Source: a bacterium
GTDB taxonomy: Bacteria; Calditrichota; Calditrichia; RBG-13-44-9; J042
DNA: 64,000 nt
NCBI GenBank assembly: GCA_015485355.1
Contig: WFTQ01000065.1
Coordinates: 1-64,000 of the forward strand
Direction of reading: 5' to 3'
Below the pieces are notes generated by a model. It was given only the letters and a program-made list of their open reading frames with translations, was not told where the DNA came from and ran no database searches. Numbering within the stretch: position 1 is the first letter of the stretch; every line of letters starts with the position of its first letter. Positions 1 to 64,000 of the stretch are shown here, in pieces. The position numbers and the translations under genes were made by a program.

Positions 1-1
1 G

Positions 2-601
2 ATGGCCCATGCCAGCCAGGATATTCTGGAAAAGGCTCAGATATTTCCGGACCTGAAATCGGCTCTGGCCGATGTCCATTTTGCCGTGGCCACCACCCAA
101 CGGGAACGGGAATTCCACTTTCCTTTTTATACCCCGAAACAACTGGCTCAAAAAATGGCCTCCTTCGTTGCCGATCATCAAATTGCCCTGGTATTTGGTC
201 GAGAACAATCCGGTTTAACGAACGAAGAAATTGCCTACTGTCACGCCGTATCCACCATCCCTGCTGCGGTGACTCATCCATCCCTGAATCTGGCCCAGGC
301 CGTCATGGTATATGCCTACGAACTGTTCAACTTTTCTATGGAAGCGGAAAAAACCTACGCCTGGCGGTTGGCCTCTCAACCCGAGGTGACCGCCCTGTAT
401 GAACGATTGCGGAGCAGTTTGCAGCGGGTGGGCTTTCAACCCATGGACGACTGGGACAGTTTCATGATGCGGTTTAAGCGCATGTTCGGACGCTTACCCC
501 CCGAGGTACGCGACGTCCGGTTAATGCATAAAATCATTCACGCCTTCGACACCTATATCGATGCCCTGGAGCAAAAATTGAAGGAGAGGAACCGACAATG
601 A
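2..601 (+). CDS. trmJ: TrmJ-like tRNA 2'-O-methyltransferase (5' end missing)
   Basis: SpoU/TrmD-fold (SPOUT) RNA methyltransferase, most like TrmJ, which 2'-O-methylates C/U32 of the tRNA anticodon loop using S-adenosylmethionine. Visible motifs are FGREQSGLTNEE (SpoU motif 2, cofactor knot) and HPSLNLAQAVMVYAYEL (motif 3). The residues before them (ASQDILEKAQIF) align with the middle of the usual N-terminal domain. About 50 N-terminal residues therefore lie upstream of base 1, and the first in-window ATG is not a real start. The C-terminal helical tail is present. The stop overlaps the mpl start (ATGA), implying translational coupling. TrmJ versus another SpoU enzyme cannot be fully settled from this fragment. 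Confidence 0.8.
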   Translation: MAHASQDILEKAQIFPDLKSALADVHFAVATTQREREFHFPFYTPKQLAQKMASFVADHQIALVFGREQSGLTNEEIAYCHAVSTIPAAVTHPSLNLAQAVMVYAYELFNFSMEAEKTYAWRLASQPEVTALYERLRSSLQRVGFQPMDDWDSFMMRFKRMFGRLPPEVRDVRLMHKIIHAFDTYIDALEQKLKERNRQ

Positions 602-1995
602 AATATTATTTTCTGGGCATTGCCGGAACGGCTATGGCCTCGCTGGCCGCCATGCTCAAACAAAAGGGCCACCAGGTCTGGGGCACGGATCAGGGTATTT
701 ATCCCCCGATGAGCGATTTTTTACAGCAAGAGGCCATCCCCGTCTGGCAGGGCTACGATGTTGCTCACCTGCAACAACCTTTCGACCTGGCCGTTATTGG
801 AAATGCCCTGACCCGGGGAAACCCCGAAGTTGAGGAAATTTTGAACCGGCGCCTTCCCATCATTTGCATGCCCCGGCTGATTCGGGAACAGATCATTCAG
901 CACCGAAAAAGCATTGTTATCACCGGTACCCATGGTAAGACCACCACGACGGCTTTGACGTCCTGGATACTGGAATATGCCGGATACTCCCCCAGTTTTT
1001 TAATCGGGGGCATTCCCCATAATTTTGGGTATCCGGCCCGATATCGGGACAGCGAATTCGTGGTTTTAGAAGGCGACGAATACGACAGCGCTTTTTTCGA
1101 CAAACGCCCCAAATTCTTGCATTATTTTCCGTACTACCTGATCATTAACAACATCGAATTCGACCATGCCGACATTTATCGCGATGTGGAAGAGATCAAA
1201 GACAATTTTCGCAAACTATTACGCGTGTTGCCTTCCCGGGGATTGGTGATTGCGAACGGCGATTCACCCCATGTGCAGGACGTTTTGGAACCCATCTACA
1301 GTCGGCTGCAAACCTTTGGACGGAGTCCACACAACGACTGGCACTACGAGATGCAATCGCAAGACCATCACGGCTCCAGGTTTCGGGTCTTCCATGGAGG
1401 CGATTCCCGGGGCGATTTTTACCTGCCCTTGCCCGGGGAGTTTCAGGTTCGGAATGCGCTGGCCGGTATCATTACGGCCATGGAGGTGGGCATTCCTGGA
1501 ACATGCATCCAGGCCGCCCTGGAGCAATTCCGGGGGGTCAAACGCCGGATGGAGGTATGGGGATATTTTCAGGGGGCCCTGGTTATCGACGATTTCGCCC
1601 ACCATCCCACGGCCATTCAGGAAACCCTTCAGGCACTCAAACACAAATACGATGACCGGCGGCTGGTGGCCTTATTTGAACCCCGCACCAATACGACGGT
1701 GCGCAACATCTTCCAGAAAGCATTGGCCCGGGCCCTTTCCTGGGCGGACCGAATACTGGTGGCCCCTTTGCATCGGCCGGAGCGCTTTCCTCCCGCAGAA
1801 CGGCTTTCCCTGCCTCAGCTCCAGGCCGATTTAGAACAGCTGGGCAAATCGGTGACCATCATCCCGGCTTACGAGGAAATCCTCCCGGTTCTCCAAAACA
1901 CCCTGCAAGCAAACGATGTGCTGGTCATTCTTACCAACGGCAATCTGGGCGGTGCCTACTCGCAACTCCGTGCCCTGGTCCGGCAACGTCGCTGA
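598..1995 (+). CDS. mpl: UDP-N-acetylmuramate:L-Ala-gamma-D-Glu-meso-DAP ligase
   Basis: Mur-ligase family enzyme of peptidoglycan recycling. It joins recovered tripeptide to UDP-MurNAc in the cytoplasm with ATP. At 465 aa it has the normal Mpl length. The N-terminal Rossmann part begins YYFLGIAGTAMASLA, the P-loop is TGTHGKTTT (about residues 109-117), and the C-terminal part has DDFAHHPTAI and FEPRTNTTVRN. The last is the Mpl-type version, where MurC differs. The start overlaps the trmJ stop. It indicates meso-diaminopimelate peptidoglycan, hence a diderm wall. MurC is the only serious alternative, and the FEPRTNT motif argues against it. Confidence 0.88.
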   Translation: MKYYFLGIAGTAMASLAAMLKQKGHQVWGTDQGIYPPMSDFLQQEAIPVWQGYDVAHLQQPFDLAVIGNALTRGNPEVEEILNRRLPIICMPRLIREQIIQHRKSIVITGTHGKTTTTALTSWILEYAGYSPSFLIGGIPHNFGYPARYRDSEFVVLEGDEYDSAFFDKRPKFLHYFPYYLIINNIEFDHADIYRDVEEIKDNFRKLLRVLPSRGLVIANGDSPHVQDVLEPIYSRLQTFGRSPHNDWHYEMQSQDHHGSRFRVFHGGDSRGDFYLPLPGEFQVRNALAGIITAMEVGIPGTCIQAALEQFRGVKRRMEVWGYFQGALVIDDFAHHPTAIQETLQALKHKYDDRRLVALFEPRTNTTVRNIFQKALARALSWADRILVAPLHRPERFPPAERLSLPQLQADLEQLGKSVTIIPAYEEILPVLQNTLQANDVLVILTNGNLGGAYSQLRALVRQRR

Positions 1996-2102
1996 AGACC
2001 ACAATCGGTTGGACTCGATTCGCTGGGTGACCCCTCAGGACAACGCCTTTTTCCCTGGGGAGCATTCGCCGGATGGACAGACGCGGGTCTTACGGATACC
2101 GA

Positions 2103-3596
2103 TTAAACGATCACCTCGTTAAAGCTTCGATTTTCCAGGTAAGTTTTACGGATGGTGTCAAACTCTTGGGCGATGGAAAAGAATACATCGAACAAGCGAG
2201 GTTCAAAATGTTGCCCTCGTTCCTTCAGCATAATCTTCAGGGACCTTTCGTGGGAGTAGGCATTCTTATATACCCGCTGGGTGGTCAGGGCGTCATACAC
2301 ATCGGCAAGGGCTAAAATCTGGGCCGACAGAGGAATCTCATCGCCGCGCAATCCCCGGGGGTAGCCTCTTCCATCGTAGCGCTCGTGATGACAATAAGTG
2401 ATATCGATTCCCATATCCAGAAAATCCATTTCTCCGTACTGTTCCCGGATGGATTGCAAAGTATGATACCCGATCACCGTGTGCATTTGCATAATTTTGT
2501 ACTCCTCGGGGGAAAGTTTGCCGCTTTTGAGCAGGATATAGTCCGGTATCCCCACTTTTCCGATGTCGTGCAACGGTGCGGTTCGGTATAGGGTATCGAT
2601 AAAGGTGGCGTCCACCTGGTCCTTAAACGGGTCCTCTTCCGCCAGGGCCATGGCCAGAACCTTACAGTAGTTCCGAATCCGTTCCAGGTGATAACCGGTA
2701 TCTTGATCGCGATATTCCGCCAGCCGGGCCAGTCCAAAAATAATGGCTTCCTGGGCCAGGGTGGTCTTTTTCAGGCTCTGTATGAGTGCGTTTTCGACAC
2801 GGCGCTGGTCGGTCACATCTTTAATCAATGCGGCGTAAGCAAAAGTGCGCCCGTTCTCGTTGCGAATGGGGAAGAAGGACAGATTGGCGATCAATTCTTC
2901 CTGGTTGTGGCGAACACCTTTGATTTCCTGTTTCCAGAAACCGGATTCCCCCACGGCCCGCCGGATTTCATCAAAATCGATGGCCGGGAAGACATGTTTG
3001 GCCAGTACCGACAGCGGCTTATGCATAAAATCCTTGTCCCCCAGACCGGTCATCTGCTCGAAACCGACATTGGACTTCACGATAATCCCATCGGTATCCA
3101 CCACCAGAAGCCCGTCATCGGCGCTCTCGATAACGTCCTGAAAAATCCGGAGTTCCTCCAGCCGTTTGTTGAGGATCTGCTTTAAGTCATCGACTAAACT
3201 CTTTTCCCGAATTTTTTTATGGGACCGCTTGATGACTTCCCGTACTTTTTTCACAAAATCGGGAATCATGAAAGGCTTAACGATGTAGTCGTATCCCCCC
3301 TTTTTGAGGAAGTCCACCGCCATCTCCAGGTCGGGATTGCCGGTCATAAAAATAAAGGGGATATCCGGATGCGTACGCAGGGCGTAGTGGAACAAATCCA
3401 CCCCCGTTTTTCCCGGTAAATAAATGTCGGATACAACAATATCGAAATGGGATTGTCCTAAGCGCTCGATGGCCGAATCCACATCCGTGACCGCCACGGC
3501 GTGGATCTTCTCGTGCTCTAAGGCCTGGGCCAGAATTTGCCCCAGAAAATATTCATCGTCCACAATCAATGCATGGGGCCACTGGTCTTTTTTCAT
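2103..3596 (-). CDS. Response regulator with REC, PAS and HD-GYP domains
   Basis: Predicted phosphorylation-controlled cyclic di-GMP phosphodiesterase, cytoplasmic. REC occupies about residues 8-120 with phospho-acceptor D57 (VVSDIYLPG) and the conserved K in VKPF. A coiled linker leads to one PAS domain (about 150-270). HD-GYP spans about 285-480, with HD at 343-344 (LHDIGKVGIPD) and HHERYDGRGYP at 403-413, so both the metal-binding and GYP signatures are intact. At 497 aa it is complete. It lies 153 bp downstream of a TPR gene on the same strand, and no kinase partner is adjacent. PAS may sense a small ligand or redox state. Activity on c-di-GMP rather than another cyclic dinucleotide is family inference. 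Confidence 0.88.
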   Translation of the reverse strand: MKKDQWPHALIVDDEYFLGQILAQALEHEKIHAVAVTDVDSAIERLGQSHFDIVVSDIYLPGKTGVDLFHYALRTHPDIPFIFMTGNPDLEMAVDFLKKGGYDYIVKPFMIPDFVKKVREVIKRSHKKIREKSLVDDLKQILNKRLEELRIFQDVIESADDGLLVVDTDGIIVKSNVGFEQMTGLGDKDFMHKPLSVLAKHVFPAIDFDEIRRAVGESGFWKQEIKGVRHNQEELIANLSFFPIRNENGRTFAYAALIKDVTDQRRVENALIQSLKKTTLAQEAIIFGLARLAEYRDQDTGYHLERIRNYCKVLAMALAEEDPFKDQVDATFIDTLYRTAPLHDIGKVGIPDYILLKSGKLSPEEYKIMQMHTVIGYHTLQSIREQYGEMDFLDMGIDITYCHHERYDGRGYPRGLRGDEIPLSAQILALADVYDALTTQRVYKNAYSHERSLKIMLKERGQHFEPRLFDVFFSIAQEFDTIRKTYLENRSFNEVIV

Positions 3597-3749
3597 CGCC
3601 TTCGTCTGTACTCGTTTTTCCCATTACCCATCATTATCGTCATTCGCAATGCAGAGTTTACGCGGGAAACCCAATACCCCGATGCAAGGCGACGGCCATG
3701 GTCTTGGCGGCCAACTCCCACTCCATTCGTTGCCAGGGAGACGAAAAAC

Positions 3750-4673
3750 TTATTCTCCCTTGGGCGATGGAAAAGGGGAGAAAGGGGATTCCTTTTCCGG
3801 AGCATCCTGAGACGAAGGCACCTTATGGGTCCGCAAGGCCTTTTCGAATGTCGGATAGGAGATTCGGTAGCGCCCCTGGGGGTAGAGTTGCTTCATTTCC
3901 TGGAAGAATTCGGCCAATTGCTCCCACATTTGAAGATGCATAAAACCGGTACACAGAAAATAGGCCAGTGTTTCTTTATCATAAAATTCCGGATCCAGCT
4001 GAACGATCTTTGCGCATACATCGATAAGCACCGGATAATCCTTTTCTTCGTAAAACAAATGGGCCAGACCAAAATATCCCGGTGCTTGCTCCTTATTCGT
4101 TTCGCCCATGTCGATGATCTGACGAAAGTACTTCCGGGCTTCACTCAACTCCCGCCGGAAAAAATGGATAAACCCCAGGTAATAGGCCAGGGCCTGTTTG
4201 TAATCGCGCTCTTCGATCCGGAATAGTTCCCATGCCTTTTGCAAATACGGTTCCGCCTCTTTAAGCTCTCCCTGTAAAAAGTAAATCTTTCCTAATTCGA
4301 AATAGATATACCGTTTATCCGATTCGCTGACGGGGAATTTCTGGGCCTTGTGCAAATAATCCAGCGCCCGGGGAAATTGATTCAGGCCGGCATAAGCAAA
4401 ACCGATCAAACGGTAACAATCGTATAACTGTTGTTCCTGCAGTTTCCCCGAATCGATGGCCCGTTTTAAGTATTCAATGCTTTTGGGATACTGCCGGTTA
4501 TAAAAGTAGCTCCAACCGATCTCAATCCAGATAATGGGTAAATTGTCCGGATCATCCTGAATTTGCTCCGCCACCCAGTGGTACTCCTGAAGGGCTTTGG
4601 GAAAGTCTCGGTTTAAATAGGCCTCCCGGGCTTTCTGGAGGCGTCGGAGAATCTGGTGCTCGGTGGGTTTCAT
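3750..4673 (-). CDS. TPR-repeat protein, cytoplasmic
   Basis: A 307-aa protein of helical repeats with TPR spacing (A/Y/F/P positions, for example WIEIGWSYFYNRQYPKSIEYL and IYFELGKIYFLQGELKEAEPYL). At least six repeats cover about residues 10-265, followed by a Ser/Pro/Glu-rich tail. There is no signal peptide or membrane segment. The start is supported by AAGGA about 6 nt before the ATG. TPR proteins are protein-interaction scaffolds, and the partner is not evident. The next gene downstream on the same strand is the HD-GYP regulator, so a joint signalling role is possible but unproven. Confidence 0.75.
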   Translation of the reverse strand: MKPTEHQILRRLQKAREAYLNRDFPKALQEYHWVAEQIQDDPDNLPIIWIEIGWSYFYNRQYPKSIEYLKRAIDSGKLQEQQLYDCYRLIGFAYAGLNQFPRALDYLHKAQKFPVSESDKRYIYFELGKIYFLQGELKEAEPYLQKAWELFRIEERDYKQALAYYLGFIHFFRRELSEARKYFRQIIDMGETNKEQAPGYFGLAHLFYEEKDYPVLIDVCAKIVQLDPEFYDKETLAYFLCTGFMHLQMWEQLAEFFQEMKQLYPQGRYRISYPTFEKALRTHKVPSSQDAPEKESPFSPFPSPKGE

Positions 4674-5021
4674 AATTTTTCCTTGCGCTAATGAGAAAAT
4701 TCTTTATTTTACTCCAGTCGTGGCATTGTATGAATGCCTGCATAAAGGCTGTAACTCCACGCTGAATCGCTCTGGCAATTTAATCGAGCAAACGGGCGGG
4801 GGCAACAGGGGATTCAAGAAAGGAGCCAGTGAGCGGGTATGGGAATCCGGAAAGCGTCGCCGGCACGAGAGACCCGAAAAAAGTCCTTAAAAGGATACAG
4901 CCGCAAGACCAACGACATCCAACTCATCGCCATAGTCGGTGTGGAATAGAGCGCAATTTTCCGCGATCCAGGGCAAACAAGACGTGAACCAACAAGTGAA
5001 ATTATTAACAGGGAGCCTGAT
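4674..5021. other. Intergenic region, no gene seen
   Basis: 348 bp between the divergent TPR and acyl-CoA dehydrogenase genes. Short ORFs here lack ribosome-binding sites and recognisable sequence. The region must hold the promoters of both flanking genes, but I could not pick a convincing -35/-10 pair. Confidence 0.5.
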
Positions 5022-6179
5022 ATGAACACCATTCTACCCATTACCGAGCTGACCGAAGAAGAAGCCATGTTCAAGGAAATGGTCAGCGAGTTCGCCCGCG
5101 AACAAATCGCCCCTCATGTTCACGAGATGGACGAAAAGGGCGAATTTCGTCCCGAGCTGATCCGGCAATTTTTTGAGCTGGGCATCATGGGCATCGAAAT
5201 ACCGGAAGAATATGGTGGAACGGGAGCCTCTTTCTTCATGAGCATTTTAGCGGTGGAGGCCCTGGCAAAGGTAGACGCTTCCGCCGCCATTTATGTGGAC
5301 GTGCAAAACACCCTGGTCAACAACGCCGTCTTGCGCTGGGGGAACGAATCCATAAAACAAAAATACTTACCGCAACTGGCCGGCGAAAAATTAGGGGCCT
5401 ATGCCCTGTCGGAAGCCGAATCCGGAAGCGATGCGTTCTCCCTGAAAACCCGGGCCGAGGACAAGGGAGATCATTACCTGCTTAACGGCCGTAAACTATG
5501 GATTACCAATGGCGCCGAAGCCGAAATTTATCTGATCTTTGCCAACATCCACCCCGAGTTGGGATATAAAGGCATCACCGCCTTTATCGTGGAGCGGGGA
5601 TTTCCAGGCTTTTCGGTGGGAAAAAAAGAAGACAAATTAGGCATTCGGGCCAGTAGTACCACCGAACTGATTTTAGACGATTGTGTGGTTCCCAAGGAAA
5701 ACGTTCTGGGCGAAGTGGGGAAAGGATATAAGGTGGCTATCGAGACCCTGAATGAAGGACGGATTGGTATCGGGGCTCAAATGCTGGGGATCATGGAAGG
5801 AGCCCTCGATGCCGCCGCTCGCTATGCCCACGAAAGGGTACAATTCGGACAACCCATCGTCAATTTTCAAGCGATTCAATTTCAGATAGCCGAGGCGGCG
5901 ACCCTGCTGGAAGCTTCCCGAACGCTGGTTTACAATGCGGCGCGGCTCAAGGATGCCGGCAAAGTCTTTCTGAAGGAAGCCGCCATGGCGAAATGGTTCT
6001 CTTCGGTAAATGCCGAAAAAGTGACCTCCCGAATGCTGGAAATTTTCGGCGCTTATGGCTACACCAAGGAATATCCTATCGAAAAGTTTTATCGGGATGC
6101 CAAGATCGGGCAGATCTATGAAGGAACCTCCAACATGCAGCTGCAAACGATTGCCAAATATCTGCTATTCAATCGCTGA
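5022..6179 (+). CDS. Acyl-CoA dehydrogenase
   Basis: FAD-dependent alpha,beta-dehydrogenation of acyl-CoA thioesters, passing electrons to electron-transfer flavoprotein. The 385-aa length is typical of short- and branched-chain enzymes. Landmarks are ALSEAESGSDAFSLKT and LWITNG (FAD and substrate loops), RVQFGQPI, and the C-terminal IYEGTSNMQL, whose Glu occupies the usual catalytic-base position. GGGAG lies 6 nt upstream of the ATG. The gene converges on citrate synthase. Chain-length preference cannot be read directly. A methylcrotonyl-type carboxylase lies 16 kb away, so branched-chain amino acid catabolism is possible, but this is weak context. Confidence 0.9.
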   Translation: MNTILPITELTEEEAMFKEMVSEFAREQIAPHVHEMDEKGEFRPELIRQFFELGIMGIEIPEEYGGTGASFFMSILAVEALAKVDASAAIYVDVQNTLVNNAVLRWGNESIKQKYLPQLAGEKLGAYALSEAESGSDAFSLKTRAEDKGDHYLLNGRKLWITNGAEAEIYLIFANIHPELGYKGITAFIVERGFPGFSVGKKEDKLGIRASSTTELILDDCVVPKENVLGEVGKGYKVAIETLNEGRIGIGAQMLGIMEGALDAAARYAHERVQFGQPIVNFQAIQFQIAEAATLLEASRTLVYNAARLKDAGKVFLKEAAMAKWFSSVNAEKVTSRMLEIFGAYGYTKEYPIEKFYRDAKIGQIYEGTSNMQLQTIAKYLLFNR

Positions 6180-6270
6180 GGTTCCCTGGGATTGTGCCCC
6201 GGCCGGGATCGGAGGACCGCACGGCCGATCGTCCCAACGGGTGGTTCTGCCATCCCGGCCGGGCGCACAC

Positions 6271-6303
6271 AAAAAAAGGCGTCGGCGAAACTTCACCGAC
6301 GCC
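6271..6303 (-). terminator. Rho-independent terminator of citrate synthase
   Basis: Perfect 8-bp stem, GGCGTCGG with CCGACGCC, around a 10-nt loop. On the minus strand it is followed at once by seven U residues. It begins 27 bp after the citrate synthase stop codon. Confidence 0.85.
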
Positions 6304-6329
6304 CCGGGCATGCAAAAAAGACCATCGAT

Positions 6330-7676
6330 TTAATTTCGCCGATCCAGAGGAATGTAGTCTTGCCTGCCGGCCACACCCTTATAAGCCGGACGAATGATGC
6401 GGCCACCGTTGATTAACTCTTCGATACGATGGGCAGACCAGCCGACAATACGGGCCATTGCAAAAATGGCGGTAAAAATCTCCTGCGGAAAGCCCAGCAT
6501 GTCGTACACGAAACCGGAATAAAAGTCTACATTGGCGGAAATCACTTTATCGGACTGTTTCACCTCCCGAAAAATGCCTGGAGTAAGCCGTTCAATCATG
6601 TCATACAGATAAAATTCGTCCAGCCGTCCCTTTTCTTCGGCCAGTTCACGGGCTTTTTCCTTCAAAATAATGGCGCGGGGATCGGATTTGGTGTATACCG
6701 CATGCCCCATGCCGTAGATTAGCCCTTTGCCGTCAAACGCTTCTTTACGAATGATTTTTTCGATATAAGCGGCCACTTCTTTTTCATCGTCCCAGTGTTT
6801 CACGTTCTTCATAAAATCTTTAATCATATCCCGAACGTAGGAATTGGCGGCACCGTGCAGAGGTCCCTTCAGGGAACCAATGGCCGCCGAGACAGCCGAA
6901 TAGGTGTCGGTATGACTGGACGTTACCACATGCATGGTAAAGGCCGAATTGTTGCCTCCGCCATGTTCTGCATGCAATACCAGAGCCAGATCCAACAATT
7001 CGGCTTCCAATTCACTGAATTCACCACCAGGCCGCAACATGTACAGGAAATTTTCTGCGATGTCATAATCTTCGCGTGGGGCACGAATAATGAGCTGTTT
7101 ATTCCCAAATTCGTACAGCAACGCATTATAGGAATAGGCAATGATGGATGGGAATTTGGCGATAATGTTTAAACACTGGCGAACCACATTGGGAATCGCG
7201 ATGTCATCCGGGTTATCATCCAGAGTGTACAGGGTTAACACATCCCTTTGTAGGGCGTTCATCACGTTGGGGGAAATAAACTGTAGAATACTATTCTCCA
7301 CAAACAATTTGGGTAGATGCATTTGTTGTTTTAGATGCTCCTCATATTCTTCCAGTTCCGATTTGTTAGGGAGCCTTCCAAACAGGAGTAGATAGGATAC
7401 CTCGGAGAAGCCGTGTCGGTTGTCCGCCTGCAAACCTTTCACAATATCCCGAATATGAATGCCTCGATAGTACAACTCTCCATCGACAGGGACGATCTTG
7501 TCGCCCTCTTTTCGGAATCCCACAACACTGGAAATCTGGGTTAATCCTGCCAGTACGCCGGAACCGTCGGCATTGCGCAGTCCGCGTTTCACGTCAAATT
7601 TTGTATAAAGTTCCCTGTCGATGACGTTGCGTTGAAGGATGGTTTCAGAGGCTTTTTTCAAAAAGTTATCATCCAT
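6330..7676 (-). CDS. Citrate synthase family protein
   Basis: Condenses acetyl-CoA with oxaloacetate, or possibly propionyl-CoA in a 2-methylcitrate synthase. At 448 aa it is full length. Visible are LHAEHGGGNNSAF (first catalytic His region), LKGPLHGAANSYV, GMGHAVYTKSDPRA (second catalytic His) and the late NVDFYSG (catalytic Asp). The second His motif reads GHAVY rather than the common GHRVY. This puts it in a divergent clade and removes an Arg that usually touches substrate. AGGGG precedes the ATG by about 9 nt. A strong terminator follows. The citrate versus methylcitrate call is open; citrate synthase is my default. Confidence 0.85.
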   Translation of the reverse strand: MDDNFLKKASETILQRNVIDRELYTKFDVKRGLRNADGSGVLAGLTQISSVVGFRKEGDKIVPVDGELYYRGIHIRDIVKGLQADNRHGFSEVSYLLLFGRLPNKSELEEYEEHLKQQMHLPKLFVENSILQFISPNVMNALQRDVLTLYTLDDNPDDIAIPNVVRQCLNIIAKFPSIIAYSYNALLYEFGNKQLIIRAPREDYDIAENFLYMLRPGGEFSELEAELLDLALVLHAEHGGGNNSAFTMHVVTSSHTDTYSAVSAAIGSLKGPLHGAANSYVRDMIKDFMKNVKHWDDEKEVAAYIEKIIRKEAFDGKGLIYGMGHAVYTKSDPRAIILKEKARELAEEKGRLDEFYLYDMIERLTPGIFREVKQSDKVISANVDFYSGFVYDMLGFPQEIFTAIFAMARIVGWSAHRIEELINGGRIIRPAYKGVAGRQDYIPLDRRN

Positions 7677-7707
7677 AGTGAGGTCCCCTTTTGCTTTAAT
7701 TTTAGTT

Positions 7708-7721
7708 GACCACCATTGGTC
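7708..7721. promoter_or_regulatory. Operator-like inverted repeat upstream of citrate synthase
   Basis: GACCA-CCAT-TGGTC, a 5-bp dyad about 35 bp upstream of the citrate synthase start, in the A/T-rich intergenic region shared with ftcD. Its position suits a regulator site, but the arms are short. Confidence 0.25.
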
Positions 7722-7921
7722 TGGTGAAAATTAATAAAATTTCATACCTTAAGAAACCCTTTTCGATTTATTTCATGCCCTGAAAGGTTTGGAGTTTCCG
7801 AAAAAAATTTTTTGCTTCCGATTTTTTTTGGCTCTATCTAACTTTTTCGTTCAAATCGGATGAGGACTTTAGTCAAATTCGGACAATAGGCAACAAGAAA
7901 CCATAAAGAGGGGAAACGATT

Positions 7922-9754
7922 ATGGCCGACCGCCTGGTTGAATGTGTACCCAATTTTTCGGAAGGACGGAATAAAAAGGTCATCGATCAGATTACTGCAG
8001 AAATCACCTCCGTGGCTCAGGTGACATTACTTTCGGTGGAAATGGGGGCCGATGTCAACCGCACCGTGGTGACTTTCATCGGTCCTCCAGAGGCCGTTCA
8101 AGAGGCCGCCTTTCGGGCCATTAAAAAGGCCGCCGAATTGATCGATATGCGACAACACAAGGGGGCCCACCCCCGGATGGGCGCTACCGATGTTTGTCCC
8201 TTTGTGCCGGTGAGCGGAATAACCATGGAAGAGGTGGTGCAACTTTCCCGCGAAGTTGCCCGTCGCGTGGGTGAGGAACTGGGTATACCGGTGTATCTTT
8301 ATGAAGAATCGGCCACCCATCCGGAACGAAAGAGTCTGGCCAATATTCGTGCCGGTGAATATGAAGGTTTGCCTAAGAAGTTGCAAGACCCTCGCTGGAA
8401 ACCCGATTTTGGTCCTGCCGAATTTAATCCCCGATCGGGTGCCACGGTCATCGGTGCCCGGGAATTTTTGATCGCCTATAACATCACCCTGAATACCCGG
8501 GAAAAACAGTACGCCACCGACATCGCCTTCGAAATCCGGGAAAAAGGGCGTTCCGTTCGCCGAGGCAATACCCAGCCCTTCTATTTTAAAGGGGAGCTGG
8601 TGAAATATCGGGAAAATCACTTCCCCTGTGGCAATTGCTCCTTTGTGGGCAAAACCCTCGAAGAGACCGCCCAACACTGTCAAAAGGTGCACCAGTACGA
8701 TTTGTTTGAACTGCTGCGCATGCATGGAACGGATCCCCGGAATGCCATTGGCCGTTCGGTTAAAAAACCGGGAAAATTCAAACATGTTCGGGCCATCGGT
8801 TGGTATGTGGAGGAATACGGTCGGGCACAGATTTCCATTAACTTAACCAATTACAAAATTTCGCCCCCGCATCGGGTGTTGGAAGAGGTTCGCAGATTGG
8901 CGGCGGAAAGGGGACTGGTCGTCACCGGCAGCGAAATTGTGGGCCTGGTACCTTTTCAGGCCATTTATAACGCGGGGAAATATTACCTTCAGCGTCAGGG
9001 AAAATCGACCGGCGTTCCGGTAACCGATATCATTGAAACGGCCGTTTACTCTATGGGATTAAGTGACGTCAGCCCATTTGATCCGCGGGAGAAAATTCTG
9101 GGATTGCCCACCACGCCCGACAATGCCCTGGTGGCAATGAGAGTGAACGATTTTACCCACGAAGTGAGTCGAGAGACCCCCGCTCCAGGAGGGGGATCCA
9201 TCGCCGCACTGGCCGGGGCACTGGGTGCCGCGCTGGGCTCCATGGTTAGCAACCTGGCGATCGGAAAACCAGGATATGAAGCCGTGGAACAGGATTTGAT
9301 CCAGCTGGCCGAACAGGCCCAGGAATTGAAAGACAAGTTGCTAAAAGCCGTGGATGAGGACACCCAGGCATTTAATGCTTATATGGAAGCCCGACGTTTA
9401 CCTCAGAATACCCCCCAGGAAAAAGCTGCACGGGAAAAGGCGATACAAGAGGGATTGAAACAGGCGGTCAACGTTCCCTACACCACTGCCCAATTCAGCC
9501 TGGAGGCCCTTAAGCTGTGCCATGAGGCCGCCCGGAAGGGGAATGTCAATTCGATCAGCGATGCCGGCGTGGGGGCCCAAATGGCTTATTCCGGTGTGTT
9601 GGGAGGTGTGTTTAATGTTTGGATTAATCTGCCTCCCATTAAAGACCAGGAATTTGTTTCCCAGATGAAAAAGCGTTGCGATGAAATGGAAAAAAAGGCG
9701 CGTCATCTACTGGAAGAAACGTTACAGTATGTCTGGAACAAAATCCGGGAGTGA
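7922..9754 (+). CDS. ftcD: Bifunctional glutamate formiminotransferase / cyclodeaminase
   Basis: Last steps of histidine degradation to glutamate with one-carbon transfer to tetrahydrofolate. The formimino group is moved to THF, then deaminated to 5,10-methenyl-THF. The formiminotransferase part fills about residues 1-375, beginning LVECVPNFSEGRN, with the catalytic region KGAHPRMGATDVCPFVPV. The cyclodeaminase part fills about 400-605, with HEVSRETPAPGGGSIAAL and SISDAGVGAQM. At 610 aa it is longer than the usual roughly 540. The excess is an insert at about 220-285 with C236-x2-C239-x12-H252-x4-H257, a C2H2 zinc-finger pattern. No other hut genes are in the window. A PDZ gene follows after 82 bp. 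Confidence 0.93.
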   Translation: MADRLVECVPNFSEGRNKKVIDQITAEITSVAQVTLLSVEMGADVNRTVVTFIGPPEAVQEAAFRAIKKAAELIDMRQHKGAHPRMGATDVCPFVPVSGITMEEVVQLSREVARRVGEELGIPVYLYEESATHPERKSLANIRAGEYEGLPKKLQDPRWKPDFGPAEFNPRSGATVIGAREFLIAYNITLNTREKQYATDIAFEIREKGRSVRRGNTQPFYFKGELVKYRENHFPCGNCSFVGKTLEETAQHCQKVHQYDLFELLRMHGTDPRNAIGRSVKKPGKFKHVRAIGWYVEEYGRAQISINLTNYKISPPHRVLEEVRRLAAERGLVVTGSEIVGLVPFQAIYNAGKYYLQRQGKSTGVPVTDIIETAVYSMGLSDVSPFDPREKILGLPTTPDNALVAMRVNDFTHEVSRETPAPGGGSIAALAGALGAALGSMVSNLAIGKPGYEAVEQDLIQLAEQAQELKDKLLKAVDEDTQAFNAYMEARRLPQNTPQEKAAREKAIQEGLKQAVNVPYTTAQFSLEALKLCHEAARKGNVNSISDAGVGAQMAYSGVLGGVFNVWINLPPIKDQEFVSQMKKRCDEMEKKARHLLEETLQYVWNKIRE

Positions 9755-9836
9755 TCTCCCCTTCACCGTCTCGCGTACGGGAAACCCGAACAGGTGGACT
9801 GCGTATATTTCTTGAAATCATTGGGAGGAGTGAGCT

Positions 9837-10742
9837 ATGGGCAGGACACCTTCGTTCCCCTCGACAGTCGGTAAACAATCCTTACTGGCTTTGCTTTTGT
9901 TCTTGTTCCTGGCGGGCCTTGTAGCCGCGGCTCCGGCATCCCGGACCTGGTTGGGCGTTCTGGTGCGCTCGATCGACTACGATGAACTGGCGGAATATGA
10001 TCTGGATTATGGTGTAAGAATCCAGAAAGTGTTTCCCAACAGCCCCGCGGCGCAAGCGGGTATAAAACGGGGCGACATCCTGATCCGGTTTAATGGAAAT
10101 GCGGTATATTCCCCCGCCAGGCTCGCCTGGTTGGTCCGTCAATATCGTCCCGGAGACCAGGTACAGCTGGAAATTTACCGGGATGGGCGGACCGAACAGG
10201 TGAAGCTGACGCTGGGAAAACGAAAGGCCGCCGGGCGGGGTGGGAATCGACAGGCGTATCTGGGCATTAAACTGCAAACCCTAAGCCCGGCGCTGCGAAA
10301 ATACTTCGGCGCCCCCGAAGACCGAGGCATACTCATCGCCGATGTCGCCAAGAACAGCCCTGCAGATGAGGCCGGCCTGTACCCCGGAGATGTAATTTTA
10401 AAAATGGACCGGAAAATCATTCGCAGCATCAGGGATGTATACCGGGTACTGGCTTTCTTTGAACCCGGTGATGCGATTGTTATTGAATACATACGGGACC
10501 GGCGAAAACAACAAACCCGAGTCACTTTAGGAGAGCGGGCCGCACCAGGGATATTCGACGGGTGGCCGGACGATTTTCCGGTCCATTTTCAAATTCCGTT
10601 TTTGGATGAGGACGTGGTTATCTTCCCCGAAAGGTTGCAGAAGGATTTATGGGAATTGCGGCAATTCCTGCAAGAGATAAAGCCTGAATGGAAACAGAAA
10701 TGGATGGAGTTGCAAAGCAGGTGGCGGTGGGTGTTCATTTGA
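9837..10742 (+). CDS. Exported tandem-PDZ protein without a protease domain
   Basis: A 301-aa protein with a hydrophobic signal peptide (about residues 14-33, ending AAAPA). PDZ domain 1 is at about 37-125 (carrying PNSPAAQAGIKRGDILIRFNG) and PDZ 2 at about 140-228 (KNSPADEAGLYPGDVILKM). The roughly 75-residue tail is acidic and tryptophan-rich. The PDZ domains resemble those of HtrA/DegP, but no trypsin-like domain or catalytic triad is present. It is probably a periplasmic peptide-binding or adaptor protein. GGAGGAG lies 6 nt before the ATG. It may be co-transcribed with ftcD, without an obvious functional link. Confidence 0.8.
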   Translation: MGRTPSFPSTVGKQSLLALLLFLFLAGLVAAAPASRTWLGVLVRSIDYDELAEYDLDYGVRIQKVFPNSPAAQAGIKRGDILIRFNGNAVYSPARLAWLVRQYRPGDQVQLEIYRDGRTEQVKLTLGKRKAAGRGGNRQAYLGIKLQTLSPALRKYFGAPEDRGILIADVAKNSPADEAGLYPGDVILKMDRKIIRSIRDVYRVLAFFEPGDAIVIEYIRDRRKQQTRVTLGERAAPGIFDGWPDDFPVHFQIPFLDEDVVIFPERLQKDLWELRQFLQEIKPEWKQKWMELQSRWRWVFI

Positions 10743-10850
10743 TGGGCCCCGAAAGGACATCAAACAGACGCACTCAAACATCGTTATCCCTAACGGGGTC
10801 TCTTCAGGTCGTTCCAGCACCCTGCCGGGGCGGGGGGGAAAACGAATGTT

Positions 10851-10940
10851 GATAAAAGAAAAAGGGAATGTTGCTTCCCTGCGTACATCCCTGTGCGACC
10901 ATCACATCCCTGTGATTCATGGGCGGATGCAACATTCCCC
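10851..10940 (-). terminator. Long-stem terminator after the hybrid kinase gene
   Basis: An 11-bp perfect inverted repeat, GGGAATGTTGC (10864-10874) with GCAACATTCCC (10929-10939), followed on the minus strand by a T-rich run. It starts about 12 bp past the kinase stop. The 54-nt loop is long for an intrinsic terminator. It contains two copies of ACATCCCTGTG and an inner dyad ATCACA/TGTGAT. Confidence 0.6.
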
Positions 10941-10951
10941 AGGCAAATTGC

Positions 10952-13297
10952 TTACGCCTTTGCCGTCAAAGTTCTCTCTAAGATATCGGTCAAATCCTTA
11001 ATCTTGTAAGGCTTTTTCAAAAATTCCTTTACCCCCATTTTGCGCAATTCCTCCAGCCGTGTGGGGTCTGCATACCCGCTGGAGAAAATGATCTTTACCT
11101 TGGGATTCTTTTCCCAGATGCGCGACGCCGCCTCCAGACCGTCCATTTCGGGCATTTGTAAATCCATGATAATCACATCCAATTCTTCTTCGTGCTTTTG
11201 GAACAACTCCAGGGCTTCTCTACCATTATTGGCGATCAATACTTCATAATTCATGGATTCCAGCATATTGTAAAGGGTGATTTGCAACATCTTCTCATCA
11301 TCCACCACCATAATTTTTCCGCTCCCCAGCCGAACATTCAGGGGAACCTCCTGTTCTTCCTCGACGGGCTTGAACACCGCCGGGAAATAGATACTGAACT
11401 GTGAGCCCTGATTGGGTTCCGAACGCACATCGATATAGCCCCTATAGCTCTTAATGATGCCATATACCATGCTGAGTCCCAAGCCGGTTCCCTTTCCTTC
11501 CTTTTTGGAGGAGAAAAAGGGGTCAAAAATCTTGTCGATGATCTGTGGGGGAATACCCGTTCCCGTATCGGCGATTTCCAATTTGACATAAGTACCCGGT
11601 TTGATTTCAGAGGAAAACAACATTTGTTTTTCTTTGACCTGAATGTTTGACGTACGAAAGATCAGGCTTCCTCCATGGGGCATGGCGTCCAGCGCATTCA
11701 TGGACATATTCATTAGAATTTGTTCGATCTGCGTCTTATCGGCCTCGATGTTCCACAAGTTTTCCGAAAGCTCCTTATGAATCTGCACTTTCTTGGAAAC
11801 AATTCGATGAAACATGGAAGAAAAATCCGTCACGATCTGATTAAGATTCAGAATGGTTTTTACACCATGCTTACTTCCCCGAGCGAAAGAAAGAATCTGG
11901 CTGGCCAATTGAGCCGCCTGTTCGGTCGCCCGTTCGATTGTTTCCAGATAGGTCAATAGTTTGGATTGGTTCTGTAGGTGCAACTTCAGCATCTGGGCGT
12001 TAGGCAATATAATCGCCAGCAGATTGTTGAAATCGTGAGCGATGCCGCCGGCCAGAATACCCATGCTTTCCAGGCGTTTGGTGCGATTGATCTTTTCGAT
12101 CAATTCCTTTTCCAGGGTGACATTACGAATGGTGAAAATGATGCTGGAAATTTCCCCGTGTTCTTCCCGAAAAGGCTGAGAATTGATCTGAAGGATTTTC
12201 CGTTCCCGGGAAGGCGCCTGATACGAAAATTCGAATTCGACTTTTTCTCCACCCACAATGATATCCCGAAGTTTGCGGGTCAATTCCCGGTTCGAGAAAG
12301 GGTCTTTTTGTAAAAGGTTCTGCACCTTCAGGGATTGGGGTTCCTGGATGTTAAAGATCTTGAGCAGTTCCTCGTTGTACCAGCGAATATCCCCATTACG
12401 GGTGCATACCAGCAAACCGATAGGGATTTGATGAAAGATTTGTACCACTTCGTTGCGGATTTGCTGCAATTCCTCGGTGCGTTCCCGCACCCGTTCTTCC
12501 AATTGCTCGGAATACTCGTGCAGTTTTTTGTTCAAAATCTCCTTTTGCCGATAGTAATAGTGCAATTTGAGCACCATCTCGTTGAACTTACGGGCCAATT
12601 GCCCCAGCTCCCCCTCATCGCGAATCCGAATCTGATAGGTAAAATTTCCGTCACTAATCTCTTCCGTGCCTTTGATAAGGTCATCAATGGGGGAAACGAT
12701 GCGCTGAGAAATTTTTTGAATGACCAATATGGCCAAAATGATGGAGATTAAACCGATGCTGAAGGTAAACCAGCGCACCTTATTGACCAGCCGGATAAAA
12801 TAGTTCAGATCCAGCCCGATGACCGCCCATCCCCAGGGATTATTGTTGGCCAGGATCGGCTGGATGACTTCCAGCAATTGGCCCTGATTTTTGTAACGCA
12901 CCCACCGGCGTTGTTCGCCCCGTCTCCGGAGCTCCGGCCAGGGAAGATCATCGGCGGAGAAATGGATGGGCGAATCCGGCTGCGTCACCTGAGCCAGCAC
13001 TTCTCCTTTCTCGCTTACAATGACGGCGTAAAGCACATCCCTCTGCTGCACAAAAGAGGCGCTGTTTTGCTGTAGAGTGACATAATCGAAATTTAACAGG
13101 GGGGTGAGTACATTCTGGGCCAAATTGTCGACCAGAGTGGTGGCCCGTAATTCGATTTGCTGATGGACATAATGTAGATACACCGTTTGGGAAAAATAGA
13201 TGAAAATCATGAAGATGATACTCAAAATAATACCCGAGAAGATCGTAATGCGGGCGTAGAGAGGTTGCACTTTCAATTTGTAACGGAGGTTTAGCAT
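10952..13297 (-). CDS. Membrane hybrid histidine kinase (HAMP-PAS-HisKA-HATPase-REC)
   Basis: A 781-aa inner-membrane sensor kinase. TM1 is at about 17-38, then a periplasmic sensing domain to about 170, TM2 at about 174-193, and HAMP to about 245. A coiled coil and one PAS domain (about 285-395) follow, then HisKA with phospho-acceptor in GGIAHDFNNLL, and HATPase with NALDAMPHGG, DTGTGIPP and GKGTGLGLSMVYG. The C-terminal receiver has VVDDE and phospho-acceptor VIIMDLQMPEMDG. All catalytic boxes are intact. No separate response regulator is adjacent. The M64 peptidase gene lies 145 bp upstream on the same strand. The ligand is unknown. Confidence 0.92.
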   Translation of the reverse strand: MLNLRYKLKVQPLYARITIFSGIILSIIFMIFIYFSQTVYLHYVHQQIELRATTLVDNLAQNVLTPLLNFDYVTLQQNSASFVQQRDVLYAVIVSEKGEVLAQVTQPDSPIHFSADDLPWPELRRRGEQRRWVRYKNQGQLLEVIQPILANNNPWGWAVIGLDLNYFIRLVNKVRWFTFSIGLISIILAILVIQKISQRIVSPIDDLIKGTEEISDGNFTYQIRIRDEGELGQLARKFNEMVLKLHYYYRQKEILNKKLHEYSEQLEERVRERTEELQQIRNEVVQIFHQIPIGLLVCTRNGDIRWYNEELLKIFNIQEPQSLKVQNLLQKDPFSNRELTRKLRDIIVGGEKVEFEFSYQAPSRERKILQINSQPFREEHGEISSIIFTIRNVTLEKELIEKINRTKRLESMGILAGGIAHDFNNLLAIILPNAQMLKLHLQNQSKLLTYLETIERATEQAAQLASQILSFARGSKHGVKTILNLNQIVTDFSSMFHRIVSKKVQIHKELSENLWNIEADKTQIEQILMNMSMNALDAMPHGGSLIFRTSNIQVKEKQMLFSSEIKPGTYVKLEIADTGTGIPPQIIDKIFDPFFSSKKEGKGTGLGLSMVYGIIKSYRGYIDVRSEPNQGSQFSIYFPAVFKPVEEEQEVPLNVRLGSGKIMVVDDEKMLQITLYNMLESMNYEVLIANNGREALELFQKHEEELDVIIMDLQMPEMDGLEAASRIWEKNPKVKIIFSSGYADPTRLEELRKMGVKEFLKKPYKIKDLTDILERTLTAKA

Positions 13298-13442
13298 CTA
13301 AACCTGCATTGCTTTAACTATACGAAATTTATGTTACCCAGAATCGATTTCAGAGAACCGACGGATCGCCCCTGCCGTGGCGTAACCTAATTATCGCATC
13401 CGATACCCAGGAGATTAACCGGAAAATCCTTTTCTTCAGTAT

Positions 13443-14873
13443 TTATCGGGCGATAAAACGGATCATTTGCTCGATGGCGTCGGTACACACCGGATCAAAT
13501 CCTTTCAGCGTCCGCGAGAACATGATGCAGTCCAGCGCGGGCCGATACAGCCCCTGCGAGGCATACCCGGCCCCCTCGAAAGCGCCGACGGCCCCTTGAT
13601 AAGGATGTTCCTCAAAAAAGCGCTCGATCTTTTGCCGGTACTTCCGGCTCAGGATTTTCATTTTTTCGCCGGAGACTTTCCGGCGCCGCCACTCACTCAA
13701 CTTTTTCCCGAACTCATCGTTCAACCGGTCATATGTCTCTTTTCCCCAGGGCGTTGGTATGGGGATGCCCGGAGTGACCAGGCGTTGCCACTTCACCTGC
13801 GGCGGGTGGAGCAAAGCGGTCAAATTGGGTTCCCAGGGCTCGGTACCTTTGGGGTAAAATTCACTGTAAGCGACCCGGCTGGTATAATACTCATCCCCCA
13901 ACCCGGCAAAACTATGCCCGAATTCATGAACAAAAACATAAGGCGTCCATTGATGAAAAGCCGCCGTGCAGGCGTAAAGATTGTAAACGCCTCCGCCCCC
14001 ATATTTACGGGTGTTTACCAGAATCATGATCGCATCATAAGGAACGGCCGAAGCGATGTCCTGCAGACGGCGGTTATCATAGGTCATCAAATAGCGTTGC
14101 AAACCAAACGTGTTGAAGGAGGTGTTCAATGGAGTTTGTTTGAACACCCCGGCCCGGGGATCATCGGTACCCGATTCCGGAGAAGGCACCATTATGGCAT
14201 ATACGTTAAATCGGGAACGATATTCTTTAAAAGGAGATAGGGTAAACAGTGTATCGACCAGTGCACGGGCTCGCCCCACAAACCCTTCCCACTCCTCCGC
14301 CCTGAAGCCCTCCCCGATAATGACCACATCAACGTGCTTCTCTGGAGCCCCGTTCTCCAGCAAGGGATGGACCCGAACGTTGCTATCCCGCCTTTCGGCA
14401 CGAATGCTTCCGTCTTTCGGATCAATCACCCCGCTGAAGATGATTTGAGTGAAGCGGTTTTTCTTGTCCCGGCTGACGATTTCCACCAATATGGGCCGTT
14501 TGGGAAACGGCACACGCACCGTCTCGTGTATAATCTTTCTTCCGCCATTTTTCGCTTCTTCGGTCGTCTGCCATTCATTGAATAAGGTACTGAATCCCCG
14601 GGAATAAATTAATTGTTGGGTACGATGATCAAATACCCGCAGCAAATAGTGGCCTCTGTTCAAGGTGTCGATCAGATTAACCCGACTACCGGGCCAACCT
14701 TCTAAGCGATACAGCGCCTCCAGCACAATCTCCTCCCGGGCGGCGGTGCCGGCATGATAATAATCCACGCGTAATGTGTGATCCGAAAAAAAAGTCGAAA
14801 ATGGATGCTCCTGCGCGCCCAGCCAGGCGACAGCTGTTCCCCAAAATCCGATGAGTATCCAAAGACGACGCAT
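13443..14873 (-). CDS. Exported M64-family metallopeptidase
   Basis: A 476-aa secreted zinc peptidase of the IgA peptidase M64 family. The signal peptide is residues 1-20 (LWILIGFWGTAVAWLGA). An N-terminal beta-rich domain (about 25-170) precedes the catalytic domain, which opens with VDVVIIGEGF. The zinc site is H316-EFG-H320, followed by GLGDEY (D327, E328), matching HExxH plus downstream Asp ligand. The family was named for an IgA-cleaving enzyme of a gut bacterium, but most members are of unknown substrate, and immunoglobulin cleavage should not be assumed here. The gene precedes the hybrid kinase gene on the same strand. Confidence 0.85.
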   Translation of the reverse strand: MRRLWILIGFWGTAVAWLGAQEHPFSTFFSDHTLRVDYYHAGTAAREEIVLEALYRLEGWPGSRVNLIDTLNRGHYLLRVFDHRTQQLIYSRGFSTLFNEWQTTEEAKNGGRKIIHETVRVPFPKRPILVEIVSRDKKNRFTQIIFSGVIDPKDGSIRAERRDSNVRVHPLLENGAPEKHVDVVIIGEGFRAEEWEGFVGRARALVDTLFTLSPFKEYRSRFNVYAIMVPSPESGTDDPRAGVFKQTPLNTSFNTFGLQRYLMTYDNRRLQDIASAVPYDAIMILVNTRKYGGGGVYNLYACTAAFHQWTPYVFVHEFGHSFAGLGDEYYTSRVAYSEFYPKGTEPWEPNLTALLHPPQVKWQRLVTPGIPIPTPWGKETYDRLNDEFGKKLSEWRRRKVSGEKMKILSRKYRQKIERFFEEHPYQGAVGAFEGAGYASQGLYRPALDCIMFSRTLKGFDPVCTDAIEQMIRFIAR

Positions 14874-15256
14874 GAACAGCTCCTCTGTGTTGATGGGTTG
14901 CGGGATATTTCCCCCGCCGGATTTCGTTCACTGAACCACCGCTAAATATAACCTTTTTTTAGAAAATTCGAATCGGGAAAATGAAGACCCTTTTCGAACC
15001 CGACTTCCGATGGTCACTCCTGATTTGCAAGTACTCTCCGAATTCCTTTGCACGGCATTCCTCTTCCTCCGGATGCACCCCCACCGGCCAGCTGCGGTGC
15101 TGCTTATGGCGGCAATGGTATTGGGGGAAAAACGACAGTCCCAAAAATGTCGATTTCGACATGGTTTTTGCCGGTACACATTTTACCTTATAGGGGAATT
15201 TTCTGGGCCCTGTAACAGGGGAACCTTACTGAAAACATAACCATAAGGAGAAACCG
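14874..15256. other. Intergenic region with a palindrome, no gene seen
   Basis: 383 bp between divergent M64 peptidase and thioesterase genes. Several overlapping short ORFs lack ribosome-binding sites. The notable content is the dyad at 15147-15162 and a small hairpin CCCTG-TAA-CAGGG near 15210. Confidence 0.5.
15147..15162. promoter_or_regulatory. Operator-like palindrome upstream of thioesterase gene
   Basis: ATGTCGA-TT-TCGACAT, two perfect 7-bp arms, about 95 bp before the thioesterase start. A weak -35/-10-like pair (TTTGCC 15167-15172, TATAGG 15189-15194) begins just downstream, so a bound regulator could act there. Confidence 0.4.
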
Positions 15257-15679
15257 ATGGGTGTCTGGTTTCAAAAGCCAACGGTGGAACAACTCAACCG
15301 ATTCAGCAAAAACACCCTGATGGAACATCTGAACATCGAGTACACCGAAATCGGGGAAGACTATATCCGGGCAACGATGCCGGTGGATGCTCGAACGCAT
15401 CAACCCATGGGGATTTTGCACGGAGGGGCCTCTGTGGCTCTGGCGGAGTCTCTGGGTAGCGTGGCCGCCACCCTATGCGTCGATGTGCGTGAGAAATATT
15501 GTGTGGGGGTGGAAATCAATGCCAACCATTTACGTCAGGTGCATTCCGGGAAGGTAACCGGCACCGCCCGGCCCGTCCATCTGGGCAACAGGATTCAGGT
15601 GTGGGAAATCCAGATTACAGATGACTCCCATCGGCTGGTATGCGTGTCCCGCATTACCTTAATGGTCATGGACCGCTGA
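15257..15679 (+). CDS. Hotdog-fold acyl-CoA thioesterase (PaaI/MenI type)
   Basis: A 140-aa single hotdog domain of the PaaI/YbgC-related thioesterase group. It hydrolyses acyl-CoA thioesters, and close relatives act on dihydroxynaphthoyl-CoA in menaquinone synthesis or on phenylacetyl-CoA intermediates. The signature HPMGILHGGASVALAESLGS holds H55-G56-G57 and the catalytic-position E64. AAGGAG lies 6 nt before the ATG. No menaquinone or phenylacetate genes are adjacent, so the substrate is undecided. It is convergent with alaS. Confidence 0.85.
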   Translation: MGVWFQKPTVEQLNRFSKNTLMEHLNIEYTEIGEDYIRATMPVDARTHQPMGILHGGASVALAESLGSVAATLCVDVREKYCVGVEINANHLRQVHSGKVTGTARPVHLGNRIQVWEIQITDDSHRLVCVSRITLMVMDR

Positions 15680-15729
15680 GCCTTTTACGCCGCTGGTCGG
15701 GCCGAGGGGATTGGATTTAGGCGGCTGAT

Positions 15730-18390
15730 TTATTGTTGGACTTCTTTCAGGCGTTTTTTCACGAACCGAATGACTTCGGGGATTTTTTCCGGTTGCTTGG
15801 CTCCCGCTGTGGCCAGATGGGGCCGCCCCCCGCCGCCGCCTCCGGCGATCCGAGCAGCTTCCTTGACCAGTTCCCCCGCCTTCAGCCCGCGCTGCTGGAT
15901 CAGATCGTCGGTCACCACGCACACAAAATGGACCCGTCCATTGACGCGATTGATAAAAAAGCCCACCACGCCTTTCCCTTTCTGGCGGATCCGGTCTCCC
16001 AATTGCTTCAGCAGGTCCACTTCCTGATCCTCAAACTGCTCCACAATCAAATGAACCTCCCCAATCTTTTGCGAGTGCGCCAGCAACTCTTCCACTCGAT
16101 TTAAAATCTGCCCCGAGCGGAGCTTTTGCAACTCTTTTTCCAGTCGGCGATTTTCTGCCAGAATCTCTTTGACCCTGTGCGGCAACTCCTCCATTTGAAC
16201 GTTTAACAGTTGGTCCAGATCGAATATCAGGTCCCGGGACTTTTGAACAAACTCCACGGCCCTGGGTCCTGTGAGTGCCTCTACCCGCCGCACCCCACTG
16301 GCAATGCTGGTCTCCTGGGTAATCACAAAGGTCCCGATCTGTCCCGTGTGGCGCACATGGGTTCCCCCGCACAGTTCTTTGCTGAAGTCATTAATGACGA
16401 TCACCCGGACCCAATCGCTGTATTTTTCCCCGAATAACGCCATGGCACCCATTTTGCGCGCCTTCTCAAACTCGGTATAAAGCACTTCCACAGGCAGGTC
16501 TTCTTGAATTTTCTGGTTCACCATCCATTCGATTTCCTCCAGCTGTTCCCGGGAAATTTTTTGGAAATGGGTAAAATCGAATCGCAGGCGATCCGGAGCG
16601 ACCAGAGAACCTGCCTGGGTCACGTGATCCCCCAGAACTTTCCGCAGGGCTGCGTGTAACAGATGGGTCGCCGTGTGATTGGCCATGGTAGGCATCCGCC
16701 GGCTTCTGTCCACTTTGGCGTAGACCCGGGCATCGGCAATTTCCGACGATGCCGGCGCTTGGCAGATGTGAACAGTGTCGTCCCCCTCTTTCTGGGTATC
16801 GATGACCTCCAGAACGAAATCCTTTCCCACAATTTTACCCCGATCGCCGACCTGACCTCCCGCTTCGGCATAAAACGGGGTTTCCGCAAGTACCACGTGC
16901 CAGCGATCATCCGAGCGGATGTATTTCACGATGGTCGTCTCCGCCTCCAGGGTTTCATACCCTAAAAAAACAGACGATTTTTCTACCGGAGTGATTACCT
17001 GCCACTCATTGGTTCGGGTTGCTTTTAAGGTAAATTGAGTGGCTTTGCGGGCGCGCTCCCGCTGGCCGGCCATGGCCTTTTGAAAACCCGCTTCGTCCAC
17101 CCGAAACCCCTTTTCCTCGGCCATGACGCGGGTTAAATCGAGGGGAAAACCATAAGTGTCGTACAGACGAAAGGCCTCTTCCCCGGGAATGACGGTTTTA
17201 CCACCGGCGGCCAACCGCCGAACGATGTTTTCGAATATCTCGATGCCCCGATCCAGCGTCTTGTTAAAACTCTCCTCCTCGGATCGAATCACCTCCATCA
17301 CATGCTGATACTTGTCTTTCAGCTCCGGAAAGGCCTCGCCCATTACCTCGACCACCGTGGGTACCAGCTGATGGATGAAAGGCTGGTGCATGTTTAGTTT
17401 GCGGGCGTACCGGGCGGCACGGCGTAGAATGCGCCGCAATACGTATCCTCTGCCTTCATTTCCCGGCAAGGCACCATCGGTGATGGAAAAAGTGAGCATT
17501 CGAATGTGATCGGCGATGACCCGGAAGGCCACCTGTTGCTCCGGACGGGACCCATCGTAATCCAATTCCACCAGTCTCCCAATGTGCCCCAGAAGGGGAC
17601 GAAATAAATCGGTGTCATAATTGGAAGCCACATTCTGCAACACGGCAACGATGCGTTCAAATCCCATCCCGGTATCCACATGTTTGTCCGGCAAAGGGCT
17701 CAAGGTGCCCTTCTCGTCGCGATTGAATTGGATAAACACCAGATTCCAGAGTTCAATAAAGCGGGCACAGCCGCCGTTCACCCGGCAGACGTGATCGGGA
17801 TCGTTGCGACGGTCACACCGTTCGGCTCCCAGATCGATATGAATTTCCGAGCAAGGCCCGCAGGGACCCGTATCCCCCATTTCCCAGAAATTATCCTTTT
17901 TGCCAAAACGTAACACCTGCTCGGGTCGAATGTCGGTCACCTCTTTCCACAGGTGTTCGGCCTCTTCATCCGGTTCCAGATATTCGGCGGCATCCCCTTC
18001 AAACACCGTGGCCCACAGACGATCCTTGGGCAATTTCCAGACCGCGGTCAATAATTCCCAGGCCCACTGGATGGCCTCTCGCTTAAAGTAGTCCCCGAAC
18101 GACCAGTTCCCCAACATCTCGAAAAATGTGTGATGATACGTATCGTGCCCCACTTCTTCCAGGTCATTATGCTTCCCGCTGACCCGAATGCATTTCTGGG
18201 AATTGACCGCCCGTTTGTAAGGGCGACTTCCGAGACCTAAGAAGACATCCTTGAATTGATTCATGCCTGCATTGGTAAACAATAAAGTGGGATCATCCAG
18301 GGGCACCACGGGTGAACTGGGAACGAATGTGTGATCGTATTTCTTAAAAAATTCTATGAATTCTGCACGAATTTCTTTGGACGTTTTCAT
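15730..18390 (-). CDS. alaS: Alanyl-tRNA synthetase
   Basis: A class II synthetase charging tRNA-Ala, 886 aa, full length. The N-terminal catalytic core starts TSKEIRAEFIEFFKKYDH and continues with VPSSPVVP, TNAGMNQFKD and the zinc-proximal region. The editing domain shows NHTATHLLHAAL and ELCGGTHVRHTGQIG, whose His/Cys residues bind zinc. A C-Ala/DHHA1 domain ends the protein with the GGGGGGRPHLATAGA glycine-rich motif. No truncation is seen. A candidate promoter with 17-bp spacing sits immediately upstream. Confidence 0.97.
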   Translation of the reverse strand: MKTSKEIRAEFIEFFKKYDHTFVPSSPVVPLDDPTLLFTNAGMNQFKDVFLGLGSRPYKRAVNSQKCIRVSGKHNDLEEVGHDTYHHTFFEMLGNWSFGDYFKREAIQWAWELLTAVWKLPKDRLWATVFEGDAAEYLEPDEEAEHLWKEVTDIRPEQVLRFGKKDNFWEMGDTGPCGPCSEIHIDLGAERCDRRNDPDHVCRVNGGCARFIELWNLVFIQFNRDEKGTLSPLPDKHVDTGMGFERIVAVLQNVASNYDTDLFRPLLGHIGRLVELDYDGSRPEQQVAFRVIADHIRMLTFSITDGALPGNEGRGYVLRRILRRAARYARKLNMHQPFIHQLVPTVVEVMGEAFPELKDKYQHVMEVIRSEEESFNKTLDRGIEIFENIVRRLAAGGKTVIPGEEAFRLYDTYGFPLDLTRVMAEEKGFRVDEAGFQKAMAGQRERARKATQFTLKATRTNEWQVITPVEKSSVFLGYETLEAETTIVKYIRSDDRWHVVLAETPFYAEAGGQVGDRGKIVGKDFVLEVIDTQKEGDDTVHICQAPASSEIADARVYAKVDRSRRMPTMANHTATHLLHAALRKVLGDHVTQAGSLVAPDRLRFDFTHFQKISREQLEEIEWMVNQKIQEDLPVEVLYTEFEKARKMGAMALFGEKYSDWVRVIVINDFSKELCGGTHVRHTGQIGTFVITQETSIASGVRRVEALTGPRAVEFVQKSRDLIFDLDQLLNVQMEELPHRVKEILAENRRLEKELQKLRSGQILNRVEELLAHSQKIGEVHLIVEQFEDQEVDLLKQLGDRIRQKGKGVVGFFINRVNGRVHFVCVVTDDLIQQRGLKAGELVKEAARIAGGGGGGRPHLATAGAKQPEKIPEVIRFVKKRLKEVQQ

Positions 18391-18792
18391 ACCGAAACAC
18401 CCGATTTTTTGGTTTTTATTATCGTATAAATTTAGAGGGACACCAATGGAATTCCAATAAATTTGTTAGGGGACGTATGGGGGCATTGCCTTAATGCAAG
18501 ACGGGAAACGGATACCGCAGTCCGTCAAATTTTCGTATCATTTTGATACAGGGATTCCGCAAGTTTTTCCGGGTCTCCCCCGCCAATCTCGGCCGCGATG
18601 ATCGTTCACCGCTCGATGCGTTCTCGTTGACCCGACGAAATCCCGTCATGATTGCGGGAACCGAATGCGAAAGCATCATGCCTTTCTCTGCGGCCTGTAT
18701 TCGATAAGGATGTTCGAGTGTTTCCTTTTGTTTTCAAAAATTCCGTTCATTTCGTCCCTGGGAGAACAGTACCTCTTTCCTACAAACAACGT
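18391..18792. other. Intergenic region upstream of alaS, no gene seen
   Basis: 402 bp between the dipeptidase stop and the alaS start. Apart from the candidate alaS promoter I see no coding or structural signal. The short plus-strand ORFs near 18650-18900 run into the antisense of the dipeptidase. Confidence 0.5.
18418..18446 (-). promoter_or_regulatory. Candidate sigma-70-type promoter of alaS
   Basis: Minus-strand -35 TTGGTG (18446-18441) and -10 GATAAT (18423-18418) separated by exactly 17 bp. Transcription would start about 20 nt before the alaS ATG. Confidence 0.4.
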
Positions 18793-20022
18793 TTACCGTG
18801 CCGAAGCATTCTGCAGTTCCCGGGCGAAAGCCTCATTGACTTTCAATACCCGTAACAGGTTTCCCCCCAGAATTTTAAAGATATCCTCTTCCGAAAACCC
18901 TCTTTTCAATAAAAGATAAGTGATATAGGGCAATCGGCTCACGTCTTCCATCCCCAGGGGCAGGGAGGAAACGCCATCGAAATCGCTGCCCAATCCCACA
19001 TGGTCCACGCCGGCTACCCGGACGACATGTTCGATATGGTCGACGATGATGGCGGCATCGGGTACAGGCAAGTCGTATTGGCGGAACAATTCCCCGTAGG
19101 CCCGCCAGAATCCCATGCGATTCCCTTGATATTGTTGTCGCAGTCGTTTTACCTGAGGCTCCAGTTCCCGCTTGGCGTTCTCGTAGGCATCGTGGTATTC
19201 CTGACTCAGGAATCCCGAATAAAAATTGATATGAATCACCCCTCCATTCTCCTTCACCTTGCGGATAAGATGGTCCGGTAGATTGCGGGGCACCTCACAC
19301 AAGGCCCGGCAGGAGGAATGGGAGGCGATGACCGGGGTGCGGGAAATCTCCAGGACCTCGGCAATGGCAGCGTCGGACAGGTGGGAAATGTCGATCAACA
19401 TGCCCAGCCGATTCATTTCCCGCACCACCGTACGACCGAAATCGCTCAGGCCCTTCCAGCGGGGCGCATCGGTGCTGGAGTCACTGATATCATTGGCCGA
19501 GGAATGAGTCAGCGTCACATAGCGGACGCCCAGGCGATAAAAATTACGCAGCAATGCCAGACTATGCTCGATGGGCCCTCCATTTTCCATCCCCATCAAG
19601 GCCGCCATTTTCCCCTCCCGGTGCAGCCGTAAAATGTCCTCGCTACTATAGGCCATGGCGATCTGATCGGCATTGGCTGTTACCGCCCGGTAAACCGCAT
19701 CGATTAGTTCCAGGGCGTATTTTGCCGGATGCAAACTGTCCATCCGATTCGGAACAAATATGGAAAAAAACTGGGCATCCACCCCTCCTTCAACGGCCCG
19801 AGGCAGATCGAAATGCCCCTCATCGTGACGCTTGCCCAGATCAAAATTATCGTGAAACAGTTTCATGGTCACATCACAATGGGTATCGATCACGATCGCC
19901 CGACGATGGATTTCCAGGGCCTTTTGCCACAAAACTGGATCCACATCTTCGGGAATATCCCCTCCGAAAACGGCCCCGGCAATGGCACCGATCAACCATC
20001 CAATTAAAAGATGCATCCTCAT
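18793..20022 (-). CDS. Exported M19 (renal-type) dipeptidase
   Basis: A 409-aa zinc dipeptidase of the membrane/renal dipeptidase family, which cleaves dipeptides including D-residue substrates. An N-terminal signal peptide (about residues 1-22) indicates a periplasmic or outer-surface location. Metal-ligand motifs are VIDTHCDVTMK, GMENGGPIEHS, DISHLSDAA, IASHSSCRAL and GLGSDFDGV, covering the expected His, Asp and Glu positions. GGAGGAG lies about 5 nt before the ATG. A long intergenic stretch separates it from alaS. The physiological substrate is unknown; D-amino-acid-containing peptides from wall turnover are one possibility. Confidence 0.9.
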   Translation of the reverse strand: MRMHLLIGWLIGAIAGAVFGGDIPEDVDPVLWQKALEIHRRAIVIDTHCDVTMKLFHDNFDLGKRHDEGHFDLPRAVEGGVDAQFFSIFVPNRMDSLHPAKYALELIDAVYRAVTANADQIAMAYSSEDILRLHREGKMAALMGMENGGPIEHSLALLRNFYRLGVRYVTLTHSSANDISDSSTDAPRWKGLSDFGRTVVREMNRLGMLIDISHLSDAAIAEVLEISRTPVIASHSSCRALCEVPRNLPDHLIRKVKENGGVIHINFYSGFLSQEYHDAYENAKRELEPQVKRLRQQYQGNRMGFWRAYGELFRQYDLPVPDAAIIVDHIEHVVRVAGVDHVGLGSDFDGVSSLPLGMEDVSRLPYITYLLLKRGFSEEDIFKILGGNLLRVLKVNEAFARELQNASAR

Positions 20023-20101
20023 GGGGCTCCTCCATGCCTTCCGTTTTTAAAGGGTAATATAGAAATTCCCCGGAGAATTCCCAAAAAGGAAGACCGAAAT
20101 C

Positions 20102-20269
20102 GTGAAAATCACATTGTTATTGCTGATGTTACTGATGACAGGCACTCGACGCCCCGAGGAAACGCCTGCTCATTTTCCAAAGGAGTTGCCCGGGAATAGA
20201 GTTTCGCTTAAACTCCCTCCACACGAATTCGATAATGGATTCAGCCCGGGAGGCAGTCCCTATCCCTGA
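20102..20269 (+). CDS. Possible small exported peptide (55 aa)
   Basis: GTG-initiated ORF with AAGGAAG about 9 nt upstream. It encodes a Lys-containing start, a 10-residue Leu/Met-rich hydrophobic stretch (ITLLLLMLLM) and a short polar, proline-rich tail. This looks like a signal peptide plus a small mature part. It lies between the divergent dipeptidase and glycosyltransferase genes and ends before the glycosyltransferase start. No homologue is recognised. It could be chance; conservation of the reading frame in relatives would decide. Confidence 0.3.
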   Translation: MKITLLLLMLLMTGTRRPEETPAHFPKELPGNRVSLKLPPHEFDNGFSPGGSPYP

Positions 20270-20351
20270 AGCGGCTCCGGGGCATCGGAATAATCCCGGT
20301 TCTCTGGACGATCGAAAAAGCAAGGACTTCATATATAATAAGGACAGGGGA

Positions 20352-21995
20352 ATGATCGCAATCTTACACGGATATTTGTTGGAAGGGTCGGGGAGCAATT
20401 TATGGACCCGATCCATTGTTCGATCGCTGGTTCGGGATGGGGAGACGGTACACCTCATGTGCCAGGAAAATCAACCCGAACTGTACGATTTCATTGCCGA
20501 GGCCTATCGGTATCATCGCAACGGGTCCGTAGAAACGATCTTCCGCCGCACGACCGCCTACCAAGGAAAGTGCATATTGCACAAACCCGACATCGGTGAC
20601 GTTTTACCGGTATACGTCTGGGATCATTACGAGGAATTTCCCCGGGTGGTGCCTATGATAGAACTCCCCGACGATGTTCTGGGTCAATACATCGAATGCA
20701 ATAAAAAGGCCCTACGGAAAATTCTGCAACGTTACCCGGTATCGGTTCTCCACGCCAATCATGCCGTGCTGATGTCGGTGGTGGCCAGGGAAATATCCCG
20801 CGAGACGGGTCGCCCTTATACCATTATGCCCCATGGCAGTGCCATTGAATATACCGTAAAAAAGGATGGGCGATTTTTCCGCTGGGCCGAAGAGGCTTTT
20901 CGGAACGCCGGCCGGATTTTTGTGATCGGCCGGGAAATGCGTACCCGGGTGCTGGAACTGTTCCCGAATATCGCCGATCTTGCGGAACGTTTGGTGGAAC
21001 TCAATCTGGGTGTCGATACTCAGATGTTTGTCCCCCTCGAAACCTCTCAGCGACGGGCAACCATCCGGCGGTTGATTGAACATCTTCATGATCATCCCCG
21101 CGGTAAATCGTCCCGGCAAACCCGAGCCTTTTTGCAGGAAGCCTCTTCCCTTACAAACGCTCAATCCCTTACGGCCCTGACGCAAATGTATCGGGAATAT
21201 CCGGCGAAACTGCCGGATCAGGACGTGGAAGAAAAGCTTTCCCGCATCGACTGGGATCGAGAACCGATTTTACTGTTTGTGGGACGATTGATTGCCGGCA
21301 AAGGGCTCCATTCGATCCTGGCTGCGCTTCCGGAGGTCTTTTCCCGTTCCCCGGAAGCGCGCTTACTGGTTGTGGGACACGGCCCGCTTCGAGAAGCCAT
21401 GGAATTGCTGGTTTATGCTCTGTCCACAGGAAACCGACCGCTGGCCGAACAGATTGTGCACCTGGGCAGGGCCTTGGAGGGCGGTCCGCGGGAACCGTTG
21501 GTCACAATTCAGTATTACTGGCAAAGATTGAAACGAGAAGGACGTTGGGCGTCTTACTGGCAAACCGCTCAACGGTATCTTTCGCTGGAAAGGGTGGTAT
21601 TTACCGGCTACCTGACCCATGCCGAACTGCGCTATCTGTTTCCTTGTTGCGATGTGGCCATTTTCCCTTCGGTAGTGGCGGAAGCCGGTCCACTGGTCTT
21701 TCTGGAGGCTCTATCTGCGGGATGTTTTCCCATGGGAACGGATTTTGCGGGGATGGCTGCCAGCATCGATGCCGTCTCCGCTTATCTGCCCCCACCGGTG
21801 GTGGAGTATATGAAAATCCGCCCGGATGCCGCGCACACCGTGGAGGATATAGCAACGAAAGCCCCTTTGGCCCTGAGCGAAGCATCCCGGTATAAGGAAT
21901 CGCTGCGGAAGGCGGCTGTCGAGCGCTATGACTGGCGCCGTGTGGCCGGGCGCTTTTCCCGGGAACTGCATCAGCTGGGGACCATCCGCTCCTGA
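20352..21995 (+). CDS. Glycosyltransferase, GT4-like, with helical insertions
   Basis: A 547-aa GT-B retaining glycosyltransferase. The N-terminal domain begins with a Rossmann strand and glycine-rich acceptor loop (ILHGYLLEGSGSN). The C-terminal donor domain has ILLFVGRLIAGKGLHSI and FPSVVAEAGPLVFLEALSAG, the E-x7-E-type nucleotide-sugar motif. It is longer than a usual roughly 380-aa GT4 enzyme because of two extra segments, about residues 230-290 and 345-400 (helical, Arg/Gln-rich). I prefer the ATG at 20352, with AAGGA 8 nt upstream, over the in-frame ATG at 20235. Donor and acceptor are unknown. It stands alone between divergent and unrelated genes. Confidence 0.8.
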   Translation: MIAILHGYLLEGSGSNLWTRSIVRSLVRDGETVHLMCQENQPELYDFIAEAYRYHRNGSVETIFRRTTAYQGKCILHKPDIGDVLPVYVWDHYEEFPRVVPMIELPDDVLGQYIECNKKALRKILQRYPVSVLHANHAVLMSVVAREISRETGRPYTIMPHGSAIEYTVKKDGRFFRWAEEAFRNAGRIFVIGREMRTRVLELFPNIADLAERLVELNLGVDTQMFVPLETSQRRATIRRLIEHLHDHPRGKSSRQTRAFLQEASSLTNAQSLTALTQMYREYPAKLPDQDVEEKLSRIDWDREPILLFVGRLIAGKGLHSILAALPEVFSRSPEARLLVVGHGPLREAMELLVYALSTGNRPLAEQIVHLGRALEGGPREPLVTIQYYWQRLKREGRWASYWQTAQRYLSLERVVFTGYLTHAELRYLFPCCDVAIFPSVVAEAGPLVFLEALSAGCFPMGTDFAGMAASIDAVSAYLPPPVVEYMKIRPDAAHTVEDIATKAPLALSEASRYKESLRKAAVERYDWRRVAGRFSRELHQLGTIRS

Positions 21996-22211
21996 TCTGG
22001 AACTCGGCGGATAAGGTCCGAGCATCGAGGATTGCTGATCCATGGTGAAATCTGGCATTTTACTTTTATTTGGAATAAAGCTGGATTATATTTGATTTTC
22101 TTAAGTTTAACCGCGTATTCCCGATAGGGTGAATGATTTCCCTTGATGGAAGGCAAAAATGCTGGATAGCTGGAGTCAGGCCACGGGGTAAAATGCAGGA
22201 GCACACCACCG

Positions 22212-23819
22212 ATGAACCGGATTGAATCGCGCGTCAATATCCGAAGCAAGGAGTTTCAGGAAAATAAGGCTCACATGGAAGCGCTGGTGGCGGAGCTGAA
22301 AGAGCGGGTGGCGCGGGTTAAAAAAGGGGGGCCATCGCATTTGCACGAGGCCCATAAAAAACGGGGAAAATTATTTGTTCGGGAACGCTTAAAATTATTA
22401 TTCGATCCGGACACCCCGTTTTTAGAACTCTCCCCCCTGGCGGCCTGGGATATGTACAACAACGAAGCCCCTTCTGCGGGAATCATCACGGGCGTCGGTG
22501 TGGTTCGCAAGCGGGAGGTCATGGTGGTAGCCCACGACGCCACGGTCAAAGGGGGCACCTATTTCCCCATGACCATCAAAAAACACATTCGGGCCCAGGA
22601 AATCGCCATGCAAAATCGTTTGCCGTGTATTTACCTGGTCGACTCCGGAGGCATTTTCCTCCCTTACCAATCGGAAACGTTTCCCGATCGGGACCATTTT
22701 GGACGGATTTTTTTTAACCAGGCGCGCATGTCGGCCGAAGGCATTCCTCAAATTGCGGTGGTACTGGGTTCCAGCACCGCCGGGGGAGCCTACCAACCCG
22801 CCATGAGTGACGAGGTGGTCATCGTCCGCAAGCGTGGCACCATTTATATCGGCGGCCCTCCGCTGGTCAAGGCGGCTACCGGAGAGGTGGTTACCGATGA
22901 AGAATTGGGCGGTGCCGATGTTCATGCCCGAATTTCCGGGGTGGCCGACCATTATGCCCTGGATGAGCCTCATGCCTTCGAAATCACCCGAAATATCGTA
23001 GACAATCTGGGAAAGGCGCAAAAATTTGAACTGGATCGCTGTGAACCCGAAGACCCCCATTACGATCCTGAAGAACTGTATGGGATTGTTCCCAAAGACA
23101 TCCGAAAACCGTTTGACATCCGGGAAGTGATCGCCCGTTTGGTGGACGGGAGTCGGTTTCAGGAATTCAAGGCTTTATACGGACAAACCCTGGTTTGCGG
23201 GTTTGCCCGAATTATGGGCTATCCCGTGGGCATTCTGGCCAACAACGGCGTACTCTTTAGCGAGAGTTCTTTGAAGGGGGCCCACTTCATCGAGCTGTGC
23301 ACCCAGCGAAAAATCCCTCTGGTTTTTCTGCAAAACATAACCGGATTTATTGTGGGCAAAGAATACGAGCATCGAGGCATTGCCAAGGACGGCGCCAAAT
23401 TGGTACATGCTGTGGCCAACGCCCAGGTACCCAAGTTTACGGTGATTATAGGTGGTTCTTATGGTGCCGGGAATTACGGCATGTGTGGCAGGGCTTACGA
23501 ACCCCGATTACTCTGGATGTGGCCCAGCGGTCGGATTGGCGTCATGGGTGGAGAGCAAGCCGCCGATGTTCTGGTAACGGTAAAAAAGCGCTCCATGGAA
23601 AAGAAAGGCATCCGGGTGTCCGATGAGGAACTCCACAAATTAAAAGAAGAGATTCTGGCCAAATACGAACAGGAAGCCAGTCCTTATTACAGCACCGCGC
23701 GCATCTGGGATGATGGGATTCTGGACCCGTTGGATACCCGCAACGCACTGGCTCTGGCCATTTCCATGGCTCTGAACGCCCCCATTCCGGATCAACAATA
23801 CGGTGTTTTTCGGATGTGA
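22212..23819 (+). CDS. Acyl-CoA carboxylase carboxyltransferase (beta) subunit, MccB-like
   Basis: Transfers CO2 from carboxybiotin to an acyl-CoA. The 535-aa sequence has both crotonase-fold halves, with [52 protein letters not shown] and [12 protein letters not shown] in the N-half. [11 protein letters not shown] and [17 protein letters not shown] are in the C-half. The [11 protein letters not shown] and [10 protein letters not shown] motifs are those of 3-methylcrotonyl-CoA carboxylase beta more than propionyl-CoA carboxylase. It is first of three genes encoding a complete biotin enzyme and almost abuts the biotin carboxylase. Substrate assignment (methylcrotonyl, or geranyl- or other branched acyl-CoA) is inference. 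Confidence 0.9.
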
Positions 23820-23842
23820 GCCGGAAGAAGGAGAAGAACGGC

Positions 23843-25390
23843 ATGAAACGAACCCGCTCCTCGGTAACCGGGCGTTCCCTCAGGGGTAGCACCCATCGGA
23901 TTGAACGCCTTTTAATTGCCAATCGAGGCGAGATTGCCCGGCGAGTCATTCAGGCTTGCAAGGAATTGGGGATCGAAACGGTGGCGGTGTATTCGGAAGT
24001 GGACCGGCATGCGCCGCATGTTCTGGATGCGGACCGGGCGGTGGAAATAGGTCCCGCCCCTCCCACCGAGAGCTATTTAAATATGGATCGCATCATCGAG
24101 GCGGCAAAACAAACCCGTTGCCAGGCCATCCATCCCGGCTATGGATTTTTAGCAGAAAACGCCGAATTTGCACGCCGATGCAAGGCCGAAGGATTGATTT
24201 TCATCGGCCCCGGCCCGGAAGCCATGGCCCTGGTGGGGGACAAGTTGAAGGCCCGTCAAACGGTCGCAACAGCCGGGGTGCCCATCATCCCCGGTATGGA
24301 AAGCCGCGCCACCGATGCCGCAGCCATTCAAGCGATTGCAGACGAGATTGGATTCCCGATCATGATCAAAGCGGCCGCCGGTGGGGGCGGCAAAGGCATG
24401 CGTATTGTTCGGGATATGCAAGAACTTCAGCCGGCGCTGGAAGCCGGTCGACGAGAAGCCCAAGCCGCTTTTGGAGACGATACCGTCTACCTGGAAAAAT
24501 TCATCGAACGACCCCGTCACGTGGAAGTTCAGGTGCTGGCCGACCAGCACGGAAACGTGGTGCATCTCTTCGAACGAGAATGTTCCATACAACGCCGGCA
24601 CCAAAAAATCATCGAAGAAAGCCCCTCGCTCGCCCTGGATGATACCCTGCGGCAAACCATGGGACTCACCGCCTGCCGGGTGATGCAAGCCGTGGGTTAC
24701 ACCAACGCCGGTACGGTTGAATTTTTATTGGATCCAGACAAGAATTTCTATTTTCTGGAAGTGAATGCCCGCATTCAGGTAGAACATCCGGTAACCGAAA
24801 TGGTGACCGGCATCGATCTGGTCAAGCAGCAGATTCGCATCGCGGCCGGAGAACCGTTGCCTTTCTCACAAGCGCAGATTCAACCAAAAGGCCACGCCAT
24901 CGAATGCCGCATCTATGCAGAAGACCCGGAAAACCAATTTTTACCCTCGATCGGGAAGTTAGAATACGTCCAGGAACCTCAAGGGGCCGGCATCCGATGC
25001 GATTCGGGCATTTATCCCGGGATGGAGGTCACCCATTATTACGATCCCATACTGGCCAAGGTCGTCGTTTGGGATGAACACCGGGAAGCGGCCATTGCCA
25101 AAATGATCCACGCGCTGTCCCAGTACGTGATTTTAGGGATCCAGACGCCCATCCCTTTCCTGATCGAATTGTTGTCCCATTCAGAATTTCGCAAGGGGAA
25201 TTTACACACGCATTTTTTGGAAGAGCATTTTTCCGGCTGGAAGCCCAAGCCTGGGGAAACCATTCGCCGGCTGGCCTTTCTCGTTGCTGCGTATTTGGAT
25301 AGTCGTCCGCGAGGGATTGCTGTTCCTGCAGAGGAGCACCGCATTCCGACCCCCTGGGAAACGCTGGGGAACTGGGAAATGCTTGTTTAA
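23843..25390 (+). CDS. Biotin carboxylase subunit of acyl-CoA carboxylase
   Basis: ATP-dependent carboxylation of biotin. ATP-grasp enzyme with IERLLIANRGEIARRVI, the glycine-rich loop AAAGGGGKGMRIV, ECSIQRRHQK and FLEVNARIQVEHPVTE (catalytic Glu/Arg region). The start is taken at ATG 23843 with AAGGAG 9 nt upstream, giving 515 aa; an in-frame GTG at 23816 overlapping the beta-subunit stop is less likely. It exceeds AccC (about 450 aa) but lacks the C-terminal biotin domain of usual acyl-CoA carboxylase alpha chains, which is encoded by the next gene instead. Confidence 0.92.
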   Translation: MKRTRSSVTGRSLRGSTHRIERLLIANRGEIARRVIQACKELGIETVAVYSEVDRHAPHVLDADRAVEIGPAPPTESYLNMDRIIEAAKQTRCQAIHPGYGFLAENAEFARRCKAEGLIFIGPGPEAMALVGDKLKARQTVATAGVPIIPGMESRATDAAAIQAIADEIGFPIMIKAAAGGGGKGMRIVRDMQELQPALEAGRREAQAAFGDDTVYLEKFIERPRHVEVQVLADQHGNVVHLFERECSIQRRHQKIIEESPSLALDDTLRQTMGLTACRVMQAVGYTNAGTVEFLLDPDKNFYFLEVNARIQVEHPVTEMVTGIDLVKQQIRIAAGEPLPFSQAQIQPKGHAIECRIYAEDPENQFLPSIGKLEYVQEPQGAGIRCDSGIYPGMEVTHYYDPILAKVVVWDEHREAAIAKMIHALSQYVILGIQTPIPFLIELLSHSEFRKGNLHTHFLEEHFSGWKPKPGETIRRLAFLVAAYLDSRPRGIAVPAEEHRIPTPWETLGNWEMLV

Positions 25391-25451
25391 ACCGTGGATT
25401 TTTGCCCGAGAGTAAAAAATTGCTTATCTTAGGCAAATCGGAGATAATCTG

Positions 25452-25991
25452 GTGGGGGATATGGTCAAAAAATACCGGTATGCCGGGGAAGACACCCCGA
25501 TAGAGATCCGCAACCCATCCCCGGAAACATTCACCGTCACGATAGAGAATCACACCCTCACGGCCCGAATTGAGCCGATATCGGCCCAACGATTGAAGTT
25601 AGAACACCAGGGTAACATTTTCACCGTTTACGCCATACCCAAAGATGGGGGGTATCAGATTTTCCTGGATGGTCATGTATTTACCATTTTGCCTCGGGAT
25701 TCGGGAAAGACAGGGGTGAAGGAAGCGGGGCCGGTTCGGCAGGAGACCTTTGGGGACAATTTGATAGAAGCACCCATGCCGGGGCGCATTTTAAAGCTCT
25801 TTGTCCGGGAGGGGCAACGGGTGGCGGCTGAGGAACGGCTGTTCATTTTGGAAGCGATGAAAATGGAAAATGAAGTTCGAGCCCCCCGAGCGGGTGTGAT
25901 TAAGAAAATCCATTTCGGCGAAAACCAGTTGGTTTCTCTGGGGCAAACGGTCATCGAAATGGTGTTCTTGGAAAGTGATGGCGATTCTTGA
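25452..25991 (+). CDS. Biotin carboxyl carrier protein of acyl-CoA carboxylase
   Basis: A 179-aa carrier. The C-terminal biotinyl domain (about residues 105-175) has the biotinylation motif EAMKMEN, with Lys as the attachment site, and MPGRILKLFVREG typical of the hammerhead fold. The N-terminal roughly 100 residues are beta-rich and may correspond to the inter-subunit BT domain of methylcrotonyl/propionyl-CoA carboxylase alpha chains. The start is GTG 25452 with GGAG 8 nt upstream; ATG 25461 is possible. It completes the carboxylase with the two preceding genes, 61 bp downstream of the biotin carboxylase. Confidence 0.88.
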   Translation: MGDMVKKYRYAGEDTPIEIRNPSPETFTVTIENHTLTARIEPISAQRLKLEHQGNIFTVYAIPKDGGYQIFLDGHVFTILPRDSGKTGVKEAGPVRQETFGDNLIEAPMPGRILKLFVREGQRVAAEERLFILEAMKMENEVRAPRAGVIKKIHFGENQLVSLGQTVIEMVFLESDGDS

Positions 25992-26041
25992 GTTGTTAGC
26001 TACAGCACAAAACGGGAAACGAAAATTTTTAAGCGTTCTCA

Positions 26042-26108
26042 TATAATGTCAGGAAAATTCAATAGTTATGAAACGTTTCGAAAGCCGTTTGGTGGCCGTT
26101 GATAACGG
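26042..26108 (+). promoter_or_regulatory. Possible -10 element, palindrome and hairpin in the leader of the FecR/CHASE2 run
   Basis: A perfect TATAAT (26042-26047) lies about 170 bp before the first gene, with no good -35. It is followed by the 10-bp palindrome GAAACGTTTC (26070-26079) and a small hairpin CCGTT-GAT-AACGG (26096-26108) with six A residues after it. This suggests a long, structured and possibly regulated leader. Confidence 0.3.
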
Positions 26109-26218
26109 AAAAAAGGCTGTCCTTCAGGGAAAAAATTGATATTTATCATACAGATAGGGACAAAAATGCAGATATTGTAAATAAAGTTAAGATATTTTCA
26201 TATATGAGGAGGGCGATC

Positions 26219-27403
26219 ATGTTTATGCGCCGAAGCTTTGTTTTCAGTTTCTTGCTGTTAGGGCTGCTTTTTGGAACCACCCGAGCCGACATTGAAATCG
26301 ATTTAACCCTTTTAAACACTCAGGCACGCGTATTTTACGTGGGGGATTTGGATTTCACCAAAACCGGCAGTGCTCCGGACATTTTCCGCCTGCGCCTGAG
26401 AAACACCACCGCAAACCCGGAAGAGATCGTCGTCGAAATTAAAATTCTGTACAATGGGCGGGTGCTGGGAAAAGGACAAACCAACAACTTTGTGGTCCCG
26501 GGCAATTACGATCGGATCATTACCCAGCGGGACCTTACCGGGGGCGTTCTATTTATACCCAACCCCGATGGCAGGCCGCAGAAAGTGTACCTGAAGCGAT
26601 ATGAACTGGATACCCGGCAACTGGAAAACCTGAAGAACAAGATCCTTTCCACCGGTCGTTTACCCTCGGGACGCTACGAATTTATTGTTCAGGCGCGGTC
26701 TCTGCAAAGACCCGGGGTCGTCTACAACGAAAGTCCGGGGAATTTGGGGGACAATACGCTGGTGATCACCAATCCCACCAACGTCCAGCTGATCTTTCCA
26801 GGTAATCCTACAGGAACGCCCAATATCCCCACCGTTTCTACCATTTATCCCTATTTTCAATGGCAGTCCGATGCTAACATCTTTAACATCTACGTATACG
26901 AAAAACTGGCCCAGGACCGCAACGTGCAGGATGCCCTCAGTCACCCCCCGATTCTGTTCATCGAACGATACACCCTAGCTCCAGACCAGCGGCAATACCT
27001 TTTCCAATATCCCACCAGCACCCAGCCGATCCGTTTCGAAAATGGGGGCCAGAGCGTGGGCCCTATTCGGTTGTTGGAACCGGGGAAAATTTACTACTGG
27101 TATATCGAGGCCATTGTGCCCACCGGGGCGGGGGGAGAGCAGGTGATAAAAAGCGAGGTCTATCATTTCAAAATTCAGGAACGGGTCCCCAAAAACAGCC
27201 AGGCGCAACAGGTGTTGACCGTCCTACAGAACATTGGGGGAGATGTGCTGCTTCAGCAAATCAAATTGTTGAAAGAAAAGGGGTTTGAACCCACCGGCCG
27301 AGTGCGTCTGAATGGAAGGGAAATCGATCTGAACGAATTTATCCGCTACATCAATCAGTTACAAACCTCGCAGACGGAAATAGGGAAAATTCGTATCTAT
27401 TAA
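26219..27403 (+). CDS. Exported protein of unknown function, first gene of FecR/CHASE2 run
   Basis: A 394-aa protein with a clear signal peptide (RRSFVFSFLLLGLLFGTTRA). The start is ATG 26219, with AGGAGGG 5 nt upstream; an in-frame ATG follows at 26225 and the longer ORF from 26099 has no support. The mature protein is beta-rich: an N-terminal part (about 20-140), a middle Ig/fibronectin-like part rich in FPGNP and YPYFQWQS (about 185-320), and a short helical C-terminus. I do not recognise a family. It is followed 24 bp later by a FecR protein, a barrel-like protein and a cyclase. That context suggests an envelope structural or sensory role. Confidence 0.75.
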   Translation: MFMRRSFVFSFLLLGLLFGTTRADIEIDLTLLNTQARVFYVGDLDFTKTGSAPDIFRLRLRNTTANPEEIVVEIKILYNGRVLGKGQTNNFVVPGNYDRIITQRDLTGGVLFIPNPDGRPQKVYLKRYELDTRQLENLKNKILSTGRLPSGRYEFIVQARSLQRPGVVYNESPGNLGDNTLVITNPTNVQLIFPGNPTGTPNIPTVSTIYPYFQWQSDANIFNIYVYEKLAQDRNVQDALSHPPILFIERYTLAPDQRQYLFQYPTSTQPIRFENGGQSVGPIRLLEPGKIYYWYIEAIVPTGAGGEQVIKSEVYHFKIQERVPKNSQAQQVLTVLQNIGGDVLLQQIKLLKEKGFEPTGRVRLNGREIDLNEFIRYINQLQTSQTEIGKIRIY

Positions 27404-27427
27404 AGAAAAAAACCGAAAGGGGTATCT

Positions 27428-28114
27428 ATGTTTCGTAAAACCACCTGGTTTATGGCCTTTATTTTCGTCCTTAGCGGCTTTCCTTTCGTTTTCGCGGCCA
27501 GCGATTATGTGGCTGTGGTTATCAAAAGTCGCGGACGGGTCACCTTAATGTCCAAAGGGAAATCCCGGAGCATTAAGGTGCAAAAGGGGCAATTGTTGCG
27601 GGACGGCGATCGGCTGGAGACGGGAACCGCGTCCTTTTGCGCCATTAAATTTCTGGATGACAAAAGTTTGTTGCGGATCAAGGAAAATTCCACCTGCGTT
27701 ATCGAAGGTAAGAAAGAGGGAGAAAAAATTGACAAAAACATATTGGTGGAAGTGGGGTCTTTCTTTGCCAGCATTTTTAAACAGCGAGGGAAATTTCTGG
27801 TCACAACACCAACGTCGGTGGCATCGGTCAAAGGAACCCAATTCTGGACCATTCAGAAACGCAACGGTCCCACGATCTACATTGGTATCGAGGGTTCGAT
27901 CGACATCAGCAACAAGGCGGGTCGGGTGTTGCTGCGTGCCGGTCAAACGGGCATCGTCTCCTCCCAGAATCAGTTACCTCAAATCCGCCTTACCAACCCC
28001 TCTGAAATTCCCTCCGAAGGGGAGGGTTCCGTCAAAACCCAGATTCTGGAAATCGAATTTAAAGACAGCGATGGGAGTCAGAAGGTGATGCAGATTGAAG
28101 TGATTCAAAAATAA
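27428..28114 (+). CDS. Exported FecR-domain protein
   Basis: A 228-aa protein. The signal peptide spans about residues 8-24 and ends VFAAS. A FecR domain fills about 30-170, with GRVTLMSKGKSRSIKVQKGQ, LLRDGDRLETG, LRIKENS and FLVTTPTSVASVKGTQFW. FecR domains are extracytoplasmic beta folds first known as sigma-factor regulators. Free-standing exported versions like this one occur beside CHASE2 cyclases and kinases in several phyla, and here a CHASE2 cyclase is two genes downstream. There is no transmembrane helix other than the signal peptide and no sigma factor nearby. It abuts the next gene (3 bp). Confidence 0.85.
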   Translation: MFRKTTWFMAFIFVLSGFPFVFAASDYVAVVIKSRGRVTLMSKGKSRSIKVQKGQLLRDGDRLETGTASFCAIKFLDDKSLLRIKENSTCVIEGKKEGEKIDKNILVEVGSFFASIFKQRGKFLVTTPTSVASVKGTQFWTIQKRNGPTIYIGIEGSIDISNKAGRVLLRAGQTGIVSSQNQLPQIRLTNPSEIPSEGEGSVKTQILEIEFKDSDGSQKVMQIEVIQK

Positions 28115-28117
28115 AGG

Positions 28118-30520
28118 ATGGAAAAAAGGATGGGGAGAACCGTGGAAAGGCTAAAAATTGTCGGGCTGGTGTTTGTATTATGGGGAATTGCCGTTTGGGC
28201 TTCGGGGGTGAAACGAGTGGACGTGCAGGTATCTATGCCGACGTTCCATGAAGCAGAGGATCAACTTTATCTGGAAATGACCATCACCAATCGCAGCCGG
28301 TTTGCCGTTCGGGAGGCCCGAATCTATTACCGGGAAAGCGGGGAGGCGGATTTTCGGTGGATACGCATGGAACCTCAAGGGTTTCGCTACTCCGCCGCTG
28401 TGAATACGGGAAATTTGAACACTCCGCTGATGGAATATTATTTTGATTTACAATTCGAAGACGGGATGCATCAAACCTATCCGGAGGGAGCACCTATCGC
28501 CGGTTTGCTCACGTACTCCCTGCCTCAAATGGGCCCCACCGATGAAAATATTTTAATAATCAGTCCCGAACCCAACGAAGAAATTTACACCGATGAATTG
28601 ATCATCACCGTATCGTTTCCTCGTTTTAGCGCCCAGGTGGATAAGGAACGCATTCGGTTGTTTTTAGACACCTGGGAAGTCTCCAAATCCCGATTTTTCC
28701 AGGTGTTTGACGATTTTCTCACTTTCTCGCCCAATCAAATTCCCCCGGGGAAACATCGCATTCGGTTAGAATTATACGATCGGGGGGGGAAATTGCTGGC
28801 CCGGACCGAATGGAATTTCGTGGCCCACCGACGGACAGGCCCGCGGGCCATCACCGAAGCATTGACCCTTACGGGAAACGTTTTCGCCGAAAGCCGCCAG
28901 GAAGTCCTTCAAGATGCAACTTCGTCCATTCTCTACAATCGAACGGGTCTGGATCTGAATGGCAGCTATGGCAATGTACTATTCGGATCCCGAATATTTG
29001 TCTCCAATCAGGAAAAAAAAGACCGCCAGCCGATCAACCGCTTTTCGGGTTTCCTTCAATACTCATTCTGGAACAACCGTTACCTTCGCCTGGACCTCGG
29101 CGACAGTTACCCCATCTTCGGCCCCATTTCCTTGCAAAATATTTTTGTGCGCGGGTTTTACGGACAACTGTTCCTGAAATTTCTCAATCTGGAATTTTCT
29201 CAGGGTTACATTCAGCGGGCCATTGCCTCTAAGACCCTCGCACCAGGAGATACGGTTCCGGGAACGTTTCAGAGAAACCTGACCGCCATCCGTACCAGCT
29301 TTGGCGCCCGACGCAAGTTCCAGATCGGGTTTTCCTATCTGAAAGGCAGGGACGAGGTGCAATCCCTGAACGGCCCGGCCGTGGAACCGCCCAAGGAGAA
29401 TCTGGTGATCGGCTCCGACGTTTATTTCGCTACAGCCGACCAGCGCTTCGTCCTGGAAGGGTATGTAAACGCCAGTTTTATTAACAATAACATCACCGGC
29501 GGATCCATCCCCTTCGACACGCTGAAGACCAGCTTGCCGGACTCCGGTAAGGGCATGGAAAACCTCTACAACACGGCCAAACAGTTTATCACCATTAATC
29601 AATATCTCAGCCTCATCCCAAGCGTGGCCTACCAGCTGCAGGCAAGATTCCGTTACTTCGGTAATTACGTGACGGTGGCGTTCCAGTCCATTGAAGATGG
29701 ATATTATAGTATGGGACAACCCTACTTGCTGTCCGACTACCAGGGCCTCAATTTCTCCGACAACATTAACCTCTTTCGCAATCAGGTCTTCCTGACGTTA
29801 GGGTTCCAATATTTTCAAAATAACGTGAAGGGTACCAAGGGGACGACCACGCGCACCCGTTCCATGTATTTCAATCTCTCTTACTTTCCTTCCGGAAATG
29901 CTCCATCGATAACCTTAGGATTCAACAATTATCAGCGGGGCAACGATTTGACCCGTCCGGATTCCCTTCGCCCCGAACTCCCAGAAAATAATCAGACCAA
30001 TACCTTCAATTTTTCCACCAATTATTCGGCCAACCTTCTGGGATTGGACCATCAGTTTACGATCAATTTAATGAGCTTCCAGCAGCGGGATAGATTTTAC
30101 AATACCGGAAACAGCAACTCGGGTCTGGTTGCCTTCATCACCAAGACCCGCTTTCAATTTCCTCTTACTACCACCCTGGAGGTTTCGTTACAGCAAACGG
30201 AAAGCGCCAAAGGCAGCGACGTGGAGAGTCAGATTGCGGTGAACAATGTGGGGCTGGGGCTGGAATATCAACTGGGTAAGATATTTTCCCGCTCGGATAA
30301 TTTGGCGGTGGCGTTGAATACACAGATCGGAACGGTAAACTCCATTATTCGTAATGCGGATCAGAACCTGAACTATACCCGTGCTTTTCTGAGTGGGCGT
30401 TTAATTTACTCGCTTCCTCGAATCGGCCGGTTTTCTTTAAACGCCGATTTTATTAATTACAGTGGCGATCAGGCCTATGTGGACTACATCCTGACGGCAC
30501 GTTACGACCTAAGTTTTTAG
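28118..30520 (+). CDS. Large predicted outer-membrane beta-barrel protein
   Basis: An 800-aa protein: signal peptide (about 10-28), two Ig-like beta domains (about 30-250), then about 530 residues of alternating amphipathic strands rich in Asn, Tyr and Phe. It ends in ARYDLSF, the terminal Phe typical of barrels recognised by BamA. No TonB box or plug domain is seen. I do not recognise a family. Start choice is uncertain: ATGs at 28118 and 28130 and a GTG at 28142 are in frame, the last with the best-placed GGGGAG. It lies between the FecR gene and the CHASE2 cyclase with short spacings, implying one operon. Confidence 0.75.
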   Translation: MEKRMGRTVERLKIVGLVFVLWGIAVWASGVKRVDVQVSMPTFHEAEDQLYLEMTITNRSRFAVREARIYYRESGEADFRWIRMEPQGFRYSAAVNTGNLNTPLMEYYFDLQFEDGMHQTYPEGAPIAGLLTYSLPQMGPTDENILIISPEPNEEIYTDELIITVSFPRFSAQVDKERIRLFLDTWEVSKSRFFQVFDDFLTFSPNQIPPGKHRIRLELYDRGGKLLARTEWNFVAHRRTGPRAITEALTLTGNVFAESRQEVLQDATSSILYNRTGLDLNGSYGNVLFGSRIFVSNQEKKDRQPINRFSGFLQYSFWNNRYLRLDLGDSYPIFGPISLQNIFVRGFYGQLFLKFLNLEFSQGYIQRAIASKTLAPGDTVPGTFQRNLTAIRTSFGARRKFQIGFSYLKGRDEVQSLNGPAVEPPKENLVIGSDVYFATADQRFVLEGYVNASFINNNITGGSIPFDTLKTSLPDSGKGMENLYNTAKQFITINQYLSLIPSVAYQLQARFRYFGNYVTVAFQSIEDGYYSMGQPYLLSDYQGLNFSDNINLFRNQVFLTLGFQYFQNNVKGTKGTTTRTRSMYFNLSYFPSGNAPSITLGFNNYQRGNDLTRPDSLRPELPENNQTNTFNFSTNYSANLLGLDHQFTINLMSFQQRDRFYNTGNSNSGLVAFITKTRFQFPLTTTLEVSLQQTESAKGSDVESQIAVNNVGLGLEYQLGKIFSRSDNLAVALNTQIGTVNSIIRNADQNLNYTRAFLSGRLIYSLPRIGRFSLNADFINYSGDQAYVDYILTARYDLSF

Positions 30521-30531
30521 AGCAAGGCCGG

Positions 30532-32643
30532 ATGAAGAAAAACCCCATTGTTCCTCCATTGCTCATTGGAGTGGGCGTGTTTTTACTCTCGGTGATGCTG
30601 AGCGCCATACCGGTGCTCAGCAGCCTGGAGCTGCGCACCATCGATTGGCGCTTTAGCTGGCGCGGAGTCGAGTCGGTGGAGGACTCCCCTATCGTCATTG
30701 TTACCATCGATGATCAGTCTTTCGAGTCGCTTCCCGACCGCTGGCCCTGGCCCCGCTCTTACTATGCCCATGTTATCGACAACCTGACCCAGGCGGGGGC
30801 GCGGGTGATTGGCCTGGATATCATTTTCGACATCCCGGACCCCTATGGCCCGGAGAAGGATCAGATGCTGGCCGATGCCATCCGCCGGGCCGGTAATGTG
30901 GTGTTGACCGGTAAATTGGAAGAAACTGTGGGCCGAGTCCGCTACCCCTATCTGAACAAGCCTCTCCCTCTGTTGTTGGAAGCCGATAGCACCTGGGGCA
31001 TTGTGGCCATCCAATCGGATACCGACGGCATGTACCGCCGCTATTTCGTGGCACAGCGGTACCGGGAGCGTTGGCTGCCTTCATTCGGGCTCCAGGTCAT
31101 CCGGAAATACCAAAATTACGGCCCCGAGGTGAAACCCAAACGCCTCCAGAAAGGCTTCCAATTCGGAGATTTCTTCATCCCTCTGTACGACGAAAACACC
31201 ATGTTAATTAATTTCGCCGGACCCCGGAAAACGTTTCCGTATTACTCCTTTGATACCGTCATCGACGACGAAGATTTCGATCTGAAAGGCGAATTCGATC
31301 TGGACTATTTCAACGAACTACTGCAGGAGGGGGTGTTTAAAGATAAGATCGTTCTGATCGGCTCGACGGTCTCCGAATTGCACGACAATTTCCCGACCCC
31401 TTTTCTGGAATACACCGACCGGCAGGGCAATCGCTTCAAGGCGGAAATGCCCGGTGTAGAAATCCACGCCAACGCCATTCGTACCATCCTGAATCACCTG
31501 TATTATTTTCACATGCATCCCGTATTATTTTTCGCCCTGGTTTTGCTTCTGATTTTCGTTGTTCAGTTGATCACCTTTCGGTTACCCACCCTCGCCGCGG
31601 TCCTGTTCACCATGGGGATGATTCTGCTTTATAACCTCTTGCAGTTTTATCTGTTTGCCAATTATCGTTTAATAATGGAAATGGTCTTTCCCACGCTGGC
31701 GATTTTTCTGTCCTTTGTGGGTAACAATATTTACCAGTACATCGTTACCCAACGGGAAAAACAGATGATTTTTGGGGCATTCCAGCAATATGTTCCTGAG
31801 AAAGTGGTCAAGGAGTTATTGGCCCATCCAGAGAAGTTAACCCTGGGGGGCGAAGAGCGGTTTATGACGGTCATGTTTTCCGATGTAGCCAATTTTACTT
31901 CCATTTCCGAAAACATGACCCCCCGGGAACTGGTCAATTTGATCAACGAGTATTTGTCGGAAATGACCGATATTATTTTGAAATACGATGGAATTATCGA
32001 CAAGTATGAAGGCGACGCCATTATGGCCGAGTTTGGAGCGCCTGTGTATTTCGACGATCATGCCGCCAAAGCCTGTGCGGCGGCCCTGGAAATGCAAAAA
32101 CGACTCAAGGAGCTGGGGGAGCGCTGGCGTAAACAGAACCGCCCTGTGCTGACCTGCCGGGTTGGGATAAACAGCGGCAACATGATCGTGGGTAACATGG
32201 GATCCCGGAAGGTGTTCGACTATACCGTACTGGGCGATGAGGTCAACCTGGCTTCCCGCCTGGAAGGGGCCAATAAAATCTTTCAAACCCATATCATGAT
32301 TTCGGAAAGTACCTACAAACTGGTCAAAGAGGAATTCGTTACCCGACCGCTGGATTTGATCCGGGTCAAGGGGAAAAAAAAGCCGGTTCAGGTCTTCGAA
32401 TTGATCGCCCGAAAAAACGAAAAACTGCCCACCAGTTATCGGGAAATTTTACCCGTCTATCTCAATGGCATTCGCTATTACCAAACCCGCCAGTGGGATA
32501 AAGCCATCGAATGCTTTACCTATTGCTTGCGCATTAAACCCAACGACGGCCCCTCCAAGCAATATTTACAGCGGGTTAAGGCCTATCAACTCAACCCGCC
32601 GCCCCCCGATTGGGATGGAGTATTTACCCTTACCACCAAGTAA
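30532..32643 (+). CDS. CHASE2-domain adenylate cyclase
   Basis: A 703-aa inner-membrane class III cyclase. A short N-terminal TM is followed by a periplasmic CHASE2 sensor (about 35-320, with IVTIDDQSF and RWPWPRSYYA) and three TM helices (about 325-405). The catalytic domain is at about 440-630, then a TPR-like tail. Metal ligands D451 (MFSDVANF) and D495, the adenine-selecting pair K491/D563, and transition-state residues N572 and R576 are all present. ATP to cAMP is therefore the expected reaction. It is last in a four-gene run with two exported proteins and a barrel, and is followed by a terminator. Confidence 0.93.
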   Translation: MKKNPIVPPLLIGVGVFLLSVMLSAIPVLSSLELRTIDWRFSWRGVESVEDSPIVIVTIDDQSFESLPDRWPWPRSYYAHVIDNLTQAGARVIGLDIIFDIPDPYGPEKDQMLADAIRRAGNVVLTGKLEETVGRVRYPYLNKPLPLLLEADSTWGIVAIQSDTDGMYRRYFVAQRYRERWLPSFGLQVIRKYQNYGPEVKPKRLQKGFQFGDFFIPLYDENTMLINFAGPRKTFPYYSFDTVIDDEDFDLKGEFDLDYFNELLQEGVFKDKIVLIGSTVSELHDNFPTPFLEYTDRQGNRFKAEMPGVEIHANAIRTILNHLYYFHMHPVLFFALVLLLIFVVQLITFRLPTLAAVLFTMGMILLYNLLQFYLFANYRLIMEMVFPTLAIFLSFVGNNIYQYIVTQREKQMIFGAFQQYVPEKVVKELLAHPEKLTLGGEERFMTVMFSDVANFTSISENMTPRELVNLINEYLSEMTDIILKYDGIIDKYEGDAIMAEFGAPVYFDDHAAKACAAALEMQKRLKELGERWRKQNRPVLTCRVGINSGNMIVGNMGSRKVFDYTVLGDEVNLASRLEGANKIFQTHIMISESTYKLVKEEFVTRPLDLIRVKGKKKPVQVFELIARKNEKLPTSYREILPVYLNGIRYYQTRQWDKAIECFTYCLRIKPNDGPSKQYLQRVKAYQLNPPPPDWDGVFTLTTK

Positions 32644-32664
32644 ACGGCAGATTCCCTGCACGTT

Positions 32665-32707
32665 CGTGGGGAGAAGCGCCCGGCCGCCGCTTCTCGTCCC
32701 CATTTTG
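32665..32707 (+). terminator. Terminator after the CHASE2 cyclase
   Basis: GAGAAGCG (32671-32678) pairs with CGCTTCTC (32688-32695) over a 9-nt GC-rich loop, and flanking G/C residues can extend the stem. It is followed by ATTTTGTT on the plus strand. It lies between convergent genes, so it may serve both. Confidence 0.6.
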
Positions 32708-32719
32708 TTCGCCGGAAAG

Positions 32720-33607
32720 TCAGGTTTCGTAACTCCAACGGCTCTTGTCGCGAAAATCTTCTCCCCAGCGGAGCTTGCTGTTCAACAGGGCAAAGAAGTC
32801 GCTCTTTTCGTGCTTTACCAGACGCGTCGTATACTCGGCTTTTTCGATGACGATCCGCGTGCGACTCTTACAATAGCGCACATCTCGACCATCCCCTACC
32901 ACCACCACCTCGGGATGTTCGGTATACACAGTGGCGGATATTTTCACGGTGTCGGGCAGAATCACCGGGCGGTTGGTAAGCGAGTGAGGTGCAATGGGAT
33001 TGATGATCAGCACCCGTGTAGAGGGAATGACAATGGGCCCACCCACAGACAACGAATAACCCGTGGAACCCGTAGGCGTGGAGATCAATAAACCATCGGC
33101 GATATAATTGTTCAAATAGCGGTCGTTCACCTTGGTGGTTATCTGAATCACTCGAGGAGAACTCCCCTTATCGATGGTAATTTCATTGAGGGCGAATATG
33201 GGACGCTCATCGCCCTCAATGGATGCCCGCACCATCAAGCGCTCTTCGATGTGGTATTTGCCCTGCAAAATCTCCCGAAAAATCACTTCGAACTTTTCCA
33301 AAGGAATTTCTGTTAAAAATCCCAGCCCCCCCACGTTGATCCCCAAAATGGGAATCTGTTCGCGGTACACCAGTTGCACGGTCTTTAAAATCGTTCCGTC
33401 TCCGCCAAAGGCCAGGATCATGTCGAACCGATCATCCATTTCCTGCTCCGAAAAGGTCGGATAATCCTGGATGGGAAACTGGGATGCTTCGACAATTTGT
33501 TCCGATAAGGCAACCTCTACTCGATGTTTTTTGAACCAATGGAGCAAATAGGGAAGCCGTTCCCAGAACAGCCGTTTACGCACATTAGCGATCAGAGCAA
33601 ACTTCAA
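32720..33607 (-). CDS. nadK: NAD kinase
   Basis: Phosphorylates NAD+ to NADP+ in the cytoplasm. At 295 aa it is normal length. Family motifs are present: FGGDGTILK with D70, GINVGGLGFLTE, LNEITIDKG, and the glycine-rich TPTGSTGYSLSVGGP. Convergent with the cyclase gene and divergent from smpB. No sign of fusion or truncation. Confidence 0.95.
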   Translation of the reverse strand: MKFALIANVRKRLFWERLPYLLHWFKKHRVEVALSEQIVEASQFPIQDYPTFSEQEMDDRFDMILAFGGDGTILKTVQLVYREQIPILGINVGGLGFLTEIPLEKFEVIFREILQGKYHIEERLMVRASIEGDERPIFALNEITIDKGSSPRVIQITTKVNDRYLNNYIADGLLISTPTGSTGYSLSVGGPIVIPSTRVLIINPIAPHSLTNRPVILPDTVKISATVYTEHPEVVVVGDGRDVRYCKSRTRIVIEKAEYTTRLVKHEKSDFFALLNSKLRWGEDFRDKSRWSYET

Positions 33608-33774
33608 AGCACGGCTCCTTATGGTGAAATCGTCCTTCTTTACAAATTAAAGGCTTACAAAGGATCAATCAAGCTTTTCCTGAAAGTGGCCTCTGGATGC
33701 TCCGGGAACACATTTTGCTTGTAAAAAGGGGAGCGATACCCTAATTTTTAGAGTTTGGAAGGATTGAAAAGGCC

Positions 33775-34242
33775 ATGACGTCGGAAAAAGTCCACATCGT
33801 TACCTCCAATCGCAAAGCGTATCACGATTATCAAATTTTGGAGACGCTGGAAGCGGGGATTGTGTTGACCGGCACCGAGGTGAAATCCCTTCGGCTGGGA
33901 AAATGCAGTTTAAAAGACGCCTACGCCCGGATTCGGGACGGCGAGGCCTGGCTGATCGGGATGCATATCAGTCCCTACGAGAATGCCGGATATGCCTCCC
34001 ACGATCCTTTCCGGGAGCGGAAGTTGTTGTTGCACAAGGACGAAATCAAACGTCTGTGGCGGAAAGTTCAGGAGAAAGGCGTAACCCTGATCCCTTTGAA
34101 AGTGTATTTCAAGCGGGGTCGGGCTAAAATCGAATTGGGCCTGGCTACCGGGAAAAAGAAATACGACAAGCGGCAGGAAATAGCCCGGAGAGACCAGGAA
34201 CGGGAAATGAAACGCCTGGAAAAACGGTATCGTGTTAAGTGA
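33775..34242 (+). CDS. smpB: SsrA-binding protein SmpB
   Basis: A 155-aa partner of tmRNA in rescue of stalled ribosomes. Recognisable sequence includes NRKAYHDYQI, LTGTEVKSLRLGKCSLKDAY and LHKDEIKRLWRKVQEKG, with a basic C-terminal tail rich in Arg, Lys and Glu. The tmRNA gene itself is not evident in this window. A tyrS gene follows about 90 bp downstream. Confidence 0.97.
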   Translation: MTSEKVHIVTSNRKAYHDYQILETLEAGIVLTGTEVKSLRLGKCSLKDAYARIRDGEAWLIGMHISPYENAGYASHDPFRERKLLLHKDEIKRLWRKVQEKGVTLIPLKVYFKRGRAKIELGLATGKKKYDKRQEIARRDQEREMKRLEKRYRVK

Positions 34243-34330
34243 AGCGGGTGATGAAAATTCATGGGCTTTGGAAGGAGCCTTTTCCGTTTAAATCCAAGGT
34301 AGACTAAGAGGCAAAAGCAAGGTGGATCGG

Positions 34331-35557
34331 ATGAAACGGCCATTTCCTCCGGTAGAGGATCAGTTGGAAATTATCGCCCGCGGGACGGTGGATTTGCTTC
34401 CGCTGGATGAGTTGAAGAGGAAGTTGGAGCGGAGTTACCGCACCGGCCGGCCCTTGCGGATCAAGCAGGGATTTGATCCCACGGCACCGGACATCCATCT
34501 GGGGCACACGGTGGGATTAAGAAAATTAAAACAGTTTCAGGATCTGGGTCACCAGGTGGTGCTCATCATCGGCGACTATACCGGAATGGTGGGAGACCCC
34601 AGCGAAAAATCGGCCACCCGTCCCCGCCTGACCCACGAAGAAGTGTTGGAAAACGCCAGAACCTACGAGCATCAGTTTTTTAAAATCCTGGACCCCGAAC
34701 AGACCGAGGTGCGCTACAACGGGGAATGGTTCAGCAAAATGAGCTTTGCCGAAGTCATGGAACTGGCCTCCAAGTTCACCGTTGCCCGGATGCTGGAGCG
34801 AGACGACTTTGCCCGGCGCTTCGCCCGGAATCAGCCCATCAGTATCCACGAGTTGTTTTATCCCTTGATGCAGGGCTACGACAGTGTGATGATTCGATCC
34901 GATGTGGAGATCGGGGCCACGGAACAGAAGTTTAATCTGGTCACCGGACGGGATATTCAACGGGAGTACGGCCAGGAGCCCCAGATCGTGCTCACCTTGC
35001 CCGTGCTGGTGGGCATCGATGGAGTGAATCGGATGAGTAAATCGTTGGGCAATTATATCGGCATCGACGAACCGCCCGAGGAAATGTTTGGAAAGACCAT
35101 GCGCATCCCCGATGAACAGATCTATCCTTACTTCGAGCTGGTGACCGATGTAACTTTAGAAGCGTTGCGGGACATTCGGCGGCAACTGCAGGACCCTCGG
35201 GTCAATCCCCGTGATGTGAAACGACGGCTGGCTTTTACCATCGTGCGGATGTACCACGGGGAGGCGGCTGCACGGCGCGCAGCGGCCCATTTCGAACGGG
35301 TGGTGGTGCACAAGGAAATCCCCGAGGAGATCGCCGAGTACCCGGTAAGTCCGGGGAACCATCGCTTGCTGGATATTCTGGTGAATGCAGGGCTGGTCAG
35401 CAGCAAATCCGAGGCCCGTCGACGCATTCGGCAGGGGGCCGTTTCCATCGATGGTTCTGTTGTCGAGGACGAATTCTGCGAACTGTACATCCAGAAGCCC
35501 GTGGTGATTCGGGCCGGCAAACGCGCCTTTGTCCGAGTGGTGCCTTCGGATCCATAA
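34331..35557 (+). CDS. tyrS: Tyrosyl-tRNA synthetase
   Basis: A class I synthetase charging tRNA-Tyr, 408 aa from the ATG at 34331. AAGGTGG (34319-34325) sits 5 nt upstream of it; the in-frame GTG at 34322 falls inside that site. HIGH appears as HLGH (residues 56-59) and KMSKS as RMSKS (234-238). A C-terminal S4 RNA-binding domain includes LVSSKSEARRRIRQGAVSIDG. The arrangement matches the TyrZ-like subgroup rather than classic TyrS. Confidence 0.95.
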   Translation: MKRPFPPVEDQLEIIARGTVDLLPLDELKRKLERSYRTGRPLRIKQGFDPTAPDIHLGHTVGLRKLKQFQDLGHQVVLIIGDYTGMVGDPSEKSATRPRLTHEEVLENARTYEHQFFKILDPEQTEVRYNGEWFSKMSFAEVMELASKFTVARMLERDDFARRFARNQPISIHELFYPLMQGYDSVMIRSDVEIGATEQKFNLVTGRDIQREYGQEPQIVLTLPVLVGIDGVNRMSKSLGNYIGIDEPPEEMFGKTMRIPDEQIYPYFELVTDVTLEALRDIRRQLQDPRVNPRDVKRRLAFTIVRMYHGEAAARRAAAHFERVVVHKEIPEEIAEYPVSPGNHRLLDILVNAGLVSSKSEARRRIRQGAVSIDGSVVEDEFCELYIQKPVVIRAGKRAFVRVVPSDP

Positions 35558-36012
35558 AGCTTTATGCCGGGTTGAAGGGAACAATCACCCCCTGGTCGAT
35601 CAACCCAAACACCTTCCAGCGACGTACAATGCTTCGTAAATGGGGGGGAGTCCATCCGGTTTGCCTCGGCACGTTGCTTCAAGGGAAGTCCTTTATCCAC
35701 CGGAGCTTAGGGAAGAAAAATTCGAAAAATCGGGAGGGAAGAGGACGTTGGACCGATACGTCACCGATGGCCTTTTTGATGGCCGCATCACGGGTGGATG
35801 GGGGGATGGAAACGACACTTTCATCCGGGGAAGGCGATCTGCTTTTCCATCGATTGAAAATGGTCGGCCAAGGGATGGGTGGGCTTGCGCTTATCGATGC
35901 AGAAGGGTCGGCGGAACGACTGGAATGGCGCACCGGAGGATATCGGCGGGGCGTTCATCCGCCCGACCGCTGTGGAGCGAAATGTTCACTCCCAAACGGG
36001 GGGCATGCCGAA
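35558..36012. other. Intergenic region, no gene seen
   Basis: 455 bp between the tyrS stop and the convergent kinase stop. ORFs on both strands are unsupported by ribosome-binding sites or familiar sequence, and two run antisense into the kinase. A 7-bp inverted repeat GGGTTGA/TCAACCC (35569-35606) just after tyrS lacks a U-run. Confidence 0.5.
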
Positions 36013-39000
36013 CTAACGCGGGTTCGACGACTTGCCTCTCACTTTCGCTTTGGGCTTATCTTCCAGTAATTTGCGAATCGTTTGCAATAATTTTTGTGAA
36101 GAAAACGGTTTCTGAATGAAGAGGGCGCCTTCGGTAGATTGCAGATGGTATTGGATGGTATTGTCGGTATATCCCGACATGAAAATGATTTTTAGACGGG
36201 GGTGTTTCTGCTTCAGGCTGCGTCCCAACTCCGGGCCGTTTATGGAAGGCATCACCACATCGGTCAGCAACAGATCGATCGGTCCTTTATAATGTTGTCC
36301 GATTTCCAGGGCCTCCTCTCCATTTTGGGCGGCCAGTACCCGGTAGCCGTGATCTTTTAAGATGGTGATGGCCAGTTGACGAACCATTTCCTCGTCTTCC
36401 ACAATTAGAATGGTTTCGTTGCCCATCAGTGTGGAAATGGTGGATTTTCGTGATGTCGGGAGGGGGGCGGTTTCCATGATTCGCGGTAGATAAATTTTAA
36501 ATGTGGTTCCTTGACCCGGCTCGCTATACACCAGAATGTAACCGTTGCTCTGCTTAATGATTCCATACACGGTGGAAAGACCCAAACCGGTGCCTTTGCC
36601 TTTTTCTTTCGTGGTAAAGAAGGGTTCGAAGATGTGGTCTTGAATCTCTTTGCTCATGCCGATGCCGGTATCGCTGACCGCCAGCATCACATAAGGGCCT
36701 TCTTTGATGTCGAAGTGGGTGCGGGTATAATTTTCATCCAGCCATACGTTCTGTGTTTCAATGATGATTTTACCGCCCTGGGGCATGGCATCTCGTGCAT
36801 TGACCACCAGATTTACCAGCACCTGTTCCATTTGCATGGGATCGATCTTGGTGTTACCCAGGTCGCCGGCCAGACAGGTTTCGATATCGATGTTTTCCCG
36901 GATCAGGCGCCGCAGCATCCGCAGCAGTCCGGTGATCAGGCGGTTCAGGTTCACGACTTCGGGTTTCATCACCTGACGCCGACTAAAAGCCAGCAGCTGG
37001 CTGGTCAGCGAGGCCGCTTTTTCCCCGGCATTCTGAATCATCTGGATTTTATTATAGGCCGGATCATCGGGTGGCAGTTGGGTCAACAATAATTCGCAAT
37101 ATCCGTTGATGACGGTCAACAGGTTGTTAAAGTCGTGGGCTATGCCGCCGGCCAGCTGTCCAATGGCTTCCATTTTTTGAGACTGGCGCAGCTGTTCTTC
37201 CAGTTTCTTGTGCTCGGTTACATCGAATAAATAGCCCTGAATTCCGCGCAATCGTCCCCGTCGGTCGAAGATACCGATCACGTTTTCGATGATGTGAATG
37301 GGCCTGCCGTCTCGCCGATTTAATTGCACCTCGATTTGTTCCAGTTTCTTTTCCTTTTTCAGCCGACGAACCAGTTCGCTCCACTGTTCGGGATTCGGGT
37401 AAAACTCCCGGAAGTTCGCCCGGGCGGCGGCCTTTACGGTGTCAAACCCCAGCATGCGGGCAAAAGCAGGATTGCAAAACTGAATGCGGCCCCGGGGGGT
37501 GGCGATGAAATCGCCGGTCAAATCCTGCTCAAAGAAACGGCGGAATCGCTCTTCACTTTCTTTGAGCCTCTCTTCCGCCTGAATACGTTCGGTGATGTCC
37601 CGCCCGGTGGAAACAAAATGGGTGATCTCGCCCCGACTGTTGCGGATGGGGGTGATGGTTTTTTCCTCGAAATACAGGGCGCCATTTTTGGCACGGTTTA
37701 CAAATACGGCGCTGAAGGTGTTGCCGGAAAGAATTTCCTGCCACATTTTTTTGAAAAAGGAATCCGGGTGACGCCCGGATTTAAAAATTGCCGGGGTTTT
37801 CCCAATGATTTCTTCTTTGCGGTAGCCGGTACATTTTTCCACGCTGGAGTTGACATATTCGATAATCCCATTGCGGTCGGTGATAAAAATATGATCGTCG
37901 GTCTGCTGAATGGCGCTGTAGAGCCGTTTCATTTCCTCGGCCGTCTGAATCCGCTCGGACACATCGCGCACCACAACCTGCACCGAAGGTTTACCCTGCC
38001 ATTCGAAGTAAGCCGCATCGGTTTCCACATGCACTTTCCGATGGTTAAGGCTGATCATTATACTGTCCACCCGTTTGATCTCCGAGGGCGATTCCAGAAC
38101 TTTTTGGAAGCATTCCTGGCAGTGAGGCCGTGATTCCGGGGCTAAAAATTCCTGGAAGTTTCGTCCCAAAATCTGGGCTTCGCTGTCGGCATCCAGAATC
38201 TTCAACATCGCCGGACTGCACATTTGAATATGACCTTGCAGATCGATGATCATGATGCCGTTGGGCGATAGTTCGATTAACCGCCGAAATTTTTCCTCAC
38301 TTTCTCGGAGCGATTTTTCAATCTGGCGGCGTTCCTGGACTTCGGCCTTCAGCTTCCGGTTCGAGGTCTCCAGTTCCCGGGTGCGCCGGGAAACCAGCTT
38401 TTCCAGATGCTTCTGGTAATTCTTTAATTCCTTCTCGATTTGCTTGAATATGGTAATGTCCCGGAATTTCCACATGTAATAGATGGTTTCGCTGTTCTCG
38501 TCGATGGGAACCAGGTATTGTTCCAGGATTTTTCCACTCGTGAGGTGAATTTCCACCCCCACGGGCATCGGAGAGCCGTTGTGCGATTGTGGCCGGGCGA
38601 AGATGCGTGGGTTTTTAAACTGGCGACGAAGGTGGTCCCGCAGGTCTTTCAATGGTTGGCCAATGATGGTTTCCTCGTCTCGCAGCAGCTCGAAGATGTG
38701 TCGGAACGCATTATTGATATAGATGATGCGTTTCGATTTGTCTTCCACCAGAATGCCTTCGGTCAATGTGTTCATCAGGGTGTTTAAGAACGTGCTCAGG
38801 TGGCGCAATTCTCCTTCCATCCTTTGCCGTTCCCGGATCTCTTCAATCAGCCGGGCCTGGGCCAGATTGCCCTCCAGCGAATGAGCAAATTTGACCAGCA
38901 CATTGCGCAATTGCCGGAGGGTGTGTTGATGGTAAGGGATTCGGTTTGGCGGACAATACAGCTTTAAAAAGCCGATTTCTCCCAGGCGGAAAATGAACAT

Positions 39001-39363
39001 GCCCTCCCGGGGTTGGGTTCGCTCGGTGATCAGGCGATCGAATTTGGCATCCTCAGGCGACAGGAAAAGAGCGCTGGTATGGGATTGAATCTTGACCAGT
39101 GGATGTTCCGGGTGTAGCCAGGTAGCCCGTTTGCGGGATTCCGGAAAGGCGTAGACCAGAGAATATCCCTCCCGTTCGGGATGATTTTTTAAGTAACGGT
39201 CGTGGATCCAGATACTCGCAAAGGTGAAATTTTTTCGGGAAAGCAGCGATTTAATGAAACGATCGCAATTTTCGGTGATGTCTTTGGATTGACCGATGGC
39301 CAAGGATAATTCGTACAATAAAGATAAATCTCTAATAAACTGCGCCTGGTCTATCTGTTTCAT
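36013..39363 (-). CDS. Soluble multi-PAS hybrid histidine kinase
   Basis: A 1116-aa cytoplasmic hybrid kinase without clear TM helices. A GAF-like N-terminal region (about 1-180) is followed by four PAS domains (about 190-310, 355-470, 480-600 and 605-720), with a coiled coil after the first. HisKA has phospho-acceptor GGIAHDFNNLL, HATPase carries NARDAMPQGG, DTGIGMSKE and GKGTGLGLSTVYG, and a C-terminal REC domain has its Asp in LLLTDVVMPSINGPE. Kinase and receiver are complete. Its start lies 32 bp inside the end of the FIST gene, so the two are translationally coupled and probably act together. No output regulator is adjacent. Confidence 0.93.
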   Translation of the reverse strand: MKQIDQAQFIRDLSLLYELSLAIGQSKDITENCDRFIKSLLSRKNFTFASIWIHDRYLKNHPEREGYSLVYAFPESRKRATWLHPEHPLVKIQSHTSALFLSPEDAKFDRLITERTQPREGMFIFRLGEIGFLKLYCPPNRIPYHQHTLRQLRNVLVKFAHSLEGNLAQARLIEEIRERQRMEGELRHLSTFLNTLMNTLTEGILVEDKSKRIIYINNAFRHIFELLRDEETIIGQPLKDLRDHLRRQFKNPRIFARPQSHNGSPMPVGVEIHLTSGKILEQYLVPIDENSETIYYMWKFRDITIFKQIEKELKNYQKHLEKLVSRRTRELETSNRKLKAEVQERRQIEKSLRESEEKFRRLIELSPNGIMIIDLQGHIQMCSPAMLKILDADSEAQILGRNFQEFLAPESRPHCQECFQKVLESPSEIKRVDSIMISLNHRKVHVETDAAYFEWQGKPSVQVVVRDVSERIQTAEEMKRLYSAIQQTDDHIFITDRNGIIEYVNSSVEKCTGYRKEEIIGKTPAIFKSGRHPDSFFKKMWQEILSGNTFSAVFVNRAKNGALYFEEKTITPIRNSRGEITHFVSTGRDITERIQAEERLKESEERFRRFFEQDLTGDFIATPRGRIQFCNPAFARMLGFDTVKAAARANFREFYPNPEQWSELVRRLKKEKKLEQIEVQLNRRDGRPIHIIENVIGIFDRRGRLRGIQGYLFDVTEHKKLEEQLRQSQKMEAIGQLAGGIAHDFNNLLTVINGYCELLLTQLPPDDPAYNKIQMIQNAGEKAASLTSQLLAFSRRQVMKPEVVNLNRLITGLLRMLRRLIRENIDIETCLAGDLGNTKIDPMQMEQVLVNLVVNARDAMPQGGKIIIETQNVWLDENYTRTHFDIKEGPYVMLAVSDTGIGMSKEIQDHIFEPFFTTKEKGKGTGLGLSTVYGIIKQSNGYILVYSEPGQGTTFKIYLPRIMETAPLPTSRKSTISTLMGNETILIVEDEEMVRQLAITILKDHGYRVLAAQNGEEALEIGQHYKGPIDLLLTDVVMPSINGPELGRSLKQKHPRLKIIFMSGYTDNTIQYHLQSTEGALFIQKPFSSQKLLQTIRKLLEDKPKAKVRGKSSNPR

Positions 39364-40474
39364 AAAATTGTCCTATCACAATGGTTTTATTGAACAGCTC
39401 CAGGTAGAGATGACCGGAGGAGGCGATTTCTCCGAGCGTCAGTATGCCCTTGACAGGCAAAGGGATTTCCGGGTGTACCTGGGACGCCACGGCCTGGAGT
39501 TCCTGTTGAAACGCCTTTTCCAGAAAAAGAACGCGGGAGATGCAGTCGGCCATCAGCACTTCTCGAAACGCCAGCGGTGCAACATCGTTCGCCCGACGGG
39601 CCGCTTGACGAGCCGCGGCGATGAGCTTTTCGGGATCGCCCCGCAAAATGTACAGTGCCGTGTTTTCCGGTACGTCCCCCACACAAATTAAACCGCCTTC
39701 CTCCGTCACCGCTATGGGGTCCCGAACAATGTCCTCTTCCCCTTCTTTATAAATACCGAAGGGATATTGCTTGGCAACGGCGAAGAAATTTTCCCGCCTA
39801 AAGGGTGTCTGACAATCCCCCTCAACGATGGATCGGTACAGATCGAAAGCGTTCTGCCAATTCAATTCTTTGATCGTGTTTCCGTCGGTTTTCGTGGCCA
39901 CTATCGGGCCGTACAGGCGTTCCCAACCGTGGCTCACACCAATATGGCTCTCCCAGGGTGTAAAAACCATCACGGCCGCGTCCTGAAATATACCTGCGGA
40001 GGTAAACACACAGGGTTGCTGTTTCAGGCGGATCGAGCCGGCACCCCCACCAAAATAATTGAACGAATATCCCCCCAATTGGTGGTAAACAGCGGTTAAA
40101 AACTCCCGAATATGCGGACTCAGCCCATCCACCAGAACAATACAGGAACGAAACGTGCGATTAATTTTATCCAGAAGTGGTTGCCAGATTTCCATACGGG
40201 AGTTCGAGGCGGAAAGAGGGAATAACAAAGGCGGATGCGAGGCCGGAAGCTTGAGGACCAGTATGCCGGATGAATAATGGCGGGCATGGTACACAATACC
40301 CGGAAAAACGCCGCCCATGAAGGTGATGGATTGGTGATTGAGGTGCTGAATGAGCTTGTTCAGGTCAAGATCGGTATTTTCGGCCACAAAAAACAGCAAA
40401 ATATCCTGTTCCGTGGGCGCCAATCGTTCTATTGCCAGCTGAATGTGTTTGATGTCGTTTGACCTGACCAGCAT
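39332..40474 (-). CDS. FIST-domain sensory protein
   Basis: A 380-aa protein matching FIST N plus FIST C layout. The first half has FMGGVFPGIVYHARHYSSG and the glycine-rich FNYFGGGAGSI. The second half has CVFTSAGIFQDAAVMVF, HGWERLYGPIV, FPFGIYKEG-like residues and a C-terminal SSGHLYLELFNKTIV. FIST domains are thought to sense small ligands such as amino acids and often sit beside kinases. No TM helix is present, so it is cytoplasmic. It overlaps the following PAS hybrid kinase gene by 32 bp. It may present a ligand-bound state to that kinase. Confidence 0.85.
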   Translation of the reverse strand: MLVRSNDIKHIQLAIERLAPTEQDILLFFVAENTDLDLNKLIQHLNHQSITFMGGVFPGIVYHARHYSSGILVLKLPASHPPLLFPLSASNSRMEIWQPLLDKINRTFRSCIVLVDGLSPHIREFLTAVYHQLGGYSFNYFGGGAGSIRLKQQPCVFTSAGIFQDAAVMVFTPWESHIGVSHGWERLYGPIVATKTDGNTIKELNWQNAFDLYRSIVEGDCQTPFRRENFFAVAKQYPFGIYKEGEEDIVRDPIAVTEEGGLICVGDVPENTALYILRGDPEKLIAAARQAARRANDVAPLAFREVLMADCISRVLFLEKAFQQELQAVASQVHPEIPLPVKGILTLGEIASSGHLYLELFNKTIVIGQFYETDRPGAVY

Positions 40475-40882
40475 TTGGAATTCCCTATCGTTTGGGGAAC
40501 CTTGTTTCAGCCCGCAGAGGATTATGCAGAAACGAAAACCGGCGTGCTGTGTCTCCGGTACTTCTTCTTAAATCGTTCATTCTTGTTCTAAAATGCCATC
40601 GGGTTTGCCCATCCCTTGCCCATGGTCCGATCCCTCGAATACGGAGAAAATACGAAATTTTCAAATTCTTCTTCGAATTTTTAATATTCGATATCTATGA
40701 AAAGAACTTTATTCTTTTTCAGTTAAGTATCGGAAAAAGGTGTACGGAACTTAACCCCGGTTGGATATTGGGGGGTGGACAGCGACAAAGAGAAACGTCC
40801 CTCATCGGTAGGCGGCCCGGCTCCCCGGCCGGGCCGGTGACCATTCTCGGGAAATGTAGGCCGTGGATGCCAAATTGGGTGT
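40475..40882. other. Intergenic region, A/T-rich, no gene seen
   Basis: 408 bp between the FIST gene start and the DUF5916 gene stop. The part near 40640-40730 is strongly A/T-rich with small inverted repeats (CGAA...TTCG) and could hold the FIST-kinase promoter. The part near the DUF5916 end holds a G/C hairpin. Confidence 0.5.
40813..40836 (-). terminator. G/C hairpin after the DUF5916 gene
   Basis: CGGCCCGG and CCGGGCCG form an 8-bp stem with an 8-nt loop, about 47 bp past the DUF5916 stop. No proper U-run follows, so termination would be weak or Rho-assisted. Confidence 0.35.
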
Positions 40883-43525
40883 TTATACCGGGAACCAGTA
40901 ACTGATTTTTACCAGAAAAATGTTGTCTGGATACACCTGAAACAGCCCCTGAAAATCGTCGGCCGTGGAAAAGGTTCCTGTGGGCAAAAAACCGGTGCGA
41001 TCTTGGGACCAAACCAGATACAGGATGGAGCCCGGAACGTACTCCCACCGAATAACCAGATTGGAACGGAATTGGCGGAAATTGAAATCCGGGTTCCAGA
41101 AGGCGTAGTCGGCTTTTCCGTCCTGATTTTCGTCTACCCGATAAACGTTTTGTTTGCCGTCGTAGAAGAGTTCCTTGTCGGAGAATTGGCGAAATCGATC
41201 CCGATAGGAGAGGGCCCGTGGATGGGTGATGCGTTTTAAGTGGGTGTATTTCCCGGCGGAAACAAAGGGTTGTCCGTAGTATTGAATGGAGAGGTTGGGT
41301 GTCAGGCTCAGGTTGAACCGTAGCACCATGCCCAGGGTGTTTTGTTCGATGCGGCCAAAAAGATAGCGCGGCCGATCGCCGGTGTACACCGTGGTGATGT
41401 ATTGCAGGTCATCCCGATTGTATGAATAAAACGGCCGTAGTTGAATTTGCAGGTACGATGTGGGCCGCCAGGTCATCCGGAGCCGATATCCTTTACGAAA
41501 AGAGGGATGGCCAATGCCGAAACCGATGTTGCCGCCGAAGTTGGCGTACAGCCTTTTTCGATTATCGGTGGAGAGGCGATACCATACATTTACCCATCCC
41601 GGAAGCCGCATCGAAGGCCCTCCCCGCAATTCGGTCGTGGAAATGCCCTCGCGTTCAAGGCCGATGCCTCCGCCCACACTCCACAAATTGGTGAATTGGA
41701 CCCATCCGTTGATGTTTCCGCCGGTGTTCAATTTTTCGAAGCTGAAATCCCACACGTTCCACTGATTGACATTGAAATTGAAGGTTCGGAAGATGGATAC
41801 CGGGGTCCACCACTGATATCCGATCCACAAGAAATGGACGATTTGATCGGCCCGACGTAAATACCCCATATCGTTGAGTTCCAGTCCCGGTGAGCGCCAG
41901 ATGGTCCCGCTCACCAGTCGCCAGTGACCCCCTCCGACCTTCCCCAGCAGGAGGGCACCGCCATGGCCGTTCATCCGCGTGGCCGTGGAATCCAACCGCA
42001 GGTGCGGAGCATCCGGGCGCTGAAAATAATGGGCCGAAGACCGCTGAATCTGTAAGATGGCTGCAGGATCGCCCGCAATGTGGCTCATGGTGGCCTTCAG
42101 ATTCAACATGAGAGTCCGGTTTTTCCAGAATTTAATCATGTCTATCCCGGCGGCGTAAGCCCGCCGGTTCAGAAATTTCAAATGGTCGGCGGTGATCCGG
42201 CGATGGGTGGCGGTTACAATGCCGCCAATAATAAAATTGCCCTGATCATAATCTTTCTGGATGCGTCCCAGAAAGTAATTCGTGAGCGGTTCCACCATTA
42301 TGCGACGGCGGTTACCGGCGGAATCGATGGCCGCGTATTCTTCGGCGGTGACCGCTTCCAACACCCCCACGGATAGCCCTTTTTCGGTTTTACCGGTCAC
42401 TTTCAGTGCGGCCAGAATGGAGGTATTATCCGGTTGCTTGGCGAACTCTCCTGGACGCAGGCGGGGGTGGTATTGGGGGGGACGACCGATGCGGCGGGAA
42501 TAAAATAATCCCTCCCGGGCCAACGGCCCCTCGCCGAAACCCAGGGAAAATTCCAGGATGTTTTTCCCTTCAATAAAGAAAGGGCGTTTCTCTTCATAGA
42601 AGGTTTCGAATGCGGTTAAATTCACCACCGAGGGGTCGGCCTCCACCTGCCCAAAATCCGGATTGAGGGTAAAGTCCAGGTTCATGTTGCTGGTCAACCC
42701 CACTTTACCGTCCAGGCCCCCGGAAGCGCTTTGCAGTCGTCCCGGCGCAAAAGGGTTCCCGGTCTCTTTCCTAAAGGCGTGTAACTTCCCCACGGTATAG
42801 GGGAGCAGTTCGATCCGGCGGCGGGGTTGAATCCCTTTTAAACCGTGCAACTCCCCGAAATAGGGGATAGGTATGGAGGCATCCTGAGGGATAAATGACC
42901 ATGCGGAGAGTTCCTTGTTTCGATACAATTGACGAAAGACGTTTAAACCCCAGATCTGCTTGGGCCGACTGCTGAAACGCAACTGGCTGAAGGGGATTTT
43001 CATTTCTGCCGTCCATCCGGAATCGTCGACGGTGACCGCTGCCTCCCAAACCGGGTCCCAGGAATCATCCCGGGTGGTTCCCCCGTTGGACCAAACTTCA
43101 TCCATGCGAACGCCGGCGGCGTTTACGCCGAATAGAAAGGCGGTGCGCTGGTCAAAATAGGTATCGAAGCAGATGGCCACCATGTCCGAATTGTCCCCTT
43201 CGTCCCGCCGGGTAACCTGCCCCACGATGTTCTCTGCCTGACGGTCCCGGGCCCGGATCAGCACGTACAGGTTTTTCGTGTCGTATACAATTTTAAAAAG
43301 GGTGGTTTCGGAAGGGGCGGCCTTTTCGTTGGGCGCCATTTGGATGAACCGCCGTCCGGTGGGCGCCTTTGCCCAGATGGGATCATCCATCCGCCCATCG
43401 ATGACGGGGGGATGCGGATTGGTGGGAATGGCCCGGTAAATCTTTTTGGTGTCCGCCATGCCCGAAACGATGAACCCGAAAAAGGTGCTGAAAATGAAAA
43501 CAGCGTGCCAAATCGTCTTGCTCAT
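40883..43525 (-). CDS. Exported DUF5916 protein with CBM9-like N-terminus
   Basis: An 880-aa exported protein. The start is taken at the internal ATG (43525) with GGGAGGTG 5 nt upstream, directly preceding a signal peptide (WHAVFIFSTFFGFIVSGMA). The N-terminal carbohydrate-binding-family-9-like beta-sandwich (about 30-220) includes HPPVIDGRMDDPIWAKA and GWTAEMKIPFSQLRF. The rest, with VTSNMNLDFTLNPDFGQVEADPS-like spacing, is the DUF5916 region and probably forms an outer-membrane barrel ending in SYWFPV. The family is common in FCB-group bacteria and its function is not settled. It is divergent from asparaginase. Confidence 0.85.
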   Translation of the reverse strand: MSKTIWHAVFIFSTFFGFIVSGMADTKKIYRAIPTNPHPPVIDGRMDDPIWAKAPTGRRFIQMAPNEKAAPSETTLFKIVYDTKNLYVLIRARDRQAENIVGQVTRRDEGDNSDMVAICFDTYFDQRTAFLFGVNAAGVRMDEVWSNGGTTRDDSWDPVWEAAVTVDDSGWTAEMKIPFSQLRFSSRPKQIWGLNVFRQLYRNKELSAWSFIPQDASIPIPYFGELHGLKGIQPRRRIELLPYTVGKLHAFRKETGNPFAPGRLQSASGGLDGKVGLTSNMNLDFTLNPDFGQVEADPSVVNLTAFETFYEEKRPFFIEGKNILEFSLGFGEGPLAREGLFYSRRIGRPPQYHPRLRPGEFAKQPDNTSILAALKVTGKTEKGLSVGVLEAVTAEEYAAIDSAGNRRRIMVEPLTNYFLGRIQKDYDQGNFIIGGIVTATHRRITADHLKFLNRRAYAAGIDMIKFWKNRTLMLNLKATMSHIAGDPAAILQIQRSSAHYFQRPDAPHLRLDSTATRMNGHGGALLLGKVGGGHWRLVSGTIWRSPGLELNDMGYLRRADQIVHFLWIGYQWWTPVSIFRTFNFNVNQWNVWDFSFEKLNTGGNINGWVQFTNLWSVGGGIGLEREGISTTELRGGPSMRLPGWVNVWYRLSTDNRKRLYANFGGNIGFGIGHPSFRKGYRLRMTWRPTSYLQIQLRPFYSYNRDDLQYITTVYTGDRPRYLFGRIEQNTLGMVLRFNLSLTPNLSIQYYGQPFVSAGKYTHLKRITHPRALSYRDRFRQFSDKELFYDGKQNVYRVDENQDGKADYAFWNPDFNFRQFRSNLVIRWEYVPGSILYLVWSQDRTGFLPTGTFSTADDFQGLFQVYPDNIFLVKISYWFPV

Positions 43526-43647
43526 TGTGCACCTCCCTTTCCTGACCCGAAAGATGCCTACGGAAATTGGAATGGGGTGTTCCAGGGCAAAATAACCTAA
43601 AATTCCTGATCTTGTTTTTTTAGAGTGGAGCATTGTAATTTCTTCTC

Positions 43648-44661
43648 ATGAAGACACGAAAGCGGATTCTGATTATGCATACGGGGGGCACTTTCGGGAT
43701 GGTGCCGATGCCCCCGAATCAGCTGCTGGCGCCGGATGAGGTGGCGTCGCACATCTTAACTCATGTACCCGAACTGGAGAAGCTGGCGCACATTACGGTG
43801 CAGTGTGTTTTTAATCTGGACAGCGCCGACATCCAGATCGATCATTGGCAGCGGTTGGCCCGCATGGTTGCCGAACATCTGGACGACTATGACGGTTTTG
43901 TCATTATACACGGAACCGATTCCATGGTCTACACGGCGGCGGCACTGTCCTTTATGTTGCGGAATCTACCGCGCCCGGTCATTCTTACGGGTTCGCAGCG
44001 GCCCCTGGCCGCCATCCGCACCGACGCTCGTACCAATCTCATCAACTCCGTGGAGTTGGCCACCCATTCCATTCCTGAAGTGGCCATCTTTTTCGGCACC
44101 CGCCTGTACCGGGGCAATCGTACGGTCAAAAACTCCAGTATTCATTATGATGCCTTTCAGAGTCCCAATTACCCACCCCTGGCGGAAGTGGGTATCGACG
44201 TGCATGTCTTCGATCATCACCGGCGATGCCAGGGGGGCTTTCAGTTGCGGGAGGCCATATCCCCCGCCGTCCTGGCGGTACGCTACTTCCCGGGATTGTT
44301 GCCGGAATATTTGGAGTATGTGGCCGGTTTACCGGTGAAGGCGGTGGTGCTGGAAGCATTGGGTTTGGGACATACGGCCGTGAAATCCCAATCGCTGGTT
44401 CCTTGGATCAAGGGCCTGAGGGAAGCGGGGAAATTGGTGGTCATTACCTCGCAGAGTCGCCATGGAAGAGTCGATCTAAGCCGTTATGAAAATGGTCTTC
44501 GGTTGCGGCAAGCGGGTGCGGTGGGAGCCGGGGATATGACCACCGAGGCCGCCATCGTTAAACTGATGCACCTGTTGGGCCAGGGGTACGACACGCCCGA
44601 AATCCTGGGCCGACGATTGCGGGAAGACCTGGCAGGGGAAATTACAACGGACCATGGATAA
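43648..44661 (+). CDS. ansA: Type I L-asparaginase
   Basis: Hydrolyses L-asparagine to aspartate and ammonia. At 337 aa with no signal peptide it is the cytoplasmic type I enzyme. The first catalytic Thr is in MHTGGTFGM, the second in VIIHGTDSMVYTA, and VILTGSQRPL is the third conserved stretch. The C-terminal domain has VLEALGLGHTAV and VITSQSRHGRVDL. The upstream Shine-Dalgarno is weak. GatD-like or glutaminase activity is unlikely but not excluded by sequence alone. Confidence 0.9.
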   Translation: MKTRKRILIMHTGGTFGMVPMPPNQLLAPDEVASHILTHVPELEKLAHITVQCVFNLDSADIQIDHWQRLARMVAEHLDDYDGFVIIHGTDSMVYTAAALSFMLRNLPRPVILTGSQRPLAAIRTDARTNLINSVELATHSIPEVAIFFGTRLYRGNRTVKNSSIHYDAFQSPNYPPLAEVGIDVHVFDHHRRCQGGFQLREAISPAVLAVRYFPGLLPEYLEYVAGLPVKAVVLEALGLGHTAVKSQSLVPWIKGLREAGKLVVITSQSRHGRVDLSRYENGLRLRQAGAVGAGDMTTEAAIVKLMHLLGQGYDTPEILGRRLREDLAGEITTDHG

Positions 44662-44715
44662 GGAAGGCTTCAACTCCTTCCCGATATCCGGGGCCCAAAT
44701 TGAAGTAAAAATTAT

Positions 44716-44744
44716 TTGATTTTTTCTATTGAAAGCTGTATCAT
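44716..44744 (+). promoter_or_regulatory. Candidate sigma-70-type promoter
   Basis: -35 TTGATT (44716-44721) and -10 TATCAT (44739-44744) with 17-bp spacing. Transcription would start about 50 nt before the small membrane-protein gene at 44800. Confidence 0.45.
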
Positions 44745-44799
44745 TGATCCGAGGAGGTTCACGTAACTTCTTACTGGTCAATTAACAATGGAGGGTGTA

Positions 44800-45237
44800 A
44801 TGGGTAAACGTCTGGGATACCGTGTTTTTGTTGGAGCGTTAACACTGGTGTTAGCGTTGTCTTTGTTGGTCATGCCGTTGGCATCCGATTTAGTGGCGGC
44901 CAATGCTTTACCGCAGGCCGATGCTCAGCAGGCTTGTGTCGATGCGGAAGCTCAAGCTACCCAGGACATCAACGGCACGACCTGGTTTTTAATTGGATGT
45001 ATTATCGGGGTGTGGGGATATATTGTAGCCATTGCGTTGGAATCCAACCCGCCTTCTGCCGCACTGGTGGGGCAGTCCCCGGAATATGTGGCCGCTTATA
45101 CAGATTGCTATAAACGGAAGGCCAAAGAAATTAAAAGCAAGAACGCGTTATACGGGTGTTTGGCGGGGACGGGAGCGACTTGTTTATTGTATTTCTTGTT
45201 GTTTGCCGCCGCAAGCGGTGCGGAATCGACCTATTAA
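44800..45237 (+). CDS. Small membrane protein of unknown function
   Basis: A 145-aa protein. The start is ATG 44800, because GGAGGG is 5 nt upstream and the in-frame ATG at 44788 overlaps that site. It has an N-terminal hydrophobic segment (about 8-30), possibly a cleaved signal (ending AANA), then TM segments at about 57-75 and 115-137. Between them is a hydrophilic stretch with SPEYVAAYTDCYKRKAKEIK, followed by LYGCLAGTGATC. Cysteines at the membrane borders stand out. I do not recognise a named family. It has its own promoter and is followed by a strong hairpin terminator, so it may be monocistronic. Confidence 0.65.
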   Translation: MGKRLGYRVFVGALTLVLALSLLVMPLASDLVAANALPQADAQQACVDAEAQATQDINGTTWFLIGCIIGVWGYIVAIALESNPPSAALVGQSPEYVAAYTDCYKRKAKEIKSKNALYGCLAGTGATCLLYFLLFAAASGAESTY

Positions 45238-45277
45238 CGAGCCAGCTTCCCGAAACACAGATCAGGCATTTAGGGGG

Positions 45278-45334
45278 TCAGGGTTGTCCAAAGAAATAAT
45301 TACATTTGTTTCTCGGGCAACCCTGATTTAATTT
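45278..45334 (+). terminator. Terminator after the small membrane-protein gene
   Basis: TCAGGGTTGTCC (45278-45289) pairs with GGGCAACCCTGA (45315-45326), 12 bp with one G-U, followed by TTTAATTT. The loop is 25 nt. It separates this gene from the LolA-like operon 30 bp later. Confidence 0.75.
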
Positions 45335-45364
45335 ATGCCTCGCATGAACAGAGGCGTCACATTG

Positions 45365-46105
45365 ATGAAACGTTTTGTCCGGCCTATTCACAAGGCAGCC
45401 GTTTTTTTATTGATAATCCCCCTCTGGAGTTGGGGACAAACTCCAGATTTTACCGCGGTAGCCTCTCCGCCTTATCAAACGCTGCAAGGGAATTTTCAAA
45501 AGGTCAATGACCGGGACGGACAAGTGGATTCTTCCAGCGGGATTTTCTTTGTCAAAAAAATGGATTATATGTACCTGGAAGTCACCCATCCCATTCACCA
45601 GATCATGGTCATCGAAGGCAATGTGACTCTGGTATATTACCCGGAGCGGAAACTGGCCTACCGCATTACAAGTAAAAATCCCGCCATGTTGCCTTTCGTT
45701 CCCAAACTCATTGCCGCTTTGCGGTCGGAAATCGGTTTCGATAATCTGGGTTTGAAGCTGGAAAAACAAGAATTGCTGGGCGATACGCTTATCAGTTACT
45801 GGATTTCCCCGGATCCGGAAAAGAATATCGGCCGGTATCAAATGATTCAGGTAAACGATCAACCGGTTCAGATTTTCTACACTACCCCCGACAGCCTGTT
45901 TGCCAGTAAACTCGTTTTTCAGAATTATCGCCCGGTCGGGGATCTAATTCTCCCGCATAAAATCGTTTCCGAGAGCGTCTCTACGCGAGGGGTAACCATC
46001 GAAAAGGTATACTTTTCCCAATTGAAAAAAGATGTACCGCTGCCGACCCGCGTGGTCCGCTTCGATCTCCCGGACGATGTTGCTGTGGAAGAAAAGGAGT
46101 GGTGA
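45365..46105 (+). CDS. LolA-like outer-membrane lipoprotein carrier family protein
   Basis: A 246-aa exported protein. The signal peptide spans about residues 8-25, ending SWG. The mature part has the LolA-fold pattern: ASPPYQTLQGNFQKVN, GIFFVKKMDYMYLEVTHP, GNVTLVYYPERKLAYRI and late YWISPDPE. LolA carries lipoproteins across the periplasm, and this family also includes DUF-type relatives with other cargo. The start ATG 45365 has AGAGG 10 nt upstream; ATG 45347 is possible. It leads a run with a YidD-like and two TPR/membrane genes, though a 156-bp gap follows it. Confidence 0.75.
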   Translation: MKRFVRPIHKAAVFLLIIPLWSWGQTPDFTAVASPPYQTLQGNFQKVNDRDGQVDSSSGIFFVKKMDYMYLEVTHPIHQIMVIEGNVTLVYYPERKLAYRITSKNPAMLPFVPKLIAALRSEIGFDNLGLKLEKQELLGDTLISYWISPDPEKNIGRYQMIQVNDQPVQIFYTTPDSLFASKLVFQNYRPVGDLILPHKIVSESVSTRGVTIEKVYFSQLKKDVPLPTRVVRFDLPDDVAVEEKEW

Positions 46106-46261
46106 TGGTGGTCAGACGCCGCCGTGGAGGCATTACGGCGACCCCAACCCGGAGCCGGAAAGACCTTTACACGAATGGACGTGTTCATCCCGTGGGCATG
46201 TGTTTGCAGGAGCAAACCTGCCGGGGTATGGCCTGACGGGGTGTAAGTCGAGAACGAAAAG

Positions 46262-46774
46262 ATGCTTTGGAGCGGCCGAGTGATCCGAACAAGGTTACAT
46301 CGGGAATGGTGTTTTGGCATGGGTCTGGTTGTGGTCTTCTTTGCGGCGGGGGAATCGGCCGAAGCGCAGACGGTCCGGAAAGCGTTTTTGCATACTCTGC
46401 ACGCCTTTCAGGCCGAAAAGGTGCAAGCCGCTTCCGTGGGAAGGGTGAGCGAAGATTTCTGGCAAAAATCGGAACCGGCGCAACTCATGCTGGGGATGAT
46501 TACCCTCTATCAGCAATTGATTGCTTCGCAGGATGCTCCCGCCTGTAATTTTACGCCCAGTTGTTCCCGCTTTGGTCAGGCGGCCTTGGCCAGGGCAGGA
46601 TTGGTGAAGGGATTGCTATTGACCTCCGATCGCTTGCAACGGTGCAATGGATTGCCGGGAAGAGAACGGTTTTATCCGGTCGATCATTCCACCCACCGAT
46701 TTTACGATCCGATTGACGTGTATTTAACCTTAACCCCAGCCAAGGAAAAGGGTAGTCATGATCATTCCCATTAA
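46262..46774 (+). CDS. YidD-like protein with N-terminal export signal
   Basis: A 170-aa protein whose centre matches YidD (membrane protein insertion efficiency factor). It has LYQQLIASQDAPACNFTPSC with SRFGQAAL following, then KGLLLTSDRLQRCNG. The conserved Cys residues and Arg-Cys pair are present. Canonical YidD is about 70-100 aa, sits on the cytoplasmic face of the inner membrane and aids Sec/YidC insertion. This one has an extra hydrophobic N-terminus (WCFGMGLVVVFFAAGESAEA) that looks like a cleavable signal peptide, and about 40 additional C-terminal residues ending in a His-rich tail. Its stop overlaps the next start by 17 bp. Confidence 0.75.
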   Translation: MLWSGRVIRTRLHREWCFGMGLVVVFFAAGESAEAQTVRKAFLHTLHAFQAEKVQAASVGRVSEDFWQKSEPAQLMLGMITLYQQLIASQDAPACNFTPSCSRFGQAALARAGLVKGLLLTSDRLQRCNGLPGRERFYPVDHSTHRFYDPIDVYLTLTPAKEKGSHDHSH

Positions 46775-47678
46775 GCGAGTGGGTTTGTGGATGGGCCTGG
46801 TTGTGCTTCTGGGAGGACAAGGGATTTCGGCACCGGGCGATTCTTCCCGCATTAGCCGGGCCGATTCGGTCTATACCCCCGAATATTTCTTAAAATTTGG
46901 ACAATTTCTCTGGGAGCAAAGGGATTATTCCCGGGCCGCTACGGAGTTTGAGCGCTATGTTTTTTTAAACCCCCATCGAAAGTTGCCGCGGTTACGCTAC
47001 CGGATCGGGTTATGTTATTATCGCCTGGGAGAGCTGGAACGGGCCCTCCGCTATTTTCAGGAGGCCTTTCAGTTGGGAAATGCTCCCTCTTTGAAGGATT
47101 CCAGCCGCTTGGCAATGGCGGCGGTATATTTGCGGCGTGGGGAAAATGGAGCCTTGCTGAGTCTGTTGTCGGAAAACGGAGCCCGGGTGAGTCGTTCCGA
47201 AATCCGCCGGCGCCTCCATTTATTTCGGGCGTTTTATTTCCTCCAGATGGGGGATTGGAACCTTGCCGCGCATTCGGTTCCCGATACGGCCGGGGTGTCC
47301 TCCCGGGAGTTTGCCCTGGCAGTGCGGAGAATCCGGGACCTGGCCCGAAAAGGACGGGAGTTACCGTATAAATCCCCTGTTAAGGCGGCGCTGTTGTCCG
47401 GACTGTTGCCCGGGGGCGGCCGATTTTATCTCGGCCGGAAACAAGACGGTTTCTATTCCCTGTTGCTCATCACCGGTAGCGCCCTGCTCAGCTACCGGGG
47501 GTATCGCAATCATGGCCCTGCCCATTTCCAAACGATATTTTTCGGGTCCACCGCGGCCCTGTTGTATCTGGGGAACATCTACGGCTCGGCTGTGGCCGCC
47601 CGGCTACACAATCGGCAGATTGAGGAAAGATTGTGGAATGAAATTGATGAAGAAATGCTTCGCTGGACTGATCTATAG
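46758..47678 (+). CDS. Exported TPR protein with C-terminal membrane hairpin (paralogue 1)
   Basis: A 306-aa protein. The signal peptide is about residues 8-25. TPR-like helices follow at about 38-200 (YFLKFGQFLWEQRDYSRAATEFE, interrupted here only for spacing of repeats). The C-terminal hydrophobic part at about 208-275 contains KAALLSGLLPGGGRFYLGR, QDGFYSLLLITGSALLSY and a second TM stretch. This LPG-G-x-FYxG hairpin is typical of DUF5683-like proteins. It overlaps the YidD-like gene upstream and the paralogue downstream, so the three are coupled. The function is unknown; scaffolding of an envelope complex is a guess. Confidence 0.75.
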   Translation: MIIPIKRVGLWMGLVVLLGGQGISAPGDSSRISRADSVYTPEYFLKFGQFLWEQRDYSRAATEFERYVFLNPHRKLPRLRYRIGLCYYRLGELERALRYFQEAFQLGNAPSLKDSSRLAMAAVYLRRGENGALLSLLSENGARVSRSEIRRRLHLFRAFYFLQMGDWNLAAHSVPDTAGVSSREFALAVRRIRDLARKGRELPYKSPVKAALLSGLLPGGGRFYLGRKQDGFYSLLLITGSALLSYRGYRNHGPAHFQTIFFGSTAALLYLGNIYGSAVAARLHNRQIEERLWNEIDEEMLRWTDL

Positions 47679-48573
47679 TCTGCTCCTCACAATATCCATT
47701 CAGGCTTCTGCCCCTCTTTCGGGCGATTCTCTCCTGATAGCCGTCGGGGATCGGTTCTTTGACCGGCGTAACTATACTGCGGCCATCACCGAATACCAGC
47801 GACTGCTGTTTTTTAACCCGCACCCGCCTCTGGCTCCTTACGCGTTTTACAAGATGGGTCAATCGTATCTGCACCTGGGGCAATACCGAAGGGCGGTGCT
47901 TTTTCTGAGAAGGGCTCTGATGTTTCCGGCAAAGAAAAACACCAGATTGAAATTGCGCCTCCAATTGGCCCTGGCATTTTTGGAAGGCCAGCGATACGAT
48001 TTGGCCGCACTGGAATTTTTTAAAATGGAATCGCGCACCCAGGATGAAACCCTGAAGTTAACTGCTCAATTGTTTCGGGGATTGATTTATATCCGTCAGC
48101 AAAATTGGAAAGAAGCACGAAAAGTTCTGCGGAAGCTGAACGATCATCCCCGCTGTCACTTTCAAGAAACCCTTCAGGCGATCGACCGTCTACTGACTCG
48201 GTTAATGGAAAAACCCCGACTAAAAAATCCCCGAACGGCTCGGCTGTTGTCCACACTCCTGCCCGGTGCGGGACAGATGTATACCGGTCATTTTTTTCTG
48301 GGGGTGGACGCCCTGGTCTTGAACGGTGCCAATACTTATCTGGTATGGCAAACTATCGTCAACCGAAATTATCTGGACCTGGGATTAAGTGTCGCCCTCC
48401 TATGGTTGCGCTATTATGAAGGCGGTCGCATTCGGGCAGAAATGCTGGCCCACAAAGTCAATCGTGAATATCAGGAGCGGATGACGCGAAGGTTATATCG
48501 GTTCCTTCAGGAACTGGCGGACTGTCTTCCTGCGTTCAGTACCCGGCTTACCTGGGAGGATTTTATTCCATAG
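47638..48573 (+). CDS. Exported TPR protein with C-terminal membrane hairpin (paralogue 2)
   Basis: A 311-aa protein, paralogous to the preceding gene. The signal peptide is about residues 6-23, TPR-like helices are at about 30-195 (FDRRNYTAAITEYQRLLFFN), and then comes TARLLSTLLPGAGQMYTGHF with following TM segments. The C-terminal tail is basic. The start is taken at ATG 47638 or 47647, both inside the end of paralogue 1; the long upstream ORF extension overlaps that gene and is rejected. The roughly 40-bp overlap implies coupled translation. Two adjacent copies suggest a heteromeric assembly. Confidence 0.75.
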   Translation: MKLMKKCFAGLIYSLLLTISIQASAPLSGDSLLIAVGDRFFDRRNYTAAITEYQRLLFFNPHPPLAPYAFYKMGQSYLHLGQYRRAVLFLRRALMFPAKKNTRLKLRLQLALAFLEGQRYDLAALEFFKMESRTQDETLKLTAQLFRGLIYIRQQNWKEARKVLRKLNDHPRCHFQETLQAIDRLLTRLMEKPRLKNPRTARLLSTLLPGAGQMYTGHFFLGVDALVLNGANTYLVWQTIVNRNYLDLGLSVALLWLRYYEGGRIRAEMLAHKVNREYQERMTRRLYRFLQELADCLPAFSTRLTWEDFIP

Positions 48574-48694
48574 ACCATAACAGCAGGGCATTGGTGGGGA
48601 GGCGCAAAGTCTCTTTTAAAGATTGAAAAACAGCCGATTGTTGAGATCATCTTTCTGGGATTCGGAGCAATGAGGGTTAAATAAGGAGAAGCCC

Positions 48695-50566
48695 ATGCGC
48701 ACAAATGTTCTGGATGGCTCTGGGGAGGCGCCTTCCTCCTCCGCGCCGAGGTTGCCCGAGCGGCGGGAGATCGATTCCCGATACCAATGGCGACCGGAAG
48801 CCATTTATCCCTCTCTAAAGGCCTGGGAAGCGGACTATGAAAAGGTCCGGCGGATGATGACCGGGATGGACGCTTTTCTAGGGCGTTTGGGAGAGTCTGC
48901 CGAAACCCTTCTGGCCTGCCTGCGACAACGGGATCGGTTGAACGAGCGGATTGGCAGATTAATATTGTATGCGGGCATACGCAGCGATGAAGATAGCCGG
49001 GTGGCACAGTTTCAGGCGCTGCGGGATCGGGTCGCCGCTTTGGCTGCCGGTTTGCGGCGACATCTGGCCTTCATTCAGCCGGAAATTCTATCCCTTCCGG
49101 AAGGGAAGTTATGGAACCTGGTTGATCGATTGCCCGAATTGGGTGTCTATCGCCATCATCTGGAGGATATCAAGCGACGGAAAGCCCACGTGCTTCCTCA
49201 ACAACAAGAACAGCTGCTGGCCCTGGCCGAAGAGTTTGCCCAGGGACCTTACAATATTTTCAGCATGTTCAACTATGCCGATATCCGGTTCCCCAGGGTG
49301 AAGGATGAGAGCGGTCAGGAAATTGAACTCACTCAGGAGCGTTTCCAGAAATTGTTGGAGTCCGGAAACCGCCGGGTGCGCAAAAATGCCTTTCTGGCGT
49401 TTTATGGAACCTACGAGAAATGGCTGAACACCTTGGCCGCCACCCTTGCCGCAAATATTAAGAAAAATGTTTTTTACGCGAAAGCCCGTCGGTATGCCTC
49501 GTCCCTGGAAGTGGCCCTGGATGAAGAGAATATCCCCCCCGAAGTCTACCAGAATTTGGTGGATACGATGAACCAGAATTTAACGCCGTTGCATCGATAC
49601 ATCCGTTTCCGCGGCCTTCGGCTTCACCTTTCCACCGTCTATCCCTGGGATTTGTATGTACCTTTAGGAGAGCCCCCTCACTTCAATTTTTCTTATGAAG
49701 AAGCGGTGCAACTGATCACCGAAGCGTTACAACCATTGGGGGAATCCTACCAGAAAGAATTGCGCCGCGGATTTTCCGAAGGATGGATCGATGTGTTCGA
49801 AAATCGGGGCAAGCGAGCAGGGGCCTACTCCTGGTCCACTTATGGTGTGCACCCGTTCATTCTGCTGAATTATGATGGAACCTTGCGGAGCGTTTTTACC
49901 CTTGCTCACGAAATGGGGCACGCATTGCATTCCTATTTCACCCAGCAAAAACAACCCTTTATCTACAGCCAGTACGACGTGTTCGTGGCCGAAGTGGCCT
50001 CCACCCTTAACGAAGCCCTGGTGATCGATTACCTGTTGAACATGACCCGGGAACCGGAGAAGAAATTGTATTTATTGAATCAATATGCGGATCAGATCGT
50101 AAAAACGGTCTACATTCAAACACTGTTTGCCGAATTTGAAAAACTCATCCACGAAAGGGTTGAGGCCGGCGAGGCGCTTACCTCGGAATTTCTCTGCAAC
50201 CTGAAGGAAAAACTCTATCGTCGATATTTTGGAAAAGCGTTTAGTTTAGGCAGGCTGTATTGTGTGAACTGGTGCCGGATCCCTCATTTTTATTACGGCT
50301 TTTATGTGTATAAATATGTGACCGGATACTCGGCCGCCGTCGCACTGTCGCAACGCATTCTTTCCGGGGATGTCGCAGCACGGAATGCTTATCTGGATTT
50401 TCTTTCCCGCGGAGGTTCCGACTATCCCCTGAACCTGCTGAAAGATGCCGGTGTGGACCTGACTCGTCCGGAACCCCTTCAAGCCACCGCCCAGCTGCTG
50501 GATCGGCTGGTGGAAGCAATGGAAACCATGGGAGGAATCAAGGATACCTCGGCTCCAGGGCGTTGA
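48695..50566 (+). CDS. pepF: Oligoendopeptidase F (M3B)
   Basis: A 623-aa cytoplasmic zinc metallopeptidase of family M3B, which degrades oligopeptides of about 7-17 residues. The zinc site is FTLAHEMGHALHSYF (HEMGH) with the downstream Glu in FVAEVASTLNEALV. The N-terminal helical domain and C-terminal YKYVTGYSAAVAL are as usual. No signal peptide. It starts with AAGGAG about 7 nt before the ATG. It is not linked functionally to its neighbours as far as I can see. Confidence 0.93.
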   Translation: MRTNVLDGSGEAPSSSAPRLPERREIDSRYQWRPEAIYPSLKAWEADYEKVRRMMTGMDAFLGRLGESAETLLACLRQRDRLNERIGRLILYAGIRSDEDSRVAQFQALRDRVAALAAGLRRHLAFIQPEILSLPEGKLWNLVDRLPELGVYRHHLEDIKRRKAHVLPQQQEQLLALAEEFAQGPYNIFSMFNYADIRFPRVKDESGQEIELTQERFQKLLESGNRRVRKNAFLAFYGTYEKWLNTLAATLAANIKKNVFYAKARRYASSLEVALDEENIPPEVYQNLVDTMNQNLTPLHRYIRFRGLRLHLSTVYPWDLYVPLGEPPHFNFSYEEAVQLITEALQPLGESYQKELRRGFSEGWIDVFENRGKRAGAYSWSTYGVHPFILLNYDGTLRSVFTLAHEMGHALHSYFTQQKQPFIYSQYDVFVAEVASTLNEALVIDYLLNMTREPEKKLYLLNQYADQIVKTVYIQTLFAEFEKLIHERVEAGEALTSEFLCNLKEKLYRRYFGKAFSLGRLYCVNWCRIPHFYYGFYVYKYVTGYSAAVALSQRILSGDVAARNAYLDFLSRGGSDYPLNLLKDAGVDLTRPEPLQATAQLLDRLVEAMETMGGIKDTSAPGR

Positions 50567-50586
50567 ACCTGGCATTATAAATATTC

Positions 50587-50600
50587 GGACTATAATGTCC
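50587..50600. promoter_or_regulatory. Dyad around a perfect -10 hexamer before the copper locus
   Basis: GGAC-TATAAT-GTCC, a -10 consensus inside a 4-bp inverted repeat, about 90 bp before the first gene of the metal locus. TTGAAC (50563-50568) is the best -35, but the 22-bp spacing is too long. Its layout would suit repressor occlusion. Confidence 0.35.
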
Positions 50601-50687
50601 ACAATTTGCTTTCGTTATTGCTTCTTATCCGGAAAACGGTTAATATAAAGGCCACGAAGGAATCGATTCAATGAGGGCGGAAGGTTG

Positions 50688-51110
50688 ATGAGGCGGGTAT
50701 TGGTTTGTGGCGTGGTCTTCTTTTTACTCGGTTTCGGTAGCGGGTTTCCGCTGTTTCTGGCACCGGGGGTCGGTTCGGCTGCTCCTCATGCTCATGGTAC
50801 CTGCCGGTGCGGTTGTGCCGCAGATGAACATGCCGATTGTGATGGCGGATGTTGTGGTGCGGCGGCAGTAACCGGCCAGGTGGGTATTTGCTCGTTCACT
50901 TGCAGCTGTTATTCCCATCCGCCCCAGCTTATCCCCCTGACGCTGAAATGGATCTTACCCCGCACTATTCCATTGGTGAATATCCCCAGGGATGGGCGGT
51001 GGTTGGGAGACATTTTCATTCCCGGGCCTCTGGCGGTTCCCGACTCTCCCGATCACCCTCCGGAAAACCTCTCCAGCAGTTTTACCTCCTGGCATTTCGA
51101 AATCGTCTGA
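50688..51110 (+). CDS. Small exported Cys/His-rich protein of the metal locus
   Basis: A 140-aa protein with a signal peptide (about residues 4-30). The mature N-terminus packs HAHGTCRCGCAADEHADCDG then GCCG, and SFTCSCYSHPP further on. That gives about ten Cys and several His within some 50 residues, strongly suggesting soft-metal binding. The rest is Pro-rich without known domain. ATG at 50688 is preferred to the adjacent in-frame TTG. It is the first gene upstream of a YtkA-like lipoprotein and an OprC-like receptor. I infer a copper sequestration or hand-over role; zinc or another soft metal is not excluded. Confidence 0.6.
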   Translation: MRRVLVCGVVFFLLGFGSGFPLFLAPGVGSAAPHAHGTCRCGCAADEHADCDGGCCGAAAVTGQVGICSFTCSCYSHPPQLIPLTLKWILPRTIPLVNIPRDGRWLGDIFIPGPLAVPDSPDHPPENLSSSFTSWHFEIV

Positions 51111-51390
51111 AAGAGCCGGTAAGGGATCCCGCTTCCCGATGATCCCGGCAACCGTGACCCGGTTCTCGACAGGGCGGGCAGGGATCGGCTCGGTCAATCC
51201 CTGTGGTTTGCTGCTCTTCCTGGTTCAAAGACGCTCCTCTTGGGAATGGAGCTATGCCGCTGCCCGGCGGGTCTCAACGCGGAAAGAAGCGCCCCGGCTC
51301 TTGGAAACAACAGTGAAAATCATTCGCTGCTTCTCCCGAAATTAGGAAAAGCAGCAAATACTGGTGTCAAACGTTTCCGGAGGAATCAAT

Positions 51391-52188
51391 ATGAAAGCGT
51401 CTCTGCTTCTTTTCATTACCTTGGTGATTGGAATTTGGCTTTTCTCTTGTAACCGAAACAGCACCGGGGTTGATCCCGAACCTGATCCCACCAAGGATTT
51501 GCATCGGATAGCCACCGGCGAACTGGAAAAGACCCTGGTAACGGTTTATTCGGATGCATCCTTACAAACGGGGTATTGCCGGATTTACGTGTTGTTAAAA
51601 GACCGGAACACAGGAAAAGTCTTACAAAAGGCCCGGATACAGATGACTCCCATAATGGATATGGGAGATATGAAACACAGTGCTCCCTGTGAAAATCCCC
51701 AGACCGGCTATGCGGAGAATGGATTGTTCCCGTGTGGGGCGGTTTTCATCATGTCGGGTACCTGGCAACTGGAGTTCCTCTTGCAGGAGCTGGAAAATGG
51801 TGATGCGGGTAAGGTGGTTGTTCCGGTGCAAGTGGCTCCCGCAAACCGCCTGAAGCAGGAGACCGGCAGCGACAGTGCCCACTATTTTCTGGCCCTGGTG
51901 GAACCTCGTTCCCCAAAGGTGGGAATCAACACTTTTGAAATCACCATTCATCAACAAGAATCCATGATGGCCTTTCCTGCCGTAACGGATGTTGAAGTGA
52001 CCATGGAACCGACCATGCCGTCCATGGGACACGGTTCACCCAATAATGAACACCCTATCCACAAGGGGAAAGGGCATTACCGGGGGAAAGTCAATTTTAC
52101 CATGTCCGGGGCCTGGCAAATCGCTCTGCGGGTCTCTCGTAATGGACAATTGCTGCTGCAAACGATGTTTGATCTTCAGGTGCCCTGA
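51391..52188 (+). CDS. YtkA/FixH-like lipoprotein
   Basis: A 265-aa lipoprotein. The start is ATG 51391 with GGAGGA upstream, and a lipobox is at IWLFSC with Cys as the lipidated residue. It has two beta-sandwich repeats of YtkA/FixH type. The first carries TPIMDMGDMKHSAPCENP and GTWQLEFLL; the second carries VTMEPTMPSMGHGSPNNEHP and GAWQIALRV. The M-x2-M-G-H signatures resemble copper-chaperone-like Met/His motifs of this fold. It lies between the Cys-rich protein and the TonB-dependent receptor, with 122 bp to the latter. I infer periplasmic-side or surface copper binding; the family itself is poorly characterised. Confidence 0.75.
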   Translation: MKASLLLFITLVIGIWLFSCNRNSTGVDPEPDPTKDLHRIATGELEKTLVTVYSDASLQTGYCRIYVLLKDRNTGKVLQKARIQMTPIMDMGDMKHSAPCENPQTGYAENGLFPCGAVFIMSGTWQLEFLLQELENGDAGKVVVPVQVAPANRLKQETGSDSAHYFLALVEPRSPKVGINTFEITIHQQESMMAFPAVTDVEVTMEPTMPSMGHGSPNNEHPIHKGKGHYRGKVNFTMSGAWQIALRVSRNGQLLLQTMFDLQVP

Positions 52189-52310
52189 CCCGATTGTTCG
52201 CTCCTTCAGTGGGGTGAGGTAAGGGACGGTTCCATGCCCTCGGGATTTCCCGATGGGCATGGAAATCAATGGATGGTTTCGATGGAGAATCCAAACAAGG
52301 AGTTTGTCGG

Positions 52311-54605
52311 GTGAAGCGAATACCCATTTTCGAGAAAATTGCGATCCGCGTTTCTGGCAAGAACGGAGCGTTCTGCGGCCGGTTTACCCGGATAGGTCCG
52401 TGGATTTTTCTGATGGTAATGATCATCCAATCCATGGTTTCTGCTCAAGAAACGGAAGGTGTATTGGCGGGGCAGGTGCGGGATAAGGAAACAGGAGCAC
52501 CGGTGCCGTTTGCTAACATAAAGGTGCTGGGTACTCCGCTGGGAACCGCCGGGGATTCCAGTGGCAATTTCTGGATGCGGTTGCCTCCGGGCCGTTATCG
52601 GTTGGCGATCTCTTCTCTGGGTTATGCCCCGGGCTATGTCAATGCTCAAGTTCATGCCATGCGGAATACCTTGGTTGAGATTTTCTTAACCCCGGTTGCC
52701 ATTCAATATGCCGAAGAAGTGGTGGTTTATGGAGATTCCGAAGCCCGGCGGCCGGCGGTTCGATTGAACCGCACCGAAGCCCTTATGGAACGGATGGAGG
52801 GTATGGCTCTGATCAAACGGGCTGACTTTGCTTGGGAGCCTTCCATCCGCGGGATGAGTGCCGCACAGATTGGTGTGGTGATTGACGGGATGAAAATCTT
52901 CAGCGCATGTGTGGACCGAATGGACCCGGTGACGGCCTACGTAGAGGTGGAAAATCTGAAAGAGTTGGATATCCGCAAAGGAGGATTCGACCTGACGCTG
53001 GGTGCGTCTGCCGGCGGTACCGTTAATCTGGTGACCTACAAGCCGGAGTTTGACCGCCCGCTTTTGTTACGGATGGAGGCGGGGGTGGAGTCTGCATCCG
53101 CTTTGCGAGTCGCCCGGGGAGAGGCGAATTGGTCGGATGGCACCCTGGCGGTTCGCGCCACCCTTTCGGTGAAACAGGCCGGTGATTTTTATGCCGGCGG
53201 AGGCCGGCGCATCCGGAATTCCGGATATCGAAAATACAATTTTCATGTCGGTTTTTCCCGCAGGTGGGGGACGGACCGACAATTGGAATTCTCCCTGATC
53301 GGCGACGAAGCGCGCGATATCGGATATCCCGTCTTGCTCATGGATGCTCGGAAAACCTCTTCCCGCATCCTGCGTCTGGAGTATTTCTGGCGCCCCCACG
53401 GCCGGGATGGATTCACCCTGCGCAGTAAAATCTATTATAACCACATTCGCCACTGGATGGATGACTTTCAGCGTGATGTGCATCGCCGAACCGTGATGCC
53501 GGGCATGTACATGCCCATGTTTGGCGAAACCCATACCGTGGGATGGGTGGAAGAAGTTCGGTTGCAAAAGGGAACTCACGTCCTGAAGCTGTTTCTGGAT
53601 GGTTACCGAATGCGGGCGTTTGCCGATATGCAAATGATCAGCCTGGATGCCGAAAGTCCCCCGGCCTACCTGATGAACCTGGGCGATGTGGTGAATGTCC
53701 AAGGCGCTCTGGCCCTGGATCACACCGGGATGATCGCTTCCCGATGGTGGATCCGAAACAATGTGCGAGTGGATTTCTCCTCAAGGGATGTGACCCGTGA
53801 ATTCGGCCGCAGGGCGCTGACCGGTTTCTGGGAGGGATCGGACACTTACCGGCGTTACTGGACTTTCAGTGCCAGTACTTCCCTGGAATATCAATTCAGT
53901 GATCACCGGAGCCTGCGTTTCTCTGTGGCCAGTACCCAGCGCATGCCCTCCCATATGGAAAATTATGGTTTTTTCCTTTATAATATCCTGGATGGGTATT
54001 TCTACACCGGGAATCCGAGTGTATTACCGGAATGGAGTCGTCAGGCAGAGCTGGTATTCGAACAATTTTCCCGCCCCCTCCGTTTCCGCATGGTGGGGTT
54101 TGTCAACGACGTGCGCAATTACATAAGTGGAATGGTGCAGTCGAAGGAATTTAAGGTATACACCAATCTGTCTTCTGTATACTGGCTGGGGGCCGAAATG
54201 CGGGGGGAGTGGGAGGTCCGGGAACATCTGGCTACCCGGTGGAGCATTGCCTACACCCGCGGTCATAATCGAGAGTTCAAAGAACCCTTGCCGTTGATTC
54301 CGCCGCTGGAAGCCATGGTCAGTGTCGATTGCCGGTGGGATAAATTCCGGCTGGCGCTGGAAGGGCGGTTTGCGGCTCCCCAAAACCGCATTGCCACACG
54401 AACCACTCTGGAAGATAAAACCCCGGGATTTGTTCTACTGAATCTGCGGCTCCAGTTTCCTTTGGCACCCTGGTTGAAAATAAGATTAGGAATGGAAAAT
54501 GTGCTGGATCGCTATTATCATGAACACTTGAGCATCAACAACTTACCCGGGAGAGGCCGCAATATGTACCTGATGTTTCGCATCCTTTTTCCCCCAGAGG
54601 GTTAG
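52311..54605 (+). CDS. TonB-dependent receptor, OprC-like (predicted copper uptake)
   Basis: A 764-aa outer-membrane receptor. GTG 52311 has AAGGAG 8 nt upstream; an ATG at 52269 lacks one. Order: signal peptide (to about 47), carboxypeptidase-regulatory-like domain (about 52-125, GQVRDKETGAPVPFANI), plug (about 140-250, with IRGMSAAQIGVVIDGMKIF) and barrel to the end (NVLDRYYHEH). The plug carries C200-VDR-M204 followed by DP, and the barrel carries H381-W-M383. Their pattern and 181-residue spacing mirror the CxxxM-HxM copper site described for P. aeruginosa OprC. A Met-rich MPGMYMPMF follows H381. Preceding genes are metal-binding. Copper is inference but well supported. Confidence 0.85.
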   Translation: MKRIPIFEKIAIRVSGKNGAFCGRFTRIGPWIFLMVMIIQSMVSAQETEGVLAGQVRDKETGAPVPFANIKVLGTPLGTAGDSSGNFWMRLPPGRYRLAISSLGYAPGYVNAQVHAMRNTLVEIFLTPVAIQYAEEVVVYGDSEARRPAVRLNRTEALMERMEGMALIKRADFAWEPSIRGMSAAQIGVVIDGMKIFSACVDRMDPVTAYVEVENLKELDIRKGGFDLTLGASAGGTVNLVTYKPEFDRPLLLRMEAGVESASALRVARGEANWSDGTLAVRATLSVKQAGDFYAGGGRRIRNSGYRKYNFHVGFSRRWGTDRQLEFSLIGDEARDIGYPVLLMDARKTSSRILRLEYFWRPHGRDGFTLRSKIYYNHIRHWMDDFQRDVHRRTVMPGMYMPMFGETHTVGWVEEVRLQKGTHVLKLFLDGYRMRAFADMQMISLDAESPPAYLMNLGDVVNVQGALALDHTGMIASRWWIRNNVRVDFSSRDVTREFGRRALTGFWEGSDTYRRYWTFSASTSLEYQFSDHRSLRFSVASTQRMPSHMENYGFFLYNILDGYFYTGNPSVLPEWSRQAELVFEQFSRPLRFRMVGFVNDVRNYISGMVQSKEFKVYTNLSSVYWLGAEMRGEWEVREHLATRWSIAYTRGHNREFKEPLPLIPPLEAMVSVDCRWDKFRLALEGRFAAPQNRIATRTTLEDKTPGFVLLNLRLQFPLAPWLKIRLGMENVLDRYYHEHLSINNLPGRGRNMYLMFRILFPPEG

Positions 54606-54941
54606 CGGGGGGCGGTTTGCCGCTTTCTTCGCTCCATCGGCGTGGCCGCATCCCTTGGAGCCGTGGGGAAGGCGACATTTCGGGAAGTACTGAGGGAGGG
54701 TGGCGTCCTCCGGGTGTCGGTTTCCCGGCATCCCTTTCGAAAATTAAGGCGGGCAAAAGAACCCGTTGAATGGGGAGCGATCGCTGGTTAAATTTCCCTC
54801 AGGGTATTCAAAAGAGGGAAAGCGACAACCTGAGATCAAGGATAAGAAATGGGGGGGTGAAGGGAACCCGTATATGCGTGTATCAGAGTTTCGGTCGGGA
54901 AAGGGAAGAGCATTTCCAAGCGTAACCCTGGAGGTTAAGAT
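54606..54941. other. Intergenic region, no gene seen
   Basis: 336 bp between the receptor and the sulfite-oxidase-like gene. ORFs on both strands lack support. GGAGG lies 7 nt before the following ATG. No clear terminator or promoter was found. Confidence 0.5.
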
Positions 54942-55580
54942 ATGGCTTCTAAAGATCCTAAACGGCGGGGAAATCGACGGAAACAAGTCCAGTTTTTCAA
55001 TAGATTCACCCGGGATCGGGAACGGGTTCCCCCGGGGCAGTATGTTACTCGTAAATTTCCGGTGCTCACCCACGGAGAAACCCCGGATATCCGACCGGAG
55101 GATTGGCATCTGGAGGTGTTTGGGGCCGTGGAACAGCCCCTTCGTTTGGATTGGAAAGCCCTGATGAAACTGCCTCGAAAGACGGTTCGGGTGGATATCC
55201 ATTGTGTCACCCGATGGACTCTTTTAGGTACCGAATGGGAAGGCGTTCCTTTTCAGGTTATTGTGGACAAGGTGCACCCTCATCCTCAGGCCCGTTTTGT
55301 GATGCAATATGCTTATGGTGGGTACACAACCAATTTACCCCTGGAGGATTTGTTGAAAGAAGATGTGTTATTGGCCTTCCATTTGAATGGTTATCCCCTG
55401 CCCCGGCAACATGGGGGACCGGTACGAATGCTGGTGCCCCACTTGTATTTCTGGAAAAGCGCCAAATGGTTAAAGGGGCTGGAATTTATGATCGAGAACC
55501 GACCGGGTTTCTGGGAACAGCATGGCTACCATATGCATGGGGACCCCTGGAAGGAGGAACGATTCTCCCAGGAGGATTGA
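54942..55580 (+). CDS. Sulfite-oxidase-like molybdopterin protein
   Basis: A 212-aa protein with the oxidoreductase molybdopterin-binding domain of the sulfite oxidase/YuiH group. Landmarks are VLTHGETPDIRPEDWHLEVF, the Mo-ligand Cys in VDIHCVTRWT (C88), LGTEWEGVPF, and HGGPVRMLVPHLYFWKSAKW. It lacks a signal peptide, heme domain and dimerisation domain, so it is the small cytoplasmic type, whose substrate is unknown. GGAGG precedes the ATG by 7 nt. It follows the copper locus but need not belong to it. No molybdopterin biosynthesis genes are nearby. Confidence 0.88.
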   Translation: MASKDPKRRGNRRKQVQFFNRFTRDRERVPPGQYVTRKFPVLTHGETPDIRPEDWHLEVFGAVEQPLRLDWKALMKLPRKTVRVDIHCVTRWTLLGTEWEGVPFQVIVDKVHPHPQARFVMQYAYGGYTTNLPLEDLLKEDVLLAFHLNGYPLPRQHGGPVRMLVPHLYFWKSAKWLKGLEFMIENRPGFWEQHGYHMHGDPWKEERFSQED

Positions 55581-55834
55581 CCGCCCCGAACAGGGTCTAG
55601 TAAAGGGTTCCGGGTGAAAACCCACCACGTCTCGGGCCCTGATTGGTCTTTGTCCTCATCCGGGGATGGACGTCTCCAATCGTTCCAATGCTGAACTCTG
55701 CGCATCGCTCATCCGGCAACCTGTTCCTTTCATTGAACCCGTCGGATGCCTCCCCGGCATTAGTTCACCCTCCCACGGGATGGTTCCAGCGATGTTCAGG
55801 ATGGGGGGGCGAAAACGATTTCCCCGATCATCTG

Positions 55835-57091
55835 TTATTTCAAACGGAAAAAGTCCTCCCGTACTTGCCGGAGCAACGGCAATAATTGATACTGATAAAT
55901 ATTGTCCCAGACATATTCTTTAATCACCTTTCGAAAGAAGCGACGGGTGGGAAGGCGAGAGATAAATTTCAGGATTTTATCGGCGATTTCGGCGGGGGTA
56001 TCCTCCAGTTCAAAAAAACATACATCTCTTCCACCGATTTCCCGAAACGGGGGGATGTTGGAGCAAACGATGGGCAATTTAATCATTCCCGATTCCAGCA
56101 AAGGGATGCCGAAACCCTCCTGAAAGCTGGGCATGAATAAAATGTCGGAGATCAAATAGAGGTCCCGGATGATGATCCGATCCGGGGTCAAAGGCTGGCC
56201 GCTTCGAAACTTATATTCCGCCATAATGAGCACATCGGAGGAAATTTTCAGTTCCCGCGCCAGGGCCATGAGCTGTTTGTAATAGGTAACCGTTTTGGGC
56301 TCGTGAGGATCATAGGCCCCGGTGACCAGCAAACGGGCCTGAAGCCCCCGGTCCTGTAACGCCCGGGTGACCCGGATGGACAGTTCGATGTTCTTTCGGG
56401 GATGGAGTCGGGAAGGCTGCACCATCAAAAAATCCCCTTCAAACAACCGTTGCTCCTGGATAATGCGCACGGTGGCGGGATCCAGGCGAAAAAATTGAAT
56501 GGGATCGATGCCGTTGGGTATTACATAAATGTGATGCCGGGAACCGTAGAGCCGGGTGAACTGTTTTTTGCGGCTGTCGGAAATGACCACATAATAAATT
56601 TTGGCATGCGAGCGTTTCAGAATGTTCCAAGGAGAAGTATCCAGGAAGCGGGGATAATCCTCATAAAAAAAGGGTGAATCATGGTTCCAGCTGATGATGG
56701 GAAGTTGATCGTCCTGCGCCAGCCGGAAGATGGCATAGGTGAGTGGCAGGTTGTAGCGCATCGTCAGAACATTGTGGGCGATGAGCACATCAAAATTGGC
56801 CAGGGCGTCGGATAGATAACGGTATACTTTGTGCGCTAATCTTTCTAAGGGTTCAAGATGACCCTCCAGAACCGTTTCGTGAGCCTTGATGACCTGTTTA
56901 TTGCGCGAGCCGAGTAAAGGGTTGATCTCCACCCGATAATGCGGGCTGAATTGGTCCCCGGCTCCGGCAAAGACTTTCACCTTATGATAATATCGATGAA
57001 ACAGGTTGGCCTGTTGCCGGATCACTTCTTCCACACCACCCACCACCGGAGGACAGGAGTAATGCAAAAGGGCGATGTTCAGTTGATCCAC
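55835..57091 (-). CDS. GT4-like glycosyltransferase
   Basis: A 418-aa GT-B enzyme. The N-terminal acceptor domain starts NIALLHYSCPPVVGGVEEV, the GxE-type loop of group 1 transferases. The C-terminal donor domain has QPSRLHPRKNIELSIRV and PSFQEGFGIPLLESGMIKLP with the E-x7-E motif. GTG start with GGGAG 8 nt upstream, just 3 bp after the stop of the companion glycosyltransferase. The pair is surely one operon and may build a two-step glycan or glycoside. Donor and acceptor are not readable. Confidence 0.85.
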   Translation of the reverse strand: MDQLNIALLHYSCPPVVGGVEEVIRQQANLFHRYYHKVKVFAGAGDQFSPHYRVEINPLLGSRNKQVIKAHETVLEGHLEPLERLAHKVYRYLSDALANFDVLIAHNVLTMRYNLPLTYAIFRLAQDDQLPIISWNHDSPFFYEDYPRFLDTSPWNILKRSHAKIYYVVISDSRKKQFTRLYGSRHHIYVIPNGIDPIQFFRLDPATVRIIQEQRLFEGDFLMVQPSRLHPRKNIELSIRVTRALQDRGLQARLLVTGAYDPHEPKTVTYYKQLMALARELKISSDVLIMAEYKFRSGQPLTPDRIIIRDLYLISDILFMPSFQEGFGIPLLESGMIKLPIVCSNIPPFREIGGRDVCFFELEDTPAEIADKILKFISRLPTRRFFRKVIKEYVWDNIYQYQLLPLLRQVREDFFRLK

Positions 57092-57094
57092 GCT

Positions 57095-58399
57095 TCACAC
57101 TCCCTGAAAATATTCTAACTCCCGAATCAGGTGCAACAACTTGCGTTCCAGTACCTCGTAGGAAAAATATTTCAATGCCAGTTGATAATTTTTTTCCACC
57201 ATTTGCCGGCGTCGCTCGGGATTATGAAGCACCTGGCAAATGATGTCGATGGTATCTTGAGTAACAAAACCATCGATAGGAATGACATCAAAACCTTTGG
57301 GTTCAATATCGGCCACATAGATGGAATAGCGATTGACGACGATAGGCTTTTTGTAATAAATGGCTTCCAGAAAGGCATTGCCGAATCCTTCGTACCCGGA
57401 TGGATAAGTGACCAGATCTGCACACTGGTATACATCCCCTATGGTGTAGATGTTCTCGCCGGTGAGGGTCGTGGCCCGGTGGGGGCCGATCAGGTGATCG
57501 ATGGTGGCGATTTTGACACCCAGATTCCGGGCGTATTCCATCACGCGGTGGTAGTAGGCGTCGCCCTCATCGCCGGTGGCGTGAGAAATGACCAGAGTCG
57601 GGTTTTTTAACTTCATCAGGTATACGATTTCCACCGCCCGTTCGATCCACTTTCGGGGCACGACCCGTGTCGGTTGCAAAATGAACCAATCGCCCTCCTT
57701 CAGCCCGATAATGGTGCGGAGTTCCCTGCAATGGCTGTTTTCCGGCGGTGGGGGCGAGGCAAAGTCGTACACATTCGGGATCAGGGTATTGGATATGCCC
57801 TTCCGGTGGCTCAATTGTTCGCTGGCCAGGGAATTGATGACCACATGACGAATGGAAGGCAAGTACGGGGGAAAAGATCGGTCGAGGTAATCCATTACCG
57901 AATTGACCAGAAAGCGATTCCGCTCCCAGTAAAAATCGTGGTGATGGGCAATGGTGGGAATTCCCGTTTCCGCGATAAACTCTGTGATGGCCAGGCCCAG
58001 GGGGATGTTCATGGGAATGGCCAGGGCGTTTTCGGGGATAATCAGGTCAATGCCAAACCCATCCACAAACTCGTAAATCTTTTGTTTTAAATAATCTTTG
58101 ATCCCCTGAATCAGTTCACTGATTTCCCGGGGACGGAGGTGAAAACCGAAGGAAAACTCATTGATCTTCTGAATTTCCGGATGTTCGAAATGGGCCTCTT
58201 CCACAATATGAGATTTCTCTGCGGGACGGTCACACAGTCCCGCCATATAGTAACAATCGTAATGGTTCCGTTCCAGCACGGCGGCCCACTTTTCGATTTC
58301 TAAGGAAACCCCATCGGTGCCGGCAATGCGGGTGGAAATAAATCCGATGCGCTTGAAACGGGTGCGCCTTTTCTTGCGCTTGGCCGTTGTTGCTGGCAT
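57095..58399 (-). CDS. GT4-like glycosyltransferase (TDGVSLE type)
   Basis: A 434-aa GT-B enzyme with a basic N-terminus. The acceptor domain has IGFISTRIAGTDGVSLEIEK and PENALAIPMNIPLGLA, then TIAHHHDFYWERNRF. The donor domain has LQPTRVVPRKWIERAVEI and YPSGYEGFGNAFLEAIYYKK. I have an unverified recollection of similar proteins linked to glycerate- or trehalose-type solutes; I cannot confirm this. It precedes the other glycosyltransferase by 3 bp. A cold-shock-like gene lies just upstream on the same strand, 27 bp away, with its own ribosome-binding site. Confidence 0.82.
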   Translation of the reverse strand: MPATTAKRKKRRTRFKRIGFISTRIAGTDGVSLEIEKWAAVLERNHYDCYYMAGLCDRPAEKSHIVEEAHFEHPEIQKINEFSFGFHLRPREISELIQGIKDYLKQKIYEFVDGFGIDLIIPENALAIPMNIPLGLAITEFIAETGIPTIAHHHDFYWERNRFLVNSVMDYLDRSFPPYLPSIRHVVINSLASEQLSHRKGISNTLIPNVYDFASPPPPENSHCRELRTIIGLKEGDWFILQPTRVVPRKWIERAVEIVYLMKLKNPTLVISHATGDEGDAYYHRVMEYARNLGVKIATIDHLIGPHRATTLTGENIYTIGDVYQCADLVTYPSGYEGFGNAFLEAIYYKKPIVVNRYSIYVADIEPKGFDVIPIDGFVTQDTIDIICQVLHNPERRRQMVEKNYQLALKYFSYEVLERKLLHLIRELEYFQGV

Positions 58400-58426
58400 T
58401 GTCCACCTTTAGGTTTGATGGCAAGT

Positions 58427-58633
58427 TCAGGGAAACAAACGTACGTTTACCGCCCGATCACCTTTCATCTCCCGCCGCAGGTCAAAACCCACTTTCAGCC
58501 CCTCCCGGATGGGCACATGGCGCGATTTGGGATGGATGTCTCGAACCGAAAAATAGATTTCCTCATCCTCTTCGGTCACAATAAATCCAAATCCTTTAAA
58601 AGGGTCGAACATTTTGATGATACCGTATTGCAT
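58427..58633 (-). CDS. Cold-shock-domain protein, divergent
   Basis: A 68-aa single cold-shock domain binding single-stranded RNA or DNA. The RNP1-like element is FKGFGFIV. The RNP2 position reads IYFSVRDI in place of the usual VFVHFSAI, losing the canonical aromatic/His pair. The N-terminal MQYGIIKMFDP and C-terminal GDRAVNVRLF match the family. AGGA lies about 9 nt before the ATG. It is divergent from the tRNA-tuf cluster and upstream of the two glycosyltransferases. It may have altered nucleic-acid preference. Confidence 0.85.
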   Translation of the reverse strand: MQYGIIKMFDPFKGFGFIVTEEDEEIYFSVRDIHPKSRHVPIREGLKVGFDLRREMKGDRAVNVRLFP

Positions 58634-58976
58634 GGGCGCGTTTCCTATTTTTAGTGGTATAAGTTATGAAAAGAAAAAGGATGAATTCAAAGATAAAATC
58701 ACAATTTCGCGGGAAAGGTTGGGGATTGGGGTTCGGCAGAGCCCCGGTGTTTCTGCCGTCGGGGGGCGAAAATGAGAAAATTATTGCAATGGCCGGTGGA
58801 TATTTTAAATTGGCCAGGTTTTGAATCCGGGAGCGGCGGCCGCCGGGCCGGGAACAAAACGCAAAGATAAAAGGTTTTCTGGGTGACTTTGTGAGGCGGG
58901 GCAAGGGATGTGAAAAAATTTTTTATGTTGCATAGAGATATAAAATTCATAAATTATAAGGCTTAAAAACTACAGG
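58634..58976. other. Intergenic region upstream of the tRNA cluster
   Basis: 343 bp, changing from G/C-rich near 58830-58850 to strongly A/T-rich just before the first tRNA. The tRNA promoter must lie here. TTGCAT (58928-58933) and TATAAG (58955-58960) are visible, but their 21-bp spacing is poor. No gene seen. Confidence 0.5.
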
Positions 58977-59049
58977 GCTGGCGTAGCTCAACAGGTAGAG
59001 CAGCTGATTTGTAATCAGCCGGTTGGGGGTTCGAGTCCCTTCGCCAGCT
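58977..59049 (+). tRNA. tRNA-Thr (UGU)
   Basis: Acceptor GCTGGCG pairs with CGCCAGC, and the anticodon stem GCTGA/TCAGC encloses loop TTTGTAA (anticodon TGT). The T-arm GGTTCGAGTCC-type sequence is present. First of four tRNAs before tuf. Confidence 0.95.
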
Positions 59050-59062
59050 CTTGAGGAAGCTT

Positions 59063-59145
59063 GGGGAGGTAGCGAAGCGGTCAAACGCACCAGACTGTAA
59101 ATCTGGCGGCTGATGCCTTCGGAGGTTCGAATCCTCCCCTCCCCA
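59063..59145 (+). tRNA. tRNA-Tyr (GUA)
   Basis: Acceptor GGGGAGG/CCTCCCC, discriminator A. Anticodon GTA lies in CAGACTGTAAATCTG, with a long variable arm as expected for a type II tRNA. Confidence 0.95.
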
Positions 59146-59224
59146 CAATAGCTCGACCAAGGAATGGCTGTGCCAACGACTGGGTGATCGAGCGAGGGGT
59201 TGGGGGTGGTCTGCTATGACATAG

Positions 59225-59297
59225 GCGGGAGTAACTCAGCTGGTAGAGTCACGGCCTTCCAAGCCGTTGGTCGCGGGTTCGAGTCCCGTCTCCCGCT
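59225..59297 (+). tRNA. tRNA-Gly (UCC)
   Basis: Acceptor GCGGGAG/CTCCCGC, discriminator T. Anticodon stem ACGGC/GCCGT with loop CTTCCAA (anticodon TCC). CCA follows directly in the DNA. Confidence 0.95.
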
Positions 59298-59344
59298 CCA
59301 GAGGCAGAGGCCGGAAGGGATCCCGGCTTCTGCCTATTGTATAA

Positions 59345-59417
59345 GCCCACGTAGCTCAGTCGGTAGAGCACATCCTTGGTAAGGATGAGGTCACCGGTTC
59401 AAATCCGGTCGTGGGCT
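59345..59417 (+). tRNA. tRNA-Thr (GGU)
   Basis: Acceptor GCCCACG/CGTGGGC, anticodon stem CATCC/GGATG with loop TTGGTAA (anticodon GGT). Last tRNA before tuf; the Thr-Tyr-Gly-Thr-tuf order is the widely conserved arrangement also found in E. coli. Confidence 0.95.
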
Positions 59418-59490
59418 CTTTTTTATTGGGTTTGGCAAGGGCGTTTTAAGAAAAGTTTGGTTTAAATCTTAAATTTTTGGAGGAAATCCG

Positions 59491-60681
59491 ATGGCGAAGG
59501 CAAAATTTGAAAGAACAAAGCCCCACGTCAATGTGGGTACAATCGGTCATGTGGACCATGGCAAGACCACTCTGACGGCGGCCATTACCAAGTATCTGGC
59601 CCGCAAAGGTCTGGCGCAGGAACGCGAATTTGATGACATCGATAACGCGCCGGAAGAACGCGAACGTGGGATCACCATTGCCACCGCCCACGTGGAATAC
59701 GAAACCGATAAGCGCCATTACGCCCATGTGGATTGTCCCGGTCATGCCGACTATGTGAAGAATATGATCACCGGTGCGGCCCAGATGGATGGCGCCATCC
59801 TGGTCGTGAGTGCCGCCGATGGGCCCATGCCGCAGACTCGAGAGCACATCCTGTTGGCCCGTCAGGTGAACGTCCCTTACATCATTGTATTTTTGAATAA
59901 AGTGGATCAGGTCGATGATCCGGAATTGCTGGATCTGGTGGAGCTGGAAGTGCGGGAGTTGCTGAGCAGCTACGAGTTTCCGGGTGATGACGTGCCGGTG
60001 ATCCGCGGGAGTGCCCTGAAGGCCTTGCAAAATCCCGACGACCCCGAAGCCACCCAGTGCATCCAGGAATTGGTCGATGCCCTGGATGAGTACATCCCCG
60101 TTCCCGAACGCGATGTGGATAAACCCTTCCTTATGCCCGTGGAAGACGTCTTTAGCATTACCGGACGGGGTACCGTGGGTACCGGACGCATCGAGCGGGG
60201 GCGCGTCAAAGTGGGCGATGAGGTGGAGATTGTGGGGCTGGGAGCCCATCGGAAGACCGTGGTGACCGGTATCGAAATGTTTCGCAAGATTTTGGATGAA
60301 GGGATTGCCGGCGACAATGTGGGACTGTTGTTGCGCGGGGTGGAAAAAGACGAATTGGAGCGGGGTATGGTGGTGTCGGCACCCGGTTCCATCACGCCGC
60401 ACACGCGTTTTAAGGCCAATGTCTACGTGTTGAAGAAAGAGGAAGGTGGACGGCATACGCCTTTCTTCAGCGGTTATCGACCGCAATTCTACTTCCGTAC
60501 GACCGATGTAACCGGCGAAATCAAGTTGCCCGAAGGCGTGGAAATGGTGATGCCGGGCGATAACATCGTGATGGAAGTGAACCTCTTGAAGCCCATCGCT
60601 CTGGAGAAGGAATTGCGTTTTGCTATCCGCGAAGGGGGTCGCACGGTGGGTGCCGGGGTGGTGACCGAGATTCTCGAATAG
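59491..60681 (+). CDS. tuf: Elongation factor Tu
   Basis: The GTPase that delivers aminoacyl-tRNA to the ribosome, 396 aa. G1 [10 protein letters not shown]3 [13 protein letters not shown]4 NKVD and switch [14 protein letters not shown] are intact, and domains II and III follow to the end. GGAGG is 6-7 nt before the ATG. It stands between the tRNA cluster and rpmG, as in many bacterial genomes. Confidence 0.98.
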
Positions 60682-60724
60682 CCAACGGGTTGGATGAAGT
60701 GGACAAAATAGATGGGACGGTAAA

Positions 60725-60874
60725 GTGCGCGAGATAATAACGCTGGAATGTACGGTGTGTAAACAAAGAAATTATACCACGACCAAGAACAAGCGAAAGC
60801 ATCCGGAGCGGGTGGAGTACAAGAAATATTGCAAATTTTGCAATAAGCATACGATACATAAGGAAACGAGATAA
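60725..60874 (+). CDS. rpmG: Ribosomal protein L33
   Basis: A 49-aa large-subunit protein read from GTG 60725: [17 protein letters not shown] and later [15 protein letters not shown]. Four Cys in two CxxC pairs make it the zinc-binding (C+) form. Too short for most ORF cut-offs. It sits between tuf and tRNA-Trp, the classic place. Confidence 0.95.
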
Positions 60875-60889
60875 CTCGTTAATTGGGTT

Positions 60890-60963
60890 AGGCCTGTAGC
60901 TCAATTGGCTAGAGCACCGGTCTCCAAAACCGGGGGTTGGGGGTTCGAGTCCCTCCAGGCCTG
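60890..60963 (+). tRNA. tRNA-Trp (CCA)
   Basis: Acceptor AGGCCTG/CAGGCCT, discriminator G. Anticodon stem CCGGT/ACCGG with loop CTCCAAA (anticodon CCA). Lies between rpmG and secE as in many bacteria. Confidence 0.95.
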
Positions 60964-61008
60964 CTCCCAATTAATGAGTTTTTTAATGTCAAAACGCCGA
61001 GTAGAGTT

Positions 61009-61191
61009 ATGTTGAAAAAGGCCAAAGATTTTATCGAAGATGTGCAGACGGAAATGAAAAAAGTGAGCTGGCCGGAAACCAATCAGCTGCTCAACTCCAC
61101 CATCGTCGTGATCGTGATTTCCATATTGTTTACTCTGTACATCTTTTTTGTGGACCAAATTGTGACGTTTTTGATCAAATATCTATACTGA
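61009..61191 (+). CDS. secE: Preprotein translocase subunit SecE
   Basis: A 60-aa minimal SecE with one TM helix (STIVVIVISILFTLYIFFVD) after the amphipathic EMKKVSWPETNQLL motif. The start is ATG 61009, because the longer ORF would read through tRNA-Trp. It stabilises SecY in the SecYEG channel. Followed directly by nusG. Confidence 0.97.
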   Translation: MLKKAKDFIEDVQTEMKKVSWPETNQLLNSTIVVIVISILFTLYIFFVDQIVTFLIKYLY

Positions 61192-61205
61192 TAAGGAAAA
61201 CATCC

Positions 61206-61742
61206 GTGGAAAAAAAGTGGTACACATTGCGTGTGATGTCCGGGCAGGAGAACAAGGTCAAAGCCCATCTGGAAAACAATATCGAACTGCGGGGAATGCA
61301 GGAGCATTTTGGGCGAATCATTGTGCCTTCGCAACCGGTGCTGGAGATGCGCAATGGGAAAAAGCGCGTGAAAAACAAGGTGTTTTTTCCGGGCTATATT
61401 TTGATCGAGATGGATTACGACACCCGAACGGCCATGTTGGGGCAGGAGACACCGGGCGTCATCGGTTTTGTGGGGCCCAAAAACAATCCTCAGGAGGTGC
61501 GTCCGGAGGAAGTGGAAGCGGTTTTACGGAAGGTGGAGCGCGAAGAGGCCACCGTGGAGAAAGTGGAAGTCCCCTTCAAAGTCGGGGATACCATTCGGGT
61601 GGTGGACGGCCCCTTTGCCGACTTTACCGGCGTGGTTGAAGAAATCAATGAAGAGAAAAAGAAGGTGAAGGTGTTGGTCAGCATCTTTGGTCGGCCGACA
61701 CCGGTGGAACTGGATTTTCTACAGGTTGAACTGGAAAAATAA
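61206..61742 (+). CDS. nusG: Transcription termination/antitermination factor NusG
   Basis: A 178-aa protein with an NGN domain (KWYTLRVMSGQENKVKAHLE, NKVFFPGYILIEMD, TPGVIGFVGPKNNPQEV) and a C-terminal KOW domain (FKVGDTIRVVDGPFADFTG). GTG start with AAGGA 8 nt upstream, 14 bp after secE. It links RNA polymerase to Rho or to the ribosome. Confidence 0.97.
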   Translation: MEKKWYTLRVMSGQENKVKAHLENNIELRGMQEHFGRIIVPSQPVLEMRNGKKRVKNKVFFPGYILIEMDYDTRTAMLGQETPGVIGFVGPKNNPQEVRPEEVEAVLRKVEREEATVEKVEVPFKVGDTIRVVDGPFADFTGVVEEINEEKKKVKVLVSIFGRPTPVELDFLQVELEK

Positions 61743-61758
61743 ACGATAGGTATTTCCC

Positions 61759-62187
61759 ATGGCCAAAAAAGTGTTAGGTTACATCAAATTGCAGATACCT
61801 GCGGGTCAGGCGAACCCGTCTCCGCCTGTAGGCCCGGCGTTGGGGCAACACGGGGTGAATATTATGGAATTCTGTAAGGCGTTTAATGCGCGTACCCAGG
61901 ATAAAATGGGCTATATCATCCCGGTGATCATTACGGTGTACGCCGATCGCTCGTTCACTTTTATTACCAAAACCCCCCCGGCGTCCACTCTGTTGTTGAA
62001 AGCGGCGGGCATCGAGAAAGGCTCCGGGGAACCCAATCGAAATAAAGTAGGTAAAGTGACCCGGACACAGGTGGAGGAGATTGCCCGAAGCAAAATGCCC
62101 GACCTGAACGCCGGCGATATCCAGGCCGCCATGCGCATCATAGAAGGTACGGCTCGGAGTATGGGGATTGAAGTGGTTGAATCATAG
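61759..62187 (+). CDS. rplK: Ribosomal protein L11
   Basis: A 142-aa protein of the GTPase-associated centre, with [20 protein letters not shown] and [13 protein letters not shown]. The C-terminal 23S rRNA-binding domain is complete. First of the L11-L1-L10-L7/L12 group. Confidence 0.98.
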
Positions 62188-62212
62188 AAAAATTTTTGAA
62201 GCGAGGCCATCT

Positions 62213-62911
62213 ATGAAAAAGCGAAGTAAAAGATACCGCGAAATTGCCCGACTGATTGAAAAACGCGAATACACATTGGACGAAGCCATCGGTTTGCTGA
62301 AAAAGACCGCTTCGGCGAAGTTCGACGAAACGGTGGAGATTGCTGTGCGTCTGGGTGTCGACCCTCGGCATGCCGATCAGGTGGTGCGGGGAACGGTGTC
62401 GTTGCCTCATGGGCTGGGTAAGGAAGTGCGTGTGTTGGTGATTGCGAAGGGCGATAAGGCCCGGGAAGCCGAAGAAGCCGGAGCCGATTATGTGGGCTAC
62501 GAGGACTATATGGAAAAAATTCAACAGGGATGGTTGGATTTCGACGTGGTGATCGCCACCCCCGATGCCATGAAAGACCTGGCCAAGCTGGGGCGCATCC
62601 TGGGCCCCCGGGGGTTGATGCCCAGCCCTAAAAGCGGTACCGTTACCTTCGATGTGGGCAAAACGGTGAAAGAAGTCAAGGCCGGGAAAATCGATTTCCG
62701 GGTGGATAAGACCGGCATTGTGCACACCGGCGTGGGGAAAGTCTCTTTCGAGCCGGAAAAACTGAAGGAAAATATCAAAACCCTGGTGCAGACCATCATT
62801 CGTTTGAAACCCCCTTCGGCAAAGGGAACCTATTTGAGAAGCATTTATCTGTCCAACACCATGGGGCCGGGGATCAAACTGGTAACCAATCCCCAGGAGT
62901 ATCAGGATTAA
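62213..62911 (+). CDS. rplA: Ribosomal protein L1
   Basis: A 232-aa L1-stalk protein. The start is ATG 62213 with GCGAGG upstream; the longer ORF overlaps the L11 stop. Motifs are [31 protein letters not shown] and [15 protein letters not shown]. In many bacteria L1 also represses its own operon mRNA; no hairpin mimic was identified here by eye. Confidence 0.97.
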
Positions 62912-62935
62912 TTGAAAAGACCGAGGTAGCAAACG

Positions 62936-63454
62936 ATGCCGACACCACAGAAGGAACAGATCGTTAAGGAGATGACCGACAAGTTTTCCCAGGCGCAAAG
63001 CATCATTCTGGCGGATTTTACGGGTATCGATGTGAATACCCTGACCGCGCTGCGCAAGCGCTTCCGAGAAGCGAACGTCGAATACCGGGTGGTCAAGAAT
63101 ACACTGGCCCGTCTTTCGGTGCGCCATGCGGGGATCGAAGGATTGGAGGAGTACCTGGTAGGCGTCAATTCTTATGCCATCAGCTACGACGATCCCACCA
63201 AACCGATTAAAGTCGTCGAAGAGTTTAAGAAAGAACTGGACGATAAGTTCAAGATCAAGGCCGCCTATTTTGAAGGAAGGATCATCGGACCGGATCGGGT
63301 TGCCGAACTGGCGACATTGCCCAGCCGGGAGGAGTTGCTGGCTCAGTTTGTGGGGCTGTTGAATTCGCCCATGGGCAAGTTGGTCGCCACCCTTCAGGGG
63401 GCGATGGTCAAATTCGTCGGCGTTTTAAAAGCGCTGGAAGAAAGCAAACAATAA
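62936..63454 (+). CDS. rplJ: Ribosomal protein L10
   Basis: A 172-aa stalk-base protein with KEQIVKEMTDKFSQA, ILADFTGIDVNTLTALRKR and YRVVKNTLARLS. The C-terminal helix that binds L7/L12 dimers is present. It precedes rplL by 42 bp. Confidence 0.97.
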   Translation: MPTPQKEQIVKEMTDKFSQAQSIILADFTGIDVNTLTALRKRFREANVEYRVVKNTLARLSVRHAGIEGLEEYLVGVNSYAISYDDPTKPIKVVEEFKKELDDKFKIKAAYFEGRIIGPDRVAELATLPSREELLAQFVGLLNSPMGKLVATLQGAMVKFVGVLKALEESKQ

Positions 63455-63496
63455 TCCATCGTTAATCAAGTTACTATAATTGGAGGTATTGGCAAA

Positions 63497-63889
63497 ATGG
63501 CTGATATTACCCGTGAAGATGTGATTGCATATTTAGAAAAGGCCACCATGCTGGAGATTTCGGAGCTGATTAAGGAGATTGAAGAGAAGTTTGGGGTCAC
63601 CGCAGCGGCCCCGGTGGCTGTGCCCGTCGGCGGTGCCGTTGCAGGAGCGGGGGCCGCGGAAGCCGCCGCAGAAGAAAAGACCGAGTTCGATGTGGTTCTC
63701 AAAGACATCGGTTCCCAGAAAATCCAGGTGATTAAGGTGGTTCGCGCCATCACCAATCTGGGCCTCAAAGAAGCCAAAGAGCTGGTGGAAAGTGCACCCA
63801 AAGCCGTAAAAGAAGGTGTGTCCAAAGCCGAAGCCGAGGAGCTCAAAAAGCAGCTGGAAGAGGTCGGGGCGACCGTGGAAATCAAATAA
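63497..63889 (+). CDS. rplL: Ribosomal protein L7/L12
   Basis: A 130-aa stalk protein: N-terminal dimerisation helices, an Ala-rich hinge (about residues 33-56), and a C-terminal factor-binding domain with [34 protein letters not shown] and [19 protein letters not shown] precedes the ATG. Confidence 0.98.
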
Positions 63890-63931
63890 AAATTTCGTAC
63901 CCCAAATCATTAAAAAGAGGTGGTTCCTTTG

Positions 63932-64000
63932 ATGGACAACAGCTTGATTAAGCGAAAATCGTTTTCCAAGATTCCCACGATCATTGAATATCCCAACCTG
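63932..64000 (+). CDS. rpoB: RNA polymerase beta subunit (N-terminal 23 residues only)
   Basis: The window ends inside this gene. The visible N-terminus KRKSFSKIPTIIEYPNL is the standard RpoB beginning, and the position after rplL is canonical. AGAGGTGG lies about 10 nt upstream of the ATG. Confidence 0.95.
   Translation, partial: MDNSLIKRKSFSKIPTIIEYPNL

Follow-up and report, generated by a model that had tools for sequence, protein, structure and literature searches.

Three adjacent genes in the window, the whole stretch of 64,000 nucleotides analysed here, are likely to form a copper-acquisition operon made up of a CruR-like regulatory leader, a copper-binding lipoprotein and an OprC-like importer. 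To our knowledge, outer-membrane copper uptake outside the Proteobacteria is nearly unknown, and we know of no biological sink for the greenhouse gas nitrous oxide other than nitrous oxide reductase, an enzyme limited by copper supply. The operon would unite an OprC-type site in other phyla with a predicted copper-binding partner that is not known to have been described with an OprC-type receptor. Its features are as follows.

50688-54605, plus strand: operon of three genes (Cys-rich ORF, lipoprotein gene, TonB-dependent receptor gene)
50569..50596, plus strand: promoter-like site 5' of the operon, CTGGCA-16-TATAAT, a weak candidate with 10/12 matches in a consensus scan of 4.4 kb, for which about 3 chance sites are expected
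50688..51110, plus strand: Cys-rich ORF for a small exported protein of 140 aa with 10 Cys and a C-terminal HPPENL, proposed as a CruR-like copper-sensing leader peptide
50907..50909, plus strand: codon for C74, the last Cys, which lies 49 residues ahead of the PP motif
51057..51062, plus strand: the two Pro codons of HPP (residues 124-125)
51111..51390, plus strand: gap of 280 nt that separates the leader from the lipoprotein gene, ordinary in RNA fold
51391..52188, plus strand: lipoprotein, 265 aa, with two beta-sandwich domains, the C-terminal one matching YtkA (PF13115)
52311..54605, plus strand: OprC-like TonB-dependent receptor with N-terminal CarboxypepD_reg domain; GTG is the preferred start, with an ATG at 52269 as a possible second one
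52908..52922, plus strand: C-x3-M motif of the plug (C200, M204; GTG numbering), one half of the predicted copper site
53451..53459, plus strand: H-x-M motif of the barrel (H381, M383; GTG numbering), the other half of the predicted copper site
53496..53519, plus strand: Met-rich segment MPGMYMPM, 3' of the H-x-M motif; its position is roughly that of M339/M341/M343 in the methionine track of OprC

The molybdopterin oxidoreductase gene P0004 (54942-55580) was not counted as a member of the operon because it lies 337 nt away and is distant from the receptor gene in the related locus L009.

The receptor carries the two halves of the OprC copper site. Its GTG start (52311) is preceded by AAGGAG at a distance of about 8 nt and yields exactly the numbering given in the first-pass annotation for the C-x3-M motif in the plug and the H-x-M motif in the barrel; the ATG start would turn these residues into C214, M218, H395 and M397. 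OprC is the best PDB match of the receptor by sequence, and in the phmmer alignment (E 1.7e-25) both motifs coincide residue for residue with its copper-site positions. The distance from Cys to His is 181 residues, as compared with 180 between C143 and H323 of OprC (PMC8610252), in agreement with the first-pass annotation. Every one of the 30 receptors with a ytkA-like gene upstream has all four residues, at a spacing of 179-189; thus, not one of these receptors has lost the residues while keeping the neighbour, a case we had looked for specifically. Further methionines are likewise conserved. M396, M399, M401 and M403 (GTG numbering) of the Met-rich segment do not vary among the nine closest receptors, nor do the Met residues of an ADMxM motif in the alignment of close receptors; a methionine track has been described for OprC (PMC8610252). 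In the AlphaFold2 model, plug segments 184-191 and 216-222, including the plug segment at the site, have pLDDT values below 50.

Judged by its sequence, the receptor is best described as a relative of OprC of a related type. OprC fills the first 17 fold matches of the receptor model, with an identity of only 20% in the fold match. TIGR01778 is the best NCBIfam match, but its score of 159 bits falls under the curated cut-off of 472, and for this reason we do not regard the receptor as an OprC equivalog. In a tree with deep branches of 62-76% support and a very long outgroup, the ytkA-linked receptors stand apart from the four OprC rows. The earlier proposal of an OprC-type copper importer in a distant phylum thus holds as far as the receptor type is concerned, whereas neither equivalence to OprC nor the picture of an isolated outlier does, since such receptors are spread over several phyla or classes. 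Similarly, the CarboxypepD_reg domain noted at that stage is indeed found at the N-terminus (Pfam), but the fusion is no novelty: it is common in TonB receptors of this part of the tree and missing in several relatives.

The gene order recurs throughout the relatives in which it was sought. A lipoprotein gene lies directly upstream of the receptor gene in 9/9 close relatives on genome contigs, in 8/8 Calditrichota loci of other genomes with a strong receptor match (two of which duplicate the earlier relative set) and in all of 14 further loci. The pair of YtkA-like gene and receptor gene occurs in Calditrichota and in Bacteroidota-related classes, and in Calditrichota the leader is found 5' of it. 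We came across no earlier report of YtkA proteins paired with TonB receptors in the literature searched.

The lipoprotein is a probable copper-binding partner of the receptor, as suggested by its motifs and homology. It has a lipobox (LFSC) at C20 and the motifs MDMGDMKH and MPSMGHGS, and residues 165-246 match YtkA (PF13115) with 71 bits, above the gathering cut-off of 25.9 bits. Among solved structures, the nearest informative one is that of the copper protein CrdA of Helicobacter, which the lipoprotein matches by profile (E 1.2e-6) as well as by fold (TMt 0.64); copper is bound by CrdA (PMC9182242). Both upstream genes of the first-pass annotation, the YtkA-like lipoprotein with MGDM and MGHG motifs and the exported protein with about ten Cys, are present on the plus strand. 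The view that they form a new pair of metal-handling proteins can be upheld for the lipoprotein, while for the small Cys-rich protein a CruR-like leader peptide is the better explanation.

A link to nitrous oxide respiration emerges from five relatives (L014, L015, L075, L076, L077) in which the pair is located inside or beside a nosZ/nosB-like/nosL ... nosD/nosF cluster; at L014 the nos genes were checked by Pfam. These nos operons belong to clade II, and this location ties the pair to the copper supply of nitrous oxide reductase. In a search of one class, nosZ scored over the cut-off in 9/9 genomes with the pair and in 0/3 without it. Among Calditrichota, nosZ was present in 8/9 genomes with and 11/31 without the pair (p 0.007, in a statistic that ignores kinship). 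The source genome of the window also encodes a clade II nitrous oxide reductase. No earlier report of TonB receptors in nos operons was found in the literature searched.

The small Cys-rich protein is probably a CruR-like copper-sensing leader rather than a second metal-handling partner. We base this reading on a Cys-to-PP distance that is fixed despite very low identity, on the position of the gene at the head of the operon, and on a design shared with CruR/DUF2946. Wherever a Calditrichota receptor operon has enough sequence upstream, this ORF comes first, and its product ends in a [K/R/H]-PP motif. In nine of ten Calditrichota homologues the last Cys of the Cys-rich region precedes PP by 49 residues, and in the remaining one by 50; three of the ten had been kept out of search-profile building, and in all three the spacing is 49. 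The intervening stretch has a median identity of 8% (eight homologues compared), the length before the last Cys ranges from 70 to 92 residues, and the number (6 to 12) and pattern of Cys residues vary. The same-length interval test applied to the lipoprotein also revealed few indels, but at identities of about 40-60%, which makes it a partial control only. In 40 genomes the leader profile found 10 matches, all directly 5' of a TonB-receptor operon, and [RKH]PP near the C-terminal end is a feature of 10/10 leaders as opposed to 3/125 ordinary proteins. The dN/dS comparison of the window leader with its nearest relative was saturated; in close pairs elsewhere dN is well below dS.

Neither Pfam nor NCBIfam, DUF2946 included, gave a match for the window ORF up to E 10, and scans of five leaders against both collections and of five more against NCBIfam returned no useful family. 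It also speaks against the CruR-like reading that the window leader lacks a CXXC at the sensing end, which reads CSFTCSC, and has HPP instead of a C-terminal RAPP. In the 280-nt gap behind it, the RNA fold is not unusual (z -0.99) and there is no C-rich, G-poor bias, hence no sign of Rho sites; as terminator scans stayed at chance level, too, we claim no RNA element. Bacteroidota-related leaders have fewer Cys and a spacing of 62-69, and a clear leader was not seen in several Bacteroidota-related loci, including four of the five nos-operon loci, so that the device is not universal.

Known systems provide a precedent for such a leader. CruR/DUF2946 heads copper-regulated receptor operons and has been reported 5' of P. 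aeruginosa oprC, and a DUF2946 gene lies directly 5' of a Klebsiella copper receptor. Measured in the same way, the Cys-to-PP distance in proteobacterial oprC-type loci is 48 in Klebsiella, 47 in Cupriavidus and 46 in Thioclava. A point against the arrest model is that stalls at plain PP are often relieved by EF-P. We are evenly divided over the broader model in which copper-sensing arrest leaders devoid of recognisable DUF2946 similarity control the Calditrichota OprC-like operons, with a distance of roughly 47-49 residues attained either by convergence or by a divergence too deep to be recognised, and with the length of the ribosome tunnel serving as a copper ruler. The fixed distance in the leader suggests a physical rule that would apply to metal-sensing arrest peptides in general.

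Importer and lipoprotein might act as proposed while the Cys-rich protein is not a regulator but a periplasmic copper store or chaperone of the metallothionein type. Ten Cys in 140 aa with the clusters CRCGC and CDGGCC, far beyond the need of a two-Cys sensor, and co-occurrence with a copper receptor speak for this option, yet we consider it rather unlikely: the last Cys-to-PP distance stays at 49 or 50 at 8% identity while the Cys number drifts from 6 to 12, the gene is first in the operon with a long gap behind it, versions in other phyla retain the terminal PP with only 3-4 Cys, and those genes that are known at this place before oprC-type receptors have a regulatory role (PMC9426467, PMC9973294).

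Even less probable, in our opinion, is a receptor that carries another metal or a chelate, that is, zinc or small-molecule-bound copper, and has inherited the OprC-like site without the same function. The fold is common to zinc (ZnuD) and heme TonB receptors, zinc is bound in ZnuD near the OprC site (PMC8610252), and CrtA imports chelated copper (PMC12914433). However, the invariant Cys/Met/Met/His set constitutes a soft-metal site that is accompanied by further invariant Met residues, the partner protein resembles CrdA, relatives have the pair in nos operons, and CrtA itself is devoid of conserved Cys or Met. An ordinary TonB receptor might also carry patterns as short as C-x3-M and H-x-M by chance, but the residue-exact alignment with OprC and the 30/30 conservation at fixed spacing refute this notion for all practical purposes.

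Returning to the copper-acquisition operon, we propose that the receptor, powered by TonB, imports copper ions over the outer membrane via the C-x3-M/H-x-M site, which copper may reach across the methionine-rich segment. The lipoprotein with its two CrdA/YtkA-type, Met- and His-rich domains would reside in the envelope, where it probably either receives copper from the receptor or stores it for cuproenzymes, above all clade II nitrous oxide reductase. The Cys residues of the leader would sense copper during translation and export, about 49 residues from the stalling motif, and stalling or release would decide on the making of the two gene products behind, presumably with more being made when copper is scarce.

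Compared with OprC/NosA of Pseudomonas (TIGR01778), the receptor shares the plug and barrel fold, the equivalent C-x3-M and H-x-M motifs and the Met-rich track, and several proteobacterial loci of this family have a small exported Cys/PP ORF directly upstream. It differs by the low identity, the score under the equivalog cut-off, a probably separate place in the tree, the extra N-terminal domain and an obligate ytkA-like partner gene. A tie of NosA to nitrous oxide reductase was reported but is disputed. The CrtA/BfrG-CruR system of Bordetella is also a copper operon of leader and TonB receptor tied to a copper respiratory enzyme, but CrtA, without conserved Cys/Met, imports chelated copper, and a PepSY protein follows. 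With CrdA of Helicobacter pylori and the YtkA-like domain (PF13115) the lipoprotein has in common the beta-sandwich and a Met-rich loop followed by a GxY...N..M.G.W motif; by contrast, it contains two such domains, has His added (MGHG, MKH), and is partnered by an importer instead of an efflux pump. Finally, the CruR/CutF proteins of Bordetella and Rhodobacter (DUF2946 upstream ORFs) are, like the Calditrichota leader, small exported products of the first gene in a copper-receptor operon, with a Cys sensor, a C-terminal proline motif beside a basic residue and a long gap to the next gene. The leader differs from them in its host phylum, in a far higher number of Cys, in a sensing end without CXXC and in having KPP, RPP or HPP in place of RAPP, and no sequence similarity to them can be detected, whereas the Cys-to-PP distance is nearly equal (46-48 versus 49).

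The three-gene locus described in the first-pass annotation was confirmed:

50688-51110, + strand: small Cys-rich ORF heading the operon (putative leader), 140 aa, 10 Cys
51391-52188, + strand: ytkA-like lipoprotein gene, with lipobox and YtkA match
52311 (or 52269)-54605, + strand: OprC-like receptor gene, GTG start at 52311

Leader and lipoprotein gene are separated by 280 nt. An AAGGAG sequence lies ~8 nt 5' of the GTG at 52311, the start with which the previously assigned numbers of the predicted copper site (C200, M204, H381, M383) are correct. Downstream, 54942-55580 (+) encodes a 212-aa protein with a molybdopterin oxidoreductase domain (PF00174, 152 bits); this gene is unlinked to the operon in locus L009.

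A domain scan divides the receptor into CarboxypepD_reg, plug and barrel domains. Its best NCBIfam model is TIGR01778 (TonB-dependent copper receptor; 159 bits, below the cut-off of 472). OprC gave the best PDB match (E 1.7e-25); the C-x3-M and H-x-M motifs align with its copper ligands C143, M147, H323 and M325 (PMC8610252). The first 17 fold matches of an AlphaFold2 model (pLDDT 76) are all OprC chains; because the plug around the predicted site is poorly defined in this model, convergence of the four residues rests on homology.

One public-genome scan yielded 15 receptor relatives in Calditrichota, Balneolaceae/Rhodothermaceae, Ignavibacteriae and Bacteroidota. Fourteen span the plug and have all four site residues; the fifteenth is a fragment and retains HxM. 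Whole-genome searches located relatives in 12 of 40 Calditrichota genomes and, within the class to which one Ignavibacteriae relative belongs, in 17 of 245 genomes. The gene order recurs, with a ytkA-like lipoprotein gene directly upstream of the receptor in every strongly scoring relative, and loss of the four residues beside retained neighbours was not encountered: C-x3-M and H-x-M are kept in 30/30 ytkA-linked receptors (spacing 179-189). In a tree with moderate support at its deepest branches, these receptors are separate from four proteobacterial OprC proteins. Three weaker Calditrichota matches with the plug form CPNRMDP and no ytkA-like gene represent a second OprC-like receptor type:

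L050, 4432-6789
L051, 347-2917
L040, 255-2627 (-)

The lipoprotein has a lipobox and two β-sandwich domains (model pLDDT 89), matches Pfam YtkA with 71 bits, and carries the conserved motifs MDMGxMxHS and MPSMGHGSPNN. Helicobacter CrdA was retrieved with a profile of the lipoprotein family (E 1.2e-6) and also figures among the lipoprotein's fold matches (TMt 0.64). CrdA binds copper via a methionine-rich loop (PMC9182242), and the MPSMGHG motif falls on its Met-rich stretch in the alignment; we infer that the lipoprotein likewise binds copper. Taken together, the data strongly support an OprC-like copper importer with a putative copper-binding partner.

The lipoprotein-receptor pair is linked to nitrous oxide reductase genes. 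Locus L014 has the order nosZ, membrane protein, nosL, ytkA-like gene, receptor, nosD, nosF (Pfam confirms nosZ, nosL, nosD and the presence of an ABC ATPase), parts of which also occur in L015, L075, L076 and L077. The L015 nos operon includes a 140-aa ytkA-like lipoprotein consisting of the C-terminal domain alone (5431-5853). In one genome set, clade II nosZ exceeded the cut-off in 9/9 genomes with the pair vs 0/3 distant relatives without it; in Calditrichota, nosZ occurs in 8/9 genomes with the pair vs 11/31 others (p 0.007, uncorrected for kinship). The window's own genome encodes three COX1-family proteins, and nosZ (878 bits) on a different contig; no leader or receptor was seen adjoining its clade II nos operon (G000:C14, L052), in which an Rrf2-like regulator gene precedes nosZ. 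A CPNRMDP receptor lies ~5 kb from nosZ, as given for Calditrichota genome G020 and for L050, and in L051 a NosL-family protein comes after the CPNRMDP receptor.

The annotation had regarded the lipoprotein and the Cys-rich protein as a pair of metal-handling proteins. This holds, as putative copper binding, for the former; for the latter a regulatory role is favoured. Bordetella CruR is an exported DUF2946 protein heading a copper-repressed TonB receptor operon; its CXXC senses copper, and translation is arrested by a C-terminal RAPP motif at a fixed spacing from the CXXC (PMC9426467). For this reason we measured Cys-to-PP spacing in ten Calditrichota leaders, three of them (L049, L097, L098) outside the search profile. 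The window leader has a hydrophobic N-terminus and ends with HPPENL plus 13 further residues. PP lies 49 residues after the final Cys of the Cys-rich region in 9/10 leaders and 50 after it in one; the L050 leader has an extra Cys closer to the end. Median pairwise identity of this stretch is 8% (eight of ten leaders), and the part before the last Cys is 70 to 92 residues long. A basic residue immediately precedes PP in all ten, vs [RKH]PP within the last 20 residues of only 3/125 ordinary proteins from the same genomes. The leader profile matched ten times in 40 genomes, each time at the head of a TonB-receptor operon. Two such receptors have the plug sequence ARMDS:

L097, 9178-11529 of the reverse complement
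L098, 3496-5850

Both have lost the plug Cys and kept M and HxM, possibly forming a variant metal site; one of the two loci adjoins a nos operon. That receptors with this loss stand behind such leaders suggests greater age or mobility for the leader than for the receptor type under its control.

Ignavibacteriae/Balneolaceae-kind loci have leaders with a C-x-G-K-C-like pair and mostly FHPP ends. The ruler differs here, since Cys pair and PP are 62-69 residues apart (our own count for L015, L075 and L078). Small exported ORFs with 3-4 Cys precede the ytkA-like gene at:

L012, 4619-4987
L016, 4448-4828

Further such ORFs occur in L078, L080, L081, L083, L084 and L085. An NCBIfam scan returned no match for the five or more FHPP-type ORFs tested, and no clear leader was found at some of the loci of this kind examined. 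The FHPP-type ORFs are candidate leaders with a second class of spacing.

The window leader falls outside formal DUF2946 membership, so we describe it as working like CruR, not as being CruR; its pattern and the parallel with CruR lend good support to a predicted CruR-like regulatory role. A CruR homologue lies upstream of P. aeruginosa oprC (PMC9426467), CruR arrest was later demonstrated in vitro (PMC12992588), and the related CutF acts with a different sign (PMC9973294). In Klebsiella, a DUF2946 gene directly 5' of an annotated copper receptor has a Cys-to-PP distance of 48 residues, and the distances in Cupriavidus and Thioclava are 47 and 46. These three proteobacterial loci share the anatomy of the Calditrichota leaders, with 46-48 vs 49-50 residues from Cys to PP.
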